This document shows, in pieces, positions 1 through 64,000 of a DNA stretch of 64,000 nucleotides. Below the pieces are notes generated by a model. It worked only from the letters and a program-made list of their open reading frames with translations. It was not told the origin of the DNA and did not search any database. A program made the position numbers and the translations under genes. How positions within the stretch are numbered: the first letter of the stretch is position 1; each line of letters begins with the position of its first letter. This stretch comes from Bacteroidetes bacterium GWF2_35_48. Its GTDB lineage: Bacteria; Bacteroidota; Bacteroidia; Bacteroidales; GWF2-35-48. The stretch covers positions 1 through 64,000 of the forward strand of contig MEOG01000008.1 of the NCBI GenBank assembly GCA_001769125.1, read 5' to 3'.

Positions 1-83
1 AAAAAGATGAAGCAATCGAATTGCTGAAAAATATTTTTACCCCACATCAAATTCCTCAGCTAAATTTTGTAGTTTTGAAGTGA
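1..83 (+). CDS. 3' end of a gene cut by the left edge
   Basis: Frame 3 is open from the edge to a TGA at 81-83 and gives 26 C-terminal residues starting KDEAIELLKNIF and ending LNFVVLK. The composition looks like real coding sequence: a short amphipathic helix followed by a beta-strand. No family can be recognised from this fragment, and a chance open frame of this length is possible. The 240 bases that follow, up to the next gene, are AT-rich and show no gene. Confidence 0.4.
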   Translation, partial: KDEAIELLKNIFTPHQIPQLNFVVLK

Positions 84-324
84 GAAATGTTAGGTATTAA
101 TAATCTGTGAAAATTGGTGTAATCTGTGGCAGAAGGGTTTTCGGAGAGGACTCATAATTTTAAAAGTTCAATTTGAACATTACTTAAATTACTATTAGGT
201 TTACTCGTAATAAATATTTTTTTTCTGATTAAATTCCTTTGACGTGTAGCACTCTGATATCTTTATTGGATTACTATTTTTGTAGGAAAGATACAATATT
301 TTAAAAATATATTAAGAGTCTCAA

Positions 325-1410
325 TTATTTTTCAAGAGTTGCATTCCATTCAGCAATACCATTTTCTAACGAATACAGATTTGTGAAATCGCTTTTTTTC
401 TGAAGGTAATTAATAGCGCTAAGACTTTTTATCCCATATCTGCATGCAAAAACAACTTTAATATCAATTGGGATTTTATGGATATTTTTTGATATCTCAC
501 CTAAAGGAATATTATCTGTTGCTATACTGAAATTTTCTGTATCGTCTTCATCACGTAAGTCTATTATTACTATTTTCTCTTTGCAATCGAGCAGGTTTCT
601 CAATTCTTTTGCAGAAATTTTTTTTACAGTTGTTTCATTTGTGCAAAAATCGGTATAATCTTTAAGTTCAGTTATTGTATCAGAATCCGGATTTTTCTCC
701 AACTCAATTGTATCGAAATTAAAATTTAACGCATCAACAAGCAGTAGTCTTCCGTTTAATACATTACCCACTCCTGTAATTATTTTTATTACCTCACAAG
801 CCTGCATAGTACCTATGATTCCGGGCATTACACCCATAACCCCTACATCGGAACAACTTGGTATTTCAAGCGGATCGGGAGGTTCGGGAGCAAGACAACG
901 AAGTGTTGGGCCATTCAAATAATTAAACACCGTAATTTGTCCATAAAATTTTTCAATTGCTCCATACACGAGTGGTTTTTTCAATATTACACAGGCATCA
1001 TTGGTAAGATAACGGGTAGGAAAATTATCGGAGCCTTCAACAATAATATCGTAATCGTTGAAAATATCAAGCGCATTCTTTTTTGTAAGTTTCAAGAAAT
1101 GGATATTGAAATTAACAAACGGATTTTGTTTCGATAATTTTTCTTTTGCAACAAGAGCTTTGGGTTTATCTATATCTTCAGGGGTAAATAAAATTTGGCG
1201 TTGTAGATTTGATTCATCAACGGTATCGTAGTCAAGAATGCCTATGGTTCCCACTCCGGCAGCAGTAAGATATTGAAGAATGGGACATCCAAGCCCTCCT
1301 GCGCCAACAACCAGAACTTTTGCCTGTTTCAGCTTTTCCTGACCTTTTTCGCCGATTTCAACCATACGAATATGGCGGCTGTATCTGCGTATTTCCTTTT
1401 CTGATAACAT
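325..1410 (-). CDS. MoeB/ThiF-type adenylyltransferase with C-terminal rhodanese domain
   Basis: This is an E1-like enzyme that would adenylate the C-terminus of a small ubiquitin-like sulfur carrier; the fused rhodanese would supply sulfur, as in MoeZ/MOCS3. The nucleotide-binding loop GAGGLGCP is at residues 36-43. The conserved catalytic cysteine is C186 (IPSCSDVGVMG), and the rhodanese loop is CRYGIKS with C323. The usual zinc site is almost gone: the first CxxC reads TLRC, so only C172 remains, and the second pair (normally after 'NP') is replaced by NPDSDTI. It lies downstream of cysN on the same strand with an 84-base gap, so a role in feeding sulfur to cysteine, thiamine or molybdopterin is inferred from position. 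MoeB, ThiF and MoeZ functions cannot be separated from sequence alone. The family call is firm; the substrate is unknown. Confidence 0.88.
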   Translation of the reverse strand: MLSEKEIRRYSRHIRMVEIGEKGQEKLKQAKVLVVGAGGLGCPILQYLTAAGVGTIGILDYDTVDESNLQRQILFTPEDIDKPKALVAKEKLSKQNPFVNFNIHFLKLTKKNALDIFNDYDIIVEGSDNFPTRYLTNDACVILKKPLVYGAIEKFYGQITVFNYLNGPTLRCLAPEPPDPLEIPSCSDVGVMGVMPGIIGTMQACEVIKIITGVGNVLNGRLLLVDALNFNFDTIELEKNPDSDTITELKDYTDFCTNETTVKKISAKELRNLLDCKEKIVIIDLRDEDDTENFSIATDNIPLGEISKNIHKIPIDIKVVFACRYGIKSLSAINYLQKKSDFTNLYSLENGIAEWNATLEK

Positions 1411-1494
1411 ATTTTGAAATTATTTTTCAAATATAAAGTTTTTTCAGGAAATAATGCGATTGAAAAAAATATAGGGTGTTATCATGAAATGTTT

Positions 1495-2736
1495 TTACAT
1501 TATCATCCCTGCTGCCATTGTTTCGTTGGTAACTTCATCAATTAAAATAAGGCTTCCGGTAATTTTATTTTTTATATAGGAATCAGTAAAAAGTGCTTTG
1601 CTTGTACGAATATCAACACAGGCAATGTCGTTCATGCCAATCTTTTTATCCTGTGTGTTTTTTGTAAGTGAATTGATATCCATTTTAAAAGAAACATCTT
1701 TGATAATACAACGAACTTCATTGCTTGTGTGTCGTACGATATATTTTCCATTTTGATTCATGGGTCTTTCATTAAACCAGCAAAGCATCATTTTAATATC
1801 CTGATTTTTTTCAGGCATCTCGTCTTTTTTTACAAGCATATCTCCCCTGCTTACATCAACATCATCTTCAAGGGTAATGCAAACAGATTCGCCTATATTA
1901 GCAGTTTTTATGCTTTCATTGTATATTGTAATTCCGGTAATTTTTGATTCAATTAAGTTGGGTAAAATAACTACTAGATCTCCTACTGAAATAGCCCCAC
2001 CTGCAAGCTGCCCTGCATATCCTCTGAAATCGTGAAATTTATCTGATTCTGGTCTGATGATATATTGTACAGGAAAGCGTGCAGGCAACTTTTCAGTATT
2101 ATTATTTACTTCTATTGTTTCAAGCATCTCTATCAGAGAAGATTCTTTGTACCATGGGGTGTGCTCTGATCTATTCACAACATTATCTCCATTCAATGCG
2201 CTGATGGGAATATAATGAACATTTTGTATGTTTAATTTTTCAGCAATTTCTACATAATTTTTCTTAATATTTTGAAAAATTTGTTCCGAAAAATTAACCA
2301 TATCCATTTTATTTATACATAAAATAATATGTTTAATCTGGAGTAGCGATGCGATATAAGAATGCCTGATTGTTTGTTCGGAAATTCCGTTTCGCGCATC
2401 AACAAGAATTAGAGCTAAATCTGCAGTAGAAGCTCCTGTTACCATATTACGTGTGTATTGAATATGACCGGGCGTATCTGCAATAATAAATTTGCGTTTT
2501 GGAGTTGCAAAATATCTGTAAGCAACATCAATGGTAATACCCTGTTCACGTTCAGCTTTCAGCCCGTCTGTAAGCAACGCAAGATTTATGTGTTCCTCTC
2601 CTTTTCTTTTGCTTGCAAGGTCAATTGCCTCAAGCTGATCCTCAAAAATTGCTTTGCTATCATATAATAAACGACCAATTAATGTGCTTTTGCCGTCATC
2701 AACACTGCCTGCTGTAGTAAAACGAAGTAAATTCAT
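1495..2736 (-). CDS. cysN: Sulfate adenylyltransferase subunit 1 (GTPase)
   Basis: CysN is the regulatory GTPase of ATP sulfurylase. It couples GTP hydrolysis to formation of adenosine 5'-phosphosulfate (APS) from sulfate and ATP by CysD. The G-protein motifs are intact: G1 GSVDDGKS at residues 10-17, G3 DTPGH at 87-91 and G4 NKMD at 142-145, followed by EF-Tu-like beta-barrel domains. At 413 residues it is a stand-alone CysN. There is no fused APS kinase (CysC), which agrees with an APS-reductase pathway. The gene starts 18 bases downstream of cysD, so the two are almost certainly co-transcribed. Confidence 0.96.
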   Translation of the reverse strand: MNLLRFTTAGSVDDGKSTLIGRLLYDSKAIFEDQLEAIDLASKRKGEEHINLALLTDGLKAEREQGITIDVAYRYFATPKRKFIIADTPGHIQYTRNMVTGASTADLALILVDARNGISEQTIRHSYIASLLQIKHIILCINKMDMVNFSEQIFQNIKKNYVEIAEKLNIQNVHYIPISALNGDNVVNRSEHTPWYKESSLIEMLETIEVNNNTEKLPARFPVQYIIRPESDKFHDFRGYAGQLAGGAISVGDLVVILPNLIESKITGITIYNESIKTANIGESVCITLEDDVDVSRGDMLVKKDEMPEKNQDIKMMLCWFNERPMNQNGKYIVRHTSNEVRCIIKDVSFKMDINSLTKNTQDKKIGMNDIACVDIRTSKALFTDSYIKNKITGSLILIDEVTNETMAAGMIM

Positions 2737-2754
2737 GATGCTTTGTTTATCGGT

Positions 2755-3648
2755 TTAAAAATAGCCTTCCACTTTTCGATCTTCCATTGCAGATTCAGAG
2801 CGTTTATCATCCCAGCGGCTGCCCCTTTCTGTAATGCGTGTTGCAGCAATTTCTTTAATAATATCTTCAAGATTATTGGCTTTTGATAAAGTTAAACCCG
2901 TACATGAAATATCACCAACTGTGCGGCATCGAACCTGTTTTACTTCAACTTTTTCGTTTGGTTTTAAATTCATAAAAGGAGCATAAGCAAGCCATACACC
3001 ATTGCGACAAAATGCTTCACGGATATGCGTATAATACAAACTGGGTAAAGCAATTTTTTCTTCATAAATATATTGCCAAACGTCCAGTTCTGTCCAGTTA
3101 CTAATAGGAAAAACCCGAAAATGTTCGCCCATATTTTTACGCCCATTGAAAATATTCCACAATTCCGGTCGCTGATTTTTAGGATTCCATTGTCCGAATT
3201 CATCACGATGGGAAAAAAATCGCTCTTTTGCCCTTGCTTTTTCTTCATCTCTTCTGCCACCGCCAACAGCAGCATCAATTTTATTTTTCTCAATTGCATC
3301 AAGCAATGTTACGGTTTGAAGTTTATTTCGGCTCGCATTGTAGCCTGTTTCTTCAACAACTTTTCCCGAATCAATGGTTTCCTGAACAGAACCGACTATT
3401 AAGCGCAGACCATGTTCCTTTACAAGATCATCTCTAAAATCAAGCGCTTCCTGAAAATTATGCCCTGTATCAATATGCAATAATGGGAACGGAATTTTAG
3501 TCGGATAAAATGCTTTCAAGGCAAGATGTACTAATACTATCGAATCTTTACCCCCTGAAAAAAGAATAGCAGGGTTTTGGAACTGCGCCGCTATTTCACG
3601 GAACACAAAAATTGATTCGTTTTCTAATGCTTTAAGATGTGAGGTCAT
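2755..3648 (-). CDS. cysD: Sulfate adenylyltransferase subunit 2
   Basis: CysD is the catalytic subunit of ATP sulfurylase, a PP-loop ATP pyrophosphatase that makes APS. The PP-loop SGGKDS is at residues 31-36. Typical family stretches such as FSHRDEFGQWNPKNQRPELW and the C-terminal RGSRWDDKRSESAMEDRK are present. The length of 297 residues is normal. The gene lies directly upstream of cysN. A 574-base repeat-filled gap separates it from cysH upstream, so the cluster may now be two transcription units. Confidence 0.97.
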   Translation of the reverse strand: MTSHLKALENESIFVFREIAAQFQNPAILFSGGKDSIVLVHLALKAFYPTKIPFPLLHIDTGHNFQEALDFRDDLVKEHGLRLIVGSVQETIDSGKVVEETGYNASRNKLQTVTLLDAIEKNKIDAAVGGGRRDEEKARAKERFFSHRDEFGQWNPKNQRPELWNIFNGRKNMGEHFRVFPISNWTELDVWQYIYEEKIALPSLYYTHIREAFCRNGVWLAYAPFMNLKPNEKVEVKQVRCRTVGDISCTGLTLSKANNLEDIIKEIAATRITERGSRWDDKRSESAMEDRKVEGYF

Positions 3649-3650
3649 TT

Positions 3651-3699
3651 TTATTTGAAAATTATTTGATTTGAAAATTATTTGATTTGAAGATTTGAA
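3651..3699. repeat. AT-rich short direct repeats upstream of cysD
   Basis: Two near-identical copies of a 17-base unit (gaaaattatttgattt) are followed by a degenerate third copy. The same words recur in inverted form at about 4158-4214 (cattttcaaattttcaaatt), flanking the family A element, and again at about 22085-22130. The gap 3649-4222 holds no gene; its ORF-like stretch at 3843-4091 is repeat sequence. Confidence 0.6.
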
Positions 3700-3756
3700 G
3701 ATTGTACGGTGTTATATGAATACAATATTTTATGTTCAAACCTGTATGCCGACAAG

Positions 3757-4144
3757 CTACCGTGTGGACACATCTTTTTCTTAACTGGATTTTGTCACAA
3801 AATTTGCATACTTATATTTTATTGCCAGGTTTAGCATAGGAATTGTGCAAATTTTCCGCCAAAATCTTTTTAATTATTATTTGTTTATACTCCGAGCTTC
3901 GCTCGGGGTTACAAATATTCGACTCCTACGGAGTCGTTTTTCTCACTTTATATCTGCCGTGGTCAGTCAGGAGTTCTGAAATTTGTGAAACCTGTCTGCC
4001 TGCCTGTTTACAACAGGTAAATCTGCCAGACAAGGCAGGTTCGTGTCATATATTAGGTTTAATTAATTTTCAGAGTAGGCATAATATTTAAAAAATATCA
4101 AACCCTCAATAAAAATACTTCGCATATTTGTGTCCACACGGTAG
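3757..4144 (-). mobile_element. Family A non-autonomous palindromic element, long copy
   Basis: The ends are perfect 16-bp inverted repeats (CTACCGTGTGGACACA at 3757-3772 and its complement at 4129-4144). A direct repeat TGCCGACAAG flanks it (3747-3756 and 4146-4155), as expected for a target duplication. Inside are two short hairpins, CCGAGC-TTC-GCTCGG and CGACTCC-TAC-GGAGTCG, and a conserved stretch reading gcaaattttccgccaaaat. A second, inverted copy lies at 11741-11947. Relative to that copy this one carries about 170 extra bases (roughly 3951-4122). No coding capacity is visible. Confidence 0.8.
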
Positions 4145-4222
4145 ATGCCGACAAGGCAGGTTGCTTTATTTTCAAATTTTCAAATTGCTTCATTTTCAAA
4201 TTTTCAAATTATTTATTTAAAA

Positions 4223-4924
4223 TTACGTATGTAATCCACATTCTTTCCCACTGCTTTGTTCCCACCACCAGCGCCCGGCGCGAAAATCTTCTCCATCTTT
4301 AATGGCTCTGGTACAGGGTTCGCATCCGATGCTTACAAAATTTTTATCATGTAAACTATTATAAGGAATATTATTTGTTTGAATATAATTTTTCACCTCA
4401 TCGAAAGTCCATTCAAGCAAAGGGTTGAATTTAATAATATCGTAAAGCGCATCATAACTATACATTGAGAGTTGCTGTCTGTTTTCAGATTGTTCAGCTC
4501 TGAGTCCGGTTATCCAACATTTTTTCCCTTTTAAGGCGCGTTGTAAAGGAACAACTTTACGTAAAAAACAACATTCTTTTCTGTTTTCGAGTGATTCATA
4601 AAAGCTGTTAGGTCCTTTCTCTGTAACAAATTTTTCCAAGCTTTCTGCTTCAGGATAAAATACACGTATGTTTTGTTTGTATTTTTCACGTGTAGCATTG
4701 AAAACCCGATAAGTTTCAGGGAAGAGGCGTCCTGTATCAATCGTGAAAATTTCAATGGGAATATTATTTTTGAAAATCAGGTCAGTTATTACCTGATCTT
4801 CAAACCCGAAGCTTGTCGAAAAAACAATTTCATTTTTAAAAACACGTATTAAGTAGAGTAAATGTTCCTCTATTGAGAAGCCTCTTGTTTCATTAAAAAT
4901 TTGATTAACAATATCTGAGTTCAT
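4223..4924 (-). CDS. cysH: Adenylyl-sulfate (APS) reductase, assimilatory
   Basis: This enzyme reduces APS to sulfite using thioredoxin. It has the two cysteine pairs that ligate a [4Fe-4S] cluster, C118-C119 (KECCF) and C201/C204 (GCEPC), and the C-terminal catalytic cysteine C229 in ECGLH. The cluster cysteines mark the APS-using type, as opposed to the PAPS-using E. coli type. This fits the absence of an APS kinase in the neighbourhood. The ATG overlaps the stop of the upstream DUF2061 gene by four bases, implying translational coupling. Sulfite reductase and a sulfate transporter are not in this window. Confidence 0.95.
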   Translation of the reverse strand: MNSDIVNQIFNETRGFSIEEHLLYLIRVFKNEIVFSTSFGFEDQVITDLIFKNNIPIEIFTIDTGRLFPETYRVFNATREKYKQNIRVFYPEAESLEKFVTEKGPNSFYESLENRKECCFLRKVVPLQRALKGKKCWITGLRAEQSENRQQLSMYSYDALYDIIKFNPLLEWTFDEVKNYIQTNNIPYNSLHDKNFVSIGCEPCTRAIKDGEDFRAGRWWWEQSSGKECGLHT

Positions 4925-5232
4925 GGCAATATTATTCGTTTAACAACTCTTGTAGTCCATCTTGTATTTCTTCTTAAAACAACCAGCATCCTGCCCCATC
5001 GGATAATTGCCCAGAATCGTTCATGTAAAAAATACAAAATCATTTTTGATACGACTTCAAAAGAACCGATAGAAAGAGCCGCAATCATTTTTCCTGTAAC
5101 AAGATATGAAAGTACAATTGTGTCTATAGTGCCAACAACTCTCCACGTTATTGCTTTCATAACACTGCGGAGAGGTCTGTCCCTGATAACCGATTGCTTA
5201 TATGATTTTGTCTTGTTTCTGAAAAGAAACAT
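4921..5232 (-). CDS. DUF2061 small membrane protein
   Basis: This is a 103-residue protein whose core (SVMKAITWRVVGTIDTI, then LSYLVTGKM, KMILYFLHERFW) matches the DUF2061 family: two predicted membrane helices with a conserved arginine and an HERFW motif. The function of the family is not established. Here it is the first gene of a translationally coupled pair with cysH (four-base overlap), so a role in sulfur metabolism, perhaps transport or regulation of sulfate or sulfite, is an inference from context. Confidence 0.85.
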   Translation of the reverse strand: MFLFRNKTKSYKQSVIRDRPLRSVMKAITWRVVGTIDTIVLSYLVTGKMIAALSIGSFEVVSKMILYFLHERFWAIIRWGRMLVVLRRNTRWTTRVVKRIILP

Positions 5233-5261
5233 TTTATAAATATTAATTCGTGTAAAAATAC

Positions 5262-5292
5262 ATTGTACATCTTAGGAATTACAGTATTTTTG
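5262..5292 (+). promoter_or_regulatory. Predicted Bacteroidota promoter for the Crp/Fnr gene
   Basis: ATTG at 5262-5265, 19 bases, then TATTTTTG at 5285-5292. This fits the Bacteroidota housekeeping pattern TTTG-N19-21-TAnnTTTG and would start transcription near 5298, about 56 bases before the ATG. Confidence 0.6.
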
Positions 5293-5353
5293 TATGCAAT
5301 AAATAAATACCTGATATGAAATTTTTAATGTTCGGGTATTAAATATTTCATAT

Positions 5354-6055
5354 ATGACTGATTTTAGTGATAAAAAATTATTTGATTGTACGCAGTGTAT
5401 ATTCCGCATGTACAGTTGTATGTATATGCCTGAAGAAGAATATGAAAAAATCAGAAAAACAGCCAATCAACTGCAATTTAAAAAAGGAGAAGTAATTCTT
5501 AAGCAGGGCTCAAAAACAACCCATCTGCTTTTTTTGCATAAAGGCGTAATAAAAATGAATTATGAAAATAATGCAGGGAAAAATATTATTCTTACCATCG
5601 TTTCAGGACCGAAGCTTCTCGGTGGCGCAAATCTTTTTTTTAAAGATTATAATTTGTTTTCTATAATTGCTGTTGAAGATTGCGATGTATGCTTGTTTGA
5701 CAGTAAAACATTAATGTCTCTTTTAGCTGAAAATGGTTCTCTTTTACTTACTCTTGTTGAACGGGCAACAGAAATGTTTCAGGCTTCAATTTTTAATTAT
5801 ATCAGTCTTGCTCATAAACAGGTAAACGGAAGAATTTCTGATATTTTAATTTATCTTTCAGAACATGTTTATAAAACTAAACAATTTATACTCACTTTAA
5901 CCCGAAAAGAAATTGCCGAGTTTGCAGGCTGTTCGCACGAGAATGTTATTATTACGCTATCTAAATTTAACAAAGAAGGAATCATAACTATAAATGGAAA
6001 AGAAATTATTATTAATGACATGGACAAATTGCAGGATATAAGCAGAAGAGGATAA
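5354..6055 (+). CDS. Crp/Fnr-family transcriptional regulator with FNR-like cysteines
   Basis: An N-terminal cyclic-nucleotide-binding-type beta-roll (about residues 30-145) is followed by a Crp-type winged helix-turn-helix (about 170-230; RKEIAEFAGCSHENV). The N-terminus carries C12, C15 and C22 (spacing C-x2-C-x6-C), with further cysteines C110 and C113 in the sensor domain. E. coli FNR holds its oxygen-sensing [4Fe-4S] cluster with three N-terminal cysteines (C-x2-C-x5-C) plus one central cysteine, so an iron-sulfur redox sensor is plausible. It is transcribed divergently from the DUF2061-cysH pair and upstream of a c-type cytochrome-like lipoprotein; either could be a target. The regulator family is certain, the cluster is inferred. 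Confidence 0.9.
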   Translation: MTDFSDKKLFDCTQCIFRMYSCMYMPEEEYEKIRKTANQLQFKKGEVILKQGSKTTHLLFLHKGVIKMNYENNAGKNIILTIVSGPKLLGGANLFFKDYNLFSIIAVEDCDVCLFDSKTLMSLLAENGSLLLTLVERATEMFQASIFNYISLAHKQVNGRISDILIYLSEHVYKTKQFILTLTRKEIAEFAGCSHENVIITLSKFNKEGIITINGKEIIINDMDKLQDISRRG

Positions 6056-6125
6056 TATTGAAAAGGATATTTAACAGCAACTACAGCATTTCCAAATGTG
6101 TAAAAAATATGCGCATTATAATTTC

Positions 6126-6527
6126 ATGAAACGAAAACAAAAAATAATCACAATTGTAATAATGCAACTTCTGATAGTTTTCTGCATCCTGTCATTCAAT
6201 GCATGTTATTACGACAATGAAGAAGAATTATACCCTGTTGACCTGACAAATTGTGATACAACAAATGTTGCTTATAAAAAAACAATTCTTCCCTATTTAC
6301 ATCTTCAATGCCTGAATTGCCACAGCACCACAACAGCACCTATTTATGGAAACAATATTAATTTGGAAGGATACAGCAATGTGAAAAAATATGTTGATAA
6401 TGGAAGTTTTTTTGGTTCAATTTTATGGAATGCATCATACAAGCCGATGCCTATGGATCTAAAAACAGATGATTGTACGATTTTAAAAATAAAAGTTTGG
6501 ATTGATAATGGAGCGATAGAAGATTGA
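6126..6527 (+). CDS. Lipoprotein with a c-type haem motif
   Basis: The start is placed at ATG 6126 because the reading then opens with a lysine/arginine-rich signal peptide ending in a lipobox (LSFNAC). An in-frame ATG at 6096 would add a non-signal extension. One haem-attachment motif CLNCH is present in a 133-residue protein, with a later PMPMD segment that could provide the distal methionine. It resembles the small cytochrome c-like lipoproteins found beside DUF5777 barrels in Bacteroidota. The haem would sit on the periplasmic side of the membrane. It starts 70 bases after the Crp/Fnr gene. Confidence 0.72.
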   Translation: MKRKQKIITIVIMQLLIVFCILSFNACYYDNEEELYPVDLTNCDTTNVAYKKTILPYLHLQCLNCHSTTTAPIYGNNINLEGYSNVKKYVDNGSFFGSILWNASYKPMPMDLKTDDCTILKIKVWIDNGAIED

Positions 6528-6528
6528 T

Positions 6529-6600
6529 GCAATCCTGTGAGGTTTCGTGGGCAGGTTTGCGTGGTAGCTCCCTTAAGGCAGGCTCACAGGTTTGCAGGAA
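6529..6600 (+). repeat. Family D short palindromic repeat, copy 1
   Basis: The repeat begins two bases after the stop codon of the haem lipoprotein. A stem CCTGTGAG...CTCACAGG encloses a variable arm. The same beginning (GCAATCCTGTGAGGT) and stem recur at 45060-45190, 25 bases after fabD. It may act as a 3' mRNA structure or be an interspersed repeat. Confidence 0.6.
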
Positions 6601-6619
6601 ATAAGGGTGTGAAATAAAT

Positions 6620-6726
6620 GGATTAAGGATTAAGAAGTAAGAGTAGGATTAAGGAATGTATTGTTACGCACTTTAATCTTAATCCTTATCCTTAATCCTT
6701 AATCCTTAATCCTTAATCCTTAATCC
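6620..6726. repeat. Inverted heptamer microsatellite (TTAATCC)n
   Basis: GGATTAAGGATTAAG at 6620-6634 faces a run of about seven TTAATCC-type heptamers at 6672-6726. The two arms can pair into a long hairpin just ahead of the next gene. Slippage-prone sequence; no coding content. Confidence 0.7.
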
Positions 6727-6750
6727 AAAATTGAAATTGAAAATACAAAA

Positions 6751-7701
6751 TTGAAAATAAAAAAAACATATTATTTTTTTCGATCAGCAAACCGTATCTT
6801 GTTTGTTCGTCTTATTTTTCCCATTGTAATATTGTTTTTTCTACTAATTACAACACCAGCATTTTCACAGGAAGAAGACCTTGAATCGCTGCTTGAAAAA
6901 GAAATTGAAATAAAACCGGAATTAACCATTGCCACTTTTAAATCTACACGTTTAATAAACAGCCACACTATTGAACGCATGCAAAAAGGCGATTTGGATT
7001 TCAGAATTTCGCATCGCTTTGGGGAAGTAAACACCGGGGTTTATGAATTATTCGGATTAGATTATTCGTCCTCGTACCTTGCTGCTGAATATGGAATAAC
7101 AGATTGGCTTATGACAGGCATTGGCAGGGGAACTATGCAAAAAACATTTCATGGATTTTATAAACTCAGCATTATTAGACAATCTTCAGGGAAAAAATCT
7201 GTACCGGTTTCTGTTTCATGGATGCAGGGAGTATCGCTTAACTCTCTGAAATGGACAAATCCGGAGCGAAGTAATTATTTTTATTCACGATTATCTTACA
7301 TACATCAATTATTAATTGCAAGAAAATTCAACCAGAAATTTTCTTTACAAATAATGCCTGTTCTTGTACACAGGAATCTTGTGCATAATAAAAGTGATAA
7401 AAATGATCTTTATGCGCTCGGAACTGGGGGTCGTTATAAACTAACAAACCGACTTGCAGTTACTGCGGAGTTTTTTTATGTTCATGGATTAAATAACACA
7501 AGTGGAATAAATTATTATCATCCCATCTCAATAGGTATGGATATAGAAACGGGCAGCCATGTTTTTCAATTAATGATCACGAACTCCAGCGGAATTCTGG
7601 AAAATCATTTTATAGGAGAAACAACTGGTGATATTTTTGATGGAGGATTCAGAATAGGATTTAATATCTCACGGGTTTTTACTTTGAAAAAGACAAAATA
7701 G
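6751..7701 (+). CDS. DUF5777 outer-membrane beta-barrel protein
   Basis: A 316-residue exported protein that starts with TTG at 6751. No ATG precedes its lysine-rich signal peptide (cleavage near PAFSQ), and the reading that begins there is a complete signal sequence. The segment with RISHRFGEVNTGVYELFG and the alternating aromatic strands that follow match the DUF5777 barrel family. The molecular role of the family is not known. It is followed 19 bases later by a YceI protein and preceded by a haem lipoprotein, an arrangement that suggests one periplasmic redox module. The upstream sequence repeats the word aaaattgaaa. Confidence 0.8.
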   Translation: MKIKKTYYFFRSANRILFVRLIFPIVILFFLLITTPAFSQEEDLESLLEKEIEIKPELTIATFKSTRLINSHTIERMQKGDLDFRISHRFGEVNTGVYELFGLDYSSSYLAAEYGITDWLMTGIGRGTMQKTFHGFYKLSIIRQSSGKKSVPVSVSWMQGVSLNSLKWTNPERSNYFYSRLSYIHQLLIARKFNQKFSLQIMPVLVHRNLVHNKSDKNDLYALGTGGRYKLTNRLAVTAEFFYVHGLNNTSGINYYHPISIGMDIETGSHVFQLMITNSSGILENHFIGETTGDIFDGGFRIGFNISRVFTLKKTK

Positions 7702-7720
7702 AAAGATCGTTTATAGAACA

Positions 7721-8287
7721 ATGAATACTTTAAGAGTAATATTTTTTTCCCTGATGGGTATTGTATTATTTCACACTACAACTTACGCTCAAGATAAATA
7801 CATCTGCAAAACAGGTCATGTTTACTTTATTTCAAAAACAGACATTATAGACATTGATGCCGATAATTATAATCTTGCAAGCATCCTGAATACAAAAAAC
7901 GGTGAAGTAATTTTTATGATTCCGATGCGTGGATTTAAATTTAAACTTCCATTGGCTGAAGAGCACTTTAATGAAAATTATATTGAATCAGAAAAATATC
8001 CCCAAGCTAAATTTAAAGGAAAATTTATTAATTTTGACAAAATTGATTTTTCTAAAGATGGACAACAGTATGTTGAGGTAGAAGGAGAAATGAGTATTCA
8101 CGGACAAACAAAAAAAATTAAAGAAGCAGGTATTATTGAAATCCGAAAAGGTGAAATACATGCAAAATCAATTTTAAAAATTGCGCTGCAAGATTATGGA
8201 ATAAAAATTCCTAACCTTGTAATAAATAAAGTAGCTGACATTATTGACGTGAAAATAGATTTAAAATACGAACCATTTACAAAATAA
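7721..8287 (+). CDS. YceI-family periplasmic lipid-binding protein
   Basis: This is a 188-residue lipocalin-like YceI fold with a signal peptide (cleavage near TTYAQ). YceI proteins bind polyisoprenoids or quinone-like lipids in the periplasm. Family features seen are the FMIPMRGFKFKLPLAEEHFNENY region, the strand with KYPQAKFKGKF, and EGEMSIHGQTK. It lies immediately downstream of the DUF5777 barrel, so the two are probably co-transcribed. Confidence 0.88.
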   Translation: MNTLRVIFFSLMGIVLFHTTTYAQDKYICKTGHVYFISKTDIIDIDADNYNLASILNTKNGEVIFMIPMRGFKFKLPLAEEHFNENYIESEKYPQAKFKGKFINFDKIDFSKDGQQYVEVEGEMSIHGQTKKIKEAGIIEIRKGEIHAKSILKIALQDYGIKIPNLVINKVADIIDVKIDLKYEPFTK

Positions 8288-8310
8288 ATATGAAACTTTG
8301 ACTTCGGCAC

Positions 8311-8416
8311 TTCGGCAAGCTCACTTCGGCAGGCTCAACACATCGCAGCGCATCGCAGCGCATCGCTCCGCTCAGTCAGCAGTTGAAACATGAAACCTTA
8401 AACATGAAACCTTAAA
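8311..8416. repeat. Composite short repeats ahead of the DUF4421 gene
   Basis: Words such as cttcggcaagctcacttcggcaggctc and three units of catcgcagcg belong to a family F repeat also seen near 11668-11711, 55745-55795 and 59960-60025. They are followed by a 14-base unit ATGAAACCTTAAAC, repeated at 8390 and 8404. Its third, partial copy supplies the start codon of the next gene at 8418. Confidence 0.6.
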
Positions 8417-8417
8417 C

Positions 8418-9422
8418 ATGAAAAAAATGAAAAAAATATTTATCTCTTCGATATTGTTGCTTTACTGTTTATCGGCTTCCTCTCAGCTTCTCGATAAAAT
8501 TTTCAAAAGAAACCCAGATTCAGTTTATGTAATGCCTTATAAAAATAAAATCACTGCAAAGCCTTTTGTATCGCAACAATTCATGTCTTTGAATTTTATA
8601 GATTTTGATAATGAGTCAAAGAATGTGATCTATAATCCAAATGTTAAATTATATACGGGCGTTGAATTAAACTACAAATTCCTTGGTTTTGCTTTTTCAG
8701 CAAAAATTCCGAGAATAAAATCTATGCAGGCAAAATTTGGGGATACGAAATTTTTTAATTTTAAATTAAATATAACAACTTCTCATTTTGGCGCTGAAGC
8801 TTTTTTTCAGAGATACAACGGCTTCTACCTCTTCAATGCAAAAGATTTTATTTCTAATTTTAGCGTATTAAGCGATACTTTTCCCCAGCAAGAAGATCTA
8901 GGTGTTTACAATTTTGGATTAAGCGCGTACTGGCAATTTTCAAAAAAGATGTCGCTTGCCGCTGCTTTTAACCAGACTCAACGCCAATTAAAAACTGCAG
9001 GTTCGTTTTTTTTCATGACATCTTATCTTCTTTCGGGGATTTCTAATGAAGGAATTCTTGTTCCTGATTCATTTTTAAATACATTACCGCATCTTGCCAG
9101 CTACCGTTCCGGTGTTTACAATACTTTCGCCATTGCTCCAGGATATGGAAAAACTTTTGTTTTTGAAAAGAGTATTTATTTTACTCTTGTCGGTTATGCA
9201 GGCGTAGGCTTGCAGCCTCAATACAACAAATTTGATAATAAATCAGAATTCAAATTTCGTGGAGCATACAAGTTTAATGGTCGTGCTGCAATAGGTTATA
9301 ACGGAGAAATATTTTTTGCATCATTTACTGCTGGCGCAGATTTAACAACAATTAAATTGAGAGATATAAAAATTAATGTAATACCCATGTTCTGGAAAAT
9401 TGGCGCGGGTATGCGATTCTGA
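8418..9422 (+). CDS. DUF4421-family outer-membrane protein
   Basis: A 334-residue exported protein with signal peptide (cleavage near SASSQ). The segment ESKNVIYNPNVKLYTGVELN followed by FLGFAFSAKIP is the conserved block of DUF4421. The rest is alternating beta-strands ending in an aromatic residue (GAGMRF), as in outer-membrane barrels. Function is not established. The start codon lies in a short tandem repeat that also creates two four-codon upstream ORFs (M-K-P-stop). Confidence 0.78.
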   Translation: MKKMKKIFISSILLLYCLSASSQLLDKIFKRNPDSVYVMPYKNKITAKPFVSQQFMSLNFIDFDNESKNVIYNPNVKLYTGVELNYKFLGFAFSAKIPRIKSMQAKFGDTKFFNFKLNITTSHFGAEAFFQRYNGFYLFNAKDFISNFSVLSDTFPQQEDLGVYNFGLSAYWQFSKKMSLAAAFNQTQRQLKTAGSFFFMTSYLLSGISNEGILVPDSFLNTLPHLASYRSGVYNTFAIAPGYGKTFVFEKSIYFTLVGYAGVGLQPQYNKFDNKSEFKFRGAYKFNGRAAIGYNGEIFFASFTAGADLTTIKLRDIKINVIPMFWKIGAGMRF

Positions 9423-9436
9423 GGCAGACTTATTTA

Positions 9437-9601
9437 GTGTCCGTCCATAAAGTCCGATTTCTGCGTTATGCTTACATTTTAGATTAGTCATTTACGGAAG
9501 TAAACTCCTAATATAAAATGCTTCGCACGCATTTCGGCAAGCTCAATGTGTCACCTTGAACTCGAACTTTCTGAATCAGACACTGACATTATAGACTGTC
9601 T
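9437..9601 (+). mobile_element. Family C palindromic element, copy 1
   Basis: Imperfect inverted ends (GTGTCCGTCCATAAAGTC on the left) follow TTATTTA at 9430-9436; a diverged copy of that heptamer lies at 9602-9608. The core is GTCATTTAC-GGAA-GTAAACTCC, held between CATTTTAGATTA and TAATATAAAATG arms that pair. Copies 2 and 3 lie at 29766 and 57415. It fills most of the 307-base gap between the DUF4421 and AOR genes. The remainder (9610-9729) is AT-rich with degenerate tcaacattcaa repeats. Confidence 0.7.
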
Positions 9602-9729
9602 ATATTTATGCAGCGTAATAATTTAATCAATAATCAAAATTTCCATTTTTAAATTAAAAAAATTTCAAAACAACATTCAATATTCAACAAACAATAATCA
9701 ACATTCAACATTTAAAAACATTAAATCAA

Positions 9730-11604
9730 ATGGACTCACAAATTAAAGTATTAATGATAGACAGCGGAACGGGATTTTATAAAATTAACCGCTTCAAAGT
9801 TGGCGATTATTTTGGACCTGTTGATCTCGGGCTGCATTTATCGGCACATCATAACAGTTTAAATATTGGGCCAGGATTATTTGCAGGCTCTATTTTTCCC
9901 GGCTCAAATCGGTTGGTTTTTTCAGGTTTTACTCAATGCTGGGGTGGCTTTTACATTTCATCCATGGGTGGAGCCGGTCTTGTTTTTGATGACCTTGGAA
10001 TTAATATGCTTTCAATTGTTGGGAAAGCAGGATCTCCTTCTATTCTTTATCTGAACCGTATGCATGGAGAAGAAATAGAGGTTGAAGTGCATCCGGTAAA
10101 TATTCAGAAAATATGGAATGAAGGCAGAGGTGGCGTATATTCGCTTCTCGATTATGCTTTGAACCGTTATGGAGAAAAATATGAAAATGATCCGCGAATT
10201 CTCGCTGTGGGTCCATCTGCGTTATCTACTGATTTTGGTTCTGTAGTTTCTGTTCCTGTAAAAAAAGGCGAAAATACGCACGTGGATACATGGGCAGGTC
10301 GTGGAGGCTTTGGCTCAAAACTAATGCAGGAACATGGGATTTGCGCTGTCATTTACGGTGGTACAGCTATAGACATTGACTTCCGGGATCGCAAAGTTGC
10401 AGATGCATGGTTCGAACAAAAATATAATAAAAAACTTGCTGTTGCGGATATTGATGCTACAACAAAATACAGGTATGACCCGAACCTGCAGACAGGTGGT
10501 ACATTGGGAGTAAATTTTGCAACACTTGGCGGCCGTATTATGGCATTTAATTACAAGACCGTTTTTATGGAAGAACAAGACAGGTTGGATATGCACCAAA
10601 AGCTTGTAGTTGATCATTATTTGAAACAATTTAATGAAGAAACAATAGAAAAAAAACAACAGGCAAATTGTGGGGAACCCTGCGCTGCTGTATGTAAAAA
10701 GATGAATAATGAATTTAAAAAAGATTACGAACCTTATCAAACTATGGGTCCGCTTTGTGGAATTTTTGACCAGCGCGCTGCCGAATTATTGAATCACACT
10801 GCCGACACTTTAGGATTTGATGCTATTTCTATCGGAGGAGTTCTTTCATGGTTATTGGAATGTCTTGATGAAAATCTTTTAACGAAAGAAGAACTTAATG
10901 TTTCTGAAAAACCAATTTTTTCACCTGAAGGGTTTGCTGCTTCTACAGATTCTATGCACAATGCTAAAATTTGTATTGAATTATTGAAAAATATTATTGA
11001 AAAAAAAGGAATTTTAAATTTTGAAAACGGTGCGAGATCTGTTGCTCAAAATCTTTCTGCATCGAAAGGTCGTGCAATACTTGATAAATTTGTGTACAAT
11101 GCTTATGCCCGCCGTGGATGGATGGTGCCCAACCAGTACTGGACTCCCGGAGCGCTTTCTCCTATGGCTATAATGGGAAAATATTATATGTATTATGGTA
11201 CTGATTTTATTCCTCCACGTGAGCTTGGACGTAAAAATGCAGAACGAATGCAAAAAGAACTTATTCTTGATAATCTTGGGTTTTGCCGCTTCCACAGGGG
11301 CTGGGCTGAAGATATGATGCCCGACATAATAGAATCTTTATACGGAAAAAAAGAATTATTCCTTTCTAAAATACACAGAGTTTCTTCTCGTATAAATGCT
11401 CGGAATTCTTCTGTTTTCTGGGAGTCACAGCGAAATATTGATTTTGTATATGCTTTCCTAAAGCGTAAACAAACTATTGATAATACGAAAGATTCGGAAT
11501 TAATAAAATGGATTGAATATTTTGAACGAGATAAAAATGGAGCTGCAATGGATTTCTGGTATGAAATTCATAAAGGGACTCATGAAACGCTGAAAGAATT
11601 TTAG
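9730..11604 (+). CDS. Aldehyde:ferredoxin oxidoreductase (tungsten-pterin enzyme)
   Basis: Oxidises aldehydes to carboxylic acids (or the reverse) with ferredoxin, using a tungsten bis-pterin and one [4Fe-4S] cluster; cytoplasmic. The N-terminal domain shows GPGLFAGSIFPGSNRLVFSG and the GGFYISSMGGAGL pterin-contacting region. The cluster cysteines are C314, C318 and C322 (C-x3-C-x3-C, one residue longer in the first gap than the common C-x2-C-x3-C), with C519 in LDNLGFCRF. The length of 624 residues is normal. The gene stands alone between repeat islands, without ferredoxin, pterin-synthesis or tungstate-transport genes nearby. The substrate cannot be assigned. Confidence 0.9.
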   Translation: MDSQIKVLMIDSGTGFYKINRFKVGDYFGPVDLGLHLSAHHNSLNIGPGLFAGSIFPGSNRLVFSGFTQCWGGFYISSMGGAGLVFDDLGINMLSIVGKAGSPSILYLNRMHGEEIEVEVHPVNIQKIWNEGRGGVYSLLDYALNRYGEKYENDPRILAVGPSALSTDFGSVVSVPVKKGENTHVDTWAGRGGFGSKLMQEHGICAVIYGGTAIDIDFRDRKVADAWFEQKYNKKLAVADIDATTKYRYDPNLQTGGTLGVNFATLGGRIMAFNYKTVFMEEQDRLDMHQKLVVDHYLKQFNEETIEKKQQANCGEPCAAVCKKMNNEFKKDYEPYQTMGPLCGIFDQRAAELLNHTADTLGFDAISIGGVLSWLLECLDENLLTKEELNVSEKPIFSPEGFAASTDSMHNAKICIELLKNIIEKKGILNFENGARSVAQNLSASKGRAILDKFVYNAYARRGWMVPNQYWTPGALSPMAIMGKYYMYYGTDFIPPRELGRKNAERMQKELILDNLGFCRFHRGWAEDMMPDIIESLYGKKELFLSKIHRVSSRINARNSSVFWESQRNIDFVYAFLKRKQTIDNTKDSELIKWIEYFERDKNGAAMDFWYEIHKGTHETLKEF

Positions 11605-11607
11605 ATA

Positions 11608-12045
11608 GTGCTTGCAAGAAAACGTCAATTTCTGCGTTACTCTCGACCTGAAAAACAGTCGTTTCGGCTTAGCTCACTTCGACTAGCTCAGCGCATCGCA
11701 ACGCATCGCATGTACATTAGTACACCTGTCTGCCGACAAGCTATCGTGTGGACACAAATATTGAAAAACGACTCCGGAGGAGTCGAATGTTTATAACCCC
11801 GAGCTCAAGCTCGGGGTATAAACGAATGATAATAAAAAGATTTTGGCGGAAAATTTGCACAATATTAATGTATAATCTGACAGTACAATACAATTATGCA
11901 AATTTTGTGACAAAATCAAGCTGATAAAAGATGTGTCCACACGGTAGCTGCCGACAAGGCAGGCTCCTGATTTTCAGGTCTTCGAAAGCCTGTCTGCCAG
12001 CAACAGCCAGGCAGGCCTTGAACTTGACGTTTTTTTTGCAAGCAC
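11608..12045 (+). mobile_element. Family B palindromic element, disrupted by nested insertions
   Basis: The ends GTGCTTGCAAGAAAACGTCAA and their near-complement at the right match the 42421 copy. The core words (GACCTGAAAA, AGTC, ATGTACATTAGTACAC, TCC, TTTTCAGGTC, CCTTGAACTTGACG) appear in the same order but are interrupted. A family F repeat splits GTC/AT at about 11663-11711. A small CTGTCTGCCGACAAGGCAGG palindrome containing family A splits ACAC/TCC. A further palindrome splits AAG/CCTTG near 11990-12017. It starts four bases after the AOR stop codon. Confidence 0.75.
11741..11947 (+). mobile_element. Family A non-autonomous palindromic element, short copy
   Basis: Terminal inverted repeats CTATCGTGTGGACACA and TGTGTCCACACGGTAG (15 of 16 matching) are flanked by TGCCGACAAG at 11731-11740 and 11949-11958. 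It is inverted relative to the 3757-4144 copy. The internal hairpins are kept with different loops (CGACTCC-GGA-GGAGTCG; CCCCGAGCT...AGCTCGGGG). It is inserted in a palindrome that itself interrupts a family B element. Confidence 0.8.
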
Positions 12046-12092
12046 TAAAAGTGTTAAAAAAAGTTTTCTTGTGGGTCTATATATATAAACAC

Positions 12093-12126
12093 AAAAAAAA
12101 AAAGCCACATAAATGTGGCTTTTTTA
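12093..12126. terminator. Bidirectional intrinsic terminator
   Basis: AAAAAGCCACAT-AA-ATGTGGCTTTTTT: a GC-containing stem with A-tract and T-tract on either side. It serves the minus-strand giant gene ending at 12141 and could also stop read-through from the AOR side. Confidence 0.85.
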
Positions 12127-12140
12127 ATGCTTAAAGATCC

Positions 12141-15100
12141 TTACTGTTTAATAAATTTCTTTACAAAAGCAGCACCATTATTATTGACAAAGCGAATCAT
12201 ATAAATTCCGGGTGCTAAATCAGAAATATTTAAAGATAGATTCTCCTTCTCTGATATTTGATTTGAGATAATCTTCCCTACCATATCTGTGATAACAATT
12301 GAACTGTTTTGAGCATTATTAATATATAATACACTCTTTGCAGGATTCGGATAAATGCTGATTTCCTGTGCTTCTAAAGAACTTACACGCGTATCAATGT
12401 CTATAAGCACATCGTCAATAGCAATATTTCCACCTACTTTAAGTGTGTAAATAAATTTCAGGTAACGGGTTGTGCTTGCAGGAACAGATGTAAAGTACTG
12501 ATAAGAGTTTGTAAGGGAATTTTGTGTATCTGTATGTGTGAATAAGCTGGAATATGTAATACCATCAGCTGATTCCATGAGGTCGAATTGATATGCGCCA
12601 CTCAATGAATTTCCTTTCAGATAGTATTCGCAGAAACTTGCAACCGTATCGTAATAAACGAAGAAATTGTCTCCTGTGTTATCAAAACGACCGGAGTTTG
12701 CAGCAAGGTTTCCTGTCGTGTAGAAGCCAAGTCCGAAATTGTACCACCCTGTTGGATATACTGTTCCTGTATCCCATGCATAACTTGTCGGTAATTGTGC
12801 CTGCTGAAGATTTACATTAAATAAATCACTTGTGTCTGCTATAAGTCCTGTTGTTGCAGCAATTATGCTTACTCCAGGCTCAGCAGTATTGTATGTAACA
12901 CCTGAAATTGTTACAGAATTAGATCCCGCGTTGATAATTCCGGTTAACGTTCCACCTAAAATCCCTGTTCCGCTTGCTTTCGATAATGTAATCGTTGTGT
13001 TTGTTGCAACTAGAGCAGGACCATTGTCGTCCCATGATTCAACAACAACATCAAATGGTGTTGCAGCATAAGGATTTGTTCCGTTATTTACAGAAGTGAT
13101 AACAAGTTTTGAAGGTACAGCTATTACATCAAACAAAGGACTGTAGCCGTTAGTAAGAGTTGTTGCATCATCAACTGCCTGTATCTGAACATTAGTTTCA
13201 GCAATATTATAGGACAAACCGTTAATTGTTACAGAGGAAGAACCTGCAGGAATAGTGACGGTAATTGTTCCGGATAATAGTCCACTTCCTTGAGACATGG
13301 ATAATGTAAAATCTGTATTCATTAAACTAACTGTAGGTTGATCCTGAATATCTACGATGCCAACAGTAACAGAGAATGGTGTATTAACAAACACATCATT
13401 CCCATTGTTTACAGAGGTAATAACCAAAGCTTCAGGTTGCGGTGGAACTGCTAATACATTAAATAATTCGCTTGTATCTGATAAAAGCGCAGATGACAAT
13501 TCGCTTGCAATAATGCTTACTCCTGTTTCCTCAATACTATATGTAAGACCTGTAAAAGTAATTGTATGTTCGTTGATATTAATAGTCCCAATAAGCGTTC
13601 CACCAAGATTTCCAGATCCTGTATTAAGAGATAATGTAACAAAGACAGGGCTAGTAGCTGCAGCAATATCTCCATTAACATCTATACTGGAAACAGTTAT
13701 TGAGAAAGGCAATCCTGCATAAACAGGGTTTCCATTGTTAATGGATGTAATAGATAATGCAGTCGGCACAGGAATAATACAATTGATAAGAGGCGCATCT
13801 ACAGCATCAATTTGAAGTGCAGTAACACCAATAGCAGGGTTAACTGTATTTACAGCTCCTGTTGACCAAACACCATCAGCATCAATTGCGCAACCGATTA
13901 ATGATGCGTCTGCTAATGACCGTTGTTCTATTCTGCGGATACCATTCGGGTTTTCGTTAGGAATAATAACTCCCCAGAATCCATCGCTGGTTTCATTATT
14001 TTCGTAAAAATCAGGATACGTTGTTTGCGCAAGAGCTCCATCGCTTTCGATTACGCCTATAGCAATAGGAATACTGCTGCCTGTTGTTTCATCATAAACG
14101 AGTACGAAATTTTTAGGACTTGCCTGTGAAATGCTCCACAAGCCAGTTCCGGCATTTGTTGTTCCTGTTCCATAATTAATAGCTTTCATCGAAGATGGTG
14201 ATATTAAAGCGTGTGCAACGGAAGTTCCGTTATTCCCATCATTCAAAAATATTTTCGTGTAAAGATTATTACCGGGTGTAAATCGGGCATTCCCTGTTGG
14301 TTCAATAATAAACCAACCGGAGTAGCTACCTTCAATATTTGTTGTAAATGTACCAAAAGACCCTGCTGTTGCAAGACTCGGAGTTTGTACTCTGGCAAAA
14401 TTTCCCGATTGATTTATAAAAATAGGAATACCTGCTACAGTTAAAGCATCAGTAGATGTTGCAGATGTATCAACCCTATTAATATATCTGTAAGTTGTCG
14501 CAGGCATAAGGTTCTCAATTTTCAAGAAACAGGCAGCAGGTGTTCGACCGTTATTTATTCCTGAAACAGAAGCGCCTTGTATATATTGAGGCATGTATAT
14601 TTCAGATATTGCAGGAATACCATAAATATATATTGATGGGCTTATTCCATCTGTTAATCCTGTGCTTGATGCACTCATTATAAAGCCTTCAATACTTGAA
14701 TACGTAATATCATCAAATGTTGCAATTCCGTTTACTGCATTTTTTATTAGAGTACCTCCTATTACCGGAGTTCCGGGAGCATCATAAGAATATAATTCCA
14801 AGGTAATTGTACCATTAAAAGTAACATCTGTTATTCCACCACTTGTTTTTGCATGTACTTCAAAACTTGCTAAAGGCGTATTTGTAAATCCTGTAGCAGG
14901 GCAATTCACAAATTCAAGCATGCTGGCCACATCATTCATTGTAAATATATTGCTAGTAGCTGAAGCCAGAACGTCTCCTGAAGTTCTGTTTACAGTAAGA
15001 GAAATGTCTTCCGCTATATTATACAAAATGTTATTAATGATTAAAGAATTTGTGCCTGTCAGAATTATGCCGGAAACCATTCCTGTTAAAGTTCCTGTTC

Positions 15101-18100
15101 CGGTTGCGAGAACAATTTCAATTTCTGTATCAGCAGTTACGTTTGTAGCAATATTATTAATATTTCTTGCTTCTACAGTAAGACTGAAAGCAGTATTTTT
15201 ATATACAGGTAATCCTTCGTTAATAACAGTAACAGCAAGTTTAATTGCCGGAAGCGCCTGATCTGAAATCAAAATATCATCAGAAATATCAGAAGTAAGA
15301 TTTGTTGCAGATGCTTCTATTTTGTACGTATCGTTTGCATCGAATTGAATATCGTCAAATGTTGCAATACCGGCAACAGCAGCTTTTGTCAATGTTCCGG
15401 TCATGATACCTGTTCCCTGATTTACTGCAATAGTAATATCTCCGGTGTAATAAGTATCAACTGAGTTATTATCTCTGAGTGCGCGAACTTCAAATGCAGG
15501 AAGTACAATATTGGGATTTCCTGCAACGGGAACATTTATTAATTCTAATTTCGACGCAAGACCCAGAACTTCGAAAGCATCTGAATTATCTGCGGTTAAG
15601 GCATCTCCGCTTGTAACACTTGCTCCGACAACAACACCTGTTTCTGCAACATTAAGTGTAAGCCCTGTTAATTCTACATGACTTGTTCCCTGAAGAATTG
15701 TTCCTGTCAGCGTACCTCCCAGTGTTCCTGTTCCATTCGTTAATGCTAAAGAAATTTCTGTATCCTGAGTAACTTCTGCAGGAATATTATTTCCATCAAC
15801 AGCATAAACATCCAAAGTAAATGCTGAATTTATAAAAACATCATTTCCATTATTAACAGGAGCAACATATAAGCTTACAGGATAAGTCTGTTTTGTTATT
15901 GTAATATCATCAATTGCAATATTTCCAGCATCTTTTAATGTATAAACAAATTTTACAAATCTTGAGGCTGGTAATAAAGAAACAGCATATTTTGTATAGA
16001 CAGAATTTGAAATAATATTTTCCGTAGAAGTGTGTGAAAACGCTGAAATGTAAGTAATATTATCTACGGATTCTAAAACATCGAAATTATATGCGCCGTT
16101 TAATGAATTTCCTTTCAGGTAATAAATGGCTGAATCTGGTTCGGAATCAAAGCTTATTAATAAATAATCTCCGGTATCGTCAATTCTTCCTGAATTAGCA
16201 GCAATATTTCCAGTCGTGTAACTTCCCAAACCTAAAGCATACCAACCTGTGGGGTAAACTGTAGAAGCATCCCACGCATAAGTTGTAGGCAACACAGCTT
16301 CTTGAGCATTAATTAAAAGCGCATCAGTAGTGTCATTAGCAAGCCCTGTTGAAACTGCTTTTATTTTAACGCCACTTTGAGGTAAGCTGTAAGAAATTCC
16401 TGTAACAGTAACTGAATTTTCACCGTTTAAAATGGTTCCTGTAAGAGTGCCGGAGAGCGTTCCGTTTCCTGTTCCTGTAACAAGAGAAAGTGTAACTAAT
16501 TTGTCTTCGGTTACATTTGCTATATGACCAGCATTATCTTGTGTCTGAATTGTGATTAAAAAAGGAGTAGCTGCATACAAATCAGCAGAATTATTAACAG
16601 ATGTTATAACAAGCTTCGTTGGTACATAAACAGGATCAGAAACAACAATGTCTGTACTATTAATAACTGTGAGGATTCCCGATGTTGCAGAAATAATATA
16701 TGTATCAGCAGCATCAAAAGCAATGTCCGTAAATGTGGCAACACCATTAACAGGTGTTTGTGTCAGCGCTCCTGAAATAGCACCGAAACCGCTTACTTTT
16801 GCAATGGTAATATCTGTTGCATAATCAGTATCTACGCTATTATCCGGACGTTGAGCTTCCACGGTGAAAGCAGTAAGAGCATCTCCAGTTGCTCCAGTTG
16901 CTGGAAGATTTACATAAGCAAGATGATTTGCAGGAAGTAAAGGAACTGATATTACAATGTCTCCGCTTGTTATAACAGGCAAAGTACCAGATGTTGCTGT
17001 AATGGTATAAGTACTTGCAGCATCAAATTGTAAGTTACCGAACGTTGCAACACCTGAAACTGCCGCTACGGTTAAAGTTCCTGTGAGGACTCCTGTTCCT
17101 GTAGCAATTGCAACAGTAATATTTTCGGTATAGTTCAAATCTAACGAATTATCATTTTTACGCGCTTCTACGGTAAATGAGGCAAGATTCTGATTTGTAT
17201 AACCTGTTGCAGGTACACCAACAAATACTAATTGTGTGGCATTTGCAGAAGGATCAGAAATGATAATATTCGTACTTGTAATTTGAGTAAAAGCTCCGGC
17301 ATCTGCATAAACAGTATATGTACCTGCAGCATCGAATGCAATATCATTAAAAGTGGCAACACCATTAACAAAAGCCTGCGTTAATGTTCCTCCAATATTT
17401 CCGGTTCCGCTTGCTATTGAGATAGTGGCATTTCCAACAAATGTATTATCAATACTATTGTCTGTTCTCAGAGCATGAACAGTAAATGAACCGATAGCCT
17501 GACTAGTGAAACCTGTTGTAGGAAAATTAACAATGCTGATATGATCTGCCGGATCAAGAGGTGCTGTCAGAGTAACATCATCAATAGCTACATTCCCTGT
17601 TGCTTTATTTGTAAAAATAAATTTCACATAACGTGATGCAGGTAACAATTTGGCAGCGTATTTTACAAATCCGGTATTTAACAAAGGTTCATTTGACTCA
17701 GAATGATTAATAACATTTGTATACGTTGTGTTATCTACAGATTCGAGTACATCAAAAAGATAAGCACCACTTATTGTTTGTCCTTTTAAATAATAAATAA
17801 CAGAATCTGCTGCTGAATTAAAGCAAACAATAAGATTATCCCCAGTGTTATCAAATTTTCCTGCATCAGGTGCGATGTTGTAGTTGCCTGTTGTTGTATA
17901 TGGGGTTCCCATTCCAAAAGAATACCAGCCTGTTGGTAATGATGTGGAGGTAAGCCAGTCATAAGTAGTTGGAATTGTTGTTGCAATCAAAGGGTCAGAA
18001 ATAACTATATTTCCACTGGTAGCTCCTGTTAAAACGCCTGAAGCTGCGGCAATCGTGTAGGTACCTGCTGCGTCAAACTGCAAATCATCAAATGTTGCAA

Positions 18101-19925
18101 TACCCGCTACAGCAGCTTTTGTTGTTGTGCCAGATAATACGCCTGTTCCGCTTGCCTTTGAAATAATAATATCTCCTGTAAAACTTGCATCAACTGTATT
18201 GTCTGCTTTACGAGCTTCTACAGTAAAGGATATAAGATTTGTTGAGGTAGCTCCGGTTGCAGGTACTGTAACAAATGCTAATTGAGAAGCAACATTCGGA
18301 GATATTACAATGTTTCCGCTTGTAACCCCAGTAAGAGTTCCGGAAGCTGCAGAAATCGTATAGGTATCAGCAGCGTCAAACTGAATATCTTCAAAGCTAA
18401 TAACTCCTCCAACAGCAGCTTTTGTAAGAGTGCCGGAAATAGCACCGACTCCAGAAGTTTTTGAAATAATAATATCTGATGTATACATGGCATCAATACT
18501 ATTGTCACTCTTTCTTGCTTCAACAGTGAAAGCTGTTAAATTTACTCCCGTTAATCCTGTTGCTGATACTCCTGTAAATGTAAGTTGCGTGGCATTTTCA
18601 GATACAATTATTATATCTTCACTGGTAGCCGGAGTAAGCGCGCCGGAGCTGGCTGTAATCGTAAATGTGTTGTATGCGTCAAACTGAATATTGCTAAAAG
18701 TAGCAACGCCTGCAACCGCAGCAACAGTTGTTGTCCCAGTTAAATTTCCGATTCCGCTTGCTATAGTTAAAATAATATCAGCAGTATAATTAATGTCAAC
18801 AGAATTGTCGAATTTTCTTGCTTCGACAGTAAAAGTGGTAAGGTTTTGATTTTGGATTCCGCTTGTTGGCATTGTAACCAAAGCTAAATGTGTAGCATTA
18901 GCAGGCGCATCGGTAATAACAATGTCTGCGCTCGTTGCTGCAGTTAAAGTTCCTGATGTAGCGCCAATAACATAGGTACTAGCAGCATCAAATTGAATAT
19001 CATTAAATGTTGCAACACCATTGACGGCTGCGTTGGTTAATGTACCAGTAATTGCGCCCGATCCAGTTGTTTTTGCAATTGTAATATCTGCTGAATAATC
19101 AGTATCCACGCCATTACTGGCATTTCTTGCTTCAACAGTAAAACTTGTTAAGGAATTGCTTGTAAATCCTGTAGCGGGGACATCAACAAATGATAGTTGT
19201 GTGGCGGGAAGTGATGCTGTTATTGTAAATAAATAAACAGGAAAAGTAAGAGGTCCGGTATTGTCTTTATAGTATTTATCAATCCCATTATTAAACAATG
19301 CCAGCAATTCTATTTTGCTTCCAGATAATGTCAATTCTGTAATAGCTGTCGTTCCGTTTGCAAAATAGGCATTGTCGGTTTCGGTAGTAGATGTTGTCAT
19401 ATAGCAACTAGCATTCGCTAATGCAGCGGGGAGAAATGATTGATTCGATGTAGGTATTCCAGTTGAAATAAAATTTTCAAGAGAAAAAGCATAAATGAAA
19501 TTTACATCATCATCAGTAGTAGGTCTGCTTGCCCAGTCTCCCTTAAAGGCAATAAGCTGATCTCCGCTTGCAGCTAAATTAAAATTTGTTGTGGCAGTTA
19601 CTGTCCCATTTGACACTGTTGCATCTGTGAAATCGGATGCTCCCTGTACAAAACTTACAGTTGATCCCGCTGTAATAGCCGGACTAACAGTCCACGTTAC
19701 ATATCCCTCCGTTGTTGCGAAAGCAGTACCATTCCATGCATTATCTGTAAATGTAATTACAGTTCCCTGCGGAATATCTTCCAAGGCTACCACAATAAAA
19801 GATTTCGGAGCATCTGTATTAACTCCAATGATTGCAAGACTACCTGCTGTTTGTGAAAATAAACTTTCACCAAATCCTGTTAATAAAACAAGACTAATTA
19901 ATAATTGTACAAAATTCTTTCTCAT
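12141..19925 (-). CDS. Giant repeat-rich T9SS type A surface protein
   Basis: A 2594-residue secreted protein. In order it has a signal peptide (cleavage near SLFSQ); an N-terminal domain of about 210 residues (ITFTDNAWNGTAF, then AASGDQLIAFKGDW); nine copies of a roughly 100-residue Ig-like module (SFTVEAR...NGVATFDDIQFDAA...); six copies of a second beta module (LVITSVNNG...FSITV...TLSGTLTGTI...); three copies of a roughly 150-residue module (PTGWY, YYLKGNSLNGAYNFD, RFVKFIYT, NIAIDD) between them; and a unique stretch of about 250 residues in the middle. It ends with a type A sorting domain (YPNPAKSVLYI, ending FVKKFIKQ). The T9SS would export it and anchor it to the cell surface. An adhesin or matrix role is inferred from the module type. 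It stands alone with its own promoter and terminator. Confidence 0.88.
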   Translation of the reverse strand: MRKNFVQLLISLVLLTGFGESLFSQTAGSLAIIGVNTDAPKSFIVVALEDIPQGTVITFTDNAWNGTAFATTEGYVTWTVSPAITAGSTVSFVQGASDFTDATVSNGTVTATTNFNLAASGDQLIAFKGDWASRPTTDDDVNFIYAFSLENFISTGIPTSNQSFLPAALANASCYMTTSTTETDNAYFANGTTAITELTLSGSKIELLALFNNGIDKYYKDNTGPLTFPVYLFTITASLPATQLSFVDVPATGFTSNSLTSFTVEARNASNGVDTDYSADITIAKTTGSGAITGTLTNAAVNGVATFNDIQFDAASTYVIGATSGTLTAATSADIVITDAPANATHLALVTMPTSGIQNQNLTTFTVEARKFDNSVDINYTADIILTIASGIGNLTGTTTVAAVAGVATFSNIQFDAYNTFTITASSGALTPATSEDIIIVSENATQLTFTGVSATGLTGVNLTAFTVEARKSDNSIDAMYTSDIIISKTSGVGAISGTLTKAAVGGVISFEDIQFDAADTYTISAASGTLTGVTSGNIVISPNVASQLAFVTVPATGATSTNLISFTVEARKADNTVDASFTGDIIISKASGTGVLSGTTTKAAVAGIATFDDLQFDAAGTYTIAAASGVLTGATSGNIVISDPLIATTIPTTYDWLTSTSLPTGWYSFGMGTPYTTTGNYNIAPDAGKFDNTGDNLIVCFNSAADSVIYYLKGQTISGAYLFDVLESVDNTTYTNVINHSESNEPLLNTGFVKYAAKLLPASRYVKFIFTNKATGNVAIDDVTLTAPLDPADHISIVNFPTTGFTSQAIGSFTVHALRTDNSIDNTFVGNATISIASGTGNIGGTLTQAFVNGVATFNDIAFDAAGTYTVYADAGAFTQITSTNIIISDPSANATQLVFVGVPATGYTNQNLASFTVEARKNDNSLDLNYTENITVAIATGTGVLTGTLTVAAVSGVATFGNLQFDAASTYTITATSGTLPVITSGDIVISVPLLPANHLAYVNLPATGATGDALTAFTVEAQRPDNSVDTDYATDITIAKVSGFGAISGALTQTPVNGVATFTDIAFDAADTYIISATSGILTVINSTDIVVSDPVYVPTKLVITSVNNSADLYAATPFLITIQTQDNAGHIANVTEDKLVTLSLVTGTGNGTLSGTLTGTILNGENSVTVTGISYSLPQSGVKIKAVSTGLANDTTDALLINAQEAVLPTTYAWDASTVYPTGWYALGLGSYTTGNIAANSGRIDDTGDYLLISFDSEPDSAIYYLKGNSLNGAYNFDVLESVDNITYISAFSHTSTENIISNSVYTKYAVSLLPASRFVKFVYTLKDAGNIAIDDITITKQTYPVSLYVAPVNNGNDVFINSAFTLDVYAVDGNNIPAEVTQDTEISLALTNGTGTLGGTLTGTILQGTSHVELTGLTLNVAETGVVVGASVTSGDALTADNSDAFEVLGLASKLELINVPVAGNPNIVLPAFEVRALRDNNSVDTYYTGDITIAVNQGTGIMTGTLTKAAVAGIATFDDIQFDANDTYKIEASATNLTSDISDDILISDQALPAIKLAVTVINEGLPVYKNTAFSLTVEARNINNIATNVTADTEIEIVLATGTGTLTGMVSGIILTGTNSLIINNILYNIAEDISLTVNRTSGDVLASATSNIFTMNDVASMLEFVNCPATGFTNTPLASFEVHAKTSGGITDVTFNGTITLELYSYDAPGTPVIGGTLIKNAVNGIATFDDITYSSIEGFIMSASSTGLTDGISPSIYIYGIPAISEIYMPQYIQGASVSGINNGRTPAACFLKIENLMPATTYRYINRVDTSATSTDALTVAGIPIFINQSGNFARVQTPSLATAGSFGTFTTNIEGSYSGWFIIEPTGNARFTPGNNLYTKIFLNDGNNGTSVAHALISPSSMKAINYGTGTTNAGTGLWSISQASPKNFVLVYDETTGSSIPIAIGVIESDGALAQTTYPDFYENNETSDGFWGVIIPNENPNGIRRIEQRSLADASLIGCAIDADGVWSTGAVNTVNPAIGVTALQIDAVDAPLINCIIPVPTALSITSINNGNPVYAGLPFSITVSSIDVNGDIAAATSPVFVTLSLNTGSGNLGGTLIGTININEHTITFTGLTYSIEETGVSIIASELSSALLSDTSELFNVLAVPPQPEALVITSVNNGNDVFVNTPFSVTVGIVDIQDQPTVSLMNTDFTLSMSQGSGLLSGTITVTIPAGSSSVTINGLSYNIAETNVQIQAVDDATTLTNGYSPLFDVIAVPSKLVITSVNNGTNPYAATPFDVVVESWDDNGPALVATNTTITLSKASGTGILGGTLTGIINAGSNSVTISGVTYNTAEPGVSIIAATTGLIADTSDLFNVNLQQAQLPTSYAWDTGTVYPTGWYNFGLGFYTTGNLAANSGRFDNTGDNFFVYYDTVASFCEYYLKGNSLSGAYQFDLMESADGITYSSLFTHTDTQNSLTNSYQYFTSVPASTTRYLKFIYTLKVGGNIAIDDVLIDIDTRVSSLEAQEISIYPNPAKSVLYINNAQNSSIVITDMVGKIISNQISEKENLSLNISDLAPGIYMIRFVNNNGAAFVKKFIKQ

Positions 19926-19964
19926 ATCATTTAAATTTAAAATTTCATCTTAAGATCAAGACTG

Positions 19965-19995
19965 CGAAGATAGTCAGTTTTTTAATATTAATAAA
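19965..19995 (-). promoter_or_regulatory. Predicted promoter of the giant surface-protein gene
   Basis: On the minus strand TTTA (19992-19995), 19 bases, TATCTTCG (19965-19972): one mismatch in each Bacteroidota element. It lies 40 bases before the start codon. Confidence 0.45.
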
Positions 19996-20183
19996 TTTCG
20001 CATATTGATTTTTCTCATAATAAAATAAATCAAATTCATTATTAGCCAATTAGCAACAGGTCGTGTTTATTAAAATAAGCGAGATAATAAACTGCAATTT
20101 GAATTTTGAGAAAAGCAGCAGATTGAAAATTTTCTTTTAGCCGTTTTTTACTAATTTTGCTGATAATATAAGATTTTTACAAC

Positions 20184-20678
20184 ATGAATGGCGATCCTAA
20201 ATTATACGCAATTTTAAAAGAGCTGGATATTGCTTTTGATTATTACGAACACCCGCCTGTGCCAACAGTGAAAGAAGCAGCTATCTACTGGAAAGATATG
20301 GATGCAGCGCATTGTAAAAATTTATTTTTCAGGAATCATAAAGGAAACAGGCATTATCTTGTAATTATTGAATTTTATTGCTCCCTCGATATTCATGATC
20401 TGGAAAAAAGGCTCAAACAAGGGAAACTTACCTTTGGCTCTGACAGAAGGCTGCAAGAATATCTTGGGCTTACACCCGGCTCTGTATCTCCTTTTGGACT
20501 AATCAATGATAAAACAAAACATGTGCATCTTTTCATTGATGAAAATCTCAAAACAAAAGAAAAAATGAGCTTTCATCCGAATATCAATACGGCATCTATG
20601 GTTGTTTCAAAGAATGATTTTGAAAAATTTCTGAAACACACAGGAAATACTTATGAATACATAAAATTGTACGATTAA
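20184..20678 (+). CDS. YbaK/PrdX-type aminoacyl-tRNA deacylase
   Basis: A 164-residue single-domain YbaK fold. Such stand-alone proteins hydrolyse mischarged Ala- or Cys-tRNA(Pro), acting as free editing domains of prolyl-tRNA synthetase. The signature is HCKNLFFRNHKG followed by YLVIIEF, where the lysine is the conserved active-site residue, then FGLINDKTKHVHLFIDENL. The PrdX/ProX subclass is favoured by the KNLFF..KG pattern, but specificity is not certain. A possible -7 box TAATTTTG lies at 20152-20159. It begins a short same-strand run with the next two genes. Confidence 0.85.
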   Translation: MNGDPKLYAILKELDIAFDYYEHPPVPTVKEAAIYWKDMDAAHCKNLFFRNHKGNRHYLVIIEFYCSLDIHDLEKRLKQGKLTFGSDRRLQEYLGLTPGSVSPFGLINDKTKHVHLFIDENLKTKEKMSFHPNINTASMVVSKNDFEKFLKHTGNTYEYIKLYD

Positions 20679-20698
20679 TTTATTTTATAAAAATTCTT

Positions 20699-21292
20699 AT
20701 GAAAAAAATATTCTTCTTTTTTGCAATTTCCGCAATCACAATTTTTGCATGGTCGCAAAAATGCTCCAATGTTAAAGCCGAGTATGATAATCACAAGCTT
20801 TATATTTATTTTGATCTTCAGGCAAAAGAAGGAGCGCAATGTTTTGTAAATGTATATACCTCAAAAGATAATTATAAAAATGCGCTGAAATATGTGAGTG
20901 GAGCAGTAGGGCGAAATATCAATTCAGGTGAAGGTTTGAAAATTATCTGGGACGTGAAAAAAGAATTTGAAGAAGCAGATATTACAAAATTAGATTTTAA
21001 AGTTGAAGCAAACGAATATCCTCCTGCAAATTATTTTCCTGTTTTGATTGAAGGAAAAACAAAACGCAAATCAGAAATTTCAATATTATGGCGCAGTGGT
21101 AGCTCGGGAGAAGAAATATCTCTTGAATTGTATAAAAAAGGCGCTTATGTAAAAAGTATTGTCAGCACTTTGGATTCCGGAACTTTTAAATGGATCATCC
21201 CCAAAGACATTGAAAAGGGTGAAGGTTATCAGGTAAAATACAAGAATTCTCAACGAAATGAATTATTCAGTAATTACTTTGAAATAAAGTAA
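20699..21292 (+). CDS. Exported protein with a Kre9/Knh1-like C-terminal domain
   Basis: A 197-residue protein with signal peptide (cleavage near FAWSQ). The C-terminal half (ISILWRSGSSGEEISLELY, then GTFKWIIPKDIEKGEGYQV, ending LFSNYFEIK) follows the pattern of the Ser-Thr-rich/Kre9-Knh1 beta-sandwich: W, then a glycine-rich turn, then 'G.y.W.iP..'. The N-terminal half is unassigned. It is probably periplasmic or surface-exposed; function unknown. It lies 20 bases after the deacylase gene and four bases before aroE, so it is in the same transcript. Confidence 0.7.
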   Translation: MKKIFFFFAISAITIFAWSQKCSNVKAEYDNHKLYIYFDLQAKEGAQCFVNVYTSKDNYKNALKYVSGAVGRNINSGEGLKIIWDVKKEFEEADITKLDFKVEANEYPPANYFPVLIEGKTKRKSEISILWRSGSSGEEISLELYKKGAYVKSIVSTLDSGTFKWIIPKDIEKGEGYQVKYKNSQRNELFSNYFEIK

Positions 21293-21296
21293 TATT

Positions 21297-22067
21297 TTGA
21301 AAAAAAAATCTGCTCATAGAATTTTTGGATTAATTGGAACCCCTCTCTCCCACTCTTTTTCAAAAAAATATTTTACAGAAAAATTTCTGTCTGAAAATAT
21401 TTTTGATGCAAGTTATGAGAATTTTCAAATTGACTCTTTAAACAAACTAACAGAAATTATTAATCAATATCCCACATTATCAGGACTGAACGTAACTATA
21501 CCGTACAAAAAAGAAATAATAAAACTTCTTGATTATATTGACCCCGAAGCAAAAGAAATCGGAGCTGTAAATACAATAAAAATAATTCGTGGTGAAGAAA
21601 AAATTAATCTTTATGGATATAATACAGATAGTTTTGGTTTCAAAAAAAGTCTTGATTATCTTCCAAAAAACTATTCAAAAGGTGCATTAATACTTGGAAC
21701 TGGAGGAGCATCTGCAGCAGTAGCTTTTGTTCTAAAAAAATTAAATATCCCTTATTACAAAATTTCAAGAAATCCGAATAAAGAAAAAAACATCATTCTT
21801 TATAAAGATATTTCTTCGGATCTGATTCAATCTTATCCGTTTATTATCAATACAAGCCCTGTGGGTATGTTCCCGGATATGAATGACTGCCCTGATATTC
21901 CTTATTCACTTATAAATGCTACGACAATTGCATACGACCTTATTTATAATCCTGAAGAAACATTGTTTCTGAAAAAATGCAGAGAGCAAGGTGCTTTTAC
22001 ATTCAATGGACTTGCAATGCTGAAATTACAGGCAGAAAAAGCATGGGAAATTTGGAGTGGAAATTAA
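21297..22067 (+). CDS. aroE: Shikimate dehydrogenase
   Basis: Reduces 3-dehydroshikimate to shikimate with NADPH in the aromatic amino acid pathway. Motifs: GLIGTPLSHSFS (shikimate-binding serines), LNVTIPYKKEI with the catalytic lysine, GYNTDSFGF with the catalytic aspartate, the dinucleotide loop LGTGGASAAV, NTSPVGM, and GLAMLKLQAEKAWEIW near the end. The start is TTG at 21297; an in-frame stop lies just upstream and no ATG precedes the conserved block. The length of 256 residues is normal. Confidence 0.95.
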   Translation: MKKKSAHRIFGLIGTPLSHSFSKKYFTEKFLSENIFDASYENFQIDSLNKLTEIINQYPTLSGLNVTIPYKKEIIKLLDYIDPEAKEIGAVNTIKIIRGEEKINLYGYNTDSFGFKKSLDYLPKNYSKGALILGTGGASAAVAFVLKKLNIPYYKISRNPNKEKNIILYKDISSDLIQSYPFIINTSPVGMFPDMNDCPDIPYSLINATTIAYDLIYNPEETLFLKKCREQGAFTFNGLAMLKLQAEKAWEIWSGN

Positions 22068-22162
22068 GAATTAAGAATTGAGAGTTTTTGATTATTTGAT
22101 TTGAAAATTATTCAATTTGAAAATTATTCAATAATACAGCACTACTTAAAAAGCTTGAGATA

Positions 22163-22193
22163 TTTCTGATTATTTATTTTTTTTCTACCTTTG
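22163..22193 (+). promoter_or_regulatory. Predicted promoter of the SprB-repeat protein gene
   Basis: TTTC at 22163-22166, 19 bases, TACCTTTG at 22186-22193, giving a predicted start near 22199, 22 bases before the ATG. The 153-base gap also holds short attatttgatttgaaaatt repeats. Confidence 0.5.
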
Positions 22194-22220
22194 TAAGTAC
22201 ATTCATAACCTGAAATTTTT

Positions 22221-25200
22221 ATGTTAAAATACACTTTCCTAATATCAATAGCTTTGCTATTGACTTTAAAAGGCTTTGCCGCCACAGTATCTTCAAATGC
22301 AGTAACCGGAAACTGGACAAGCGGCACTTCATGGTCGGGAGGAGTTTTACCTTCAACAAATGACACAGTTGTTATTGTTAGTGGAGCAAACATTACTTTA
22401 AATACCAATGCTATTATTTACAAAATCAAAATTAATACAGGAGGTACGCTTAACATAGGCTCTTATACACTCACACTGCAAGGTAATGCAATAAACTACG
22501 GAAGCATGTTTATCACAGGAACTTTAAACCTAAATACAGGAACCATTAATTTAACAGGCAACTGGGAATGTTATGGTGGTACTTTCAACTGTAACACCGG
22601 AACTGTTAATTTTAATGGAAATGCAGGACAGGGAATACTTGGTGGGACCAGTGTTACTTTTTTCAATCTTACCAGCAGTAATACAAACAATACAATCGGA
22701 AATGGCTTGTCCCTGCATGAAGCACATACAATTGTAAAAGGGAATATGGTTGCTAACGGAACTTTCAATAGAAACAGTAATGCGAATTATAATAATAAAA
22801 TAACTTTTGCCGGAAACACACAGCTCTCAGGAACTGTTTCTTTCTACCTTCACAATGTTGTAATTGATACACTCTGCACGTTGAATGCCGGATCCAAAAC
22901 AATTTATTTATATGGAAACTGGACAGGTAAGGGTTCTTTTATTTGCGGAACAAGTACAATCTGGTTTTCTTACGACCCCGCACACGCTACGCATCCAAAT
23001 CAGGATTTTTATCAGGCAAATCCCGATTTAAACCCCTATAATAATTTATACATAAACAAGACAACAGGTAGTGTTACACAAATTTCAGGTTATGGAAATT
23101 TATGGGGAAATCTATATGTAAATAATAATTTCACTGTTCAAAAAGGCTCGTATGATTGCGGTGGCGTGCATCGTTTGTATGTAAAAGGGAATGTGCTTGT
23201 GAACGGAACAAACGGAGGAATTTTCGTACCGAATCTTGGCAGATTACTTATGAATGGAACTTCAGCGCAAACATTAGATATGGGAGGAAGCGAATTATAT
23301 AAATTTACTATCAGCAATAATGCGGGTGTTACGCTTGCTTCGGATATGAAAATTACGAATGAGCTTAACCTGTCAGGAGGTATTATCAACACAACTTCTG
23401 CTTATGGCGTGTGGGTTTCAAATTCTGATACAGTTTCCATCGTTAGCTATAGTTCCAGCGGATTTATTGCAGGAAGATTAAGGCGCAGTGTAGTTTCCGG
23501 CATTAAAGATTATGTTTTTCCAATGGGACCGCTTAATATGGGTTCCAGCTTATACAGACCCATCACATACAAACAAACAAGTTCAGGAGGTGCAAGTGTT
23601 ATTGCAATGTATGAAGATAATATAAGCAATACAGGAACAAACAAAGCGAACTGGTATTTCAAGATTGGCTCTGATGCTGGAAACCCGAATGCGCAGGTAA
23701 AAGTAAATTACAATTTTAGTAATGATTTTCCATCAGGAACAACAGAATGCGCATTAACAGTAATGCGGGGCGATATTATTCCAACACCCGACTGGAACAC
23801 CATGCTTACAACTGTAACAGCAGCAGGAACAAGCCATATCACATCGCAATTGCCTGCTTCACTTTCTCCCTATTATTTCATTATCGGAGAAGTTGCGCCC
23901 GTAATGAGCAACACGACAATATGCAGTGGAAATACAGCAAGTCTCAGTGTTTCGTCACCAACCGGAACTACAAGTTATAACTGGTACGATGCAGCAACAG
24001 GCGGAACAGCATTAGCAACCGGAAACGCATCTTATACTACACCTGTTTTAAATACAACAACAATATACTATGTTTCGCACCAGCATGAGCTTACAGGGTG
24101 TTTCTCGCACAGGCAGCCAGTTACGGTAACTGTTAAGCAAACACCCACATCAACATTTTCATCTCCTGCACCGTCGTGTTATAATTCAAATTCTTCTGTA
24201 AGCTACACAGGCAATGCAGGAAGCAGTGCATCATACATCTGGAATTTCGGAGGCGGCACTGTAATTTCAGGATCAGGACAAGGTCCCTATTCCATCTCCT
24301 GGCCTTCTTCTCAAAGCTACACTGCTTCGTTACAGGTAACTGAAAATGGCTGTACATCTACGCTTACAACAAATACAATTGCTGTACCCGCAGAAATAAC
24401 ATTAACACCTGCTCATACAGACGCAAGTTGCGGAAATGCAAACGGGGCTGCATCTGTTACTGCAAGCGGAGGTTCCGGCGCCTATTCCTACTCATGGTCA
24501 AACGGAGGAACAAACAGCTCTATCTCAAATGTTGCAGCAGGAAATTATGGCATTACTGTAACAGATGGCAACGGATGCCAGAAATCTACAACCGTTTCAG
24601 TTAGTAATATTGGTGGGCCTTCTGCATCTGTTGTTCTTAATTCAAATGTATTATGTAATGGTGGAAATAACGGTTCAGCAACGGTTAATGCTAGCGGAAC
24701 AGGGACTATTTCTTATCTCTGGTCAACAGGAGCAACAACAGCTACAGCATCAAATCTGACAGCCGGAACGCACAGTGTTACTGTTACAGATGGGAATACG
24801 TGCACCGCATCACAATCTATTACAATTTCACAACCTTCCGCTTTATCCATTAATTTTAACGCAACAAATGCAACGTGCTACGGAGCAGCAAATGGTACTG
24901 CCAATGCTTCTGTAACAGGAGGAACCTCAGGGTATAATTACCAGTGGTCTTCAGGAGGAACATCTGCAAATATAACAGGACTCATAGCCGGAACATATTC
25001 ACTGACTGTAACAGATGCACATTCCTGCACTTCGATCAATTCGGTTGTAATTACAGAACCTGCGCAGATACAAGGAACTACAGTTATTACACCTGTTTCA
25101 TGTGCCAATGGAAATAATGGTTCAATTAATCTTAGTCCTTCCGGAGGTACTATCAGCAACGGTTATACGTATATATGGTCTAATTTCAGTCAGTCTGAAG

Positions 25201-26930
25201 ACATTCAAAATTTAATTGCAGGAACATATATTGTAACAATTTCTGATGACAATGGCTGCACAGGTCAAGCCTCAGCTACAGTTACAGAACCCTCATCTAT
25301 TGGGGCTCAATCAGCAATCGCGGACGCATCCTGCTATGGCGGAAATAATGGAGGCATCACATTAACAGTTAACGGTGGAACGCCCGGTTACACTTACCTC
25401 TGGTCGAATGGAAATACGAATCAAAACCCTTCGCCCCTTCAGGCAGGAATTTATTTTGTTACCATTACAGACGCAAATCTATGCACGCTTGTTTTCACAG
25501 ATACCGTATCAGAACCCGATTCACTCATTCTCGGATTTGCAACCAACAGCGTATTGTGCTTCGGAGCCGCTACGGGAGCCATTAATCTGAATATTCAGGG
25601 AGGAACATTACCATATACTTATAATTGGTCAACAAGTGCCACTTCCCAAAATATTTCAGGACTTGCAGCAGGTAATTATTCAGTAACAGTAACAGACGGA
25701 AACAACTGTACCAATACAGGAAGCGCAACAATCCTGCAAATTGGCGATATTGATATTACCACAACAGTAACAAATGCAAACTGCTATGGAAGTACAGACG
25801 GACAAATTACAGCATCTGCAACAGGTGGCACTCCTCCCCTGTCCTACCTCTGGTCGAATACGGCAACAAACGCAAATATTACAGGAGGAAGTGGCACGTA
25901 TACAGTTACTGTTACTGATGCAAACGGCTGTAATAATATTATGAATGCTACGATTAATCAACCATCTGAACTAATTCTCAGTCTGACAAAAACCGATGTA
26001 AACTGTTTTGGAGAAAACAACGGAACAGCTAGCGTTTCCGCTACCGGAGGCACAAGCGGCTACTCCTTTGCATGGAGCAGTGCTCCTGTACAAACAACTG
26101 CACAAGCAACAAATTTACCTGCCGGCGTAATTACCGTTACTGTTACAGATGCAAACAATTGCACAAAAACTTCTTCTGAAACAATCACACAACCCTCTGC
26201 TATAACAGCCATTATATATGCCGACAGCACAAATTGTTTCGCTTCATCGGATGGAAAAACGCACTGCATTGTTACAGGAGGAACTGCGCCTTACACGTAT
26301 TTATGGAACTCAACACCCGCGCAGACAGACACAATTGCTGAAAATCTTGTTGCCGGAATATATCTTATAACAATTACAGACAGCTATGGATGTTCTTATA
26401 CTGATACTGCAATCGTAAAAGCTCCTGAAGAAATAACGGCAAGCTATACGACAACAAAAACAAGTTGTCTGGGAAGTACAGATGGAACCGCAACAATTGT
26501 ATCTGCAGGAGGTCATGCTCCACACACTTATATTTGGAGTACAAATCCGGTTCAAACCTCAAACACTGCAATAAATCTTGCGAAAGGAAGCTATAGTGTT
26601 GCAATAACTGACAATAAAAATTGTACTGTAACTACAGAAATAATTATTGATTCAGAACCCGAAGATTGTCTTGAAATTCCTTCTGCCTTCACACCCAATG
26701 GCGATGGAAAAAATGATACATGGATTATCAAACATATAGATTTGTATCCACAGGTAAGTGTTGAAATTTTTAACAGATGGGGCGCAGCCATATTTAAGTC
26801 TACAGGCTATACAAGTCCTTGGGATGGCAAATATAATGAAAAAGATGTTAGTACAGGTTCATTTATTTATATTATCAATTTGAATAATGGAACTGAAGCT
26901 TTGAATGGAACTGTTACAATCGTGAGATAA
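22221..26930 (+). CDS. SprB-repeat surface protein with type B T9SS sorting domain
   Basis: A 1569-residue secreted protein. It has a signal peptide (cleavage near KGFAA); an N-terminal region of about 540 residues made of beta-rich repeats (NWTSGTSWSGGVLP; many GN.TGTL.. turns); an Ig-like module (ICSGNTASLSVSSPTGTTSY) and a PKD-like module; then ten SprB-type repeats of about 70 residues (pattern: ..C.G..NG.......GG...Y.Y.WS......NL.AG.Y.VTVTD.N.C). It ends with the gliding-motility C-terminal domain (PSAFTPNGDGKND, IFNRWGAAIF, SPWDGKYN). SprB repeats occur in mobile adhesins of gliding Flavobacterium. Motility in this organism cannot be concluded from the domain alone. Its downstream neighbour is convergent nadD, so no PorP/SprF partner is adjacent. 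Confidence 0.9.
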   Translation: MLKYTFLISIALLLTLKGFAATVSSNAVTGNWTSGTSWSGGVLPSTNDTVVIVSGANITLNTNAIIYKIKINTGGTLNIGSYTLTLQGNAINYGSMFITGTLNLNTGTINLTGNWECYGGTFNCNTGTVNFNGNAGQGILGGTSVTFFNLTSSNTNNTIGNGLSLHEAHTIVKGNMVANGTFNRNSNANYNNKITFAGNTQLSGTVSFYLHNVVIDTLCTLNAGSKTIYLYGNWTGKGSFICGTSTIWFSYDPAHATHPNQDFYQANPDLNPYNNLYINKTTGSVTQISGYGNLWGNLYVNNNFTVQKGSYDCGGVHRLYVKGNVLVNGTNGGIFVPNLGRLLMNGTSAQTLDMGGSELYKFTISNNAGVTLASDMKITNELNLSGGIINTTSAYGVWVSNSDTVSIVSYSSSGFIAGRLRRSVVSGIKDYVFPMGPLNMGSSLYRPITYKQTSSGGASVIAMYEDNISNTGTNKANWYFKIGSDAGNPNAQVKVNYNFSNDFPSGTTECALTVMRGDIIPTPDWNTMLTTVTAAGTSHITSQLPASLSPYYFIIGEVAPVMSNTTICSGNTASLSVSSPTGTTSYNWYDAATGGTALATGNASYTTPVLNTTTIYYVSHQHELTGCFSHRQPVTVTVKQTPTSTFSSPAPSCYNSNSSVSYTGNAGSSASYIWNFGGGTVISGSGQGPYSISWPSSQSYTASLQVTENGCTSTLTTNTIAVPAEITLTPAHTDASCGNANGAASVTASGGSGAYSYSWSNGGTNSSISNVAAGNYGITVTDGNGCQKSTTVSVSNIGGPSASVVLNSNVLCNGGNNGSATVNASGTGTISYLWSTGATTATASNLTAGTHSVTVTDGNTCTASQSITISQPSALSINFNATNATCYGAANGTANASVTGGTSGYNYQWSSGGTSANITGLIAGTYSLTVTDAHSCTSINSVVITEPAQIQGTTVITPVSCANGNNGSINLSPSGGTISNGYTYIWSNFSQSEDIQNLIAGTYIVTISDDNGCTGQASATVTEPSSIGAQSAIADASCYGGNNGGITLTVNGGTPGYTYLWSNGNTNQNPSPLQAGIYFVTITDANLCTLVFTDTVSEPDSLILGFATNSVLCFGAATGAINLNIQGGTLPYTYNWSTSATSQNISGLAAGNYSVTVTDGNNCTNTGSATILQIGDIDITTTVTNANCYGSTDGQITASATGGTPPLSYLWSNTATNANITGGSGTYTVTVTDANGCNNIMNATINQPSELILSLTKTDVNCFGENNGTASVSATGGTSGYSFAWSSAPVQTTAQATNLPAGVITVTVTDANNCTKTSSETITQPSAITAIIYADSTNCFASSDGKTHCIVTGGTAPYTYLWNSTPAQTDTIAENLVAGIYLITITDSYGCSYTDTAIVKAPEEITASYTTTKTSCLGSTDGTATIVSAGGHAPHTYIWSTNPVQTSNTAINLAKGSYSVAITDNKNCTVTTEIIIDSEPEDCLEIPSAFTPNGDGKNDTWIIKHIDLYPQVSVEIFNRWGAAIFKSTGYTSPWDGKYNEKDVSTGSFIYIINLNNGTEALNGTVTIVR

Positions 26931-26957
26931 AAAAACTTATATCTATTTTTCAAGCAT

Positions 26958-27533
26958 CTATTTCTTGTAAAAGCGCATTTCTTCAATATATTCAAAAACT
27001 TTGGGATGTAAAAAATAACGGATATCTTTTCCGCTTTTTATAGCCTGCCTGATAAAGCTGGAACTTATTTCCATGATAGGAGCATCAACAATTTTTATTT
27101 TTGAAGATTCAACTTTCGACTCATTCCCTACTCCTGCGCGTGGGTAAACATAAATGGGATGTTCTTCAAGAATTACTTTGTAGTTTTTCCATTTATGAAA
27201 TGTGTTCAGATTGTCCATTCCCATAATTAAAGAAAAATTATGTTCCGGATATTTTTCTTTCAAAATAGCTAGCGTATTTACGGTATAAGAAGGTTGCGTT
27301 AATTTGAATTCTATGTCGGACGCTTTAAATCTGAAATCATCTTCAATTGCTCTATGCACCATTTGATACCTATGATGATCTGCCAGCAGAGTTGCTTTAT
27401 CTTTTAGCGGATTGTGCGGACTAATAACAAACCAGACACGATCTGATTCTGTAAACTCAATAATATAATTAGCTATTGCCAGATGCCCTATATGAATGGG
27501 GTTGAAAGAACCAAAAAATAATCCGATGTTCAT
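26958..27533 (-). CDS. nadD: Nicotinate-nucleotide adenylyltransferase
   Basis: Transfers AMP from ATP to nicotinate mononucleotide, the penultimate step of NAD synthesis. The nucleotidyltransferase motif GSFNPIHIGHL is at the N-terminus, and the C-terminal ISSSFIRQAIKSGKDIRYFL carries the ISSTxIR-type signature. The length of 191 residues is normal. It lies 15 bases downstream of gmk. Confidence 0.95.
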   Translation of the reverse strand: MNIGLFFGSFNPIHIGHLAIANYIIEFTESDRVWFVISPHNPLKDKATLLADHHRYQMVHRAIEDDFRFKASDIEFKLTQPSYTVNTLAILKEKYPEHNFSLIMGMDNLNTFHKWKNYKVILEEHPIYVYPRAGVGNESKVESSKIKIVDAPIMEISSSFIRQAIKSGKDIRYFLHPKVFEYIEEMRFYKK

Positions 27534-27548
27534 TTTATATTTTTTGAA

Positions 27549-28124
27549 TTAAAACCCTTCTTCCGCTAAAAATTCTTTCAACAAACTACGGACTTCTTCA
27601 ACAGCAACAAGGAGCTGGTCGTTAAAAATAATTTTATCAAACATAGGCGCAAATTCCAATTCCTGACTTGCTTTTGCTAATCTCTTTTTAACGACTGCAA
27701 TATCATCTGTATTCCGCATCATCAATCGTTGCTCCAGTGCTTCAAGAGAAGGAGGCATCACAAAAACAGATAATGCCCTTTCGCCATAAAGATTCTTAAT
27801 ATTCAAGCCTCCCACCACATCTACATCGAAAAGAATATTTTTTCCTTCCTTTGAGATACGATCAACTTCTGATTTTAAAGTACCGTAAAAACAACCGGAA
27901 TAAACTTCCTCCCATTCGATAAATTCATTATTATTTATTTTTTCACGAAATTCCTCAGGTGAAATAAAATAATAATCTTTTCCATGAATTTCATTAGGCC
28001 TTCTTGCACGAGTGCACACAGAAACAGAAAACTCAAGTTTGAAATTTTCGTTGAGCATACTCCTTACAATCGTTGTTTTTCCGGCACCTGAAGGAGCAGA
28101 AAAGATTATCAGTTTTCCGGGCAT
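27549..28124 (-). CDS. gmk: Guanylate kinase
   Basis: Phosphorylates GMP to GDP. P-loop SAPSGAGKTTIV at the N-terminus; GMP-binding residues in SVCTRARRPNEIHGKDYYF; FDVDVVGGLNIK. The length of 191 residues is typical. It is the middle gene of a DUF3127-gmk-nadD run with gaps of 16 and 15 bases. Confidence 0.96.
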   Translation of the reverse strand: MPGKLIIFSAPSGAGKTTIVRSMLNENFKLEFSVSVCTRARRPNEIHGKDYYFISPEEFREKINNNEFIEWEEVYSGCFYGTLKSEVDRISKEGKNILFDVDVVGGLNIKNLYGERALSVFVMPPSLEALEQRLMMRNTDDIAVVKKRLAKASQELEFAPMFDKIIFNDQLLVAVEEVRSLLKEFLAEEGF

Positions 28125-28140
28125 AATTTTTTACAAAAAA

Positions 28141-28512
28141 TCAGAAAGGCAAATCTTCGGTAGTTGGATTGAAATCTCCTTTGCTTCCATCAGCCACTTC
28201 CTGTGTCTGATTTTGAACTGACGGTGTTGAAACCGTTGTCTGACCTGATTCCTTGTCAATTTTCCATGCTCTTACATCCGTAAACCAACGTTGATTGTAC
28301 TCTCTTGATTCTAAATTGATATACACATTTATTTCGTCGCCGATTGCAAAATGCCTTAAAAATTCTGTTTTTTCGCCCCAAAGCGATATGCAAACCTTGC
28401 GTGGAAACTGTTCAATTGTTTCAAGAATAAATTCCTGTTTTTTCCAGGTTCCTTTTGCTGTAGTTCCTGATTGTTCCTCAAGTATTGCAAATAATCTTCC
28501 TTTAATTTCCAT
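28141..28512 (-). CDS. DUF3127 OB-fold-like protein
   Basis: The start is set at 28512 (MEIKGRLFAILEEQSG) because the family begins with exactly this block; an upstream in-frame ATG at 28608 would add a hydrophobic AT-rich tail. Conserved features are TAKGTWKKQEFILET, RKVCISLWG and GDEINVYINLESREYN, followed by a low-complexity tail ending DLPF. The DUF3127/SSB-like tail (acidic, ending in phenylalanine) recalls single-strand DNA-binding proteins, whose C-terminal tip recruits partners. A nucleic acid role is inferred, not known. Confidence 0.82.
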   Translation of the reverse strand: MEIKGRLFAILEEQSGTTAKGTWKKQEFILETIEQFPRKVCISLWGEKTEFLRHFAIGDEINVYINLESREYNQRWFTDVRAWKIDKESGQTTVSTPSVQNQTQEVADGSKGDFNPTTEDLPF

Positions 28513-28610
28513 AATAATGATTTTTATCAAATAATATATATATAATTTTACAAGAATAAAAAAAAAAATCCGATTTTTGAAATCTAATATTTCACAATAT
28601 ATAAACAAAT

Positions 28611-28841
28611 ATGGAAAAAAATAAAAAAGGGCCTTATAAAGTTAATGCCCAGACAGGAAAAGTTTACTGGTGGTGTTCATGTGGGTTAAGCGACAATCAG
28701 CCATTTTGCGATGGTTCTCATGAAGGTACAGACATAAAGCCTAAATCTTTTAAAGCAGAAAAAGATGGAGATATTTGGCTTTGCGGATGTAAAAAAACTA
28801 AAAATCCTCCATTTTGCGATGGGACTCATAATTCGTTATAG
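28611..28841 (+). CDS. Small two-domain CDGSH iron-sulfur protein
   Basis: A 76-residue protein with two CDGSH-type centres: WCSCGLSDNQPFCDGSH and LCGCKKTKNPPFCDGTH. Each supplies three cysteines and one histidine for a [2Fe-2S] cluster, as in mitoNEET relatives. These proteins are thought to work in electron or cluster transfer. It is transcribed divergently from the DUF3127 gene across 98 AT-rich bases. Confidence 0.93.
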   Translation: MEKNKKGPYKVNAQTGKVYWWCSCGLSDNQPFCDGSHEGTDIKPKSFKAEKDGDIWLCGCKKTKNPPFCDGTHNSL

Positions 28842-29020
28842 TGTTTTGGTTTTATTAAATTTTCAAAAATCGTGAATAATAATTTATAATTCGTAATTCC
28901 TAATTCCTAATTTTCCCCTAAAAATGTGTCTTTATACCTATTCCATTTTTCACTTTTTTTGTAAAATATGTATTAATTTTGCAAATGAATATTTTTTTTA
29001 ATTGAATGCATGGATGTTAT

Positions 29021-29052
29021 GGAGTAGGAATTGGAATTGGAATTGGAATATT
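29021..29052 (+). repeat. GGAATT microsatellite
   Basis: Units of ggaatt in a row (ggagtaggaattggaattggaattggaata). The 285-base gap 28842-29126 otherwise holds AT-rich sequence with an aattcctaattccta repeat near 28890-28915, and no gene. Confidence 0.7.
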
Positions 29053-29126
29053 TCATACTGAATTTTGTAAAAAAAATATTCTCGAAACTTGTTTTTTTTG
29101 TTTAAACAGTATATATATATTTTGCA

Positions 29127-29714
29127 ATGGATCTCAATGTTGATTATTTTAAAATTGAGCATAACGGAGTAGCTCCTGCGCAGGGAAAGATATTGATATC
29201 CGAACCTTTTTTACAGGATACCTATTTTAAAAGATCGGTAGTGCTTTTAGTCTCTTATGATAAAGGGCATTTTGTAGGCTATGTTTTGAATAAGTTTACA
29301 GAAATGAATATTCATGATGCGGCTAAAGATTTTCCTGCTTTTGATGCAAAATTATCTGTTGGCGGACCGGTAAGAGTTGATACGATTCATTTTATTCATA
29401 CACTGGGAACTCTGATTCCGGAAACCATTCAGGTAACAGAAAATTTGTGGTGGAGCGGAGATTTTTCTGCGGTAAGAGAATTAATTTCAAAAGGAAAAAT
29501 TTTGCCTAGACAGATACGTTTCTTCATAGGTTATTCGGGTTGGGAACCCATGCAACTTGAAAATGAAATATCTGAAAATTCCTGGCTGGTGGCAGATATG
29601 GAAACTGAAAATATTATGAATTGCAATGCAAATTTATGGAATGATGCACTTTCAAATTTAGGCAGCAGGTACAAATTGTGGACTAAATATCCTGAAAACC
29701 CAGGGCTTAATTAG
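29127..29714 (+). CDS. YqgE/AlgH family protein
   Basis: A 195-residue UPF0301 protein. Conserved blocks: GKILISEPFLQDTYFKRSVVLL, GYVLNK, GGPV, and the C-terminal region RFFIGYSGWEPMQLENEI. The family is widespread but its biochemical role is unsettled; AlgH was first noted for an effect on alginate genes in Pseudomonas. It is followed at once by a strong intrinsic terminator, so it is probably monocistronic. Confidence 0.92.
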   Translation: MDLNVDYFKIEHNGVAPAQGKILISEPFLQDTYFKRSVVLLVSYDKGHFVGYVLNKFTEMNIHDAAKDFPAFDAKLSVGGPVRVDTIHFIHTLGTLIPETIQVTENLWWSGDFSAVRELISKGKILPRQIRFFIGYSGWEPMQLENEISENSWLVADMETENIMNCNANLWNDALSNLGSRYKLWTKYPENPGLN

Positions 29715-29730
29715 TGTATTTGTAATAAAA

Positions 29731-29760
29731 AAAAGCTGCACAATGTGCAGCTTTTTTTTT
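29731..29760 (+). terminator. Intrinsic terminator of the YqgE gene
   Basis: AGCTGCAC-AAT-GTGCAGCT stem followed by about nine T residues, with an A-tract upstream that could let it work in both directions. Confidence 0.9.
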
Positions 29761-29765
29761 ATTTA

Positions 29766-29906
29766 GTGCTTGTCCATAAAGTCAATGTTTGAGGCAGAAT
29801 GTTCGAGTTCAAGGCTTGCGAAATAATAAAAATTTGGAGTTTACTGATGTAAATGACTTATTTTTATTATGAGCATAACGCAGAAATCGGACATTATGGA
29901 CAAACA
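29766..29906 (-). mobile_element. Family C palindromic element, copy 2
   Basis: Ends GTGCTTGTCCATAAAGTC and GACATTATGGACAAACA; exact 7-base flanks TTATTTA at 29759-29765 and 29907-29913. The right flank contains the stop codon of the minus-strand lipoprotein gene. Core GGAGTTTAC-TGAT-GTAAATGAC between paired arms ATAATAAAAAT/ATTTTTATTAT. Orientation is opposite to copy 1. Confidence 0.8.
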
Positions 29907-30353
29907 TTATTTAACAAGAGTCATTTTAATTTGTGAGCCACCCTGATCCATTGAAACTACTAATTTAGCATCAGTAAGTTCATCAACATTCAGTTTGTCT
30001 TCTTTTTCTCCCTGTTTAGTAGTGAGAATTTTTCCATCTTCACTGATAGCCCATGTGCCAGCTTCTGTTTTACCCTGGAATGTTGATTCAAAAGTTTTGT
30101 CTTCTTTAAAGTTCATTGTAGAACCTTTCATAGCTTCAACACCTTGTTTCATTCCTTCCATCATAGCTTCTTTCTGAGCTTCTTTCATACTGTCTGGAAA
30201 AGCAGCCAAAGCCTGGTTTACTGCTTCTTCAAGATTTGACATTTCAACATTGTCAATTTTCCAGGATCCAACAATTTTTTTATCAGGACCTGAACTACAT
30301 GATACGATAACCGCAATACTTAATGCAACAATAAAATACGCTAATTTTTTCAT
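29907..30353 (-). CDS. Lipocalin-like lipoprotein
   Basis: A 148-residue lipoprotein: signal peptide with lipobox ending IVSC. The mature part contains KKIVGSWKIDNVEM, a helical stretch rich in glutamate, alanine and methionine, and repeated strands FKEDKTFESTF, AGTWAISEDGKIL and KLVVSMDQGG. This is the layout of lipocalin-like 'GxW' domains common in Bacteroidota. No specific function can be given. Its stop codon lies inside the target duplication of a family C element. Confidence 0.72.
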   Translation of the reverse strand: MKKLAYFIVALSIAVIVSCSSGPDKKIVGSWKIDNVEMSNLEEAVNQALAAFPDSMKEAQKEAMMEGMKQGVEAMKGSTMNFKEDKTFESTFQGKTEAGTWAISEDGKILTTKQGEKEDKLNVDELTDAKLVVSMDQGGSQIKMTLVK

Positions 30354-30385
30354 AACCGATTAAATTTTAATTAAACATAAAAGAA

Positions 30386-30416
30386 CAAAAGTAAACTTTT
30401 TATATTAACATCCAAA
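30386..30416 (-). promoter_or_regulatory. Predicted promoter of the lipocalin-like lipoprotein
   Basis: Minus strand: TTTG (30413-30416), exactly 19 bases, TACTTTTG (30386-30393). A perfect match to the Bacteroidota pattern. Predicted start near 30379, 26 bases before the ATG. Confidence 0.75.
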
Positions 30417-30439
30417 AAATGAATGAATTTTTCAGAGCA

Positions 30440-32905
30440 TTATTTCCCATAATAAACGAAGGGAGCCCAGTTGAAAGGCATTTTCCAGTAATAACCAAAA
30501 TCGCCATTTATGAATTTTCTTTTCACTTCGTTTATTGCCTGTGAATACGATTTTTTTTCTTTTTCCACAAGTCGGTACATTTCAACCATAAATTCAGCAG
30601 TAGATTTATCTGCAACTTCCCAAAGCGATACAGATATTCCGTTTGCACCGGCTATTATAAATGATTGCGACAATCCCACAACACCTTCTCCCGGATATAT
30701 TTTTCCAAGTCCTGTTTCGCATGCAGATAAATCAACAAAGTCTGCCTGAAGGTTTAATTCTGCAATTTCAGCAGTTCTGAGATACCCGTCCTGATTATTT
30801 TTTAAATTTTCAGATTCAATTTGAGATAGCACCAATGCTGACATTTCAGGCAGTTCCGGAATGGTCATCCCATGGCAGGAAAAGTGAAGTACTTTGTAGT
30901 TTGCCAGTTTTTTTTCCTTAGCCATTTTTCTGAAATTTGTTTCGCTTACCTGCGCACCAACAATAGTATCTGTTTTCGGAAGCAGTTGACAGATTGCCCG
31001 CACCTCAACAAGGCTTCCTTTCAAATTCGCCCAGTTTTCATAACCCAAAGATTTATATTCTGCTGTTAGTGGCTTGCCTTCTGCGATTGCTTTATCAACT
31101 TTTTTCTGAATATAATTTAATTGTTTGGGATTTATTTTTCCTACGCCTGCTCCGCGAAGTTTTAATTTCTCTGCAGAACTCATATCTTCTTTATAAGTTT
31201 TTTCTCTGTACACTGCTCCTCCAAAAGCGAGTATTGGCTTTCGTGTGTCAGGATATTTGCGGGTTTTAAGCATTTCGGAAACACTTAATGATTGCGTGTA
31301 AGTAACATCAAATTTTTCAACGAGATATTTTCCTTCTTTATTGATAAGCGTTTCAAAAGGCAAATAACCGAGAATGCCACCGGGAGCAACAATTAAATCT
31401 GTTTTTTCTTTCAGCATTTCCTGAACGGGATCACATAAAAAGTTATAAAATAATTTAGAAAGTTCTTCCTGTTTGCTTGCATTTTCAGGTCGGGGTTTCA
31501 TCAGCATGTCTCTGTAGTTGTGTATGATAATTTCAAATATTTTATCTTCAAATTTTTTATCTCTTTCTTCCATTGAAGCAAGTGAAAAAAGCTGAAATTT
31601 TTCAAGATCATCAAAAGGAATTTTTGACATAATAAATGATTTAACACCTGTATTTGAAATAGCATTGTTAACAAAATTACTTTTGTGAAGCAGTACTGCA
31701 TGCGTTTTTTCTTTTGTTATGGCAAAAAGTGTTATTTCAGGCTGGTCGAGTGTTGTGTAGATGATTATTGCAGATTTCGTATTCAGATTTTTCTGCACAG
31801 TTTCAAGGCTTACCTGTGTAAATGATTTATCAGAACCGGAAATTCTTTCTGCAAGTACTTTGGAACTGCTAAGCTCTATAATGTGAAATGCATTGGCATA
31901 ATCATTTTTATAAATGTAACTTAATATAAGATTTTGATACGTGTTGATTTGCTTTGCAAGATAATCTCTTCTTATATCTGATGGCGCAGTCAACCTGAGT
32001 TTTTCTTTCAGATCAATTGATTTATTAAAATAGTTTATAGCATCGTTGTATTTTTTATCAAGCATGTACACCAAACCGATATTGTTTAAACGATCTGAAA
32101 TTCCGGGTTGGTTTTGCATCGCTGAGTCTAATTTCAAAGCATCAAAATAGGCATCTAATGCTTTGGGATAATTTTTCCAGCTTTGATATAAAGACGCAAG
32201 ATTGTTTATACAAGAGCCAATCCCTTTCATGTTTTCTGCTTTGTTGTAAATTTCAAAAGCATTGCTGTAGTATTCTAAAGCGTCTTTATATTTTTTCATA
32301 TCCTGATAAACGCCTGCAATATTATTGAAACGAATAGCCATTTTTTCTGGATTTTGAAGTTCTCCGTCGAGCTTTAGTGCTTTACGATAGAATTCGAGTG
32401 CTTTGTCATTCATCCCTTTATTATAATATGCGCTTCCGATATTATTAAAGTCTGTTGACATTCCGGCTTTGTCATTATTTTTCTGATCAATTTCTAGTGC
32501 CTGCTGGTAAAATTCCAACGCTTTGTCAAAATTTCCCCATGCTTTGTAAACCATTCCAACATTATTCAGACTGGTTGCAATAGCCATTTCATTATTTAAT
32601 TTACGGTTTACTTTTAAGCCTCTCTGAAAATTGTCAATTGCTTTATCAAATTGTCCAACCTGATAATAACAGCCACCTGCTCCTGACAATGCACGTGTTG
32701 CAAGTTTCAGATTTTGCTCTGCTGAATCTGCGGTAAGCGTTGCTGCTTTTTCGTACATTTCTGCCGCTTCAGAATACGTCCCTGCTTTCTCAAGAGAATC
32801 TGCAAGGATGTAATTGTTTTGCTGTTCTTCGTAAGATTGAGCAGTTGAGACATTGCTGATTAAAATAAAAGCAACGCATGACAGTAATAAAAGTTTATTT
32901 TTCAT
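30440..32905 (-). CDS. Exported TPR-CHAT protein (caspase-like peptidase)
   Basis: An 821-residue protein with a signal peptide (cleavage near VSTAQ). About nine tetratricopeptide repeats follow (residues about 35-330; e.g. ATSLNNVGMVYKAWGNFDKAL), then a linker and a C-terminal CHAT domain. The catalytic pair of this caspase-like family is present: H678 (HFSCHG) and C729 (DLSACETG), so it should be active. TPRs usually bind the partner or substrate. It has no T9SS sorting domain, so periplasmic location is likely. Intracellular TPR-CHAT proteins are known in bacterial cell-death defence; the exported form has no established role. The neighbouring lipoprotein is on the same strand with an 86-base gap. 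Confidence 0.88.
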   Translation of the reverse strand: MKNKLLLLSCVAFILISNVSTAQSYEEQQNNYILADSLEKAGTYSEAAEMYEKAATLTADSAEQNLKLATRALSGAGGCYYQVGQFDKAIDNFQRGLKVNRKLNNEMAIATSLNNVGMVYKAWGNFDKALEFYQQALEIDQKNNDKAGMSTDFNNIGSAYYNKGMNDKALEFYRKALKLDGELQNPEKMAIRFNNIAGVYQDMKKYKDALEYYSNAFEIYNKAENMKGIGSCINNLASLYQSWKNYPKALDAYFDALKLDSAMQNQPGISDRLNNIGLVYMLDKKYNDAINYFNKSIDLKEKLRLTAPSDIRRDYLAKQINTYQNLILSYIYKNDYANAFHIIELSSSKVLAERISGSDKSFTQVSLETVQKNLNTKSAIIIYTTLDQPEITLFAITKEKTHAVLLHKSNFVNNAISNTGVKSFIMSKIPFDDLEKFQLFSLASMEERDKKFEDKIFEIIIHNYRDMLMKPRPENASKQEELSKLFYNFLCDPVQEMLKEKTDLIVAPGGILGYLPFETLINKEGKYLVEKFDVTYTQSLSVSEMLKTRKYPDTRKPILAFGGAVYREKTYKEDMSSAEKLKLRGAGVGKINPKQLNYIQKKVDKAIAEGKPLTAEYKSLGYENWANLKGSLVEVRAICQLLPKTDTIVGAQVSETNFRKMAKEKKLANYKVLHFSCHGMTIPELPEMSALVLSQIESENLKNNQDGYLRTAEIAELNLQADFVDLSACETGLGKIYPGEGVVGLSQSFIIAGANGISVSLWEVADKSTAEFMVEMYRLVEKEKKSYSQAINEVKRKFINGDFGYYWKMPFNWAPFVYYGK

Positions 32906-32964
32906 AATAATTCATTTTAAGACATATAAAATATCTTCATTTGTGTCTAAATGCAATAAAAAAA

Positions 32965-33702
32965 TTAAGAGAAATTAAAGAGTAAATGATGTATTACAAA
33001 TTCAGAGTTAAATCTATTATGATAACTATCGAAAGTGAAATTATTTTGCTCAATGGAATCATCTATAACTCTTATTATATCCCCATTTGGTGAAGTATTG
33101 AATTTTTCATTTAATTTGTTGATAATCTCATTTTTTGTATATGTAACATTACCCTCTAATACAAATCCTATCATGCCTCCAAAATTCATATTTTGAGCAT
33201 ATTTTCCATTGAAGTAACGGTAAACACCGCCATCATAAATATTTTCATTATTAATATCCTTTTCGTAGGTATTATAGTAAACATATTTATTGACAAAATT
33301 CTGACTACCATTCAAATTTTTACATTCAAAATGGAATTCAACTGGAAAGCCTTCGTCATTTCTCCAATCACTATGAAAAACAGAAATATCATACAAGCCT
33401 TTTTTTTCTTCATCGTTATTAACTCCACCTGCAATTAAAAAACCTTGTAATCCGAATTTTCTATTATATTTCAATGAATTTCTTAAAAAAAGAGCGATTT
33501 CATCTTCAACTTTTATTTGAGGATTAATCTTTTTAATATTAATTATTTTTAAAATATCAAGAATGTTGTAACTTTTATAGAAATTTAATAAATGGAAAAA
33601 CACTTGCTTTTTCCACATGTCATTACTAATTTTTCTTTTTTCAACACTTGAGTCAGGTAAAGACATTAAATTACCCGTTTTAACATAATCCCTTCTGCTC
33701 AT
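32965..33702 (-). CDS. Candidate PD-(D/E)XK nuclease partner of the adjacent methylase
   Basis: A 245-residue protein of no named family that I recognise. A nuclease-like core can be read: D105 in GLYDISVF, followed by E126-C-K128 in VEFHFECKNL, the spacing and strand pattern of a PD-(D/E)XK active site. A later conserved-looking block NFGGMIGFVLEG follows. The gene overlaps the 3' end of the Eco57I-type methylase by 23 bases, so it is translated with it. Taken together it is a candidate restriction endonuclease or a nicking subunit. Both genes are more AT-rich than their neighbours, suggesting acquisition. Confidence 0.6.
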   Translation of the reverse strand: MSRRDYVKTGNLMSLPDSSVEKRKISNDMWKKQVFFHLLNFYKSYNILDILKIINIKKINPQIKVEDEIALFLRNSLKYNRKFGLQGFLIAGGVNNDEEKKGLYDISVFHSDWRNDEGFPVEFHFECKNLNGSQNFVNKYVYYNTYEKDINNENIYDGGVYRYFNGKYAQNMNFGGMIGFVLEGNVTYTKNEIINKLNEKFNTSPNGDIIRVIDDSIEQNNFTFDSYHNRFNSEFVIHHLLFNFS

Positions 33703-36697
33703 ACGGTGTAAATTTTAAAATACTTTGCCCATCTTCAAATGCTTTTGTTTCTGTCCAGTTTTGATTTATGTCTTTTTTTAGAATATAAACACAGTCTTTA
33801 CCAAAGATAAATTCTTGCTCCAAAAAGAATTTACCATTTTGATATTCTTTGAAAATCTGTTCTAAAGAATATAGACCAACTTCCTTTGCAGTAGGATTGT
33901 TATTTGTACCGAAAAAAACTTTTATAACTCTTAAATTGAAATCATTAAAATTTTCAATAGTGATTTTTTGTGAAAAATAAAATTCTAATGTATCTATCAA
34001 AGCTTCTGTATAATTCTTTATTATAGAATTGGTTGTTGGCTTTTTGGCATCAGATAATAAATAATCTTTTATTCGTTGTCTCTCTAAATAAGATAACTCG
34101 TATAAATCAAAGATGAGTTCATTTAATTCATTTTCCTTTACTGAATATTTATATTTTCCTTCGGTTAAGTCTTTGCTTATATTTGATATTTGAGTTACTA
34201 AATCTTGGTCTAATTCTTTTGGAATGGGTATATTCTTAAGTATGCTACCATCAATTCTTGGCAGATTATCTCCTATACGTTTTTTATCTCTAATATTAAT
34301 TATATAATTAATTAAATTAGAGTTCAATAAAGCCGTAATAAAACAATTTAACTTGTTTTCTAAAACCTTTACTCCAAAAATATTTACAGAAAACACAATA
34401 TCAAAAGGAGTATAAACCGCTTTTATACTATTGCCAACTCTTGTTATTAATATTTTTTTTTCTCTAAATATTTCAACGTCTCTTGGTCTTTGAAAATTTT
34501 CTTTTGTAATTGAATTTAAATTAATGAAGCCATCATAATTATTTATTTTAAAATGATTTATATTTGAATATTCATAAAGGTAAGGGGTTTTGAAATTATT
34601 GTTGAGATTTTCGGACAAATAATTTTTTAGTTCAAATTCTTTCTGAAATTTTTTCTTATCTTTTTTCTTTAGTTTTTTAAAATGAGAAATACTTAAATTG
34701 AAAAAATCAGCAATTTCTTTATTGCTTTTTCTTGTTAATCCTTGAATACTTTCATCTTTTATATCTAATAGATTCTCTAATTTGGAATATTCATTAAATT
34801 TATTTATAAATAATCTATCAAAATCATTCCCCATCAAAAAATCTCTTAATCGTATCTTTTTTCCAATAAGTTTTTCCTGCTCAATTTGAATAACTTTATC
34901 TTCTTGAATTATCAATAAATCAAATGGCTTTTCTGAGAATAATCCTTTATCTACAGGATAATAATCAATAACATTATTTTGATAGTTATTAGTAAAAATA
35001 ATTGCAACAACACTTTCTTTTGCTTTTTCAAACAAGATGTCTTTTACTCTTGAAAGTTCATATATTTTTTCTATACCATAATTTGAATAAAAGAATTTTT
35101 GAAACTTTTCGGCTTCATTATAGAAATTTGAGCTATTAGATATAAATCCAAATCTTGTTTCAAGCTTACTCCATTCTTTTATTTTTAATAAGAAGCATTG
35201 CGAAATTTGATATCCTTCAATAATATTTTTTGCAATATATTTATTTCCTAAATGCTCAAGTTCATATTTATTTGTGAAGTCTTTTGCTTCTTCACTTACT
35301 TCTTTTCTTACAAATGGAGGATTTCCCACTATGTAATCAAACGTCCTGCCTTCAAATGCTAAATTATTAATGTCTAAAGTATTCTGACAGATGATATTTT
35401 TAAAGAAATTATGTTCTTTAAAAATCTTGATTTCCTGATTTCGCTCTAATTCATTTGCAATAAACAATTTGATTTCTTCTGCCGGTATATTTTTGAAAAT
35501 CTGTAATGAAAGCGAAAATAGAGTAAATCGTTGTGCTGTTAATGTCTTTTCAACCCCAAATATATTCTCAGATAAAAGTTTGATTCTATCCTCAATTTTT
35601 TTTATATTATTTTCAGGTTCTTTTTTTTGTTTCTGTGCTATTTCTAAAAGCCGTTGAAACCCAACAATAAGGAACATTCCAGAGCCACATGAAGGATCTA
35701 AAATTGAGCCTATTTTATCTTCGTTTATTACATCATCAACAATTAATTGGGCTAATTTTTTTGGTGTATAGTAAATTCCGTTTTTCTTTTGCTCTTCGGA
35801 TAAGAAAACTTCATAAATATTACTAATAAGTTCAATGGGTAATACATTAAATTGAAAATCGAATAATCTTAATTGTCCAGTTTTTTCTGTATTAAATGAG
35901 GCTGCGATTAAATTGCGAACATCACTAGTTAAATATTTATCATCTATTGTTGGTTGGTCGAATAAGGCATTATTAAAAATTTCGTGAATTTTTTTAAACA
36001 GCTTATTAATGTCTGTATTTGTTTTTTTCACTAATAACTTCCCGTAATTTAGGGTAGAATCTACAAAATAATGATTATAGAAGTGGGAGTTAATAATATG
36101 ATTATCTTCTAAAAACTTAATATATAATGTTCTATCTATTAGTGCTTGAACAATCTTATTTAATTCATTTTCTTCAGAAATTAAATGATATAAGGTATCG
36201 TAAAGATTGTCCTTTAACGTTTTTAAGGTTGATACTAACTCTTTGTCAATCCCTCTATATTTTGCTTTGTCAATAAAGGATTGATAGTTTAACCAAAAAG
36301 CTCCACTATCAAACTGCCATTTATTGATTTTTTCAAACTTTTTAAAATCTTTTTGAATAGTAGTAAAAATGTCTATTGTACTCTCCTTATTACTTATTTT
36401 AGGAGAGTATTTAGCATAATACATTTCCAATTTAGTAGCTTCATTAGGATAATAGAAAATTAAATCAGCATCATTTTTATTCCAAATATATTTTCTGATT
36501 TTTTCAAATTCATTAGTTCTTAATTCCGTTGTAATTAGATAAAATGAAGTATTTGTATTGCTGGGACTTTTGTAGAAGAAAACAGATTTTTTAAGTCTAT
36601 CAATTAGCGCAGATTTTTCTTCCATATCAATAGGCTTAAGCATCAAATCTACTTTGAAGTTAAAACCTAAATCAGAAAAAAAATTCACATAATTCAT
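33680..36697 (-). CDS. Eco57I-type (class IIG-like) adenine methyltransferase/restriction protein
   Basis: A 1005-residue protein. Residues about 1-290 are helical and unassigned. The methyltransferase core follows: NGIYYTPKKLAQLIVDDV, AdoMet motif I DPSCGSG at 334-340, and motif IV NPPF at 459-462, which marks N6-adenine methylation. The C-terminal half resembles the target-recognition part of class IIG enzymes (RDVEIFREKKILITRVG; DNLPRIDGSILKNIPIP). It should methylate, and possibly cut, a specific DNA site. A clear nuclease motif was not found within it, which fits a separate nuclease in the overlapping downstream gene. Strongly AT-rich. Confidence 0.85.
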   Translation of the reverse strand: MNYVNFFSDLGFNFKVDLMLKPIDMEEKSALIDRLKKSVFFYKSPSNTNTSFYLITTELRTNEFEKIRKYIWNKNDADLIFYYPNEATKLEMYYAKYSPKISNKESTIDIFTTIQKDFKKFEKINKWQFDSGAFWLNYQSFIDKAKYRGIDKELVSTLKTLKDNLYDTLYHLISEENELNKIVQALIDRTLYIKFLEDNHIINSHFYNHYFVDSTLNYGKLLVKKTNTDINKLFKKIHEIFNNALFDQPTIDDKYLTSDVRNLIAASFNTEKTGQLRLFDFQFNVLPIELISNIYEVFLSEEQKKNGIYYTPKKLAQLIVDDVINEDKIGSILDPSCGSGMFLIVGFQRLLEIAQKQKKEPENNIKKIEDRIKLLSENIFGVEKTLTAQRFTLFSLSLQIFKNIPAEEIKLFIANELERNQEIKIFKEHNFFKNIICQNTLDINNLAFEGRTFDYIVGNPPFVRKEVSEEAKDFTNKYELEHLGNKYIAKNIIEGYQISQCFLLKIKEWSKLETRFGFISNSSNFYNEAEKFQKFFYSNYGIEKIYELSRVKDILFEKAKESVVAIIFTNNYQNNVIDYYPVDKGLFSEKPFDLLIIQEDKVIQIEQEKLIGKKIRLRDFLMGNDFDRLFINKFNEYSKLENLLDIKDESIQGLTRKSNKEIADFFNLSISHFKKLKKKDKKKFQKEFELKNYLSENLNNNFKTPYLYEYSNINHFKINNYDGFINLNSITKENFQRPRDVEIFREKKILITRVGNSIKAVYTPFDIVFSVNIFGVKVLENKLNCFITALLNSNLINYIINIRDKKRIGDNLPRIDGSILKNIPIPKELDQDLVTQISNISKDLTEGKYKYSVKENELNELIFDLYELSYLERQRIKDYLLSDAKKPTTNSIIKNYTEALIDTLEFYFSQKITIENFNDFNLRVIKVFFGTNNNPTAKEVGLYSLEQIFKEYQNGKFFLEQEFIFGKDCVYILKKDINQNWTETKAFEDGQSILKFTPYEQKGLC

Positions 36698-36886
36698 TTG
36701 CTATTAACTATTTTATAGTATACTTTTTAAGGCAATAAAAATAACAAATTAGAAACAAATTTGCCTATTAAAGCTAATATTTTTATTTCATAAATTTTAA
36801 ACAAATTAATTTTAGCATGAGTACCTTCATATATTGTGAAAACTACCAATTACAGTCTATTTATCACATAAAAAAAAACTATACCA

Positions 36887-39800
36887 TTATTCTTTTCCAT
36901 TTTTATCAGGTTTATTAGAGCTGATTTTTTTAACAACTTTAAACAATTTCATATTCTCTAAAAAATCAAGTCCTTTTTTCAATAAATTAAATGAAAGAAC
37001 AAAATACATCATAAGAGTTGTAAGCCAAATAAATGCAATGTTAAACCAATAAGTGTCTATTTTTAATCCAAACAATTTTTTAACCGGAGCATACATGTGT
37101 GCTCTTCCAATCTTAGAGACAGGGTCTTTAAATATCGGATTCATCGTTTGAACAATATGATTATTCTCTTCGCACGTTTTTCTTATTTCCTGTGCGTTCA
37201 GGCAGATATTAGCAACTTGTTCGTTATGGTAATTTTTCTTAAATTCTTCCAATGCCTCTTTTGAACCAAATTTTTCAACGAGCTCTCTATACTTATTGTC
37301 CTTATCTGTTTCTCTTGCGCTGAGTTGCTTTGAGAAGAATTTCTTAACTTTATCAAGGTATGTTCTTAATTTCTCTGCAGTCTGAACAGTAAATTTCCCA
37401 GGCTGTAAATCGTCAAGAGATTTGAATTCTTTGTCGTATTCTGTTTTGTGAATTTTTGTTATTTCATTGTAAAGAATCAATAAATTTTTTGAAAGGTCTT
37501 CTTTTTTGGATGCGTCTGTTAAAATGTTTTCGCATTTATCAATTTTTGAAATTAAATCGGGAATAAGATAATTACACTTAAAAGAATTGTAGCTGATTTC
37601 TTTTTCAATATCGAAAAAATGTTTCTCATATTTGTTGTCTTTAAACTGCGATACCATAATCGCTTCATAGGCCCAGCGTGATGTCATCATATCTCCGGCA
37701 AACGGGACAAATTCAACGGATGAGAAATTTTTATGCAGTTTGTCGAATTTCACAATCACACCGCTTAACAACAATTGAGGAACAAGAATAAACGGTATGA
37801 GAATGTATATCGTAACAACAGAATTTAATGCTGCAGAAATGTTTAATCCAAGCATATTTGCAAAGCACGAGGTTGTAAATAAAACCAACCAGTAATTAAG
37901 ATTCATGCTGCTTGCTCCTAAAATAAGATTCCCGATAAGAACAAAAGTTATAGTCTGAATTGCAGAAATTCCAAACATGATAATTATTTTAGAATACAGG
38001 TAGCCGGTTCGACTCAGATTAAGAAATTGTTCTCTTTGCTGTATTTTTTTATCTTTAATAATTTCCTCTGCGCTGATTGTCATCCCAAGGAATAATGATA
38101 CAACTACTGCCATGAAAACATAAGCAGGAAGGTTTTCGTTTTCACTGAAAATATAGAAATCTCCAGAAATATATTTTGTAAAATATCCTAAGATAACTGC
38201 AAGTAATGGAGCTTCAAGGAATGTAAGCAGAACATATTGACGGTTTGTAAGTTTTGAGAGTATGTCACGTGTTGTAAATATTTTAAATTGCTTAAGAACC
38301 CCGGGAATTTTAAATTTATTTTCCGGAATTGTTTCTTTTGTAACCTCATTATTTAGCTTCGATTCTATATTTTCTTTATAAAGATTATGCCATTCTTTTG
38401 AGGAAACTTTTCGGTTACGTGTGAGTTTGCCGTACTCATCCACAACCTTTGCTTCTACAATCTGAAGTACTTGTTCCGGATTGACGTTACCGCATGTTAT
38501 ACATTCTCCTTCTTCTGCATTGACGTGGTTGGTCATTTTTTTGAAATAAGTAACAGCGTCAATAGGATTTCCGTAATAGATAGCGTGCCCGCCTTTGTCC
38601 ATTATCAGGATTCGGTCGAACATTTTGTAAATATCGGAAGAAGGCTGGTGGATATTAATGAGAAGAAGTTTTCCTTTTAAAGATTGTTCTTTCAAAAGAT
38701 CCATTACCATTTCTGAATCCATTGAAGACAGACCGGAGGTTGGTTCGTCAACAAATAAAACAGAGGGTTCTCGGATTAGCTCCAGCGCAATGTTCAAACG
38801 CTTTCTCTGTCCGCCGCTGATGAATTTATTAAGAGGTCCACCGACTTTGAGGTCTCGGATTTCATATAAATCGAGATCCTGCAAAACTTTTGAAACAGCA
38901 ACATCAATTTCTTTTTCATTGAAATTATCAAAACATAATTTTGCGCTGTAATATAAATTCTGATAAACGGTCAATTCTTCAATCAGCAAATCATCCTGAG
39001 GGACAAAGCCAATGATGCCTTTCACTTTTTCTTTTTCATTGTATATGTCAATGCCGTTAATCATTACTGCGCCTTTTTGAGGCTTGAGGTTTCCGTTGAA
39101 AACATTAAGTAGTGTTGATTTCCCAGCACCGCTACCACCCATAACGCCAATCAACTGACCACTTTGAGCAGTAAAGTTAAATTTCTGAATACCATTTTCG
39201 CTGTTTTTAAAACGGAATTCCACATCTCTGGCTGCGTATTCAATTTTAGCTTTCGATTCATCGTGAAGAAATTTCCCGGCAACATCGCTGTAATAAATAG
39301 TATTAACTTTTGGTCCTCTGATAGAGCCACCGGCAGGGAAGATATATCCCCATCTGGGTTTCAGGTTGCGTCCGTTCATAAACAATGAACTCTTCCCTGA
39401 ATAGCGGCAGGCGTACATATTCGTGCTCTTTATATATAAAAACACAATCTGTCCGCGAAGGTTTTCATTGAAAATATATTTAATATCTTTATTATCCGGA
39501 GGTCCAAAACTGTCTATTGTTAACAATTTTTCTTTTTCGGAAACTAGTGCAATGTTGTCGAATAAAAACTCTTTTGCATTCAGGTATTCTTCCTTGGAAA
39601 TATTAAATGTTTCAGCAACTGTTTGAATAAACTGCAACTCCATTTCTGAAACGTTTTCTCCGAAACTTACATATTCAATAAGTTGAAGCAGCACGAGCAT
39701 TTTTTGATCCTGCCTGAGTTCATCATTGATTTGTTCGCAAATCCTGAGAACTTTCACTGAATTGGAAGCTAATCTTTTTTCGCCTTTCTTTTTATGATGT

Positions 39801-39976
39801 TTTGCAACAAATTCATCATAAATCCGAAGATATTCTTCCAATAATTCTTTATTGAGTTGTTGCTGAAGGTAGCCATCTACAATTTTTCGTGAAGGAGATA
39901 CCACGCCTTCTTCTGTACCTGCATCAGCTACGATTGCAAACAGTTGCATGAGAGCTTTAAGAATTGATTCGCTCAT
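36887..39976 (-). CDS. TerB-like / ABC ATPase / ABC-2 permease fusion
   Basis: A 1029-residue membrane protein. An N-terminal helical TerB-like domain (about 1-145) is followed by a small beta domain resembling FHA (about 175-235; YACRYSGKSSLFMNGRNL), then an ABC ATPase with Walker A GGSGAGKST at 280-288, signature ISGGQRKRLN and Walker B VLFVDEPTSG. A permease part has about six helices (about 600-790), a soluble helical stretch, and a last helix near 985-1010. Order and length recall ABCG-type half-transporters. It is the last gene downstream of three exported proteins on the same strand, suggesting that it exports or senses with them. The substrate is unknown. Confidence 0.85.
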   Translation of the reverse strand: MSESILKALMQLFAIVADAGTEEGVVSPSRKIVDGYLQQQLNKELLEEYLRIYDEFVAKHHKKKGEKRLASNSVKVLRICEQINDELRQDQKMLVLLQLIEYVSFGENVSEMELQFIQTVAETFNISKEEYLNAKEFLFDNIALVSEKEKLLTIDSFGPPDNKDIKYIFNENLRGQIVFLYIKSTNMYACRYSGKSSLFMNGRNLKPRWGYIFPAGGSIRGPKVNTIYYSDVAGKFLHDESKAKIEYAARDVEFRFKNSENGIQKFNFTAQSGQLIGVMGGSGAGKSTLLNVFNGNLKPQKGAVMINGIDIYNEKEKVKGIIGFVPQDDLLIEELTVYQNLYYSAKLCFDNFNEKEIDVAVSKVLQDLDLYEIRDLKVGGPLNKFISGGQRKRLNIALELIREPSVLFVDEPTSGLSSMDSEMVMDLLKEQSLKGKLLLINIHQPSSDIYKMFDRILIMDKGGHAIYYGNPIDAVTYFKKMTNHVNAEEGECITCGNVNPEQVLQIVEAKVVDEYGKLTRNRKVSSKEWHNLYKENIESKLNNEVTKETIPENKFKIPGVLKQFKIFTTRDILSKLTNRQYVLLTFLEAPLLAVILGYFTKYISGDFYIFSENENLPAYVFMAVVVSLFLGMTISAEEIIKDKKIQQREQFLNLSRTGYLYSKIIIMFGISAIQTITFVLIGNLILGASSMNLNYWLVLFTTSCFANMLGLNISAALNSVVTIYILIPFILVPQLLLSGVIVKFDKLHKNFSSVEFVPFAGDMMTSRWAYEAIMVSQFKDNKYEKHFFDIEKEISYNSFKCNYLIPDLISKIDKCENILTDASKKEDLSKNLLILYNEITKIHKTEYDKEFKSLDDLQPGKFTVQTAEKLRTYLDKVKKFFSKQLSARETDKDNKYRELVEKFGSKEALEEFKKNYHNEQVANICLNAQEIRKTCEENNHIVQTMNPIFKDPVSKIGRAHMYAPVKKLFGLKIDTYWFNIAFIWLTTLMMYFVLSFNLLKKGLDFLENMKLFKVVKKISSNKPDKNGKE

Positions 39977-40063
39977 AAGACTGAATTGTTAAAATTATTA
40001 AAGGCTAAAAATAATAAAATGTAATAAGAAAAAAAAGAAAAGAGGAATATGTTATTTGAATTA

Positions 40064-40729
40064 TTACTGAGCAGAAATTTGGAAAGGTTTATTGTATCTT
40101 CGTCCAACCATTATGCTTACACATGATGGGCTTGTGGATTTTGCACCTGTAGTGTACACGATAATGTTAATTCTTCGTGTTTTTTCATTTTTTGGAATAT
40201 CGAAAAAATTTTTCCCGTTTGAAGTTCCTTCAAAGAGTATTGTTTCGTGTAGCAGAACTGATTTGTCCCAAATGGTATCGCGTAAAACATCTTTGCTTAG
40301 AACAACAGGCTTGTCATCGCTCCCTAAAACAGGTTCGCCATATTCATCCAGTTTATAGATAATTTCTTCGCTTTCATTAATTTTATTTACCTTTTGGAGC
40401 GTTTCCCGGTTTGGTTCGCTAATTTTAAAATTTACACTACTATAACCTTGATCTCCACAAACCATGATTCGGAAATCCTGTTTTGAGTACAAAATAACAG
40501 TACAGACCATACTGTCTCCCGGGGTCAGTTCAAACGAAGAAGACTGCGATCTGAAATCAAAATTTTCCATTTCACTGCCTGTGCAAAAGAATGTGTCTTT
40601 ACACGAAGCATTAGCAGTGGTATCATCTGATTTCGTTTTATCTGAAACTTTTCCGATACTATTAGAACTCAATAATAAAGCAAAACAGAAAATAAACGTT
40701 ATTGCAGATATTAATTTAATTATTCTCAT
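40064..40729 (-). CDS. Secreted protein, paralogue of the 40767-41453 protein
   Basis: A 221-residue protein with an N-terminal signal segment. Features shared with the adjacent paralogue: NFDFRSQ, LTPGDS, FRIMVCGDQGYSSV, then a variable middle, and CVSIMVGRRYN near the end. Two cysteine pairs could form disulfides. No known domain is recognised. A hairpin with a T-run sits directly before its start codon. It lies 87 bases upstream of the TerB/ABC fusion. Confidence 0.7.
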   Translation of the reverse strand: MRIIKLISAITFIFCFALLLSSNSIGKVSDKTKSDDTTANASCKDTFFCTGSEMENFDFRSQSSSFELTPGDSMVCTVILYSKQDFRIMVCGDQGYSSVNFKISEPNRETLQKVNKINESEEIIYKLDEYGEPVLGSDDKPVVLSKDVLRDTIWDKSVLLHETILFEGTSNGKNFFDIPKNEKTRRINIIVYTTGAKSTSPSCVSIMVGRRYNKPFQISAQ

Positions 40730-40730
40730 A

Positions 40731-40756
40731 AAAAAAAAGCTCCATTAAGGAGCTTA
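40731..40756 (-). terminator. Hairpin with T-run between the two secreted-protein genes
   Basis: Minus strand: AAGCTCC-TTAAT-GGAGCTT followed by eight or nine T residues that run into the ATG of the next gene. It has terminator form and also covers the only GGAG near that start, so it may set expression of the downstream genes by attenuation. Confidence 0.65.
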
Positions 40757-40766
40757 GCTATAATTT

Positions 40767-41453
40767 TTATTCTTTTCCTCTATAGAATTTATTCGATTTT
40801 GCGCTTTTTCTACCAACCAGAACATTCACGCAGCTTATTAATTCTTCATCTCCTGCTGGTACCTGTATCTTTATTTTAAGCCTTTTTGTTTTTTTAATAG
40901 CTTTTTCTTCATAATAGGGTTTTCCCTTATTACTTTTGCTGTCAAATTTTATTTCATCTTTCGTAATAAAATATTTTCTTTCTTCAATATAAGTGGTATC
41001 TCTTTCAAAGAAAATAGTGTCTCCGTTATCATTCATTTTTGGCATGAGCATTCCGGTTTCCGGATCAGGCTCTTGGTTCATAATAACATCTTTCAGATGT
41101 TCTGTTTTTGTAACTTTTTCTACTTTTAATTCTTTAATAGATTCAACTATCTGATAAATGACTTCTCCAAGCTCTTCGTCAGAGCAAATAAGAATTCTCA
41201 TATCATTGCCGGAATAAGCTACAATATTAATAGTGGAAGTATCCCCTGGAGATAATTTTGCAAAATGAGTCTGGCTTCTAAAATCGTAATCACCATAGTC
41301 TTCGTCATTGCAAATGTCTTTTTTATCACATCTTTGCGAAAAAGATGAAAAAGGAATAAACGAAAGGACAAAGAAGAAACAAATAATTTGAGTGATGTTA
41401 TTTTTTTTCATAGTATGATATTTTTCAGATTTACTTAAAACAATATTATCCAA
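40767..41453 (-). CDS. Secreted protein, paralogue of the 40064-40729 protein
   Basis: A 228-residue exported protein; the signal peptide is best started at an internal methionine (MKKNNITQIICFFFV), cleavage near SFSQ. Shared blocks with the next gene: YDFRSQ, LSPGDT, DMRILICSDEELGEV, and CVNVLVGRKS. The family looks like a duplicated beta-sandwich protein with conserved cysteines; no known domain was recognised. The annotated frame overlaps the upstream lipoprotein by eight bases, so translation is coupled if the long start is used. Confidence 0.7.
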   Translation of the reverse strand: MDNIVLSKSEKYHTMKKNNITQIICFFFVLSFIPFSSFSQRCDKKDICNDEDYGDYDFRSQTHFAKLSPGDTSTINIVAYSGNDMRILICSDEELGEVIYQIVESIKELKVEKVTKTEHLKDVIMNQEPDPETGMLMPKMNDNGDTIFFERDTTYIEERKYFITKDEIKFDSKSNKGKPYYEEKAIKKTKRLKIKIQVPAGDEELISCVNVLVGRKSAKSNKFYRGKE

Positions 41454-42282
41454 TAATTTCTTTTCTTAAATCGCTGATAATTTTTTTAATGTCATCATAT
41501 TGTTTTTTAGTGATTAACACGTCTGTATTTTCATAGAGTTTATCAAATAAATCCTGAACTTCTTTCATTTTCTTTTTAGTATCCGTAAAATCTGCATCCT
41601 TCTTTTCAATAGCTTCCAAAGAGCTGTTCAGGTTTTCAAGAATAAGTTGTTGCTCTGCAATTCTGGTTACAACAGGATCTTCAGCATTAAATTTTGTAAC
41701 AGAATTCATAACAAGGTGCATACTTTCAATCCAGCTTCCAATAAGAATATATGCGAGAATATCTGTTTTATCATCATTTTCAAGAAAATTGCATGCATCG
41801 TCATAAGCATCATTGGAAATCTGAAACAGAGAGTCGGTATTGTTCATATTGTTGTTCAAACGTTTTGAAACAATATCATCAAATCCTTCTGCAAGTCCCA
41901 TTCCGTCAGCTAAAGTTTTGCTTGCCTTAAAATACAGAAAGGTTTCCTGACTTCTGTTAAATACTGTACAATATGCAAGGTCTGACGCAAAAATGCCAAA
42001 ATTTAAAGATCTTGCTCTTACTGTAACATATTTAGAAGCATTATCCGCGTTACTTAACAGATTGTTATTAAAACGAACATTTTCATCTTTCATGAACTGG
42101 TAAAGTTCAATTGGAGATGGAATTTTGTAAATTTCTTGTTTTGGTTTCTTTTCCTGTGTTAAAGTGTCAGTTGCAGATACTTTTTTATTGTCCGTATCGC
42201 TGGTACAGGAAAACATAAAAACAAAAGTCCCTAAAGACGCTAAAACAAAAAGACTTTTCAAAAAAATGCTGAATTTTCTCAT
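41446..42282 (-). CDS. Helical lipoprotein heading a four-gene unit
   Basis: A 278-residue lipoprotein with a signal ending FMFSC. The mature part is mostly helical (VRARSLNFGIFASDLAYCTVFNRSQETF; AYILIGSWIESMHLVMNSV), ending in a charged coiled-coil-like region. No function is assigned. It is first in the order lipoprotein, secreted protein, secreted protein, TerB/ABC fusion, with a perfect promoter upstream, so all four may be one operon interrupted by an attenuator-like hairpin. Confidence 0.75.
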   Translation of the reverse strand: MRKFSIFLKSLFVLASLGTFVFMFSCTSDTDNKKVSATDTLTQEKKPKQEIYKIPSPIELYQFMKDENVRFNNNLLSNADNASKYVTVRARSLNFGIFASDLAYCTVFNRSQETFLYFKASKTLADGMGLAEGFDDIVSKRLNNNMNNTDSLFQISNDAYDDACNFLENDDKTDILAYILIGSWIESMHLVMNSVTKFNAEDPVVTRIAEQQLILENLNSSLEAIEKKDADFTDTKKKMKEVQDLFDKLYENTDVLITKKQYDDIKKIISDLRKEIIG

Positions 42283-42305
42283 AGAAAAAATATTTTATAG
42301 AAAGC

Positions 42306-42336
42306 AAAAGTAGAACATTCTACATTAAATCCAAAT
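42306..42336 (-). promoter_or_regulatory. Predicted promoter of the lipoprotein/TerB-ABC unit
   Basis: Minus strand: TTTG (42333-42336), exactly 19 bases, TACTTTTG (42306-42313). Predicted start near 42299, 17 bases before the ATG. Confidence 0.75.
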
Positions 42337-42420
42337 ATTTTATTGTAAAATTTGTATTAATCTTCATGTGTCTATATACTTAGTTCTTTGGCTTACTGCT
42401 TTTTGATTATTTGTTATTTA

Positions 42421-42582
42421 GTGCCTGCAAGAAAACATCAATTTCATCGTTACGCTTGACCTGAAAAGTAGTCATGTACATTAGTACACTCCTAATTTTC
42501 AGGTCTTCGCAAGCCTTGAACTTGATGTTTTCTTGCAGGCACATACATTGTGAGCAAAAAACATGAGTTTTCTTGCTGGCAC
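42421..42582 (+). mobile_element. Family B palindromic element, intact copy
   Basis: A perfect 21-bp inverted repeat (GTGCCTGCAAGAAAACATCA + A) bounds 42421-42542. A second copy of the right end (GTTTTCTTGCTGGCAC) at 42567-42582 is followed by TATTTA, matching the TTATTTA on the left (42414-42420), so 42582 is the likelier outer border. Inside, GACCTGAAAA (42458-42467) pairs with TTTTCAGGTC (42496-42505) around the core AGTCATGTAC-ATTA-GTACACTCC. It occupies most of the gap 42283-42696; no gene is seen there. Confidence 0.8.
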
Positions 42583-42696
42583 TATTTATACTTAATACAA
42601 TATAATCTGAAAAAAAGTAAAAAAAAGAAAATTAACAAAATAATATAAAAAACCGAACGTTAATTTGTTGTTATCATAAATTAAATAAATTTGCCT

Positions 42697-42909
42697 ATGT
42701 ATCAAAAATCTACACTTTTTTATTTTTACTCAACATTAGAAACCGGTATCGAAAGCGGTTATGCTGATTACTCCATGGTATCAGATTGGCTGAATGCTGA
42801 AGAAAAAGAACCTTCTGCTGATACAATAAATAATATACTCGGTTTTTCTGATTCCTATTATTTTTTAGATATGAAATCAGGTAATAATGTTGATTTGATT
42901 TTAAATTAA
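42697..42909 (+). CDS. Small protein of unknown function
   Basis: A 70-residue reading from ATG 42697 (MYQKSTLFYFYSTLETG), acidic, with no signal peptide or membrane helix. Support for a real gene is the terminator that begins at its stop codon and a -7 box TAAATTTG at 42686-42693, with TTTG 18 bases upstream. That box would put the transcript start almost at the ATG, so either the message is leaderless or the true start is further in. No family recognised. Confidence 0.5.
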   Translation: MYQKSTLFYFYSTLETGIESGYADYSMVSDWLNAEEKEPSADTINNILGFSDSYYFLDMKSGNNVDLILN

Positions 42910-42932
42910 GCCGTTTTTATACGGCTTTTTTT
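42909..42932 (+). terminator. Intrinsic terminator after the small gene
   Basis: AGCCGT-TTTTAT-ACGGCT followed by seven T residues; starts at the stop codon of the 70-residue gene and lies between it and the convergent lgt. Confidence 0.85.
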
Positions 42933-42938
42933 AAGTAT

Positions 42939-43748
42939 TTATTCTTGAGCTGTTTCAACCGATTTTTTTTTATGTATAGCTCTGTATACAAGAAAAATTC
43001 CGGCAATAATAAACGGAATGCTTAATATTTGTCCCATGTTCAGGCTCATTTGATTTTCAAACCCAACCTGATTTGTTTTTAAAAATTCAATGAAAAAACG
43101 CGTAGCAAAAATACCTATTAGAAAAACTCCGAAAATAAGCCCCTTTGGTAATAATCCTTTGTGCTTCCAGTAAATTTTCATTAATAATATAAATGTAAGC
43201 AGATAAGATAAGGCTTCGTAAATTTGCGTTGGATGTCGCGGGTCTTTCTCTTCTATATGAGCAAAAATAAATCCAAAAGGCAAGTCTGTTTTTGTTCCGA
43301 AAATTTCAGAGTTCATAAGGTTTCCAGTTCGTATCATTACCGCAGCCAGAGCAATGGGTATCACGGTGCGATCCAAAGTCCACATATATGATTTTTTCGT
43401 AGATTTTCTTGTGTATAAATACAAAGCGGTAAGCAAGCCGATTGCCGCGCCGTGACTTGCAAGACCGCCATGCCATACCTTTAAAATTTCTAATGGATTT
43501 TTAAAAAAATAAATGGGTTCATAAAAAATAACATGCCCCAATCGTGCTCCAATTATGGTTCCTAATACCATATACGTTGTAAGGCTATCCAATTCTTTCA
43601 GAGGAATGTTTTCGTTTTTAAAGATTCTTTGAACAATATACCAGCCAACAACAAAGCTGCCGGCAAACAGAATGCTGTAATACCTCAATCCCCATTCTCC
43701 GATGTGAACGATAACCGGGTCTATATCCCATACAATAGCAGAAATCAT
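42939..43748 (-). CDS. lgt: Prolipoprotein diacylglyceryl transferase
   Basis: Moves diacylglycerol from phosphatidylglycerol to the lipobox cysteine of prolipoproteins, the first step of lipoprotein maturation, in the inner membrane. Seven hydrophobic segments. Key motifs: RYYSILFAGSF, HGGLASHGAAIG, the Lgt signature region IRTGNLMNSEIFG, RHPTQIYEA, and the C-terminal FRTRFFIEFLK-type helix (TRFFIEFLK). The length of 269 residues is usual. Its products would include the lipoproteins encoded in this window. Confidence 0.95.
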   Translation of the reverse strand: MISAIVWDIDPVIVHIGEWGLRYYSILFAGSFVVGWYIVQRIFKNENIPLKELDSLTTYMVLGTIIGARLGHVIFYEPIYFFKNPLEILKVWHGGLASHGAAIGLLTALYLYTRKSTKKSYMWTLDRTVIPIALAAVMIRTGNLMNSEIFGTKTDLPFGFIFAHIEEKDPRHPTQIYEALSYLLTFILLMKIYWKHKGLLPKGLIFGVFLIGIFATRFFIEFLKTNQVGFENQMSLNMGQILSIPFIIAGIFLVYRAIHKKKSVETAQE

Positions 43749-43831
43749 TAATTTTTTTTTGCGAAAATACGATTTATTATCAAAACAATATTTTTTTATA
43801 TTAATAAGTTGGTCTATTTAAATAATTTTTG

Positions 43832-44014
43832 GTCGGAAGTCAGGCAGTCGGCAGTCGGAGAAGTCGGAGAAGTCGGCAGTCGGCAGTCGGAGAAGTCGGC
43901 AGTCGGCAGTCGGAGCAGTCGGCAGTCGGCAGTCGGAGAAGTCGGCAGTCGGCAGTCAGTCATACTGTAGACTGTAGACTGTAGACTGTAGACTGTAGAC
44001 TGTAGACTGTAGAC
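43832..44014. repeat. Two adjacent tandem repeat arrays
   Basis: 43832-43957 is an array of GTCGGCA and GTCGGAGAA units. 43964-44012 is seven perfect ACTGTAG heptamers followed by two further bases. Both lie in the 399-base gap between the divergent lgt and fabD; the rest of the gap is AT-rich, with the fabD promoter. Confidence 0.9.
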
Positions 44015-44079
44015 GTTTTGTTAAAAAAATTTATGTTTGTACGTTAATTTTGTCTTTTATCTTTAAATAACAAATGATT

Positions 44080-44110
44080 TTTTCAGTATCAACACTATTA
44101 TATATCTTTG
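44080..44110 (+). promoter_or_regulatory. Predicted promoter of fabD
   Basis: TTTT at 44080-44083, 19 bases, TATCTTTG at 44103-44110; predicted start near 44117, about 30 bases before the ATG. The -33 element has one mismatch. Confidence 0.5.
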
Positions 44111-44147
44111 AAAAAATTTTGAAAGTGTAATAAATAAATAATCAATT

Positions 44148-45035
44148 ATGAAAGCTTTTGTATTCCCAGGTCAGGGTGCTCAGTTTGTAGGAATGGGCAA
44201 AGACCTTTATGAGAAATTTCCTGAAGCAAAATCCATGTTTGAAAAAGCAAATGAAATTCTTGGCTTCAGAATTACGGATTTGATGTTTGCCGGCACAGAC
44301 GAAGACCTTAAACAAACAAAGGTTACTCAGCCTGCTATTTTTCTTCATTCTGTTATTTTATCAAAAGTATTGGGAGAAAAGTTTAAGCCCGAAATGGTTG
44401 CAGGGCATTCGCTTGGAGAGTTTTCAGCTTTGGTGGCAAGTGGAGCATTATCATTTGAAGATGGACTCCGGCTTGTATCAAAACGCGCACAGGCAATGCA
44501 GAAAGCTTGTGAAGCTGAACCCTCAACAATGGCTGCTATTCTTGGTCTTGACGATGAAAAAGTTGAAGAAGTACTCAATGGAATTACTGATGAAATTGTT
44601 GTACCAGCTAATTACAACAGTCAGGGGCAGTTAGTTATTTCCGGTTCTATAAAAGGAATTGATTTAGCTTGCGCAAAACTCTCTGAAGCCGGAGCAAAAA
44701 GGGCAATGAAGCTTATGGTTGGGGGTGCGTTCCACTCTCCGCTCATGGAGCCTGCACGCACTGAATTAGAAAAAGCTATTAATGAAACATCTTTCAATGC
44801 TCCTTTGTGTCCAATTTATCAAAATGTTAATGCTGCTGCATCTGTAAATCCTGATCAGATTAAACTAAATCTTATCGCACAGTTAACTTCTCCCGTTAAA
44901 TGGACGCAAACTGTAAAAAATATGATTGCTGATGGCGCAACTTCTTTTACAGAAGTAGGTCCGGGTACCGTTTTACAGGGACTTGTTAAGAAGGCTGACA
45001 GAAATATGCTTGTTGAGAGTGCTGTTGCTGAATAG
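44148..45035 (+). CDS. fabD: Malonyl-CoA:acyl carrier protein transacylase
   Basis: Loads malonyl onto acyl carrier protein at the start of fatty acid synthesis. Motifs: FPGQGAQFVGMGKDLY, the nucleophile elbow GHSLGEFSALVASGAL with the active serine, GGAFHSPLM with the catalytic histidine, and TEVGPGTVLQGLVKK. The length of 295 residues is normal. It is apparently monocistronic: followed by a family D repeat and then a terminator. Confidence 0.96.
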   Translation: MKAFVFPGQGAQFVGMGKDLYEKFPEAKSMFEKANEILGFRITDLMFAGTDEDLKQTKVTQPAIFLHSVILSKVLGEKFKPEMVAGHSLGEFSALVASGALSFEDGLRLVSKRAQAMQKACEAEPSTMAAILGLDDEKVEEVLNGITDEIVVPANYNSQGQLVISGSIKGIDLACAKLSEAGAKRAMKLMVGGAFHSPLMEPARTELEKAINETSFNAPLCPIYQNVNAAASVNPDQIKLNLIAQLTSPVKWTQTVKNMIADGATSFTEVGPGTVLQGLVKKADRNMLVESAVAE

Positions 45036-45059
45036 GGTATTTAATTAGGAATTTAGAAA

Positions 45060-45190
45060 GCAATCCTGTGAGGTCTTGCGGGATGACTTGTGCGATAGCT
45101 CCTCACAGGTTTGCGGGCTCACAGGTCTTGCGGGATGACTTGTGCGATAGCTCCCTGACAGGCGTCAGGCTGGCTCATAGGTTTGCGGGA
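45060..45190 (+). repeat. Family D palindromic repeat, copy 2 (duplicated unit)
   Basis: Starts GCAATCCTGTGAGGT like copy 1 at 6529. The unit cttgcgggatgacttgtgcgatagctcc occurs twice, and the stem CCTGTGAG...CTCACAGG is kept. It lies between the fabD stop and its terminator. Confidence 0.65.
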
Positions 45191-45262
45191 ATGAAGAAAT
45201 TACGAATTAAAGACATAGATTTTGATACATTGAAGTAATGTGTATAATTCCAAACCTAAAAT

Positions 45263-45307
45263 TTGCCTTGTCTGATTATGAAAAATATAAAGGCAGGGCA
45301 ATTTTTT
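45263..45307 (+). terminator. Probable intrinsic terminator downstream of fabD
   Basis: TTGCCTTGTCT (45263-45273) pairs with AGGCAGGGCAA (45291-45301) using two G-T pairs; a 17-base loop and a six-T run follow the usual layout. The loop is long, so efficiency is uncertain. Confidence 0.6.
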
Positions 45308-45356
45308 ATCCCTCTTAATAATCAGTATTTTTTTAACCAAAATAAACAATAAAAAC

Positions 45357-48128
45357 ATGAAAACAATTCTATTTCTGCTACCAATGTGTTTTACAATTAT
45401 GACTCACGCCGTTACCTACACGGTTTCCAATACCAATGACTCGGGAACAGGCTCTCTCAGGCAGGCAATAACAGATGCCAATACTGTTTTTATAGGAACA
45501 AAAAATATTATCTTCAACATCCCTACAGGCGATCAGGGATACAATACATCTACAGGAATATGGACGATAACACCTGCCACGCCTTACCCTTATCTGATGT
45601 CTTCAAATATTTTTATTGATGGCACAACTCAAACCGCCAGCCAGGGAAATACAAATGCAGATGGACCTGAAATTTTTATCTCAGGAAATGGCAGCCTTGA
45701 CCACACGTTTCTGTTGGTTTCAGGCAATAATACAATTAAGGGAATTAGTGTTACTGGTTGTTTATTTGGAATACAGGTTGCCAATAATACTGCAACAAAC
45801 AATTTGATAACAGAATGTTATTTAGGGATAAATAGTAGCGGAATCACACCAATGCCGAACGGCTATGGAATTACAATCTCAAATGCTTCTGCAAATACAA
45901 CTGTTTCAAATTGCCTCATTTCAGGAAATACAGATGGGGGTATTGCAATATCAGAATCATCAGGTAATTCTATTCGGGGAAATAAAATCGGAACAAGCAG
46001 AACAGGTACTGCTTCAATTCCCAATCCAAACGGAATAGCGATTAATAATGCTTCAAACAATATAATAGGAGGAACAAATGCAGCTGACAGAAATATTTTA
46101 TCCGGCAATACAAACAGCGGGATAACTATTAATGCCGCGGCTTCAACCGGAAATCAGATTATAGGAAATTATATCGGAACAGAAATTACAGGAACCGGTT
46201 CTCTTGAAAACGGCACTGGAATTATTATTGTGAATGCAGGCGGAAATTTTATTGGCGGAAATACAATTGAAAAACGAAATATTATTTCAGGAAATATAGA
46301 AGGCGGAATAATACTTAATGGAAGCGGAACCAATGACAATATAATATCCGGCAATTATATCGGAGTTGATGTAAGCGGATTAAACATCTGTTCTAATCAT
46401 GTCGGGATTATGCTGAAGAGTAATGCGCGACGTAATATTATCGGAGGAACCACTCCGGCAGAACGTAACATCTTATCAGGAAATACAGAAATTGGTGTAT
46501 ACATCGAAGCCAGCGACAGCAACAGGATTACCGGAAATTATATCGGACCGGATGCTACAGGCGCAGGTGCACTGAAAATCGGGGATACTCTGATTCAGGC
46601 AAACGGTATTGAACTAAATGTGGTATCAAAATATAATATTATAGGAGGCTATCTTCCCGAGGAAAGAAATATTATTTCAGGAAACCGTGTGTATGGAATG
46701 ATTTATTACGGACAAACCTCCTACAACCCTGTTATCGGAAATTATATCGGAACAGACGTTACAGGAAATATTTCTTTGCCGAATGCAACAGGCATTTGCG
46801 TTGATGCTGCCTCCAATCATAACCTTATAAAAAATAATGTACTTTCAGGAAATATCAGTTACGGAATTTTTATTGTAACCACTGGTTCGTATTATAATGA
46901 GTTTAAGGGAAATCTTGTAGGCACAAATGCGGCAGGTACCAGTGCTGTTCCAAATGATGCGGGACTTCTGCTCGGTGGCGGAGCGCGTTATAACATTATC
47001 GGAGGAACAAATCCCGGAGACCGCAATATCTTTTCCGGAAACCGCTATGATGGAATTTTAATAGCAGATAATACAACCGATTTTAATCAAATTACAGGAA
47101 ATTATATAGGAACGGACATAACAGGAATGAATGCCTTGCCAAACCCTGTAGGTATTGGTATTTCAACGAATCCTGCATCAAATACTTTCTCTGAAAATGT
47201 AATTTCGGGAAACAGCAGTATGGGCATTATTTTATATGAAAATGCCGACAGTAATATTTTTATTCTTAATAAAATTGGTGTTGCTGCTGACGGTATAAGC
47301 GACCTTGGAAATGAGGGCGCAGGAATTGCCATCGCACAGGGAGCAAGCTATAATAAAATTGGTATGCCCGGACAGGGAAACATCATAGCATATAATGATT
47401 CCTGCGGAATTGTAATTGCAGATAACAATACAAAATATAACTCCATTCGTGAAAATTCCATTCACAACAATAATTTTCTCGGAATTGAAATTTTTCCTCC
47501 CGGACCGAATGCTAATGATGTGGGGGATACTGATACAGGATCTAATGATTTGATGAATCATCCTGTGATATTATCTGCAATTTTCGATGGTATTCTTCAT
47601 GTTTCTGGAAGCCTCGACACACAAAATCCACAAAATGCAATTGTTGAAATATTCGAAGTTACAGATGCCGACCCAATGGGTTATGGCGAAGGAAGCCGTT
47701 TTCTTGGCTCTGCCATTCCCGATGCTGCTGGAAACTGGTCTATACAATATTCAGATTTCAGCGAATTTCTGATTACGGCAACAGCAAACGATGCTTTTGG
47801 AAACGCCTCTGAATTCTCACAAAATTTTACAGCTGTTGTAGGGATTAATGATAATAAAAACGAACAAAAACCAATTCTTGGAGATAATTTTCCAAATCCA
47901 TTTTCGGAAAAAACAATAATTCCATTTATATTGCCAATAAACTCTAATGCTTGCATTGAAATAAAAGACATAAACAATAAAACGCTCATGATTGTTCCTG
48001 TTAAAGAAAAGACAGGTGTTGTTGAAATTAAAACCAAAGACTGGGCTGCCGGCGTCTATTATTATTTGATAAAAATTGATGGGGTTTTGTATGACGTTAA
48101 AAAAATGTTATTAATCAAAAGACAATAA
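45357..48128 (+). CDS. Parallel beta-helix T9SS type A surface protein
   Basis: A 923-residue secreted protein. Signal peptide (cleavage near THAVT); an N-terminal block TVSNTNDSGTGSLRQAITDAN typical of right-handed beta-helix surface proteins; then more than ten turns of 20-24 residues of the form N.I.GNYIGT...G....PN..GI.I..A...; a beta-sandwich; and a type A sorting domain (FPNPFSEKTIIPF, ending KKMLLIKRQ). A substrate-binding or polysaccharide-active role is common for beta-helices, but no catalytic residues could be picked. Its 3' end overlaps the convergent paralogue by 14 bases. Confidence 0.88.
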   Translation: MKTILFLLPMCFTIMTHAVTYTVSNTNDSGTGSLRQAITDANTVFIGTKNIIFNIPTGDQGYNTSTGIWTITPATPYPYLMSSNIFIDGTTQTASQGNTNADGPEIFISGNGSLDHTFLLVSGNNTIKGISVTGCLFGIQVANNTATNNLITECYLGINSSGITPMPNGYGITISNASANTTVSNCLISGNTDGGIAISESSGNSIRGNKIGTSRTGTASIPNPNGIAINNASNNIIGGTNAADRNILSGNTNSGITINAAASTGNQIIGNYIGTEITGTGSLENGTGIIIVNAGGNFIGGNTIEKRNIISGNIEGGIILNGSGTNDNIISGNYIGVDVSGLNICSNHVGIMLKSNARRNIIGGTTPAERNILSGNTEIGVYIEASDSNRITGNYIGPDATGAGALKIGDTLIQANGIELNVVSKYNIIGGYLPEERNIISGNRVYGMIYYGQTSYNPVIGNYIGTDVTGNISLPNATGICVDAASNHNLIKNNVLSGNISYGIFIVTTGSYYNEFKGNLVGTNAAGTSAVPNDAGLLLGGGARYNIIGGTNPGDRNIFSGNRYDGILIADNTTDFNQITGNYIGTDITGMNALPNPVGIGISTNPASNTFSENVISGNSSMGIILYENADSNIFILNKIGVAADGISDLGNEGAGIAIAQGASYNKIGMPGQGNIIAYNDSCGIVIADNNTKYNSIRENSIHNNNFLGIEIFPPGPNANDVGDTDTGSNDLMNHPVILSAIFDGILHVSGSLDTQNPQNAIVEIFEVTDADPMGYGEGSRFLGSAIPDAAGNWSIQYSDFSEFLITATANDAFGNASEFSQNFTAVVGINDNKNEQKPILGDNFPNPFSEKTIIPFILPINSNACIEIKDINNKTLMIVPVKEKTGVVEIKTKDWAAGVYYYLIKIDGVLYDVKKMLLIKRQ

Positions 48129-50193
48129 ACTCAACAATATTTCTACTGCTGCTCCCTTCTGTAAATTCAATAAAATATTTTCCAGCAGCAATAAAATTTA
48201 GTTCATTGTTTTGCAGAATTATTGTTTCAGTATAATTTCCGAGAGTTTTATTACCGATGAATAAAATGATTATTTTTTTACCCTCTGCATTATATATAGA
48301 TATTTCTGTTTTTTCTCCCTTTATTATTGAATATTCAATAGTTAAAAAGTTTTTGCAGGGATTCGGGTAGCACGAAAAAACACTAAGCGGTTTTTTTGAT
48401 AACGGCACACCAACAAAATTTTCAACAAAAGCATTCAATGAAAACTCAGAGGTATTGCCCTGCGCATCTGTTGCTGTTGCAGTGAGATAATCGCCCGCTG
48501 CAATGTTGTTTCCGGCATACAACCACGCATCAAAATAACCCTGCGCATCTGCATTAATATTTCCGATGTAAATTTGCCCTTCGCCATAACTTGTCGGGTC
48601 GTTATCAGATTTAAAAAGTTCTATTAAACAGGTTTCGGGAGAAGGTGTGTCTAAAGAACCTGAAACATGCAGCCAGCCGGTGGCTTGTTCGTATTCACAC
48701 AACAAAACAACCGGAAAATTCATCAGCATATTGGGTCCATTGTCAATATCTCCTGCATCATTTTGTGTAACACCCAGTGGTTGCAATTCTATTCCCAGAG
48801 TGCCATTTGCATAAATTGAGTTTTGCGATATTTTGTTATTGATGTCTGTTGCTGTCATCACATGAACACCATTACTTAAATTATGAGCAATGATATTTTC
48901 CGCGATTACATTATTTTTCACACCCTCGGCAAGGCGTATTCCGTCAAAACCATTGGGCAGTGGATTTGTACCAGAGGCATCTGTTCCAATATAATTTTTT
49001 TCTATAATATGACCATCAGAACCTGTTATATGAATTACAATTCCCTGCTGAAGATTTCCCGAAATCACATTATGTCCTATGTAATGATTTGTTGCCACAC
49101 CATCAATGGTTATTCCGTTTGCATTTGGAACAGCAATTGTTCCGCTTATATTTGTACCTATATAATTCCCGACAACATCATTACAACAGGTTCCAAGATT
49201 ATAAAGAAAAATGCCATATCCGGAATTACCCGAAAAAATATTACGCTGACCTGCTCCTAAACCACCAACAATATTATAACGGGCTCCATCATCAAATAAC
49301 AATCCATAAGTATTGGGTATTGCGTAGACGCCACCGGCATCAAGTCCCACAATATTTCCCATAATAATATTGGAATCGCATCCTGCTCCAAAAACAGGTA
49401 TTCCATACGCTACATTCCCACTTACAAGATTTCCTTCTCCGCTTGCTGCGCCGCCTATTTTATTACGTTTAGCAGTACCCTCAATGCTTATTCCGTCATA
49501 ATTGCCTTTTGCAAAAGATCCGGTTCTGTCAATTCCCACATAATTCCCAATAATAATATTGTCTGTTGCATCAAAAACCCGGATACCTATATGTTCATTG
49601 CCTGATACGAGATTTCTTTCTGCGCTTGTAGTACCGCCAACTGTACAAAATTTTGCGCCTCCAAAAATTTCCACTCCAACAAAATTTCCAAGCGTATCAG
49701 AGCCTGCTGCATTTGTGCCAAGATAATTTCCACTTACAATGCAGTTTTGTGTTTGCGGTCCGAATATTTGTATGCCATAAAGAAAATTGCTGACAATAAA
49801 ACCTTTTATTAATACATTAGATGCATTTGATACAAAAAAACCAAAGTCTATACTATTGTTGTTCCCATCAAGCATAATTTCCGGACCATAAAGATTTGTG
49901 TTTCCCTGATTAGATGTTTGTGTTGTACCATCTACTAATAATCCGCTTTTCGTGATATAAGGCATCACGGATAATGGTTGAATTACCCAGACACCTGTAA
50001 CAGTATTATATCCGAAATCGCTAAGCGGAATATTAAATACAACAGAATGCCCTGTGCCGGGATAATAATTAGCATAGGTAAGGGCTTCTCTTAAAGACCC
50101 CGTGCCGGAATCGTTCGTGTTGACGACAGTAAAAACAGTTGCATTAGCAAAAAATACAGCAATTGTGATAGCTAAAGTAAAAATTGTTTTCAT
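48115..50193 (-). CDS. Parallel beta-helix T9SS type A surface protein, paralogue
   Basis: The start is placed at 50193 because the reading then begins with a clear signal peptide (MKTIFTLAITIAVFFANA) and the predicted promoter lies just upstream. The longer frame to 50328 would start upstream of that promoter. The 692-residue product has the same N-terminal block (VNTNDSGTGSLREALTYAN), beta-helix turns (GNYIGT, RNLVSGN) and a type A sorting domain (CYPNPCKNFLTIEYS). It arose with the neighbouring gene by duplication, but the two now face each other with overlapping ends. Confidence 0.87.
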   Translation of the reverse strand: MKTIFTLAITIAVFFANATVFTVVNTNDSGTGSLREALTYANYYPGTGHSVVFNIPLSDFGYNTVTGVWVIQPLSVMPYITKSGLLVDGTTQTSNQGNTNLYGPEIMLDGNNNSIDFGFFVSNASNVLIKGFIVSNFLYGIQIFGPQTQNCIVSGNYLGTNAAGSDTLGNFVGVEIFGGAKFCTVGGTTSAERNLVSGNEHIGIRVFDATDNIIIGNYVGIDRTGSFAKGNYDGISIEGTAKRNKIGGAASGEGNLVSGNVAYGIPVFGAGCDSNIIMGNIVGLDAGGVYAIPNTYGLLFDDGARYNIVGGLGAGQRNIFSGNSGYGIFLYNLGTCCNDVVGNYIGTNISGTIAVPNANGITIDGVATNHYIGHNVISGNLQQGIVIHITGSDGHIIEKNYIGTDASGTNPLPNGFDGIRLAEGVKNNVIAENIIAHNLSNGVHVMTATDINNKISQNSIYANGTLGIELQPLGVTQNDAGDIDNGPNMLMNFPVVLLCEYEQATGWLHVSGSLDTPSPETCLIELFKSDNDPTSYGEGQIYIGNINADAQGYFDAWLYAGNNIAAGDYLTATATDAQGNTSEFSLNAFVENFVGVPLSKKPLSVFSCYPNPCKNFLTIEYSIIKGEKTEISIYNAEGKKIIILFIGNKTLGNYTETIILQNNELNFIAAGKYFIEFTEGSSSRNIVEFIVF

Positions 50194-50248
50194 AAAACAT
50201 TTTATTAAGAATGATGAATCCTCTCCGAAAAGGATATTTTTCAATATG

Positions 50249-50279
50249 TAAAGATAAAAAAAATAATAGACCAACGAAA
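50249..50279 (-). promoter_or_regulatory. Predicted promoter of the second beta-helix gene
   Basis: Minus strand: TTTC (50276-50279), 19 bases, TATCTTTA (50249-50256); predicted start near 50242. It supports the start codon at 50193. Confidence 0.5.
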
Positions 50280-50408
50280 CAGGTAAATTATTTGAATTAA
50301 ACTCAATATAAATTATTTCTTTTTTCAACGCTCGTTTGTTGATAATTTTTTTTTTAAGCGAAAAAAGAGATTAGCTAAAACCCTACCTTGCAAACATTCA
50401 AATCAATT

Positions 50409-53400
50409 ATGAATGACAAAAGAACTGAAAATTTAATACAAAAAAATCGAATGATAATTTTCAGAACGGTATTGTTTTCTGTTTCCTTGTTTGCCTTAAT
50501 TGCTGGGAATATTTTTTTGTTTGGTGATGAAACAAAAAAAAATGTAAAAAAAAATAACCCTCCCTTTCTTTCCACAGGAACTGTCTGGGCTGATTCTCTG
50601 ATGCGTTCAATGAGTCAGGATGAAAAAATTGCGCAGCTTTTTATGGTGGCAGCCTATTCAAATAAAGATAAAAAACATGAAGAAGATGTACGCCGCCTGA
50701 TTAAAGAATATAAGGTAGGCGGACTGATTATGATGCAGGGCGGCATTGTTAAACACTCCAAGCTGCTGAATAATTATCAGTCAATTTCAAAAATTCCATT
50801 ACTTATTTCTATGGATGCTGAATGGGGACCGGCAATGCGCCTCGACAGTGTTTCTGATTTTCCTCGACAGATGGCTCTTGGCGCTATTCAGGACGGAGAA
50901 TTAATTTTTCAATTTGGAGAAGAGGTTGCAAGGCAATGCAAGCTTCTTGGCATCCATGTGAATTTTGCGCCAGTTATTGACATTAATAATAATCCCAAAA
51001 ATCCGGTTATAAATCATCGTTCGTTCGGAGAAGCAAAATGGAATGTTCTCTCGAAAGGATTAATTTATATGAATGCCCTTCAAAAAAACAATATTATTGC
51101 TGTTGGCAAACATTTTCCAGGGCATGGAGATACAGATGTTGATTCACACAAAGCTTTGCCTGTAATTAATAAAACGAGAAAAAGTTTAGACAGCCTTGAA
51201 TTCTTTCCATTTAAACATACGATAGCATCAGGTATTTCCGGAATCATGGTCGCGCATCTTTTTATTCCTTCTTTAGATTCTACGCCATTACTTGCTGCTA
51301 CTTTGTCAAAAAAAATTGTTACAGATTTACTGAAAGATTCCATGCAATTTAACGGTCTAGTTTTTACGGATGCTTTAAATATGAAAGGTGTAAGCCTCGA
51401 TTATAAACAGGATGAATTAGCGCTAAAAGCATTACAGGCAGGGAATGACGTGATTCTTTTTCCTGATGATGTTCCGGGAGCTATCACATTAATAAAAAAT
51501 GCAATTAAAAATAATAAAATATCCCAGATAGAAATTGACAAACGTTGTAAGAAAATATTACAAGCAAAATATTGGGCAGGACTTTCAAAATATTCGCCAA
51601 TAAAAACAGAAAAATTATACGAAGAATTAAATATTTCAAAAACAATGCTTTTAAAAAGAAAGCTCATTGAAAATTCGCTGACACTTGTTAAAAATGATAA
51701 AGGTCTGGTACCTTTTTATAGGCTCGATACTCTAAATATAGCTGCAGTAGCAATTTCTAACGATGATAAAAATATTTTTCAGGAAACCCTGAAACTTTAC
51801 TCAGATGTAAAATGCTTTACTGTTTCCGGTTCTGCTGATGATGCTAAATATAGCGCATTGATTGATAGTTTAGGGAATTTTAATACGATTATTCTTAGCA
51901 TACACAATATGAATACCAGCCCGGTTAAACAATTTGGACTTACAACACAGGCTCTGTCATTTATAAAAAATATTTCTGCTAAAAATAATGTTGTTCTTTC
52001 TTTGATGGGAAATCCTTATGCGCTTGAATACATTTCCGGAACTGAAAAAATGGAGTCAATTCTTGTTGCGTATGATGATGCAGATATTACAAGAGAATTA
52101 TCTGCACAATTGCTTTTTGGAGGCATCCCTGCGAAAGGAAAACTGCCGGTGTCAGTCCCGGAAAAATTTAAAGCCGGAGTTGGTTTGATATTACCGTTAA
52201 AAATCAGATTAAAATATTCAATACCGGAAGAAGTAAAAGCAAACAAAAATATACTTTTAAAGATTGATTCATTAGCCCAGAATGCAATAGATGAGGGCGC
52301 TTTCCCCGGTTGTCAGATACTGGCTGTAAAAAATGGAGTTGTGTTTTATCATAAGGCATTTGGTCATCATACGTATGAAAAGAATAAGAAAGTAAACATA
52401 TTTGATATTTATGATATTGCATCAATAACCAAAGTTGTAGCTACCACTCCTGCTGCAATGAAATTGTATGGTGAATCAAAACTTGACCTAGATAAAAAAG
52501 TGTGTTCCTATCTTTCATATCTTGATTCAACTAATAAAAATGAAATTATTATCAAAGATATTCTCACGCATCAGGGAAACCTTACTCCTTTTATTCCTTT
52601 CTGGAAAAAAACGCTTGATAAAAATAAAGAATTTAAAAAAGAAATTTACAGCAAAGTTCCAACATGCAATTATCCATACCAGGTAACAGATAGCCTTTTT
52701 ATACATAAATCATACAGAGATACCCTGTTTTGCAGAATGGCAGAATCGAAACCTCCTAAGAAAAAAGGTTATGTGTACAGCGATTTAAGCATGTATTTTA
52801 TGCAGGATATTATTGAGAAACTTACAAAAATAAGACTTGATTCTTTTGCGTTGAAGAATCTTTACATACCAATAGGCGCAAACACTATGGGTTATAACCC
52901 TCTTACGCGTTTTTCAAAAAATATAATCCCGCCTACAGAGAAAGATACCGCATTCAGAAAACAGTTGATTCATGGTTTTGTACATGATCAGGGCGCAGCT
53001 ATGATGGGTGGTGTAGCCGGTCATGCCGGTGTATTTTCAAATGCGAATGATATTGCAAAAATTTTTCAGATGTATTTAAATAAAGGAACCTATGGCGGAA
53101 GGCAATTTTTAACAAAAGATGCGCTTGAGATTTTTATAAAGGCGCCATTTATCAGTAAAGGAAATCGCCGGGGACTTGGGTTTGATAAACCTGAAACAAA
53201 TAAAAGAAAACCAAATCCTGTTTACAGTTGCGTTTCTAAAAATGCTTTTGGTCATTCCGGATTTACAGGCACAGTTGTCTGGGCTGATCCTGATAACAAC
53301 CTGATTTTTGTTTTTCTTTCAAATCGTATACATCCTGATGCAGAAAATAAAAAAATTGGAAAACTAAGTGTCCGCGCAAAAATTCAGGCTCTATTTTACG

Positions 53401-53417
53401 ATGCATTGAAAAAATAA
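50409..53417 (+). CDS. Fusion of NagZ-type beta-N-acetylhexosaminidase (GH3) and a beta-lactamase-family serine hydrolase
   Basis: The start is set at ATG 50409; the frame also extends to a TTG at 50388. An uncleaved or signal-anchor helix lies near residues 15-40. The GH3 domain (about 55-400) has KHFPGHGDTDVDSH with the catalytic histidine and FTDALNMKGV with the nucleophile aspartate. A GH3 C-terminal-like region follows (about 400-600). The last about 390 residues are a class C/esterase-type serine hydrolase: SITK (SxxK), YSDLS in the YxN position, and GHSGFTGTVVW near the end. NagZ trims GlcNAc from muropeptides; the second domain could act on peptide stems. It would face the periplasm and serve cell-wall recycling. 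Confidence 0.9.
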   Translation: MNDKRTENLIQKNRMIIFRTVLFSVSLFALIAGNIFLFGDETKKNVKKNNPPFLSTGTVWADSLMRSMSQDEKIAQLFMVAAYSNKDKKHEEDVRRLIKEYKVGGLIMMQGGIVKHSKLLNNYQSISKIPLLISMDAEWGPAMRLDSVSDFPRQMALGAIQDGELIFQFGEEVARQCKLLGIHVNFAPVIDINNNPKNPVINHRSFGEAKWNVLSKGLIYMNALQKNNIIAVGKHFPGHGDTDVDSHKALPVINKTRKSLDSLEFFPFKHTIASGISGIMVAHLFIPSLDSTPLLAATLSKKIVTDLLKDSMQFNGLVFTDALNMKGVSLDYKQDELALKALQAGNDVILFPDDVPGAITLIKNAIKNNKISQIEIDKRCKKILQAKYWAGLSKYSPIKTEKLYEELNISKTMLLKRKLIENSLTLVKNDKGLVPFYRLDTLNIAAVAISNDDKNIFQETLKLYSDVKCFTVSGSADDAKYSALIDSLGNFNTIILSIHNMNTSPVKQFGLTTQALSFIKNISAKNNVVLSLMGNPYALEYISGTEKMESILVAYDDADITRELSAQLLFGGIPAKGKLPVSVPEKFKAGVGLILPLKIRLKYSIPEEVKANKNILLKIDSLAQNAIDEGAFPGCQILAVKNGVVFYHKAFGHHTYEKNKKVNIFDIYDIASITKVVATTPAAMKLYGESKLDLDKKVCSYLSYLDSTNKNEIIIKDILTHQGNLTPFIPFWKKTLDKNKEFKKEIYSKVPTCNYPYQVTDSLFIHKSYRDTLFCRMAESKPPKKKGYVYSDLSMYFMQDIIEKLTKIRLDSFALKNLYIPIGANTMGYNPLTRFSKNIIPPTEKDTAFRKQLIHGFVHDQGAAMMGGVAGHAGVFSNANDIAKIFQMYLNKGTYGGRQFLTKDALEIFIKAPFISKGNRRGLGFDKPETNKRKPNPVYSCVSKNAFGHSGFTGTVVWADPDNNLIFVFLSNRIHPDAENKKIGKLSVRAKIQALFYDALKK

Positions 53418-53427
53418 AAATAATTAC

Positions 53428-53450
53428 TTACGTTACGTAAATTTTTTTTT
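53428..53450 (+). terminator. Weak intrinsic terminator
   Basis: TTACG-TTA-CGTAA followed by A and nine T residues, 11 bases after the GH3/serine-hydrolase stop. The stem is only five pairs. Confidence 0.55.
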
Positions 53451-53474
53451 ATTAATCAACATTATTTATCACAA

Positions 53475-53505
53475 TTTGCGTAACATCATATAATTATTAT
53501 CTTTG
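53475..53505 (+). promoter_or_regulatory. Predicted promoter of the hybrid histidine kinase
   Basis: TTTG (53475-53478), exactly 19 bases, TATCTTTG (53498-53505): a perfect Bacteroidota match, predicted start near 53512, 44 bases before the ATG. Confidence 0.78.
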
Positions 53506-53555
53506 CAGCTCCACCGACCAATTATAAACAAAAGCCTTTGTTTATAATTTTTTTT

Positions 53556-55538
53556 ATGTCAGAAAGATTCAATAATAATGATGCTGAAAGGGAGATTGTT
53601 GCGTTAAAGCAGAAAATCAGCAACCTGGAAGAAAAATTATCAGAGCGAGAAAACAGAATTCAAAAACTTGAACAAGTTGAGCTTGCTTTCAATTCATTAT
53701 ACAAATATAATCCTTGTTATATTGCAATTATTAATTCAGCAACAAAAATCATTGTTGATGTAAACGATATTTTTACAGATATTTCTGGATATTCAAAGGA
53801 TGAAATAATTGGCAAAACTACTCTTGAATCTGGAATAATTACTGCTGAGTTAAAAAAGAATTTCGATGAATATGTTGCTTCGGGTATAATAACAAACATT
53901 CCCGGCTTTTTTCAGATGAAAAATGGTACTGCAATTGAAGTAAAAATATCTTTTATTCCTGTAATTCTCAACGGCGAATACCATACAATTACTATTGGCG
54001 TTGATATCAGAGAAAAGAAAAATTCAGAAGAACGATTCCGTTTGCTACTTGAGCATGCTGTTGATGGTATTTTTCATGGAAATTCACAAGGTAATTTTAT
54101 TTCAGTTAATACGCAGGGAGCAGAAATGACGGGCTATTCAAAAGAAGAAATTCTTAAACTGAATATGAAAGATCTCTTTACTGTAGAAGAATTGCAAGCG
54201 CATCCATTACGTTTCGATTTATTGAAGAAAGAAGAAACTGTAAGAATTGAACGTAAAGTAAAACGAAAAGACGGCTCTCTGATTTTTGTAGAAATGAACA
54301 CAAAGATGATGCCTGACGGAACATACCAATCTTTTTTCAGGAACACAACAGAACGTAAAAAAATAGAAACAGAGCTGATCCTTGCAAAAGAAAAAGCTGT
54401 TGAATCAGATTTTTTAAAGTCATCTTTTCTTGCCAACATGAGTCATGAAATAAGAACTCCTTTAAATGGTATTCTTGGATTTACAGATTTATTACTTACC
54501 GAAGATATTGAACCGGAAAAAAGAGATGAATTTTTAAAAATTATAAATACCAATGGAAAACAATTACTAACTATTATCAATGATATTATTGATATTTCCA
54601 AAATAGAGGCTGAAGAAGTTGTTATTAACCCCGTAAAATGTTTCTTGAACAATTTCATGTTTGAATTATTTACTTTTTATAATGGTGAAAATTTAACATG
54701 CAATAATGGAAACGTTGAATTAAAATTAGATATTCCTGTTCAGCAGAGTATACTGATATATATTGACGATGTCAGATTACGACAGATTTTTAATAATCTG
54801 ATAGGAAATGCATTGAAATTTACACATCAGGGAACAATTGAATTCGGTTTTTCTATAAATATTGAAGATTATATTATTACATTTTTTGTAAAAGATACAG
54901 GAATTGGTATTCCTGAAGATATGAAATATCAGATTTTTGAACGCTTCATTCAGGCAGATAATACAATAACCCGGTCGTATGGAGGTACAGGATTGGGGTT
55001 AGCAATAACCAAAGGTTTGGTAGAACTTATGAATGGCAGGCTTTGGGTAGAATCTGAAGAAGGGAAAGGCTCTTCTTTTTATTTTACCTTGCCTTATAAT
55101 ACCGTTCTGGTAAACGATCGTACAAGCCAAAGTGTTGAAAACGCAAAACCTGTATACAAATGGAAAGGTAAAACGATTTTAGTTGTAGAAGATGATTACG
55201 ACAGTTATTTATATTTAGAAACCCTGCTTGAAAAAAATGAAGCTTCTGTTATACGCGCTATTCATGGAGAAGACGCTATTCTTCAAATAAAATCAAACAG
55301 CAATATTGATCTGGTTTTATTGGATATTCAAACTCCTGTAATGAATGGCATAGATGCAGCACTGGCGATACGCGGATTTAACAGGAAAATACCAATTATA
55401 GCCCAAACTGCAAATGTATTTGAAGAAGATAAAGACCGCTGCCTGTCAGCTGGGTGCAATGCTTTTGTTTCAAAACCTATTGAAATTAAAGAATTGTTTC
55501 ACCTGATAGATAATTTTTTTAAAAGAATGCAGAATTAG
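53556..55538 (+). CDS. Hybrid PAS sensor histidine kinase with receiver domain
   Basis: Start ATG 53556 (MSERFNNND). A 660-residue cytoplasmic protein without membrane helices. Coiled coil (about 8-40), two PAS domains (about 45-150 and 155-265), HisKA with the phosphorylated histidine in ANMSHEIRTPLNGILGF, a HATPase domain (DTGIGIPEDM; GGTGLGLAITKGLVELM), and a C-terminal receiver (TILVVEDD; phospho-accepting aspartate in VLLDIQTPVMNG; SKPI). Phosphate would move histidine to aspartate within the protein and then to an unseen partner. Without membrane segments the signal is intracellular. No response regulator is adjacent. Confidence 0.93.
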   Translation: MSERFNNNDAEREIVALKQKISNLEEKLSERENRIQKLEQVELAFNSLYKYNPCYIAIINSATKIIVDVNDIFTDISGYSKDEIIGKTTLESGIITAELKKNFDEYVASGIITNIPGFFQMKNGTAIEVKISFIPVILNGEYHTITIGVDIREKKNSEERFRLLLEHAVDGIFHGNSQGNFISVNTQGAEMTGYSKEEILKLNMKDLFTVEELQAHPLRFDLLKKEETVRIERKVKRKDGSLIFVEMNTKMMPDGTYQSFFRNTTERKKIETELILAKEKAVESDFLKSSFLANMSHEIRTPLNGILGFTDLLLTEDIEPEKRDEFLKIINTNGKQLLTIINDIIDISKIEAEEVVINPVKCFLNNFMFELFTFYNGENLTCNNGNVELKLDIPVQQSILIYIDDVRLRQIFNNLIGNALKFTHQGTIEFGFSINIEDYIITFFVKDTGIGIPEDMKYQIFERFIQADNTITRSYGGTGLGLAITKGLVELMNGRLWVESEEGKGSSFYFTLPYNTVLVNDRTSQSVENAKPVYKWKGKTILVVEDDYDSYLYLETLLEKNEASVIRAIHGEDAILQIKSNSNIDLVLLDIQTPVMNGIDAALAIRGFNRKIPIIAQTANVFEEDKDRCLSAGCNAFVSKPIEIKELFHLIDNFFKRMQN

Positions 55539-55599
55539 GACACAGCCTTTTTTGTTTTTTTTGATACAGTTTATTTGTTGATTTCAATTACTGCTGCCT

Positions 55600-55800
55600 T
55601 CGACTCCCTGCCTACCGGACAGGCAGGCGCTCAGTCAGCGACTACACCTTACTAATTACCGATTACCAATTACCTGCAACCCTCCCAACTTGCAACCTGC
55701 AACAATCCCAACCTGCAACCTGCAACACTCCTAACCTGCAACCTGCTACATTGCGATGCGCTGAGCAAAGTCGAAGCGAGCTTGTCGAAATCTGCAACTT
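55600..55800. repeat. Mixed intergenic repeats between the kinase gene and ffh
   Basis: A palindrome cctgcctaccggacaggcagg (55609-55629) is followed by about seven aacctgcaac-like units (55672-55750) and a family F word (gcgatgcgctgagcaaagtcgaagcgagcttgtcgaa). The 360-base gap holds no gene. TATCTTTG at 55866-55873 is a likely -7 box for ffh, though no good -33 element lies at the right distance. Confidence 0.65.
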
Positions 55801-55898
55801 TTGGAAAAATATCCTTACCCCCATGATAAAATTCCTCTCTCTGTTTTTTGTAAAAGCTAATTTTATATCTTTGCTGGTCAAAATAAAAAACAAAACAA

Positions 55899-57233
55899 AT
55901 GTTTGAAAATTTATCGGATAAACTTGAGAAATCGTTTAAACTTCTTAAAGGAGAAGGTCGAATTACAGAGGTTAATGTTGCAGAAACGCTGAAAGAAGTA
56001 CGCAGAGCATTGCTTGATGCTGACGTAAATTTTAAAATTGCAAAAAGTTTTACGGAAAACGTAAAGAAAACAGCGCTTGGATTGGATGTACTAAAAGCTG
56101 TGAAACCTGGCGAAATGATGGTTAAAATCGTTCATGATGAACTGACGATTTTAATGGGAGGACAGAAAGAAGAAGTCAACCTGAAAGGCTCGCCTGCTAT
56201 TATTCTGATGGCCGGTTTGCAGGGTTCCGGTAAAACAACTTTTTCTGGAAAACTGGCAAACTTTTATAAAAATAAAAAGGGAAAAAGGCCACTGCTTATT
56301 GCCGGAGACGTTTACAGACCTGCTGCAATTGATCAGTTAAAAGTTTTAGGAACACAGATTGATGTTCCTGTTTACACTGAAGAAGGAAATAATAAGCCCG
56401 TTGAAATTGCAGAAAATGGAATCAGGTATGCAAGGCAGAATGGCTTTGATTTGGTAATTGTAGATACCGCCGGACGTCTTGCTATTGACGAAGATATGAT
56501 GCGGGAAATTGCTGCAATTAAAAAAGCAATCAATCCCAGTGAAATTCTGTTTGTAGTGGATTCCATGACAGGTCAGGATGCTGTTAATACTGCAAAAGAA
56601 TTTAACGACCGCCTGAATTTCGATGGTGTAATCCTAACAAAACTTGACGGCGATACACGCGGTGGAGCTGCTTTATCCATACGTTCTGTTGTTGAGAAAC
56701 CAATTAAGTTTGTCGGTACTGGTGAAAAATTGGATGCGCTTGATATTTTTTATCCCGAGCGTATGGCTGACAGAATTCTCGGTATGGGCGATATTGTTTC
56801 TCTAGTCGAGAAAGCACAGGAACAATTCGATGTTGAAGAATCAAGAAAGCTTCAGAAAAAAATAGCTAAAAATCAATTTAATTTTAATGATTTTATTTCC
56901 CAGATTCAACAAATTAAAAAAATGGGAAACCTGAAAGACCTTGCTTCCATGATACCGGGAGTAGGAAAGGCTTTGAAAAATATTGACATTGATGATAATG
57001 CGTTTAAAAGTATTGAAGCAATTATACATTCAATGACACCTGAGGAAAGAGAAAATCCTACTTTACTTAATGGAAGTCGTAGAAAACGTATCGCAGTTGG
57101 CAGTGGTACCAATATTCAGGAAGTAAACAGGCTCATCAAACAATTCGATGAAACCCGAAAGATGATGAAAATGATAACAAGCGGAAAAAATATGTCACGC
57201 ATGATGGGAAACATGCCGTTTATGAAAAAATAA
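55899..57233 (+). CDS. ffh: Signal recognition particle GTPase Ffh
   Basis: Binds 4.5S RNA and signal sequences and delivers nascent membrane proteins to FtsY. N-domain helices at 1-85; the GTPase has [15 protein letters not shown] (G1), DTAGR (G3) and TKLDGD (G4); then a methionine-rich M domain (about 300-444) ending [12 protein letters not shown]. The length of 444 residues is normal. The 4.5S RNA gene is not in this window. Confidence 0.97.
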
Positions 57234-57414
57234 GGTTATTCGACAAAAATAGTGGAAGAGCTTATAAATAAATTGAAAGTATAACAAATCTTGGAATATC
57301 GTATTACCCGATCTGCTGTACCGTGATGATTTATTTTATATGCCAATAATATTTTACGAAAAAGTACGGCATAAACCAAAGGTAGAAATATTAATACGTC
57401 CTTCAGTCTATTTA

Positions 57415-57637
57415 TTGTCCGTCCATAAAGTCAGTGTTTGGTTCAGAATGTTCGAGCGTTGCAGTGAGCCAGCCGAACTGAGCAAGCCTGCCTTGCCGGT
57501 AGGCAGGGCTTTCGCAGTGTTGAAAACCAAGGAGTTTACTTTTGTAAATGACTGTTTTCAACACACGGCATACTGCTGGTAGCAGTATGAGCGAGCTGGT
57601 GCGTTGTAACGCAGCTATCGGACATTATGGACAAACA
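57415..57637 (-). mobile_element. Family C palindromic element, copy 3, with extra palindromes
   Basis: Exact 7-base flanks CTATTTA at 57408-57414 and 57638-57644. Ends TTGTCCGTCCATAAAGTC and GACATTATGGACAAACA. Core GGAGTTTAC-TTTT-GTAAATGAC between GTGTTGAAAAC and GTTTTCAACAC arms. Additional hairpins (CATACTGCT-GGT-AGCAGTATG; gcctgccttgccggtaggcagg) make it longer than copies 1 and 2. Confidence 0.8.
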
Positions 57638-57666
57638 CTATTTAACTATTTCACTTTGGTATTAGA

Positions 57667-57758
57667 TTCGACCCTGATTGGGTCGAACATGAATAACCGG
57701 ATATTTCATATCCGGTAAATGAATATACAGCCGAAGGATACAACCCCGAAGTGGGTTG
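57667..57758. repeat. Cluster of three short hairpins upstream of folD
   Basis: TTCGACCC-TGATT-GGGTCGAA (57667-57687), ACCGGATAT-TTC-ATATCCGGT (57696-57716) and CAACCC-CGAAGT-GGGTTG (57741-57758), all perfect stems. Size and loop form resemble the internal hairpins of family A. They lie in the 623-base gap between ffh and folD, which has no gene. Confidence 0.75.
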
Positions 57759-57856
57759 AATATATTAATGCGAAAAACGATGGAATGGTTAAATACGTAT
57801 AAGTGTTCCATTGAAAATGTCGAATAACTAAAAATAATAACGACACATAAATTTTT

Positions 57857-58735
57857 ATGCAAATAATAGACGGAAATAAAATAGCAGCAGAAATAAAAAA
57901 TGAAATAGCCGAAGCTGTAACTGAAATAAAAAATAAAGGTGGAAAAACTCCGCACCTTGCTGCCATGCTCATAGGTAATGACGGCGCAAGCGAAACTTAT
58001 GTCGGACATAAAGTAAAAGCATGCGAGCAGGTTGGTTTTAAGTCTACACTTGTAAGATACGATGCTTCTATTACAGAAAAAGAAGTGCTCGATAAAGTCA
58101 TTGAAATTAATAATGATCCGGATATTGACGGACTGATCGTTCAGTTACCGCTCCCAAAGCATATTTCAGAGCAAAAGGTTCTTGAAACAATAAATTTCAA
58201 AAAAGATGTTGACGGATTTCATCCCGTAAACGTGGGCAGAATGGTGTTGGGTTTACCCTCTTTTATCCCTGCTACTCCATTTGGAATTATTGAATTATTC
58301 CGAAGGTACAACATTCCTACTGAAGGAAAAAATTGTGTGATTCTTGGTCGTAGCAATATCGTGGGAACACCGATGAATTTATTGATGAGCCGAAAAGCAT
58401 ACCCTGGAAATTGTACGGTAACGATATGTCATAGCAAAACAAAAAACATTGAAGAAATTTGCAGGAATGCCGATATTATAATTGTAGCGATGGGAATAGC
58501 AGAATATCTGAAAGCAGATATGGTGAAAGATGGTGCTGTTGTTATAGATGTAGGAATTACCAGAGTAAAATCCGACAAAACAAAATCAGGATGGAAGCTA
58601 TTAGGTGATGTGAAATTCGATGAAGTTGCGCCAAAATGCTCTTATATTACTCCAGTCCCGGGAGGCGTTGGTCCAATGACCATTGTTTCATTACTGAAAA
58701 ATACTTTGAGTTCAGCGCGGAATGAAATTTATTAA
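57857..58735 (+). CDS. folD: Methylenetetrahydrofolate dehydrogenase / methenyltetrahydrofolate cyclohydrolase
   Basis: Interconverts 5,10-methylene-, methenyl- and 10-formyl-tetrahydrofolate with NADP. Motifs: [16 protein letters not shown] with the catalytic lysine, [23 protein letters not shown], the dinucleotide-binding [13 protein letters not shown], and [12 protein letters not shown]. The length of 292 residues is normal. It is apparently monocistronic. Confidence 0.97.
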
Positions 58736-58823
58736 CTCAACTTTTGTGTGTTTTTTTATATTGCTTTTTGAAAATATGAGTCTACTCTGAAAAGCCTATA
58801 AATTTAAAATGCCACTAAACCAT

Positions 58824-59849
58824 CTACAACAAACTACTCCCCCTATTAATGAAAGGATTTGGATTTGTGTATCTCAAGCTAATTTCAAAAGCGCCGTTTT
58901 TATTGGTGGCAATTTTCAGATCAGAAATATTGATGTCATAAGAAAAGGTCATGGCAAAGCGGCCGGTTTCAAGACCAACAGAGAAAATTACAGCATCATG
59001 ATTTCTGTAATAAAAACCTACAGATACAGCAGAGCCTTTCACTTTGGAATAAACGTTCCTGTTTTCTCTTGGTACATAACGAACCGAAGTGCCGGCTACA
59101 AACTCATTTGCCGGTCCCTGGTTTGTAAAATAGCCCGAAGGAATAATTGCAAAACCTGACATTCCCATTCCAAAAGACGCCTTGCCATACACTGCATATC
59201 TTGAGTACATCTGGTCTTCTGAATGAAATTTCAAATCCGGCTTATTTGCATGCAACCACGAAACACCAAGCTGTGATTGTATCCCTTTATTTTTTGATTC
59301 GTCATGAATAACGGAATAATATGACCATGCAATACCCGTGCTGAAATCGCCCAAAATAAAACTATTAAAATCGAATGTTTCACCGGGATTTAAGGAAGGA
59401 TTGTAAGAATTGCCATCAAATTGATTATCCCATGTTAAATTTCCTGTTGAAATATTTTTATGAATAATTCCAGAAGATATGCCTGCAGTAAGATAATGCT
59501 CCCTCGATAATTTTGCATGATAAGCTACCGATAAACTAACTATGTTTGTTGTAAGCTGCGTGATTCCCGCTTTATCATTCAAAACAAATATTCCCACTCC
59601 TAAAAATCCTGTTTTTAATTTATTTTTAAATAATCCTGCATCAATAGATAAAGAGGCTGTTTCATACGGATAAGCAACACTTCTCCACTGGCTACGATAA
59701 TTTAAAACTGCCCGTTGATCTCCTTTCAAAGTCCCTGTTAATGCAGGATTTAAAGCTAAAGGGATGGTATTAAACTGTGAAAAATGAAAGTCCTGCGCCT
59801 GCGATAGTATAGCCATTAGCAAAAACAGACTGGTTATTATTTGTTTCAT
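58824..59849 (-). CDS. PorP/SprF-family outer-membrane protein
   Basis: A 341-residue barrel protein with signal peptide (cleavage near ILSQAQ). Family features: DFHFSQFNTIPLALNPALTG, the PALTG-type block, and RAVLNYRSQWRSV. PorP/SprF proteins are T9SS-associated and often encoded next to a type B substrate whose export or attachment needs that particular copy. Here the upstream gene on the same strand, 189 bases away, encodes a type B surface protein, which fits this pairing. Confidence 0.92.
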   Translation of the reverse strand: MKQIITSLFLLMAILSQAQDFHFSQFNTIPLALNPALTGTLKGDQRAVLNYRSQWRSVAYPYETASLSIDAGLFKNKLKTGFLGVGIFVLNDKAGITQLTTNIVSLSVAYHAKLSREHYLTAGISSGIIHKNISTGNLTWDNQFDGNSYNPSLNPGETFDFNSFILGDFSTGIAWSYYSVIHDESKNKGIQSQLGVSWLHANKPDLKFHSEDQMYSRYAVYGKASFGMGMSGFAIIPSGYFTNQGPANEFVAGTSVRYVPRENRNVYSKVKGSAVSVGFYYRNHDAVIFSVGLETGRFAMTFSYDINISDLKIATNKNGAFEISLRYTNPNPFINRGSSLL

Positions 59850-59959
59850 ATATGTGATTTTTTTTAATATTTTTATTCTTTACTATATCGCTCAAACCTC
59901 CGAGGACGCACCCCACGTGCCAACAGAGACCTCGCAGGTTATTGCTGACACATTCAAAT

Positions 59960-60025
59960 CGGTTGCTGAGCGACACCCAACCGGTGGCTGAGCGAAGCCC
60001 AACCGGTGGCTGAGCGGAGCCGAAG
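59960..60025. repeat. Three 22-base tandem units after the type B protein gene
   Basis: Three consecutive units of CGGTGGCTGAGCGAAGCCCAAC with few changes, ending 13 bases before the stop codon side of the 60039 gene. The word is related to family F repeats elsewhere. Confidence 0.75.
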
Positions 60026-60038
60026 CCCCGGTTTGACT

Positions 60039-63000
60039 TTACCTAATCAACGTAACATCACCTTTTTTCTCAATCACTTCTCCATTTTCAAATATAGCTT
60101 TTACGTAATACACAAAAACGGCGGAGTTTAAAGGCTTGTCTTTATAGTTGCCATCCCACCCAAAATTTTTGTCTTTTGTTTCAAAAACTTTATTACCGAT
60201 ACGGTCAAAAATCATCATGTCGAGTTCTACAATTCTTTTGCCTCGCACATATAAAACATCATTTACACCATTAGCATCTGGTGTAAATATTGTAGGAATA
60301 AACAACTCATTACAGAGAATAGTTGATGCATTAATAGTGTATGTTTCCATTTCAAAACAATTCGATCCATCTGTTACGGTTACTGTATATACGCCAGATG
60401 CGAGGGAACTTATTGTTGCTGTCGTTTCACCATTGCTCCATGCATAAAAATAGGGCACTGTACCTCCGATAATTGTAAGTACTAACCTGCCATCACTTCT
60501 GTCTTCGCAAGACTCATGGTTTATCGTAGCTGCTATCTGTAAAGCTGTTGATGCCATTACCTGTACCGGCTGAATATTACTACCACAGCCATTCCAGGCC
60601 ATAATATAATACGTACCGGCTGTTGTTACATTTGCGGGATTTGTTAGTGGAATCAAAGCTGAATTATCCATCCAATAACTTAATTCTAAAACCTGCGAAC
60701 TTCCCAAAGTAATAGCCGAAGATGTGAGATTAACAGAACCACCGGAGCAAACAACACCCGGATTATGTATTGTCAGTGTTGGTGGCACTGTACTGATATT
60801 TACTGTTACTGAACCTATGTCTGTTCCACAGGTATTTATTGCTTGTATATAATATGTTCCACTCTGTGAAATAGCTTGTGGATTTACCAAAGGGATTGTA
60901 GCACCTGCATCCATCCAGTAAGAGAGCGCGTAAATTCCTGAACTGCCGGAAGTAATAGTATCTGCGGTTAAATCAACCTGTGCCGGAAAACAAGCTGCTG
61001 CAGGAGGGTTAATAACCAATTCGGGTACAGATGGGAATACATTTACTGGTACTTCCTGAGAAGTTGTTCCGCAGGTATTTGTTGCCTGAATATAATAGAG
61101 ACCGCTGATAGTAACAAAATCTGGTGTGTTTAACGGAATGGTCAAAGCGCTGTTTGCCCAATAGCTTATTGTTTCTATTTGTGTGCTACCACTTGTAACG
61201 GCAGGGGCAGTCAGATCAACAAATAAAGGGGCGCATACCGGGGCGGGGTTGTTAATGACAAGTAAGGGCAACCCTGTATTTATGGTTACATTCACAGCCT
61301 CAATATCTGTTCCGCAGGCATTGATTGCCTGGATGTAATATATGCCAGACAAACTAATAGAATCAGGATTTGCAAGCGGACTAAATGCTCCGGCATCTGT
61401 CCAGTAAGAAATAGAAACAATCCCACTGCTTCCGGCAGTGACTGCTGCTGCTGTTATATCAACAAGAGTATTACAAACAGAAGCAGGATTATTAATGACA
61501 AGAACAGGTGCAGAAATATTGTAATACACATTAACCGAAGCTGTATCGCTCCCACAGGTATTAGATGCAACAATGTAATAAATACCGGATGTTGTTATCG
61601 AATTTGGGTTAGTGAGTGAAATTGTAGCTCCCGCGTCTGTCCAGTAAGAAAGAGTTAAAATGTAGGAACTGCCATTTGTTATTGCAGCATCCGTAATATC
61701 AACTGCCGTGCTGCATGAAGACGCAGGGTCTGTAACAAGAAGTATGGGAATATCCTGGCTGACAGTCATTGTAACAGTATCCGAAGAAGCAGGATTTCCA
61801 GTTATACAAATTGCATCGGATGTCAATACGCAATAAATTTCATCTGCATCTGATAGCAAATTATTAGTGTATTCATTGTTGCTTGTTCCGACTGTTGCTC
61901 CATTCAAATACCACTGGTATTGCGGGTTTGAACCTCCATTGACTGGTGTTGCAGTAAATGTAACATTTGTGCCATCGCAAATACTTGTCGCATCAGCAGC
62001 AACAGTTACGCTTACCGGAAGATTTGAACTTACAGTCATTGTAACAGTGTTTGATGTAGCCGGATTTCCTGTCGCGCATGTTGCATCGGATGTCAGCACA
62101 CAATAAATTTCATCTGCATCTGAAAGCAAATTATTAGTGTATTCATTGCTGTTTGTTCCGACTGTCGCTCCATTCAAATACCACTGGTATTGCGGGTTTA
62201 CGCCTTCGTTGCTTGGTGTTGCTGTAAATGTAACATAAGTGCCATCACAAATAGTTGTCGCATCAGCAGCAACAGTTACGCTTACCGGAAGATTTGAACT
62301 TACAGTCATTGTAACAGTGTTTGATGTAGCCGGATTTCCTGTCGCGCATGTTGCATCGGATGTCAGCACACAATAAATTTCATCTGCATCTGAAAGCAAA
62401 TTATTAGTGTATGTATTACTACTTGTTCCGACGGTCGCACCATTCAAATACCACTGATATTGCGGGTTTACGCCTTCGTTGCTTGGTGTTGCTGTAAATG
62501 TAACATAAGTGCCATCACAAATAGTTGTAGCATCAGCAGCAATGGTTACGCTTACCGGAAGATTTGAACTTACAGTCATTGTAACAGTATCCGAAGTAGC
62601 AGGATTTCCAGTTATACAAGTTGCATCGGATGTAAGTACGCAATAAATTTCATCTGCATTCGTAAGAGCTGCATTAGTATATGTACTGTTGCTTGTCCCG
62701 ACTGTTGCACCATTCAAATACCACTGGTATTGCGGATTTGGACCTTCGTTTATAGGAGTTGCAGTAAATGTAACATTTGTCCCATCGCAAATTGTTGTGG
62801 CATCAGCAGAGATGGTTACGCTAACAGGAAGATTTGAATTTACCGTCATTGTAACCGTATCCGAAGAAGCAGGATTTCCAGTTATACAAGTTGCATCGGA
62901 TGTAAGTACGCAATAAATTTCATCTGCATCTGATAGCAAATTATTAGTGTATGTATTACTACTTGTTCCGACTGTTGCACCATTCAAATACCACTGGTAT

Positions 63001-64000
63001 TGCGGATTTACGCCTTCGTTGCCTGGAGTTGCTGTAAATGTAACATTTGTCCCATCACAAATAGTTGTAGCATCAGCAGCGACAGTTACGCTAACCGGAA
63101 GATTAGAACTTATAGTCATTGTAACAGTATCCGAAGAAGCAGGATTTCCAGTTGTACAAATTGCATCGGATGTAAGTACGCAATAAATTTCATCTGCATT
63201 CGTAAGAGCTGAATTAGTATATGTACTGTTGCTTGTCCCGACTGTTGCACCATTCAAATACCACTGGTATTGCGGATTTGAACCTTCGTTTATAGGAGTT
63301 GCCGTAAATGTAACATTTGTTCCATAACAAACAGGGTTGTTATCTGGTGCAACTGTAATGCTGACAGGGCTAATGACTGTCGGTTTCACTAAAACACTTT
63401 TACATTCTGTAATACCACAAGTACCTTCTGCACGAACATAAAAAGTTGTAGTTCCGGAAACATTTAGTGAAAGAGGATTTCCTGTTCCTACATGTGTTGA
63501 TCCACATCCGTCTGTGTACCATTCCCACGAAGCTCCTGTTCCAAGCGAGCCACCATGCACGGTTAGTGTCACAGATTCTCCTTCGCAAACCGGATCCGGA
63601 TTAAAGCTTATTGAATCTGCTGCAACAGATGGGACACAACTGAATAAAGCAAAGGGCGTACTTGTGAAATCATCCCAGTTTACTATTGTCAGACTGCTTA
63701 AAACCGGAGATGAATTATTTACAGGATTTACGGTTCCCGTATTTTCCCATTGATCTGATGGAGTATCATCCCAATGGGCGATTCCAAAAAACGTACCGTC
63801 ATCAACATCATCAAAATATATGCTTATTGATGCTGCGTCACTACCTGCACTACGATTTATCTTATGATAAAATTTATCATTAATATTTCCGGCTGTTCCA
63901 TCTGTAATGCTCCTGTCAAATCCTTCTGTTGTTGCATCTGCATTTGCCATTCTAACAGTATATGTATTGCTGGCAGAAGTTGTGGGAGTTACTTCAACAG
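60039..64000 (-). CDS. Type B T9SS surface protein with two repeat series (5' end outside window)
   Basis: The frame stays open to the right edge (upstream codons read VEVTPTTSASNTYTVRM), so the N-terminus and signal peptide are missing and the ATG at 63950 is internal. Visible part, about 1320 residues: a beta domain; an Ig-like module (PVCEGESVTLTVHGGS); six 90-residue repeats (ICDGTNVTFTATP...NPQYQWYLNGATVG...DEIYCVLTSDA); five repeats of about 80 residues (SYWTDAG...GIYYIQA.NTCG); one SprB-type repeat (CEDRSDGRLVLTIIGG); and the gliding-type C-terminal domain (PTIFTPDANGVNDVL, IFDRIGNKVF). Repeated cysteines probably give one disulfide per Ig-like repeat. The PorP/SprF gene follows it. 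Confidence 0.9.
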   Translation of the reverse strand, partial: VEVTPTTSASNTYTVRMANADATTEGFDRSITDGTAGNINDKFYHKINRSAGSDAASISIYFDDVDDGTFFGIAHWDDTPSDQWENTGTVNPVNNSSPVLSSLTIVNWDDFTSTPFALFSCVPSVAADSISFNPDPVCEGESVTLTVHGGSLGTGASWEWYTDGCGSTHVGTGNPLSLNVSGTTTFYVRAEGTCGITECKSVLVKPTVISPVSITVAPDNNPVCYGTNVTFTATPINEGSNPQYQWYLNGATVGTSNSTYTNSALTNADEIYCVLTSDAICTTGNPASSDTVTMTISSNLPVSVTVAADATTICDGTNVTFTATPGNEGVNPQYQWYLNGATVGTSSNTYTNNLLSDADEIYCVLTSDATCITGNPASSDTVTMTVNSNLPVSVTISADATTICDGTNVTFTATPINEGPNPQYQWYLNGATVGTSNSTYTNAALTNADEIYCVLTSDATCITGNPATSDTVTMTVSSNLPVSVTIAADATTICDGTYVTFTATPSNEGVNPQYQWYLNGATVGTSSNTYTNNLLSDADEIYCVLTSDATCATGNPATSNTVTMTVSSNLPVSVTVAADATTICDGTYVTFTATPSNEGVNPQYQWYLNGATVGTNSNEYTNNLLSDADEIYCVLTSDATCATGNPATSNTVTMTVSSNLPVSVTVAADATSICDGTNVTFTATPVNGGSNPQYQWYLNGATVGTSNNEYTNNLLSDADEIYCVLTSDAICITGNPASSDTVTMTVSQDIPILLVTDPASSCSTAVDITDAAITNGSSYILTLSYWTDAGATISLTNPNSITTSGIYYIVASNTCGSDTASVNVYYNISAPVLVINNPASVCNTLVDITAAAVTAGSSGIVSISYWTDAGAFSPLANPDSISLSGIYYIQAINACGTDIEAVNVTINTGLPLLVINNPAPVCAPLFVDLTAPAVTSGSTQIETISYWANSALTIPLNTPDFVTISGLYYIQATNTCGTTSQEVPVNVFPSVPELVINPPAAACFPAQVDLTADTITSGSSGIYALSYWMDAGATIPLVNPQAISQSGTYYIQAINTCGTDIGSVTVNISTVPPTLTIHNPGVVCSGGSVNLTSSAITLGSSQVLELSYWMDNSALIPLTNPANVTTAGTYYIMAWNGCGSNIQPVQVMASTALQIAATINHESCEDRSDGRLVLTIIGGTVPYFYAWSNGETTATISSLASGVYTVTVTDGSNCFEMETYTINASTILCNELFIPTIFTPDANGVNDVLYVRGKRIVELDMMIFDRIGNKVFETKDKNFGWDGNYKDKPLNSAVFVYYVKAIFENGEVIEKKGDVTLIR
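61761..63370 (-). repeat. Six tandem 270-base coding repeats
   Basis: The units are in frame and exactly 270 bases apart (the same cttaccggaagatttgaact word occurs at 62011 and 62281). Inner units are nearly identical at the DNA level, including silent positions, while outer units differ more. This points to recent unequal crossing-over or gene conversion. Confidence 0.9.

What the first reader, a model, noticed from the sequence alone, without database searches (positions are those of the whole stretch)
32965..36697. Overlapping two-gene restriction unit with a possible separate PD-(D/E)XK subunit
An Eco57I-type methylase (motifs DPSCGSG and NPPF) overlaps by 23 bases a 245-residue protein with a readable D105...E126-C-K128 nuclease core and a GMIGFVLEG block. 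Class IIG enzymes normally carry their own nuclease, but none was evident in the methylase. The pair is more AT-rich than its surroundings, as expected of an acquired defence unit. The small partner may be an undescribed nuclease family.
Basis: partly seen in the sequence, partly recalled or inferred. Interest (0 to 1): 0.5.

Follow-up and report, generated by a model that had tools for sequence, protein, structure and literature searches.

The report
Methylase with a separate nuclease partner
Two overlapping bacterial genes, found together in many bacteria, look like a DNA-methylating enzyme that reads the sequence and an undescribed small DNA-cutting partner that depends on it, a defence design easily mistaken for a single self-sufficient enzyme.

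Summary
The 245-aa protein S belongs to a family without a significant Pfam, NCBIfam, PADLOC, PHROGs or PDB match. Its E66, D105, E126 and K128, the PD-(D/E)XK signature, are unchanged in 63 of 63 sequences. S sits directly downstream of a related Eco57I-type methylase M in 63 of 65 distinct loci from Bacteroidota, alphaproteobacterial plasmids and viral contigs; both misses are at contig ends. M shows no conserved D or K in its first 290 residues. M's C-terminal domain (CTD) goes with S: of 44 strong matches in 393 genomes, 41 lie beside S, one beside an S remnant, two at contig ends. Target-recognition domains (TRDs) are exchanged between close Ms while S can stay 72-83% alike, so specificity seems to lie in M and S to act as its nuclease subunit. 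A same-genus genome lacks the unit between the same two neighbours. PADLOC files M as Type IIG; S is annotated 'hypothetical protein'. The fold was not confirmed; cleavage, docking and site are untested. Verdict: real, widespread, new variant of a known kind.

The parts
32965..33702 (-). S: small nuclease-like partner, 245 aa (includes stop codon)
   Evidence: ORF; S directly downstream of M in 63 of 65 distinct loci; no significant Pfam/NCBIfam/PADLOC/PHROGs/PDB match
33157..33507 (-). S residues 66-182: putative PD-(D/E)XK core (E66, D105, E126, K128, G176-M-I-G179 strand)
   Evidence: E66, D105, E126, K128, Y140 invariant in 63 of 63; model with helix 65-79 and strands 88-91, 105-114, 120-128, 138-144, 174-182, low confidence, no helix predicted between 128 and 174
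33680..36697 (-). M: Eco57I-type gamma-class adenine methyltransferase, 1005 aa
   Evidence: Pfam Eco57I 7.7e-14, MmeI_Mtase 3.6e-10, TaqI_C 1.4e-9; PADLOC REase_MTase_IIG PDLC03623 1.5e-34 over residues 63-570
36128..36697 (-). M residues 1-190: N-terminal domain without a conserved nuclease motif
   Evidence: residues conserved at 70% or more in 48 Ms: L10, W72, G132, W135, L154, L165, L186
34898..35827 (-). M residues 291-600: methyltransferase core
   Evidence: DPSCGSG 334-340, NPPF 459-462; conserved columns
34223..34840 (-). M residues about 620-825: target-recognition domain, replaced between close relatives
   Evidence: identity windows versus L016 are 72-95% before it, 30-42% within it and 72-92% after it; TaqI_C 711-825
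33683..34147 (-). M residues 851-1005: C-terminal domain that goes with S; inferred docking domain
   Evidence: A8 profile: 44 strong places in 393 genomes, 41 beside S, 1 beside an S remnant, 2 at contig ends; 17 of the 41 were rows of the profile
33680..33702 (-). 23-base overlap of the two genes, inferred translational coupling
   Evidence: ORF coordinates; overlap or tiny gap is general
32906..36886 (.). stretch absent from the same-genus genome G814, between a TPR-CHAT gene and an ABC-transporter gene
   Evidence: G814:C259 matches 28067-30529 and 30609-33677, 79 bases apart

Best explanation
The two genes are one mobile restriction-modification unit with labour split between two proteins. 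M reads a DNA sequence through its exchangeable TRD and methylates adenine in it (inferred from the gamma-class motifs). S is a PD-(D/E)XK-type nuclease without specificity of its own. It is made by coupled translation, docks on M, most likely on M's C-terminal domain, and cuts DNA at or near M's site when the site is unmethylated. Shown by sequence: the conserved signature, the near-invariable pairing, the S-linked CTD, TRD exchange without exchange of S in one clade, the unit-less site in a same-genus genome. Inferred: nuclease activity, docking on the CTD, methylation-gated cutting, defence role.
For: E66/D105/E126/K128 in 63 of 63 S. M directly upstream, same strand, in 63 of 65 distinct loci, both misses at contig ends. 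The CTD profile has 44 strong places in 393 genomes: 41 beside S (24 of them not rows of the profile), one beside an S remnant, two at contig ends. In the window's own genome there are 17 Eco57I match places, two of them in one protein; the CTD profile rings at two, both beside S (nine of 56 candidates scored). TRD exchange: L097/L101 have MT core 90%, TRD 44-45%, S 83%; L100 against either 80-81%, 45-47%, 72%. Distances of M core and S over 48 pairs of genes agree (r 0.86; highest of 999 permutations 0.11). No conserved D or K in M's first 290 residues, 48 Ms. Unit absent between the same neighbours in G814.
Against: The fold of S is not confirmed: mean pLDDT 50.3, and the helix expected between the ExK strand and the next core strand is not predicted; no Foldseek match better than E 0.26; best VIA-align row an unrelated chain (Z 4.3, 84 residues, rmsd 4.1). 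Family-level support is weak (Pfam PDDEXK_9 best E 0.0057 in 4 of 55, below cut-off; hhalign P 0.0057, probability 6.5%). In the window/L016 pair the first 104 residues of S fall to 36% together with the TRD. In L097/L101 and L100/L101 S also has a more variable stretch near its C-terminus (lowest window 57% and 43%). Over 31 close pairs S is slightly less alike where the TRD differs (median 46 vs 54%). The alphaproteobacterial set showed no clean TRD exchange to repeat the test. The CTD profile was built from S-linked Ms only, so it leans towards such Ms. One S fragment (108 aa, L164) has no M match in its 6-kb stretch.
Confidence: 0.7

Rival explanations
1. S is an ordinary Type II restriction endonuclease that reads the same site as M on its own, and the two act as independent enzymes that merely travel together.
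For: S has the size of a Type IIP enzyme (recalled); in the window/L016 pair residues 1-104 of S diverge (36%) together with the TRD while L016/L017 share both; S identity is slightly lower in close pairs with different TRDs (median 46 vs 54%); S has a variable stretch near the C-terminus in the L097/L100/L101 clade.
Against: L097, L100 and L101 have TRDs only 44-47% alike but S 72-83% alike; L016/L018 TRD 27% with S 60%; S forms one alignable family beside very different TRDs; S goes with one particular C-terminal domain of M.
Confidence: 0.17
2. M is a true Type IIG enzyme with a cryptic nuclease in its N-terminal domain, and S is an accessory or second-strand nicking subunit.
For: PADLOC models PDLC03603 and PDLC03623, named REase_MTase_IIG, match some Ms over nearly full length (L035 profile 4-1009 of 1016, L044 profile 30-1009 of 1022); a heterodimeric enzyme with a small cutting subunit is known (BstNBI, passage of PMC4081073).
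Against: No conserved D or K in M residues 1-290 of 48 sequences; hhalign of residues 1-200 with PDDEXK_9 P 0.39 and with S P 0.5. The M model was too poor to judge the fold (pLDDT 43).
Confidence: 0.08
3. S is not a restriction nuclease but a repair or housekeeping nuclease tied to the methylase, as Vsr is to Dcm.
For: A small nuclease gene overlapping a methylase gene is known from dcm-vsr (recalled).
Against: Vsr serves 5-methylcytosine deamination (recalled), whereas M has the NPPF motif of adenine methylases; one S per M and an S-linked CTD do not suggest a general repair factor.
Confidence: 0.05

Closest known systems
Type IIG / IIC restriction enzymes (Eco57I, MmeI, BpuSI; PADLOC REase_MTase_IIG)
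   Same: gamma-class adenine methylase core with a C-terminal TRD of TaqI type, about 1000 aa; PADLOC IIG models are the best match of the window's M and of nine other Ms scanned
   Different: Type IIG carries its nuclease at the N-terminus of the same chain (PMC3874165 and PMC4081073, passages); here no such motif is conserved and the nuclease signature is in a separate protein
Type II systems with a gamma-class methylase and a separate endonuclease (M.TaqI, M.AhdI kind)
   Same: separate modification and cutting proteins
   Different: there the endonuclease reads the site itself (recalled); here S can stay alike while the TRD changes, and M has additional N- and C-terminal domains
Type I and Type III restriction
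   Same: specificity and methylation on one side, a nuclease that works through that complex on the other, TRD exchange
   Different: their nuclease subunits are large motor proteins (passages; recalled in part); S is 245 aa with no helicase family match
BREX PglX
   Same: Eco57I-type methylase formerly listed as Type IIG in REBASE (PMC12707154, passage); weak PglX match of M
   Different: no BREX gene seen by eye among the ORFs listed at 27-43 kb of the window, and a dedicated small nuclease-like partner instead
PD-(D/E)XK superfamily, Pfam PDDEXK_9
   Same: register GxxD...(Y/F)xxExK; hhalign P 0.0057, best Pfam E 0.0057 in 4 of 55
   Different: below the cut-off; no significant match of S to any model

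Membership tests
PD-(D/E)XK nuclease superfamily (S) | D and (D/E)xK catalytic residues, with a conserved helix-A glutamate | tested here: met
   E66, D105, E126, K128 in 63 of 63
PD-(D/E)XK nuclease superfamily (S) | alpha-beta-beta-beta-alpha-beta core fold | tested here: inconclusive
   model fits in its first half only, mean pLDDT 50.3, no helix predicted between 128 and 174; structural comparisons not informative
PD-(D/E)XK nuclease superfamily (S) | profile kinship with known families | tested here: inconclusive
   PDDEXK_9 E 0.0057 in 4 of 55, below cut-off; hhalign P 0.0057, probability 6.5%
PD-(D/E)XK nuclease superfamily (S) | metal-dependent DNA cleavage | not testable with these tools
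   needs the protein
Type IIG restriction enzyme (M) | gamma-class methylase and TRD in one chain | tested here: met
Type IIG restriction enzyme (M) | nuclease domain in the same chain | tested here: not met
   no conserved D or K in residues 1-290 of 48 Ms; fold not judged
Type II with independent endonuclease | separate R and M proteins | tested here: met
   63 of 65 distinct loci
Type II with independent endonuclease | endonuclease recognises the site by itself | tested here: inconclusive
   TRD exchange with S kept speaks against it; the window/L016 pair is ambiguous
Type I restriction | separate HsdS and a motor HsdR | tested here: not met
   TRD is within M; S is 245 aa without helicase match
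Type III restriction | Res subunit with helicase | tested here: not met
   S has no helicase match
Vsr repair nuclease | paired with a 5-methylcytosine methylase | tested here: not met
   M has NPPF and matches adenine-methylase families

The most novel reading that the evidence does not exclude
A restriction-modification architecture not found described in ten paper searches: a Type IIG-like methylase that has no nuclease of its own and recruits, through a dedicated C-terminal domain, a small motor-free PD-(D/E)XK subunit with no sequence specificity, so that one TRD exchange changes methylation and cutting together. A share of the enzymes now filed as Type IIG would then be the specificity-methylation half of two-protein systems.
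Probability: 0.55. Interest if true: 0.68.

Novelty: new variant of a known kind. Interest (0 to 1): 0.55.

Why it matters
If true, a common unit (S profile in 36 of 393 genomes of the order, one of them a doubtful hit) is read by tools as a lone Type IIG enzyme with a 'hypothetical protein' behind it (9 of 9 annotated plasmid copies). It would add a nuclease family, correct labels in defence-finding tools, and give a natural system in which specificity can be exchanged in one protein while the cutting protein stays the same, a property wanted for making enzymes with new specificities. It also makes testable how single-chain Type IIG enzymes and multi-subunit systems turn into each other.

Tried and rejected
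Methylase-less version: an ATG-only ORF list made L015 and L033 look as if S sat beside only the C-terminal part of M. A look at the frame showed full-length open Ms without an early ATG; rejected as an artefact.

Fold confirmation: S model pLDDT 50, M model pLDDT 43, Foldseek and VIA-align without a usable match. One restriction endonuclease, 1bua (EcoRV, name recalled), was listed at Z 3.3, rmsd 5.1 over 117 residues, tied with unrelated proteins; not used as evidence.

N-terminal domain of M as a decayed nuclease: hhalign with S P 0.5 and with PDDEXK_9 P 0.39; no support. The PDDEXK_9 rows were read on wrong strands, so its comparisons with PDDEXK_9 are void and one search replaces them; the five domains were located by their own D...ExK pattern.

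Isolated low-score family names for single S members were not followed (for example NCBIfam E 0.00019 in 1 of 16, PADLOC 0.0019 in 1 of 16, Pfam 0.0055 in 1 of 55, each with an unrelated name). Weak search hits L041, L042, L043 were dropped: two look like pyridoxal-phosphate enzymes and one like a response regulator, read by eye, and none scored as S. G855 (E 7.8e-4, 474-aa frame) and the five weakest CTD places (E 0.003-0.008) were not followed and are treated as chance. Left out of the 63-sequence residue count: L076 and L077 (duplicates of L016 and L017), L040 and L087 (S cut by contig ends), and the fragments or cut copies L160, L162, L164, L165. L117 holds an M cut off by its contig end, so S cannot be looked for there and it is in no count.

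Searches that found no S: viral contigs; plasmids; phages.

Controller gene: of ten ORFs upstream of M scanned, two have an HTH family (L036, L116) and one of the five short plasmid ORFs has a sub-cut-off ribbon-helix-helix match; not a general part.

The library lacks most subscription papers and REBASE itself, so this is not proof of absence. The nearest passage is a two-gene Type IIG locus of Prevotella intermedia 17F, but there both proteins are assigned as Type IIG enzymes (PMC5608340). Papers seen as passages only: PMC11837570, PMC4081073, PMC3874165, PMC5608340, PMC10609329, PMC12707154; the rest as search listings.
Full report
What is there. On the minus strand, M (33680-36697, 1005 aa) and S (32965-33702, 245 aa) overlap by 23 bases. 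M matches Eco57I, MmeI_Mtase and TaqI_C in Pfam and Type IIG models in PADLOC. S has no significant match in Pfam, PADLOC, NCBIfam or PDB sequences; a profile of 16 relatives found nothing in the PDB. Member-by-member scans gave only sub-threshold names, PDDEXK_9 at E 0.0057 in 4 of 55 being the only nuclease name that recurs. Five members had no PHROGs match.

Relatives. A single-sequence search found 4 of 395 genomes of the phylum including the window's own. Two MAGs came from the genome collection and one viral contig from IMG/VR; three other viral scans with S found none, and scans with M added L116 and the cut-off L117. A 6-row profile gave 14 of 395 genomes of the class, of which three weak hits were false. 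A 16-row profile gave 36 of 393 genomes of the order, one of them doubtful, including a second copy in the window's own genome. Plasmid searches gave copies in Bradyrhizobium, Mameliella, Sagittula, Agrobacterium, Asticcacaulis, Sinorhizobium, Sphingobium, Rhizobium and Novosphingobium; three other queries found none there, nor two in phages.

Gene order. In one search I examined 60 loci: 57 hold S, 55 of them with an M on the same strand directly upstream, in some cut by a contig end. Two are duplicates of other loci (L076, L077), leaving 55 distinct with 53 paired; the two misses (L040, L087) are S cut by a contig end. With the window, the viral locus L116 and eight plasmid loci the count is 63 of 65 distinct. 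In L174 the M frame is split just before the end of the C-terminal domain, and L017's M has an in-frame stop. Frames overlap or nearly touch; in eight of nine annotated plasmid loci S starts between 20 bases before and 1 base after the end of M (the ninth is L174). Besides these, an S fragment of 108 aa without an M match stands in L164, G891 has M and S at the ends of two contigs, and G988 has a fragment at a contig end. In 9 of 9 annotated plasmid copies S is 'hypothetical protein'; L172 has no annotation.

Active-site signature. Across 54 S sequences E66, D105, E126, K128 and Y140 are identical in all, and in 63 of 63 after nine more were added. Identity to the window's S goes down to 15% in the 55-row alignment. 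In the AlphaFold model E66 lies in a helix, D105 and E126-x-K128 in the following strands, as in the PD-(D/E)XK core, but the model is weak (mean pLDDT 50.3, four sequences), puts a further strand at 138-144 and no helix before the strand 174-182, and finds no structural relative. Profile comparison with five PDDEXK_9 domains aligns D105 and E126-x-K128 on their counterparts with P 0.0057 and probability 6.5%, against P 0.39 and 0.27 for the N- and C-terminal domains of M. I take the nuclease assignment as likely, from the signature, and the fold as unproven.

No nuclease in M. Among 48 full-length Ms the residues conserved at 70% or more in positions 1-190 are L10, W72, G132, W135, L154, L165 and L186; in 191-290 the charged ones are E197 and E289. 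There is no conserved D and no conserved K, hence no D...ExK. The AlphaFold model of M is too poor to use (pLDDT 43). PADLOC's best model is a Type IIG one for the window's M and for nine of nine other Ms scanned, over nearly full length in L035 and L044.

A domain that goes with S. A profile of the last ~155 residues of 27 Ms was searched in the same 393 genomes. Of 49 places, 44 have E below 1e-10; 41 of these lie beside an S. Of the other three, one (G778) is beside a 94-aa S remnant, one (G891) ends 50 bases before a contig end, and one (G745:C299) runs off a contig. The five remaining places have E 0.003-0.008. Two cautions: 17 of the 41 are rows of the profile, and all rows came from S-linked Ms, so the profile leans towards them; and the search scored at most nine candidates per genome. 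In the window's own genome 17 places match Eco57I, two of them in one protein, while the CTD profile rings at two, both beside S. This is the main reason to propose the domain as the docking site.

Specificity sits in M. Between the window and L016, M is 72-95% identical in sliding windows up to about residue 600, 30-42% over the recognition domain, then 72-92% again. L097/L101, L100/L101 and L032/L079 show the same kind of drop. In L097/L101 S is 83% identical and in L100 against either 72%; windows along S range from 57 to 97% and from 43 to 97%, lowest near the C-terminus. Of 31 pairs with methylase core at 60% or more, 24 have TRDs under 50%; six pairs have S at least 20 points more alike than the TRD. 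Against this, median S identity is 46% in those 24 and 54% in the other seven at equal core identity. In the window/L016 pair residues 1-104 of S are only 36% identical, while L016/L017, which share the TRD (73%), also share that part of S (60-83% in windows). In the alphaproteobacterial set no clean exchange was found. Pairs are not independent. Parts of S may touch the TRD or the DNA; I keep this open as a rival.

One unit, inherited and moved together. M-core and S distances over 48 units correlate at 0.86, with at most 0.11 in 999 permutations. The unit has 25.4% GC against 35.8% for the rest of the window. In the same-genus genome G814 the TPR-CHAT gene (74% identical) and the ABC-transporter gene (81%) that flank the unit lie 79 bases apart on one contig, and the S and CTD profiles find nothing in that 90%-complete draft. 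A blastn of the junction region aligned the left flank only, so it adds nothing for the right side. Gain in one line or loss in the other is not decided by this; the low GC favours gain.

How it most likely works. M binds its site, methylates host DNA, and presents S to unmethylated sites; S supplies the cut. This is like Type I and III restriction in logic, but with no motor, and like Type IIG in the methylase, but with the nuclease outside the chain. [quoted passage not shown] A precedent for relabelling is PglX, formerly listed as Type IIG in REBASE (PMC12707154). Ten paper searches found no description of this pair (listed in Tried and rejected).

Verdict. Observation confirmed, first reading supported; new variant of a known kind, widespread and unnamed in the libraries searched. 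Activity, docking, cut position and motif await experiments.

Noticed in passing
M, 33680-36697, and relatives L015, L083, L085, L032: The M family is poor in methionine: median 0.74% over 48 Ms, 0.1% in L015 and L083, 0.6% in the window's M, against 2.6-2.9% in its two neighbours; the longest frames of seven other Eco57I loci of the same genome (one, L006, the second unit's M) have 0.9-1.9%. Unexplained.
   Followed up: partly
L115 (G000:C128): A second, distant M+S unit in the same genome.
   Followed up: partly
L017 4967-8708; L174 940-4869; L160 3484-4186; L164 3886-4209: Decaying copies: M with an in-frame stop and an altered SAM motif, M split before the end of its C-terminal domain, a remnant M-S pair, and a lone S fragment.
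   Followed up: partly
L018 and L116: Contigs of the viral collection IMG/VR carry the complete M+S unit, L116 with an HTH gene upstream.
   Followed up: no
L169, L170, L171, L173, L175, just upstream of M: An ORF of 61-70 aa precedes M in five alphaproteobacterial plasmids, without a Pfam family above cut-off; it could be a controller.
   Followed up: no
window 30440-32905: A TPR-CHAT type protein (named by eye) borders the unit; it belongs to the backbone shared with G814, not to the unit.
   Followed up: partly
L044 8833-16486: Downstream of the Bradyrhizobium unit lie a second Eco57I methylase gene and a helicase gene on the same plasmid, perhaps a defence cluster.
   Followed up: no

Follow-up and report, generated by a model that had tools for sequence, protein, structure and literature searches.

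The segment at positions 42421-42582 raises the question of what keeps one short hairpin motif constant while the stem around it is replaced. It lies in a window of 64,000 nucleotides (the whole stretch analysed), which corresponds to contig C8; the assembly totals 6.0 Mb in 142 contigs. The original prediction, made from the letters alone, described copies at 42421, 9437, 29766 and 57415 that keep an inner motif, with outer stems that differ completely and still pair. In this study, all four cores were located where it had placed them, and the quoted stems are present and pair. The hairpin is real, but its setting had been missed. Each of the four cores is the centre of a mini-transposon (MITE) of 140-225 bp, with terminal repeats, target duplications of the form TANNTA and, in the genome, an ordinary DDE transposase. 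Reading of the flanks identified the 6-bp target duplication TATTTA on both sides of all four MITEs. The segment 42421-42582 is exactly one whole MITE, more than a hairpin.

The window copies belong to two families by their ends (Table 1). Family B (42421) starts with GTGCCTGCAAGAAAAC, and family C (9437, 29766 and 57415) starts with GTGTTTGTCCATAATGTC or a closely similar sequence. Going from the left end towards the centre, the outer stem is formed by the left end paired with an internal inverted copy of the same end. This is followed by the unpaired conserved sequences TGCGTT and GCCTTG and then by a variable stem, and innermost are the loop GTCA/CTCC and an apical stem, TNTAC-4 nt-GTANA. 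The parts of the family-B MITE are, in order, the left end GTGCCTGCAAGAAAAC, the core, the inverted internal left-end copy (ending at 42542), a spacer and the right end GTTTTCTTGCTGGCAC. Since the internal inverted end is followed by a short spacer and then by the true right end, each MITE contains three end copies. Unpaired bases next to the hairpin had been proposed to look like a recognition signature. This was borne out and could be refined to a 3x3 loop, TCA/CTC, with a nearly invariant closing G-C, and to a second conserved unpaired motif pair, TGCGTT and GCCTTG, outside the stem. The predicted joint change of both inner arms was confirmed for TGTAC/GTACA and TTTAC/GTAAA, and TATAC/GTATA was found in other copies. 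In a decayed fifth copy (11608), TTTCG...CATCG is inserted in the GTC/AT loop of the core.

Table 1. Mini-transposons and their parts in the window. Bit scores refer to covariance model R1.
Feature	Position	Strand	Evidence and remarks
Complete family-B MITE	42421..42582	+	Sequence; length 162, terminal match 13/14
Left target duplication TATTTA of family-B MITE	42415..42420	.	Sequence
Right target duplication TATTTA of family-B MITE	42583..42588	.	Sequence
Conserved core GTCATGTACATTAGTACACTCC of family-B MITE	42471..42492	+	R1 99.6 bits over 42433-42534
Family-C MITE, right end decayed	9437..9602	+	Core 9487-9508 (+); R1 73.3 bits
TATTTA around family-C MITE 9437..9602	9431-9436 and 9603-9608		
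Family-C MITE	29766..29907	-	Core 29836-29857 (-); R1 95.5 bits
TATTTA around family-C MITE 29766..29907	29760-29765 and 29908-29913		
Family-C MITE with two extra nested palindromes	57415..57638	-	Core 57531-57552 (-); R1 50.2 bits; nested palindrome (L008)
TATTTA around family-C MITE 57415..57638	57409-57414 and 57639-57644		
Family-B copy, decayed (left end and half of the core)	11608..11728	+	R1 13.5 bits, E 1

Other repeats were also seen in the window. An inverted-repeat pair at 3776-3942 and 11763-11929 (97 and 42 nt), with GACTCC..GGAGTC and CCGAGC..GCTCGG palindromes, is an unrelated repeat family. Short tandem repeats of the AGTCGG type are present in the intergenic region 43830-43976, and 270-bp tandem repeats at 61759-63368 lie inside a 1303-aa reading frame (60039-63950).

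We examined the enzymes that may move these elements. A 443-aa transposase gene was found in the home genome (L059:2481-3812, contig C133) between GTGTCTGTCCATAA ends, with TAATTA on both sides. This IS spans about 2388-4029 and has no core inside. The protein scored 332 bits against the NCBIfam ISNCY model NF033593 (cut-off 325) and matched Pfam DDE_Tnp_1. The family-C terminal inverted repeats match the ends of the IS, and the MITE copies and the IS have the TANNTA duplication in common (TATTTA in the window copies, TAATTA in the IS). Judged by common ends, duplication type and transposase family, family C can be assigned to the MITEs of an ISNCY-family IS. Because an ISNCY transposase gene occurs with the same ends and the TANNTA duplication, the movement of family C would be ordinary, and by analogy family B would likewise be moved by an ISNCY-family transposase. 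An autonomous family-B partner was not recovered in the home genome; an IS-like end was found only at contig ends (L249, L250), and these sequences are probably the ends of that partner.

The ends are of other types elsewhere. A gammaproteobacterium with 172 copies has MITE ends GTAACTATTCAGC and 8-bp duplications, and an interrupted IS66 transposase gene was found behind the GTAACTATTCAGC end. By these ends, duplications and this gene, its copies are classed as IS66-type MITEs. In the home genome, a chimeric MITE (L050:490-720) combines a family-C left end with a family-B right end; it has a single core, at or in which the two parts recombined. The IS66-type ends and the chimeric MITE together indicate that ends and core are separable modules. 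Four elements have GAGACC(T/C)..TGCAC ends, which may be IS5-like, and 13 elements of gut Bacteroidales start with GGTGTGTCATAA. In a strict joint automated test, inverted ends together with a duplication of at least 5 bp were detected in 51 of the 161 elements with sufficient flank. Among those 51, the MITE-type elements of Bacteroidota had TANNTA duplications and those of the gammaproteobacterium had duplications of 8 bp; a few others lack MITE-type ends and probably pair by chance.

Further genomic copies, which the original prediction had called for, are numerous. Genome copy counts were taken from pattern searches. The exact core GTCATNTACN4GTANACTCC (GTCATNTACNNNNGTANACTCC) gave 85 matches in the home genome, whereas the reversed pattern gave 0, so the number is far above what chance would produce. 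When copies were sought through their ends instead, some had decayed cores (for example ATCA..CTTC, CTCA..CTCC and GTCG..CTCC), and from some MITEs the core was wholly missing. Other short palindromes are nested in home-genome MITEs at recurrent points, with 13 and 8 copies between GC and C(C)TTG, 8 and 6 copies just inside the left end, and 5 between GTC and AT. These palindromes, of four or five types, are repeatedly inserted at the same internal MITE loops (between GC and CTTG, between GTC and AT, and after CCGA). These recurrent insertions suggest that hairpin loops act as insertion targets. In a minimal 40-bp element (L252:2132-2171), two family-B ends directly abut head to head.

We then asked whether the folded form is maintained. 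RNAalifold on a MAFFT alignment gave the inner stem only because arm lengths vary, and a covariance model with a hand-set structure (R1) was used instead, which aligns 114 copies. The model recovered the four intact window copies at 50-100 bits. Across 113 distinct copies, two-sided changes were found in 23 of 25 base pairs. The covariation score was 0.414 vs. 0.121 for shuffled alignments, and paired cells made up 81% vs. 60% when shuffled and 26-45% with slid partners. As this alignment was fitted to the structure, an alignment-free arm-swap test carries more weight. Swapping arms between lineages destroyed the pairing when taken over 59 clusters (own -7.8 vs. swapped -2.7 kcal/mol), and the own partner gave the best pairing in 24 of them. 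The invariance of the GTCA/CTCC loop is partly ascertained because the loop is part of the search pattern. The outer-loop words TGCGTT and GCCTTG, which lie outside that pattern, were both found near the core in 18/47 clusters vs. 1/47 shifted windows. The covariation shows that selection acts on pairing and on the sequence of the loops to maintain the module, as had been proposed for the folded form.

Since the fold could reside in either strand, the two were folded alone. The strand as first read pairs, but it is probably not the folding strand: the opposite strand was more stable in 49 of 52 clusters (lineages), with energies of -36.0 vs. -25.9 kcal/mol with RNA and -17.4 vs. -14.4 kcal/mol with DNA parameters. 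The constant core contributes part of this asymmetry, as its complement, GGAG/TGAC, permits tandem G-A and G-U pairs. When the core was swapped for a neutral apex, the strand excess persisted. With RNA energies, it stood above composition controls (1.47 vs. 0.45, SD 0.26; 2.24 vs. 1.13, SD 0.34). With DNA parameters the excess above composition was weak, and base composition explains part of the asymmetry. In the model-based alignment, C-T mismatches far outnumbered A-G mismatches on the strand as first read (56:6 to 106:12); these C-T mismatches are G-A on the other strand. These folding results are moderate evidence, and they suggest that the single strand opposite to the one first read may be the functional form.

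A structured RNA is unlikely, but it survives best among the alternatives. In this case, the module would be transcribed from neighbouring genes and act as a protein-binding, processing or attenuation element, as in other bacterial MITEs. The very favourable RNA fold of the opposite strand and its loops fit this explanation, and so does the position of the cores. Sites between convergent genes outnumber those between divergent genes (37 vs. 16), and the median distance from core to gene is shorter to 3' ends (117) than to 5' ends (186). However, the bias in core strand relative to neighbouring genes was not significant (sense 52, antisense 37). G-T and A-C mismatches in the variable stem were about equal on either strand, in an early count and again on the model-based alignment, so there is no simple RNA signature; this absence of a G-U excess over A-C argues against RNA selection. 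A search of Rfam 15 gave no match at the gathering score, and below it only generic long-hairpin matches.

It is decidedly unlikely that no selection is involved and that template-switch (quasi-palindrome) correction keeps the palindromes perfect, with the core reflecting the shared ancestry of recombining MITEs. MITEs do recombine, as the chimeric element demonstrates, and other palindromes are nested in them. However, such correction would erase unpaired loops, yet the loops persist across phyla while the stems turn over. Strand asymmetry beyond composition is also not expected, and neither a symmetric cruciform nor template-switch correction would predict it.

The core is not confined to the home genome. 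Matches were gathered by a GTDB genome scan, and the loci were then read. Among the matches listed, the same nested anatomy was found in Bacteroidales, Flavobacteriales, Saprospiraceae, Gammaproteobacteria, Campylobacterota and Lentisphaerae (Lentisphaerota), and in single genomes labelled Cloacimonadota, Chlorobiota and Clostridia. The spread is patchy. The core was present in 25/198 genomes of the home order, and in an even sample of the home phylum it was found in 1/395, which was the home genome. It occurred in 3/398 genomes in the phylum of the gammaproteobacterial probe and in 3/150 in that of the Sulfurimonas probe, and the probe genome alone was positive among 299 in the phylum of the Clostridia MAG. 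The highest copy numbers were 172 and 144 per genome, and the carriers include the cultured species Rikenella microfusus. Of 147 classifiable copies, 142 are intergenic, and of the 5 genic ones 3 are chance viral matches. Plasmids and phages searched with the 124-bp hairpin part of the MITE gave no match.

In some groups copies are few, and single-copy hairpins in Campylobacterota, Kangiella, Pseudomonas and similar genomes might be unrelated to the MITE cores (convergent or inherited) and match the 16-base pattern by chance. Those genomes hold 1-3 copies, and 4 matches in 2.9 million viral contigs were rejected as chance, being in coding DNA and having no stems. However, most of the low-copy hairpins show the nested arrangement described above and reach 39-72 bits under the covariance model, whereas the reversed pattern gave zero matches in every genome sampled. 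We therefore regard this explanation as highly unlikely.

Some loci have other arrangements. In a Lentisphaerae genome (L213:1479-2128), a 110-bp unit is repeated in tandem 5.9 times; each unit has a core, and the array lies directly downstream of an apparent V-type ATPase membrane-subunit gene. At L080, L118, L121, L135 and L163, cores are right beside tRNA-like sequence, and no MITE ends were recognisable by eye.

A linked RAYT had been suggested for the hairpins, and this part of the original prediction was not supported. The home genome encodes Y1 transposases, none of them beside a core. Among the core-bearing loci scanned, a RAYT was near the core only at L151, about 3 kb away. Y1_Tnp is entirely absent from three core-rich genomes, G594 (30 copies), G608 (11) and G597 (8), and no core occurs in a same-genus species that has 7 Y1 genes. 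Since core-rich genomes exist without any Y1 transposase, RAYT linkage is not supported. A RAYT-like gene (153 aa) at L034:1140-2150 has different repeats of its own (GTAGTTCCTACGGAACTAC-like) and adjoins a truncated family-C MITE. A REP/REPIN-like hairpin, mobilised by a RAYT or another transposase of the HUH (Y1) type that reads the GTC tag on single-stranded DNA, with the MITE ends secondary, would fit the tag-plus-hairpin look, the single-strand folding asymmetry and the RAYT genes in 27 of 34 genomes tested, but it is largely refuted by this distribution and by target duplications, which Y1 enzymes do not make, and is now barely credible.

Comparison with known systems points the same way. 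Previous reports described GTAG REPs and REPINs with RAYTs as imperfect hairpins, present between genes in many copies, in which an unpaired tetranucleotide next to the stem is invariant (PMC3733652, PMC2817692). The elements here share that look, but they have no terminal GTAG; the tag is R-GTC and internal. In addition, they have target duplications and three nested stems, and they show no RAYT linkage, whether beside the core or, in the three core-rich genomes named above, anywhere in the genome. CGTC-tagged REPs, including Neisseria dRS3, have a terminal tag, an 8-9 bp stem and a CCA tail, and occur in several phyla including Bacteroidetes with no dedicated transposase known (PMC3733652). 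They are the nearest in look among known things, as judged from sequence: GTC beside a stem starting AT, a 4-base loop, CC on the 3' side and a multi-phylum spread. However, a terminal unpaired CGTC, an 8-9 bp stem starting AT and a CCA tail were not found; here the tag is embedded in a longer stem, the apical stem has 5 bp (or 6, with a bulge), the tail CTCC falls within stem 2, and the element as a whole is a MITE. The two groups may be distantly related.

Bacterial MITEs mobilised in trans (NEMIS/Correia, ERIC, RUP and MITECca01) resemble the present elements in being short, non-coding and mostly intergenic, with terminal inverted repeats, target duplications and an autonomous partner IS. 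Those MITEs are linked to a single IS family or limited to a narrow range of hosts, whereas here one structured internal core is combined with two or more unrelated kinds of IS end, occurs in several phyla and shows compensatory evolution. The original prediction knew of no named family with this pattern, and none was found in Rfam or, by sequence words, in open-access papers. Open-access full texts searched by sequence words and topic, a set without most subscription papers and ISfinder, held no description of the shared core; an earlier description of single MITE families is possible. Eukaryotic CORE-SINEs also combine a conserved central domain with exchangeable ends that recruit different enzymes; they are retroposons moved by LINEs, unlike the present DNA transposons, which would be moved by DDE transposases. 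Integron attC sites, moved by integrases, also fold from a single (bottom) strand, in which unpaired bases are conserved while the stems vary. No attC R'/R'' boxes were seen by eye in the core alignment.

Taken together, the core is probably a structure-recognised single-stranded module, central in a group of MITEs with interchangeable ends. A DDE transposase of the ISNCY family, encoded at another genomic site, would cut and paste anything with its terminal repeats, duplicating the TANNTA target. Inside the ends, the module would form a three-storey foldback, with the outer stem, the TGCGTT/GCCTTG loop, the variable stem, the GTCA/CTCC loop and the small apical hairpin. Ends and core would be exchangeable modules, with the module common to MITEs with unrelated ends in several phyla. 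It would most likely work as the single strand complementary to that first read, as single-stranded DNA or RNA. A putative host or transposon factor may recognise the folded strand and help the element to persist or multiply; a search for a core-recognising factor found none. More tentatively, and with some doubt, the module may represent an undescribed class of mobile folded nucleic acid that spans phyla. It would be a hairpin recognised as a single strand, able to recruit the ends of any IS present (ISNCY, IS66 and perhaps IS5-like), with its own putative recognising protein, as a bacterial counterpart of CORE-SINEs.

MITEs are usually regarded as deleted relics of one IS. Here, the middle is conserved across phyla and the ends, which decide the transposase, are swapped. 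A conserved middle implies a selected core function and a putative binding partner, and the core offers a defined sequence and structure that could be used to fish for that partner. Their clearly modular build may also make it possible to study how non-autonomous elements in bacteria switch from one mobilising enzyme to another.
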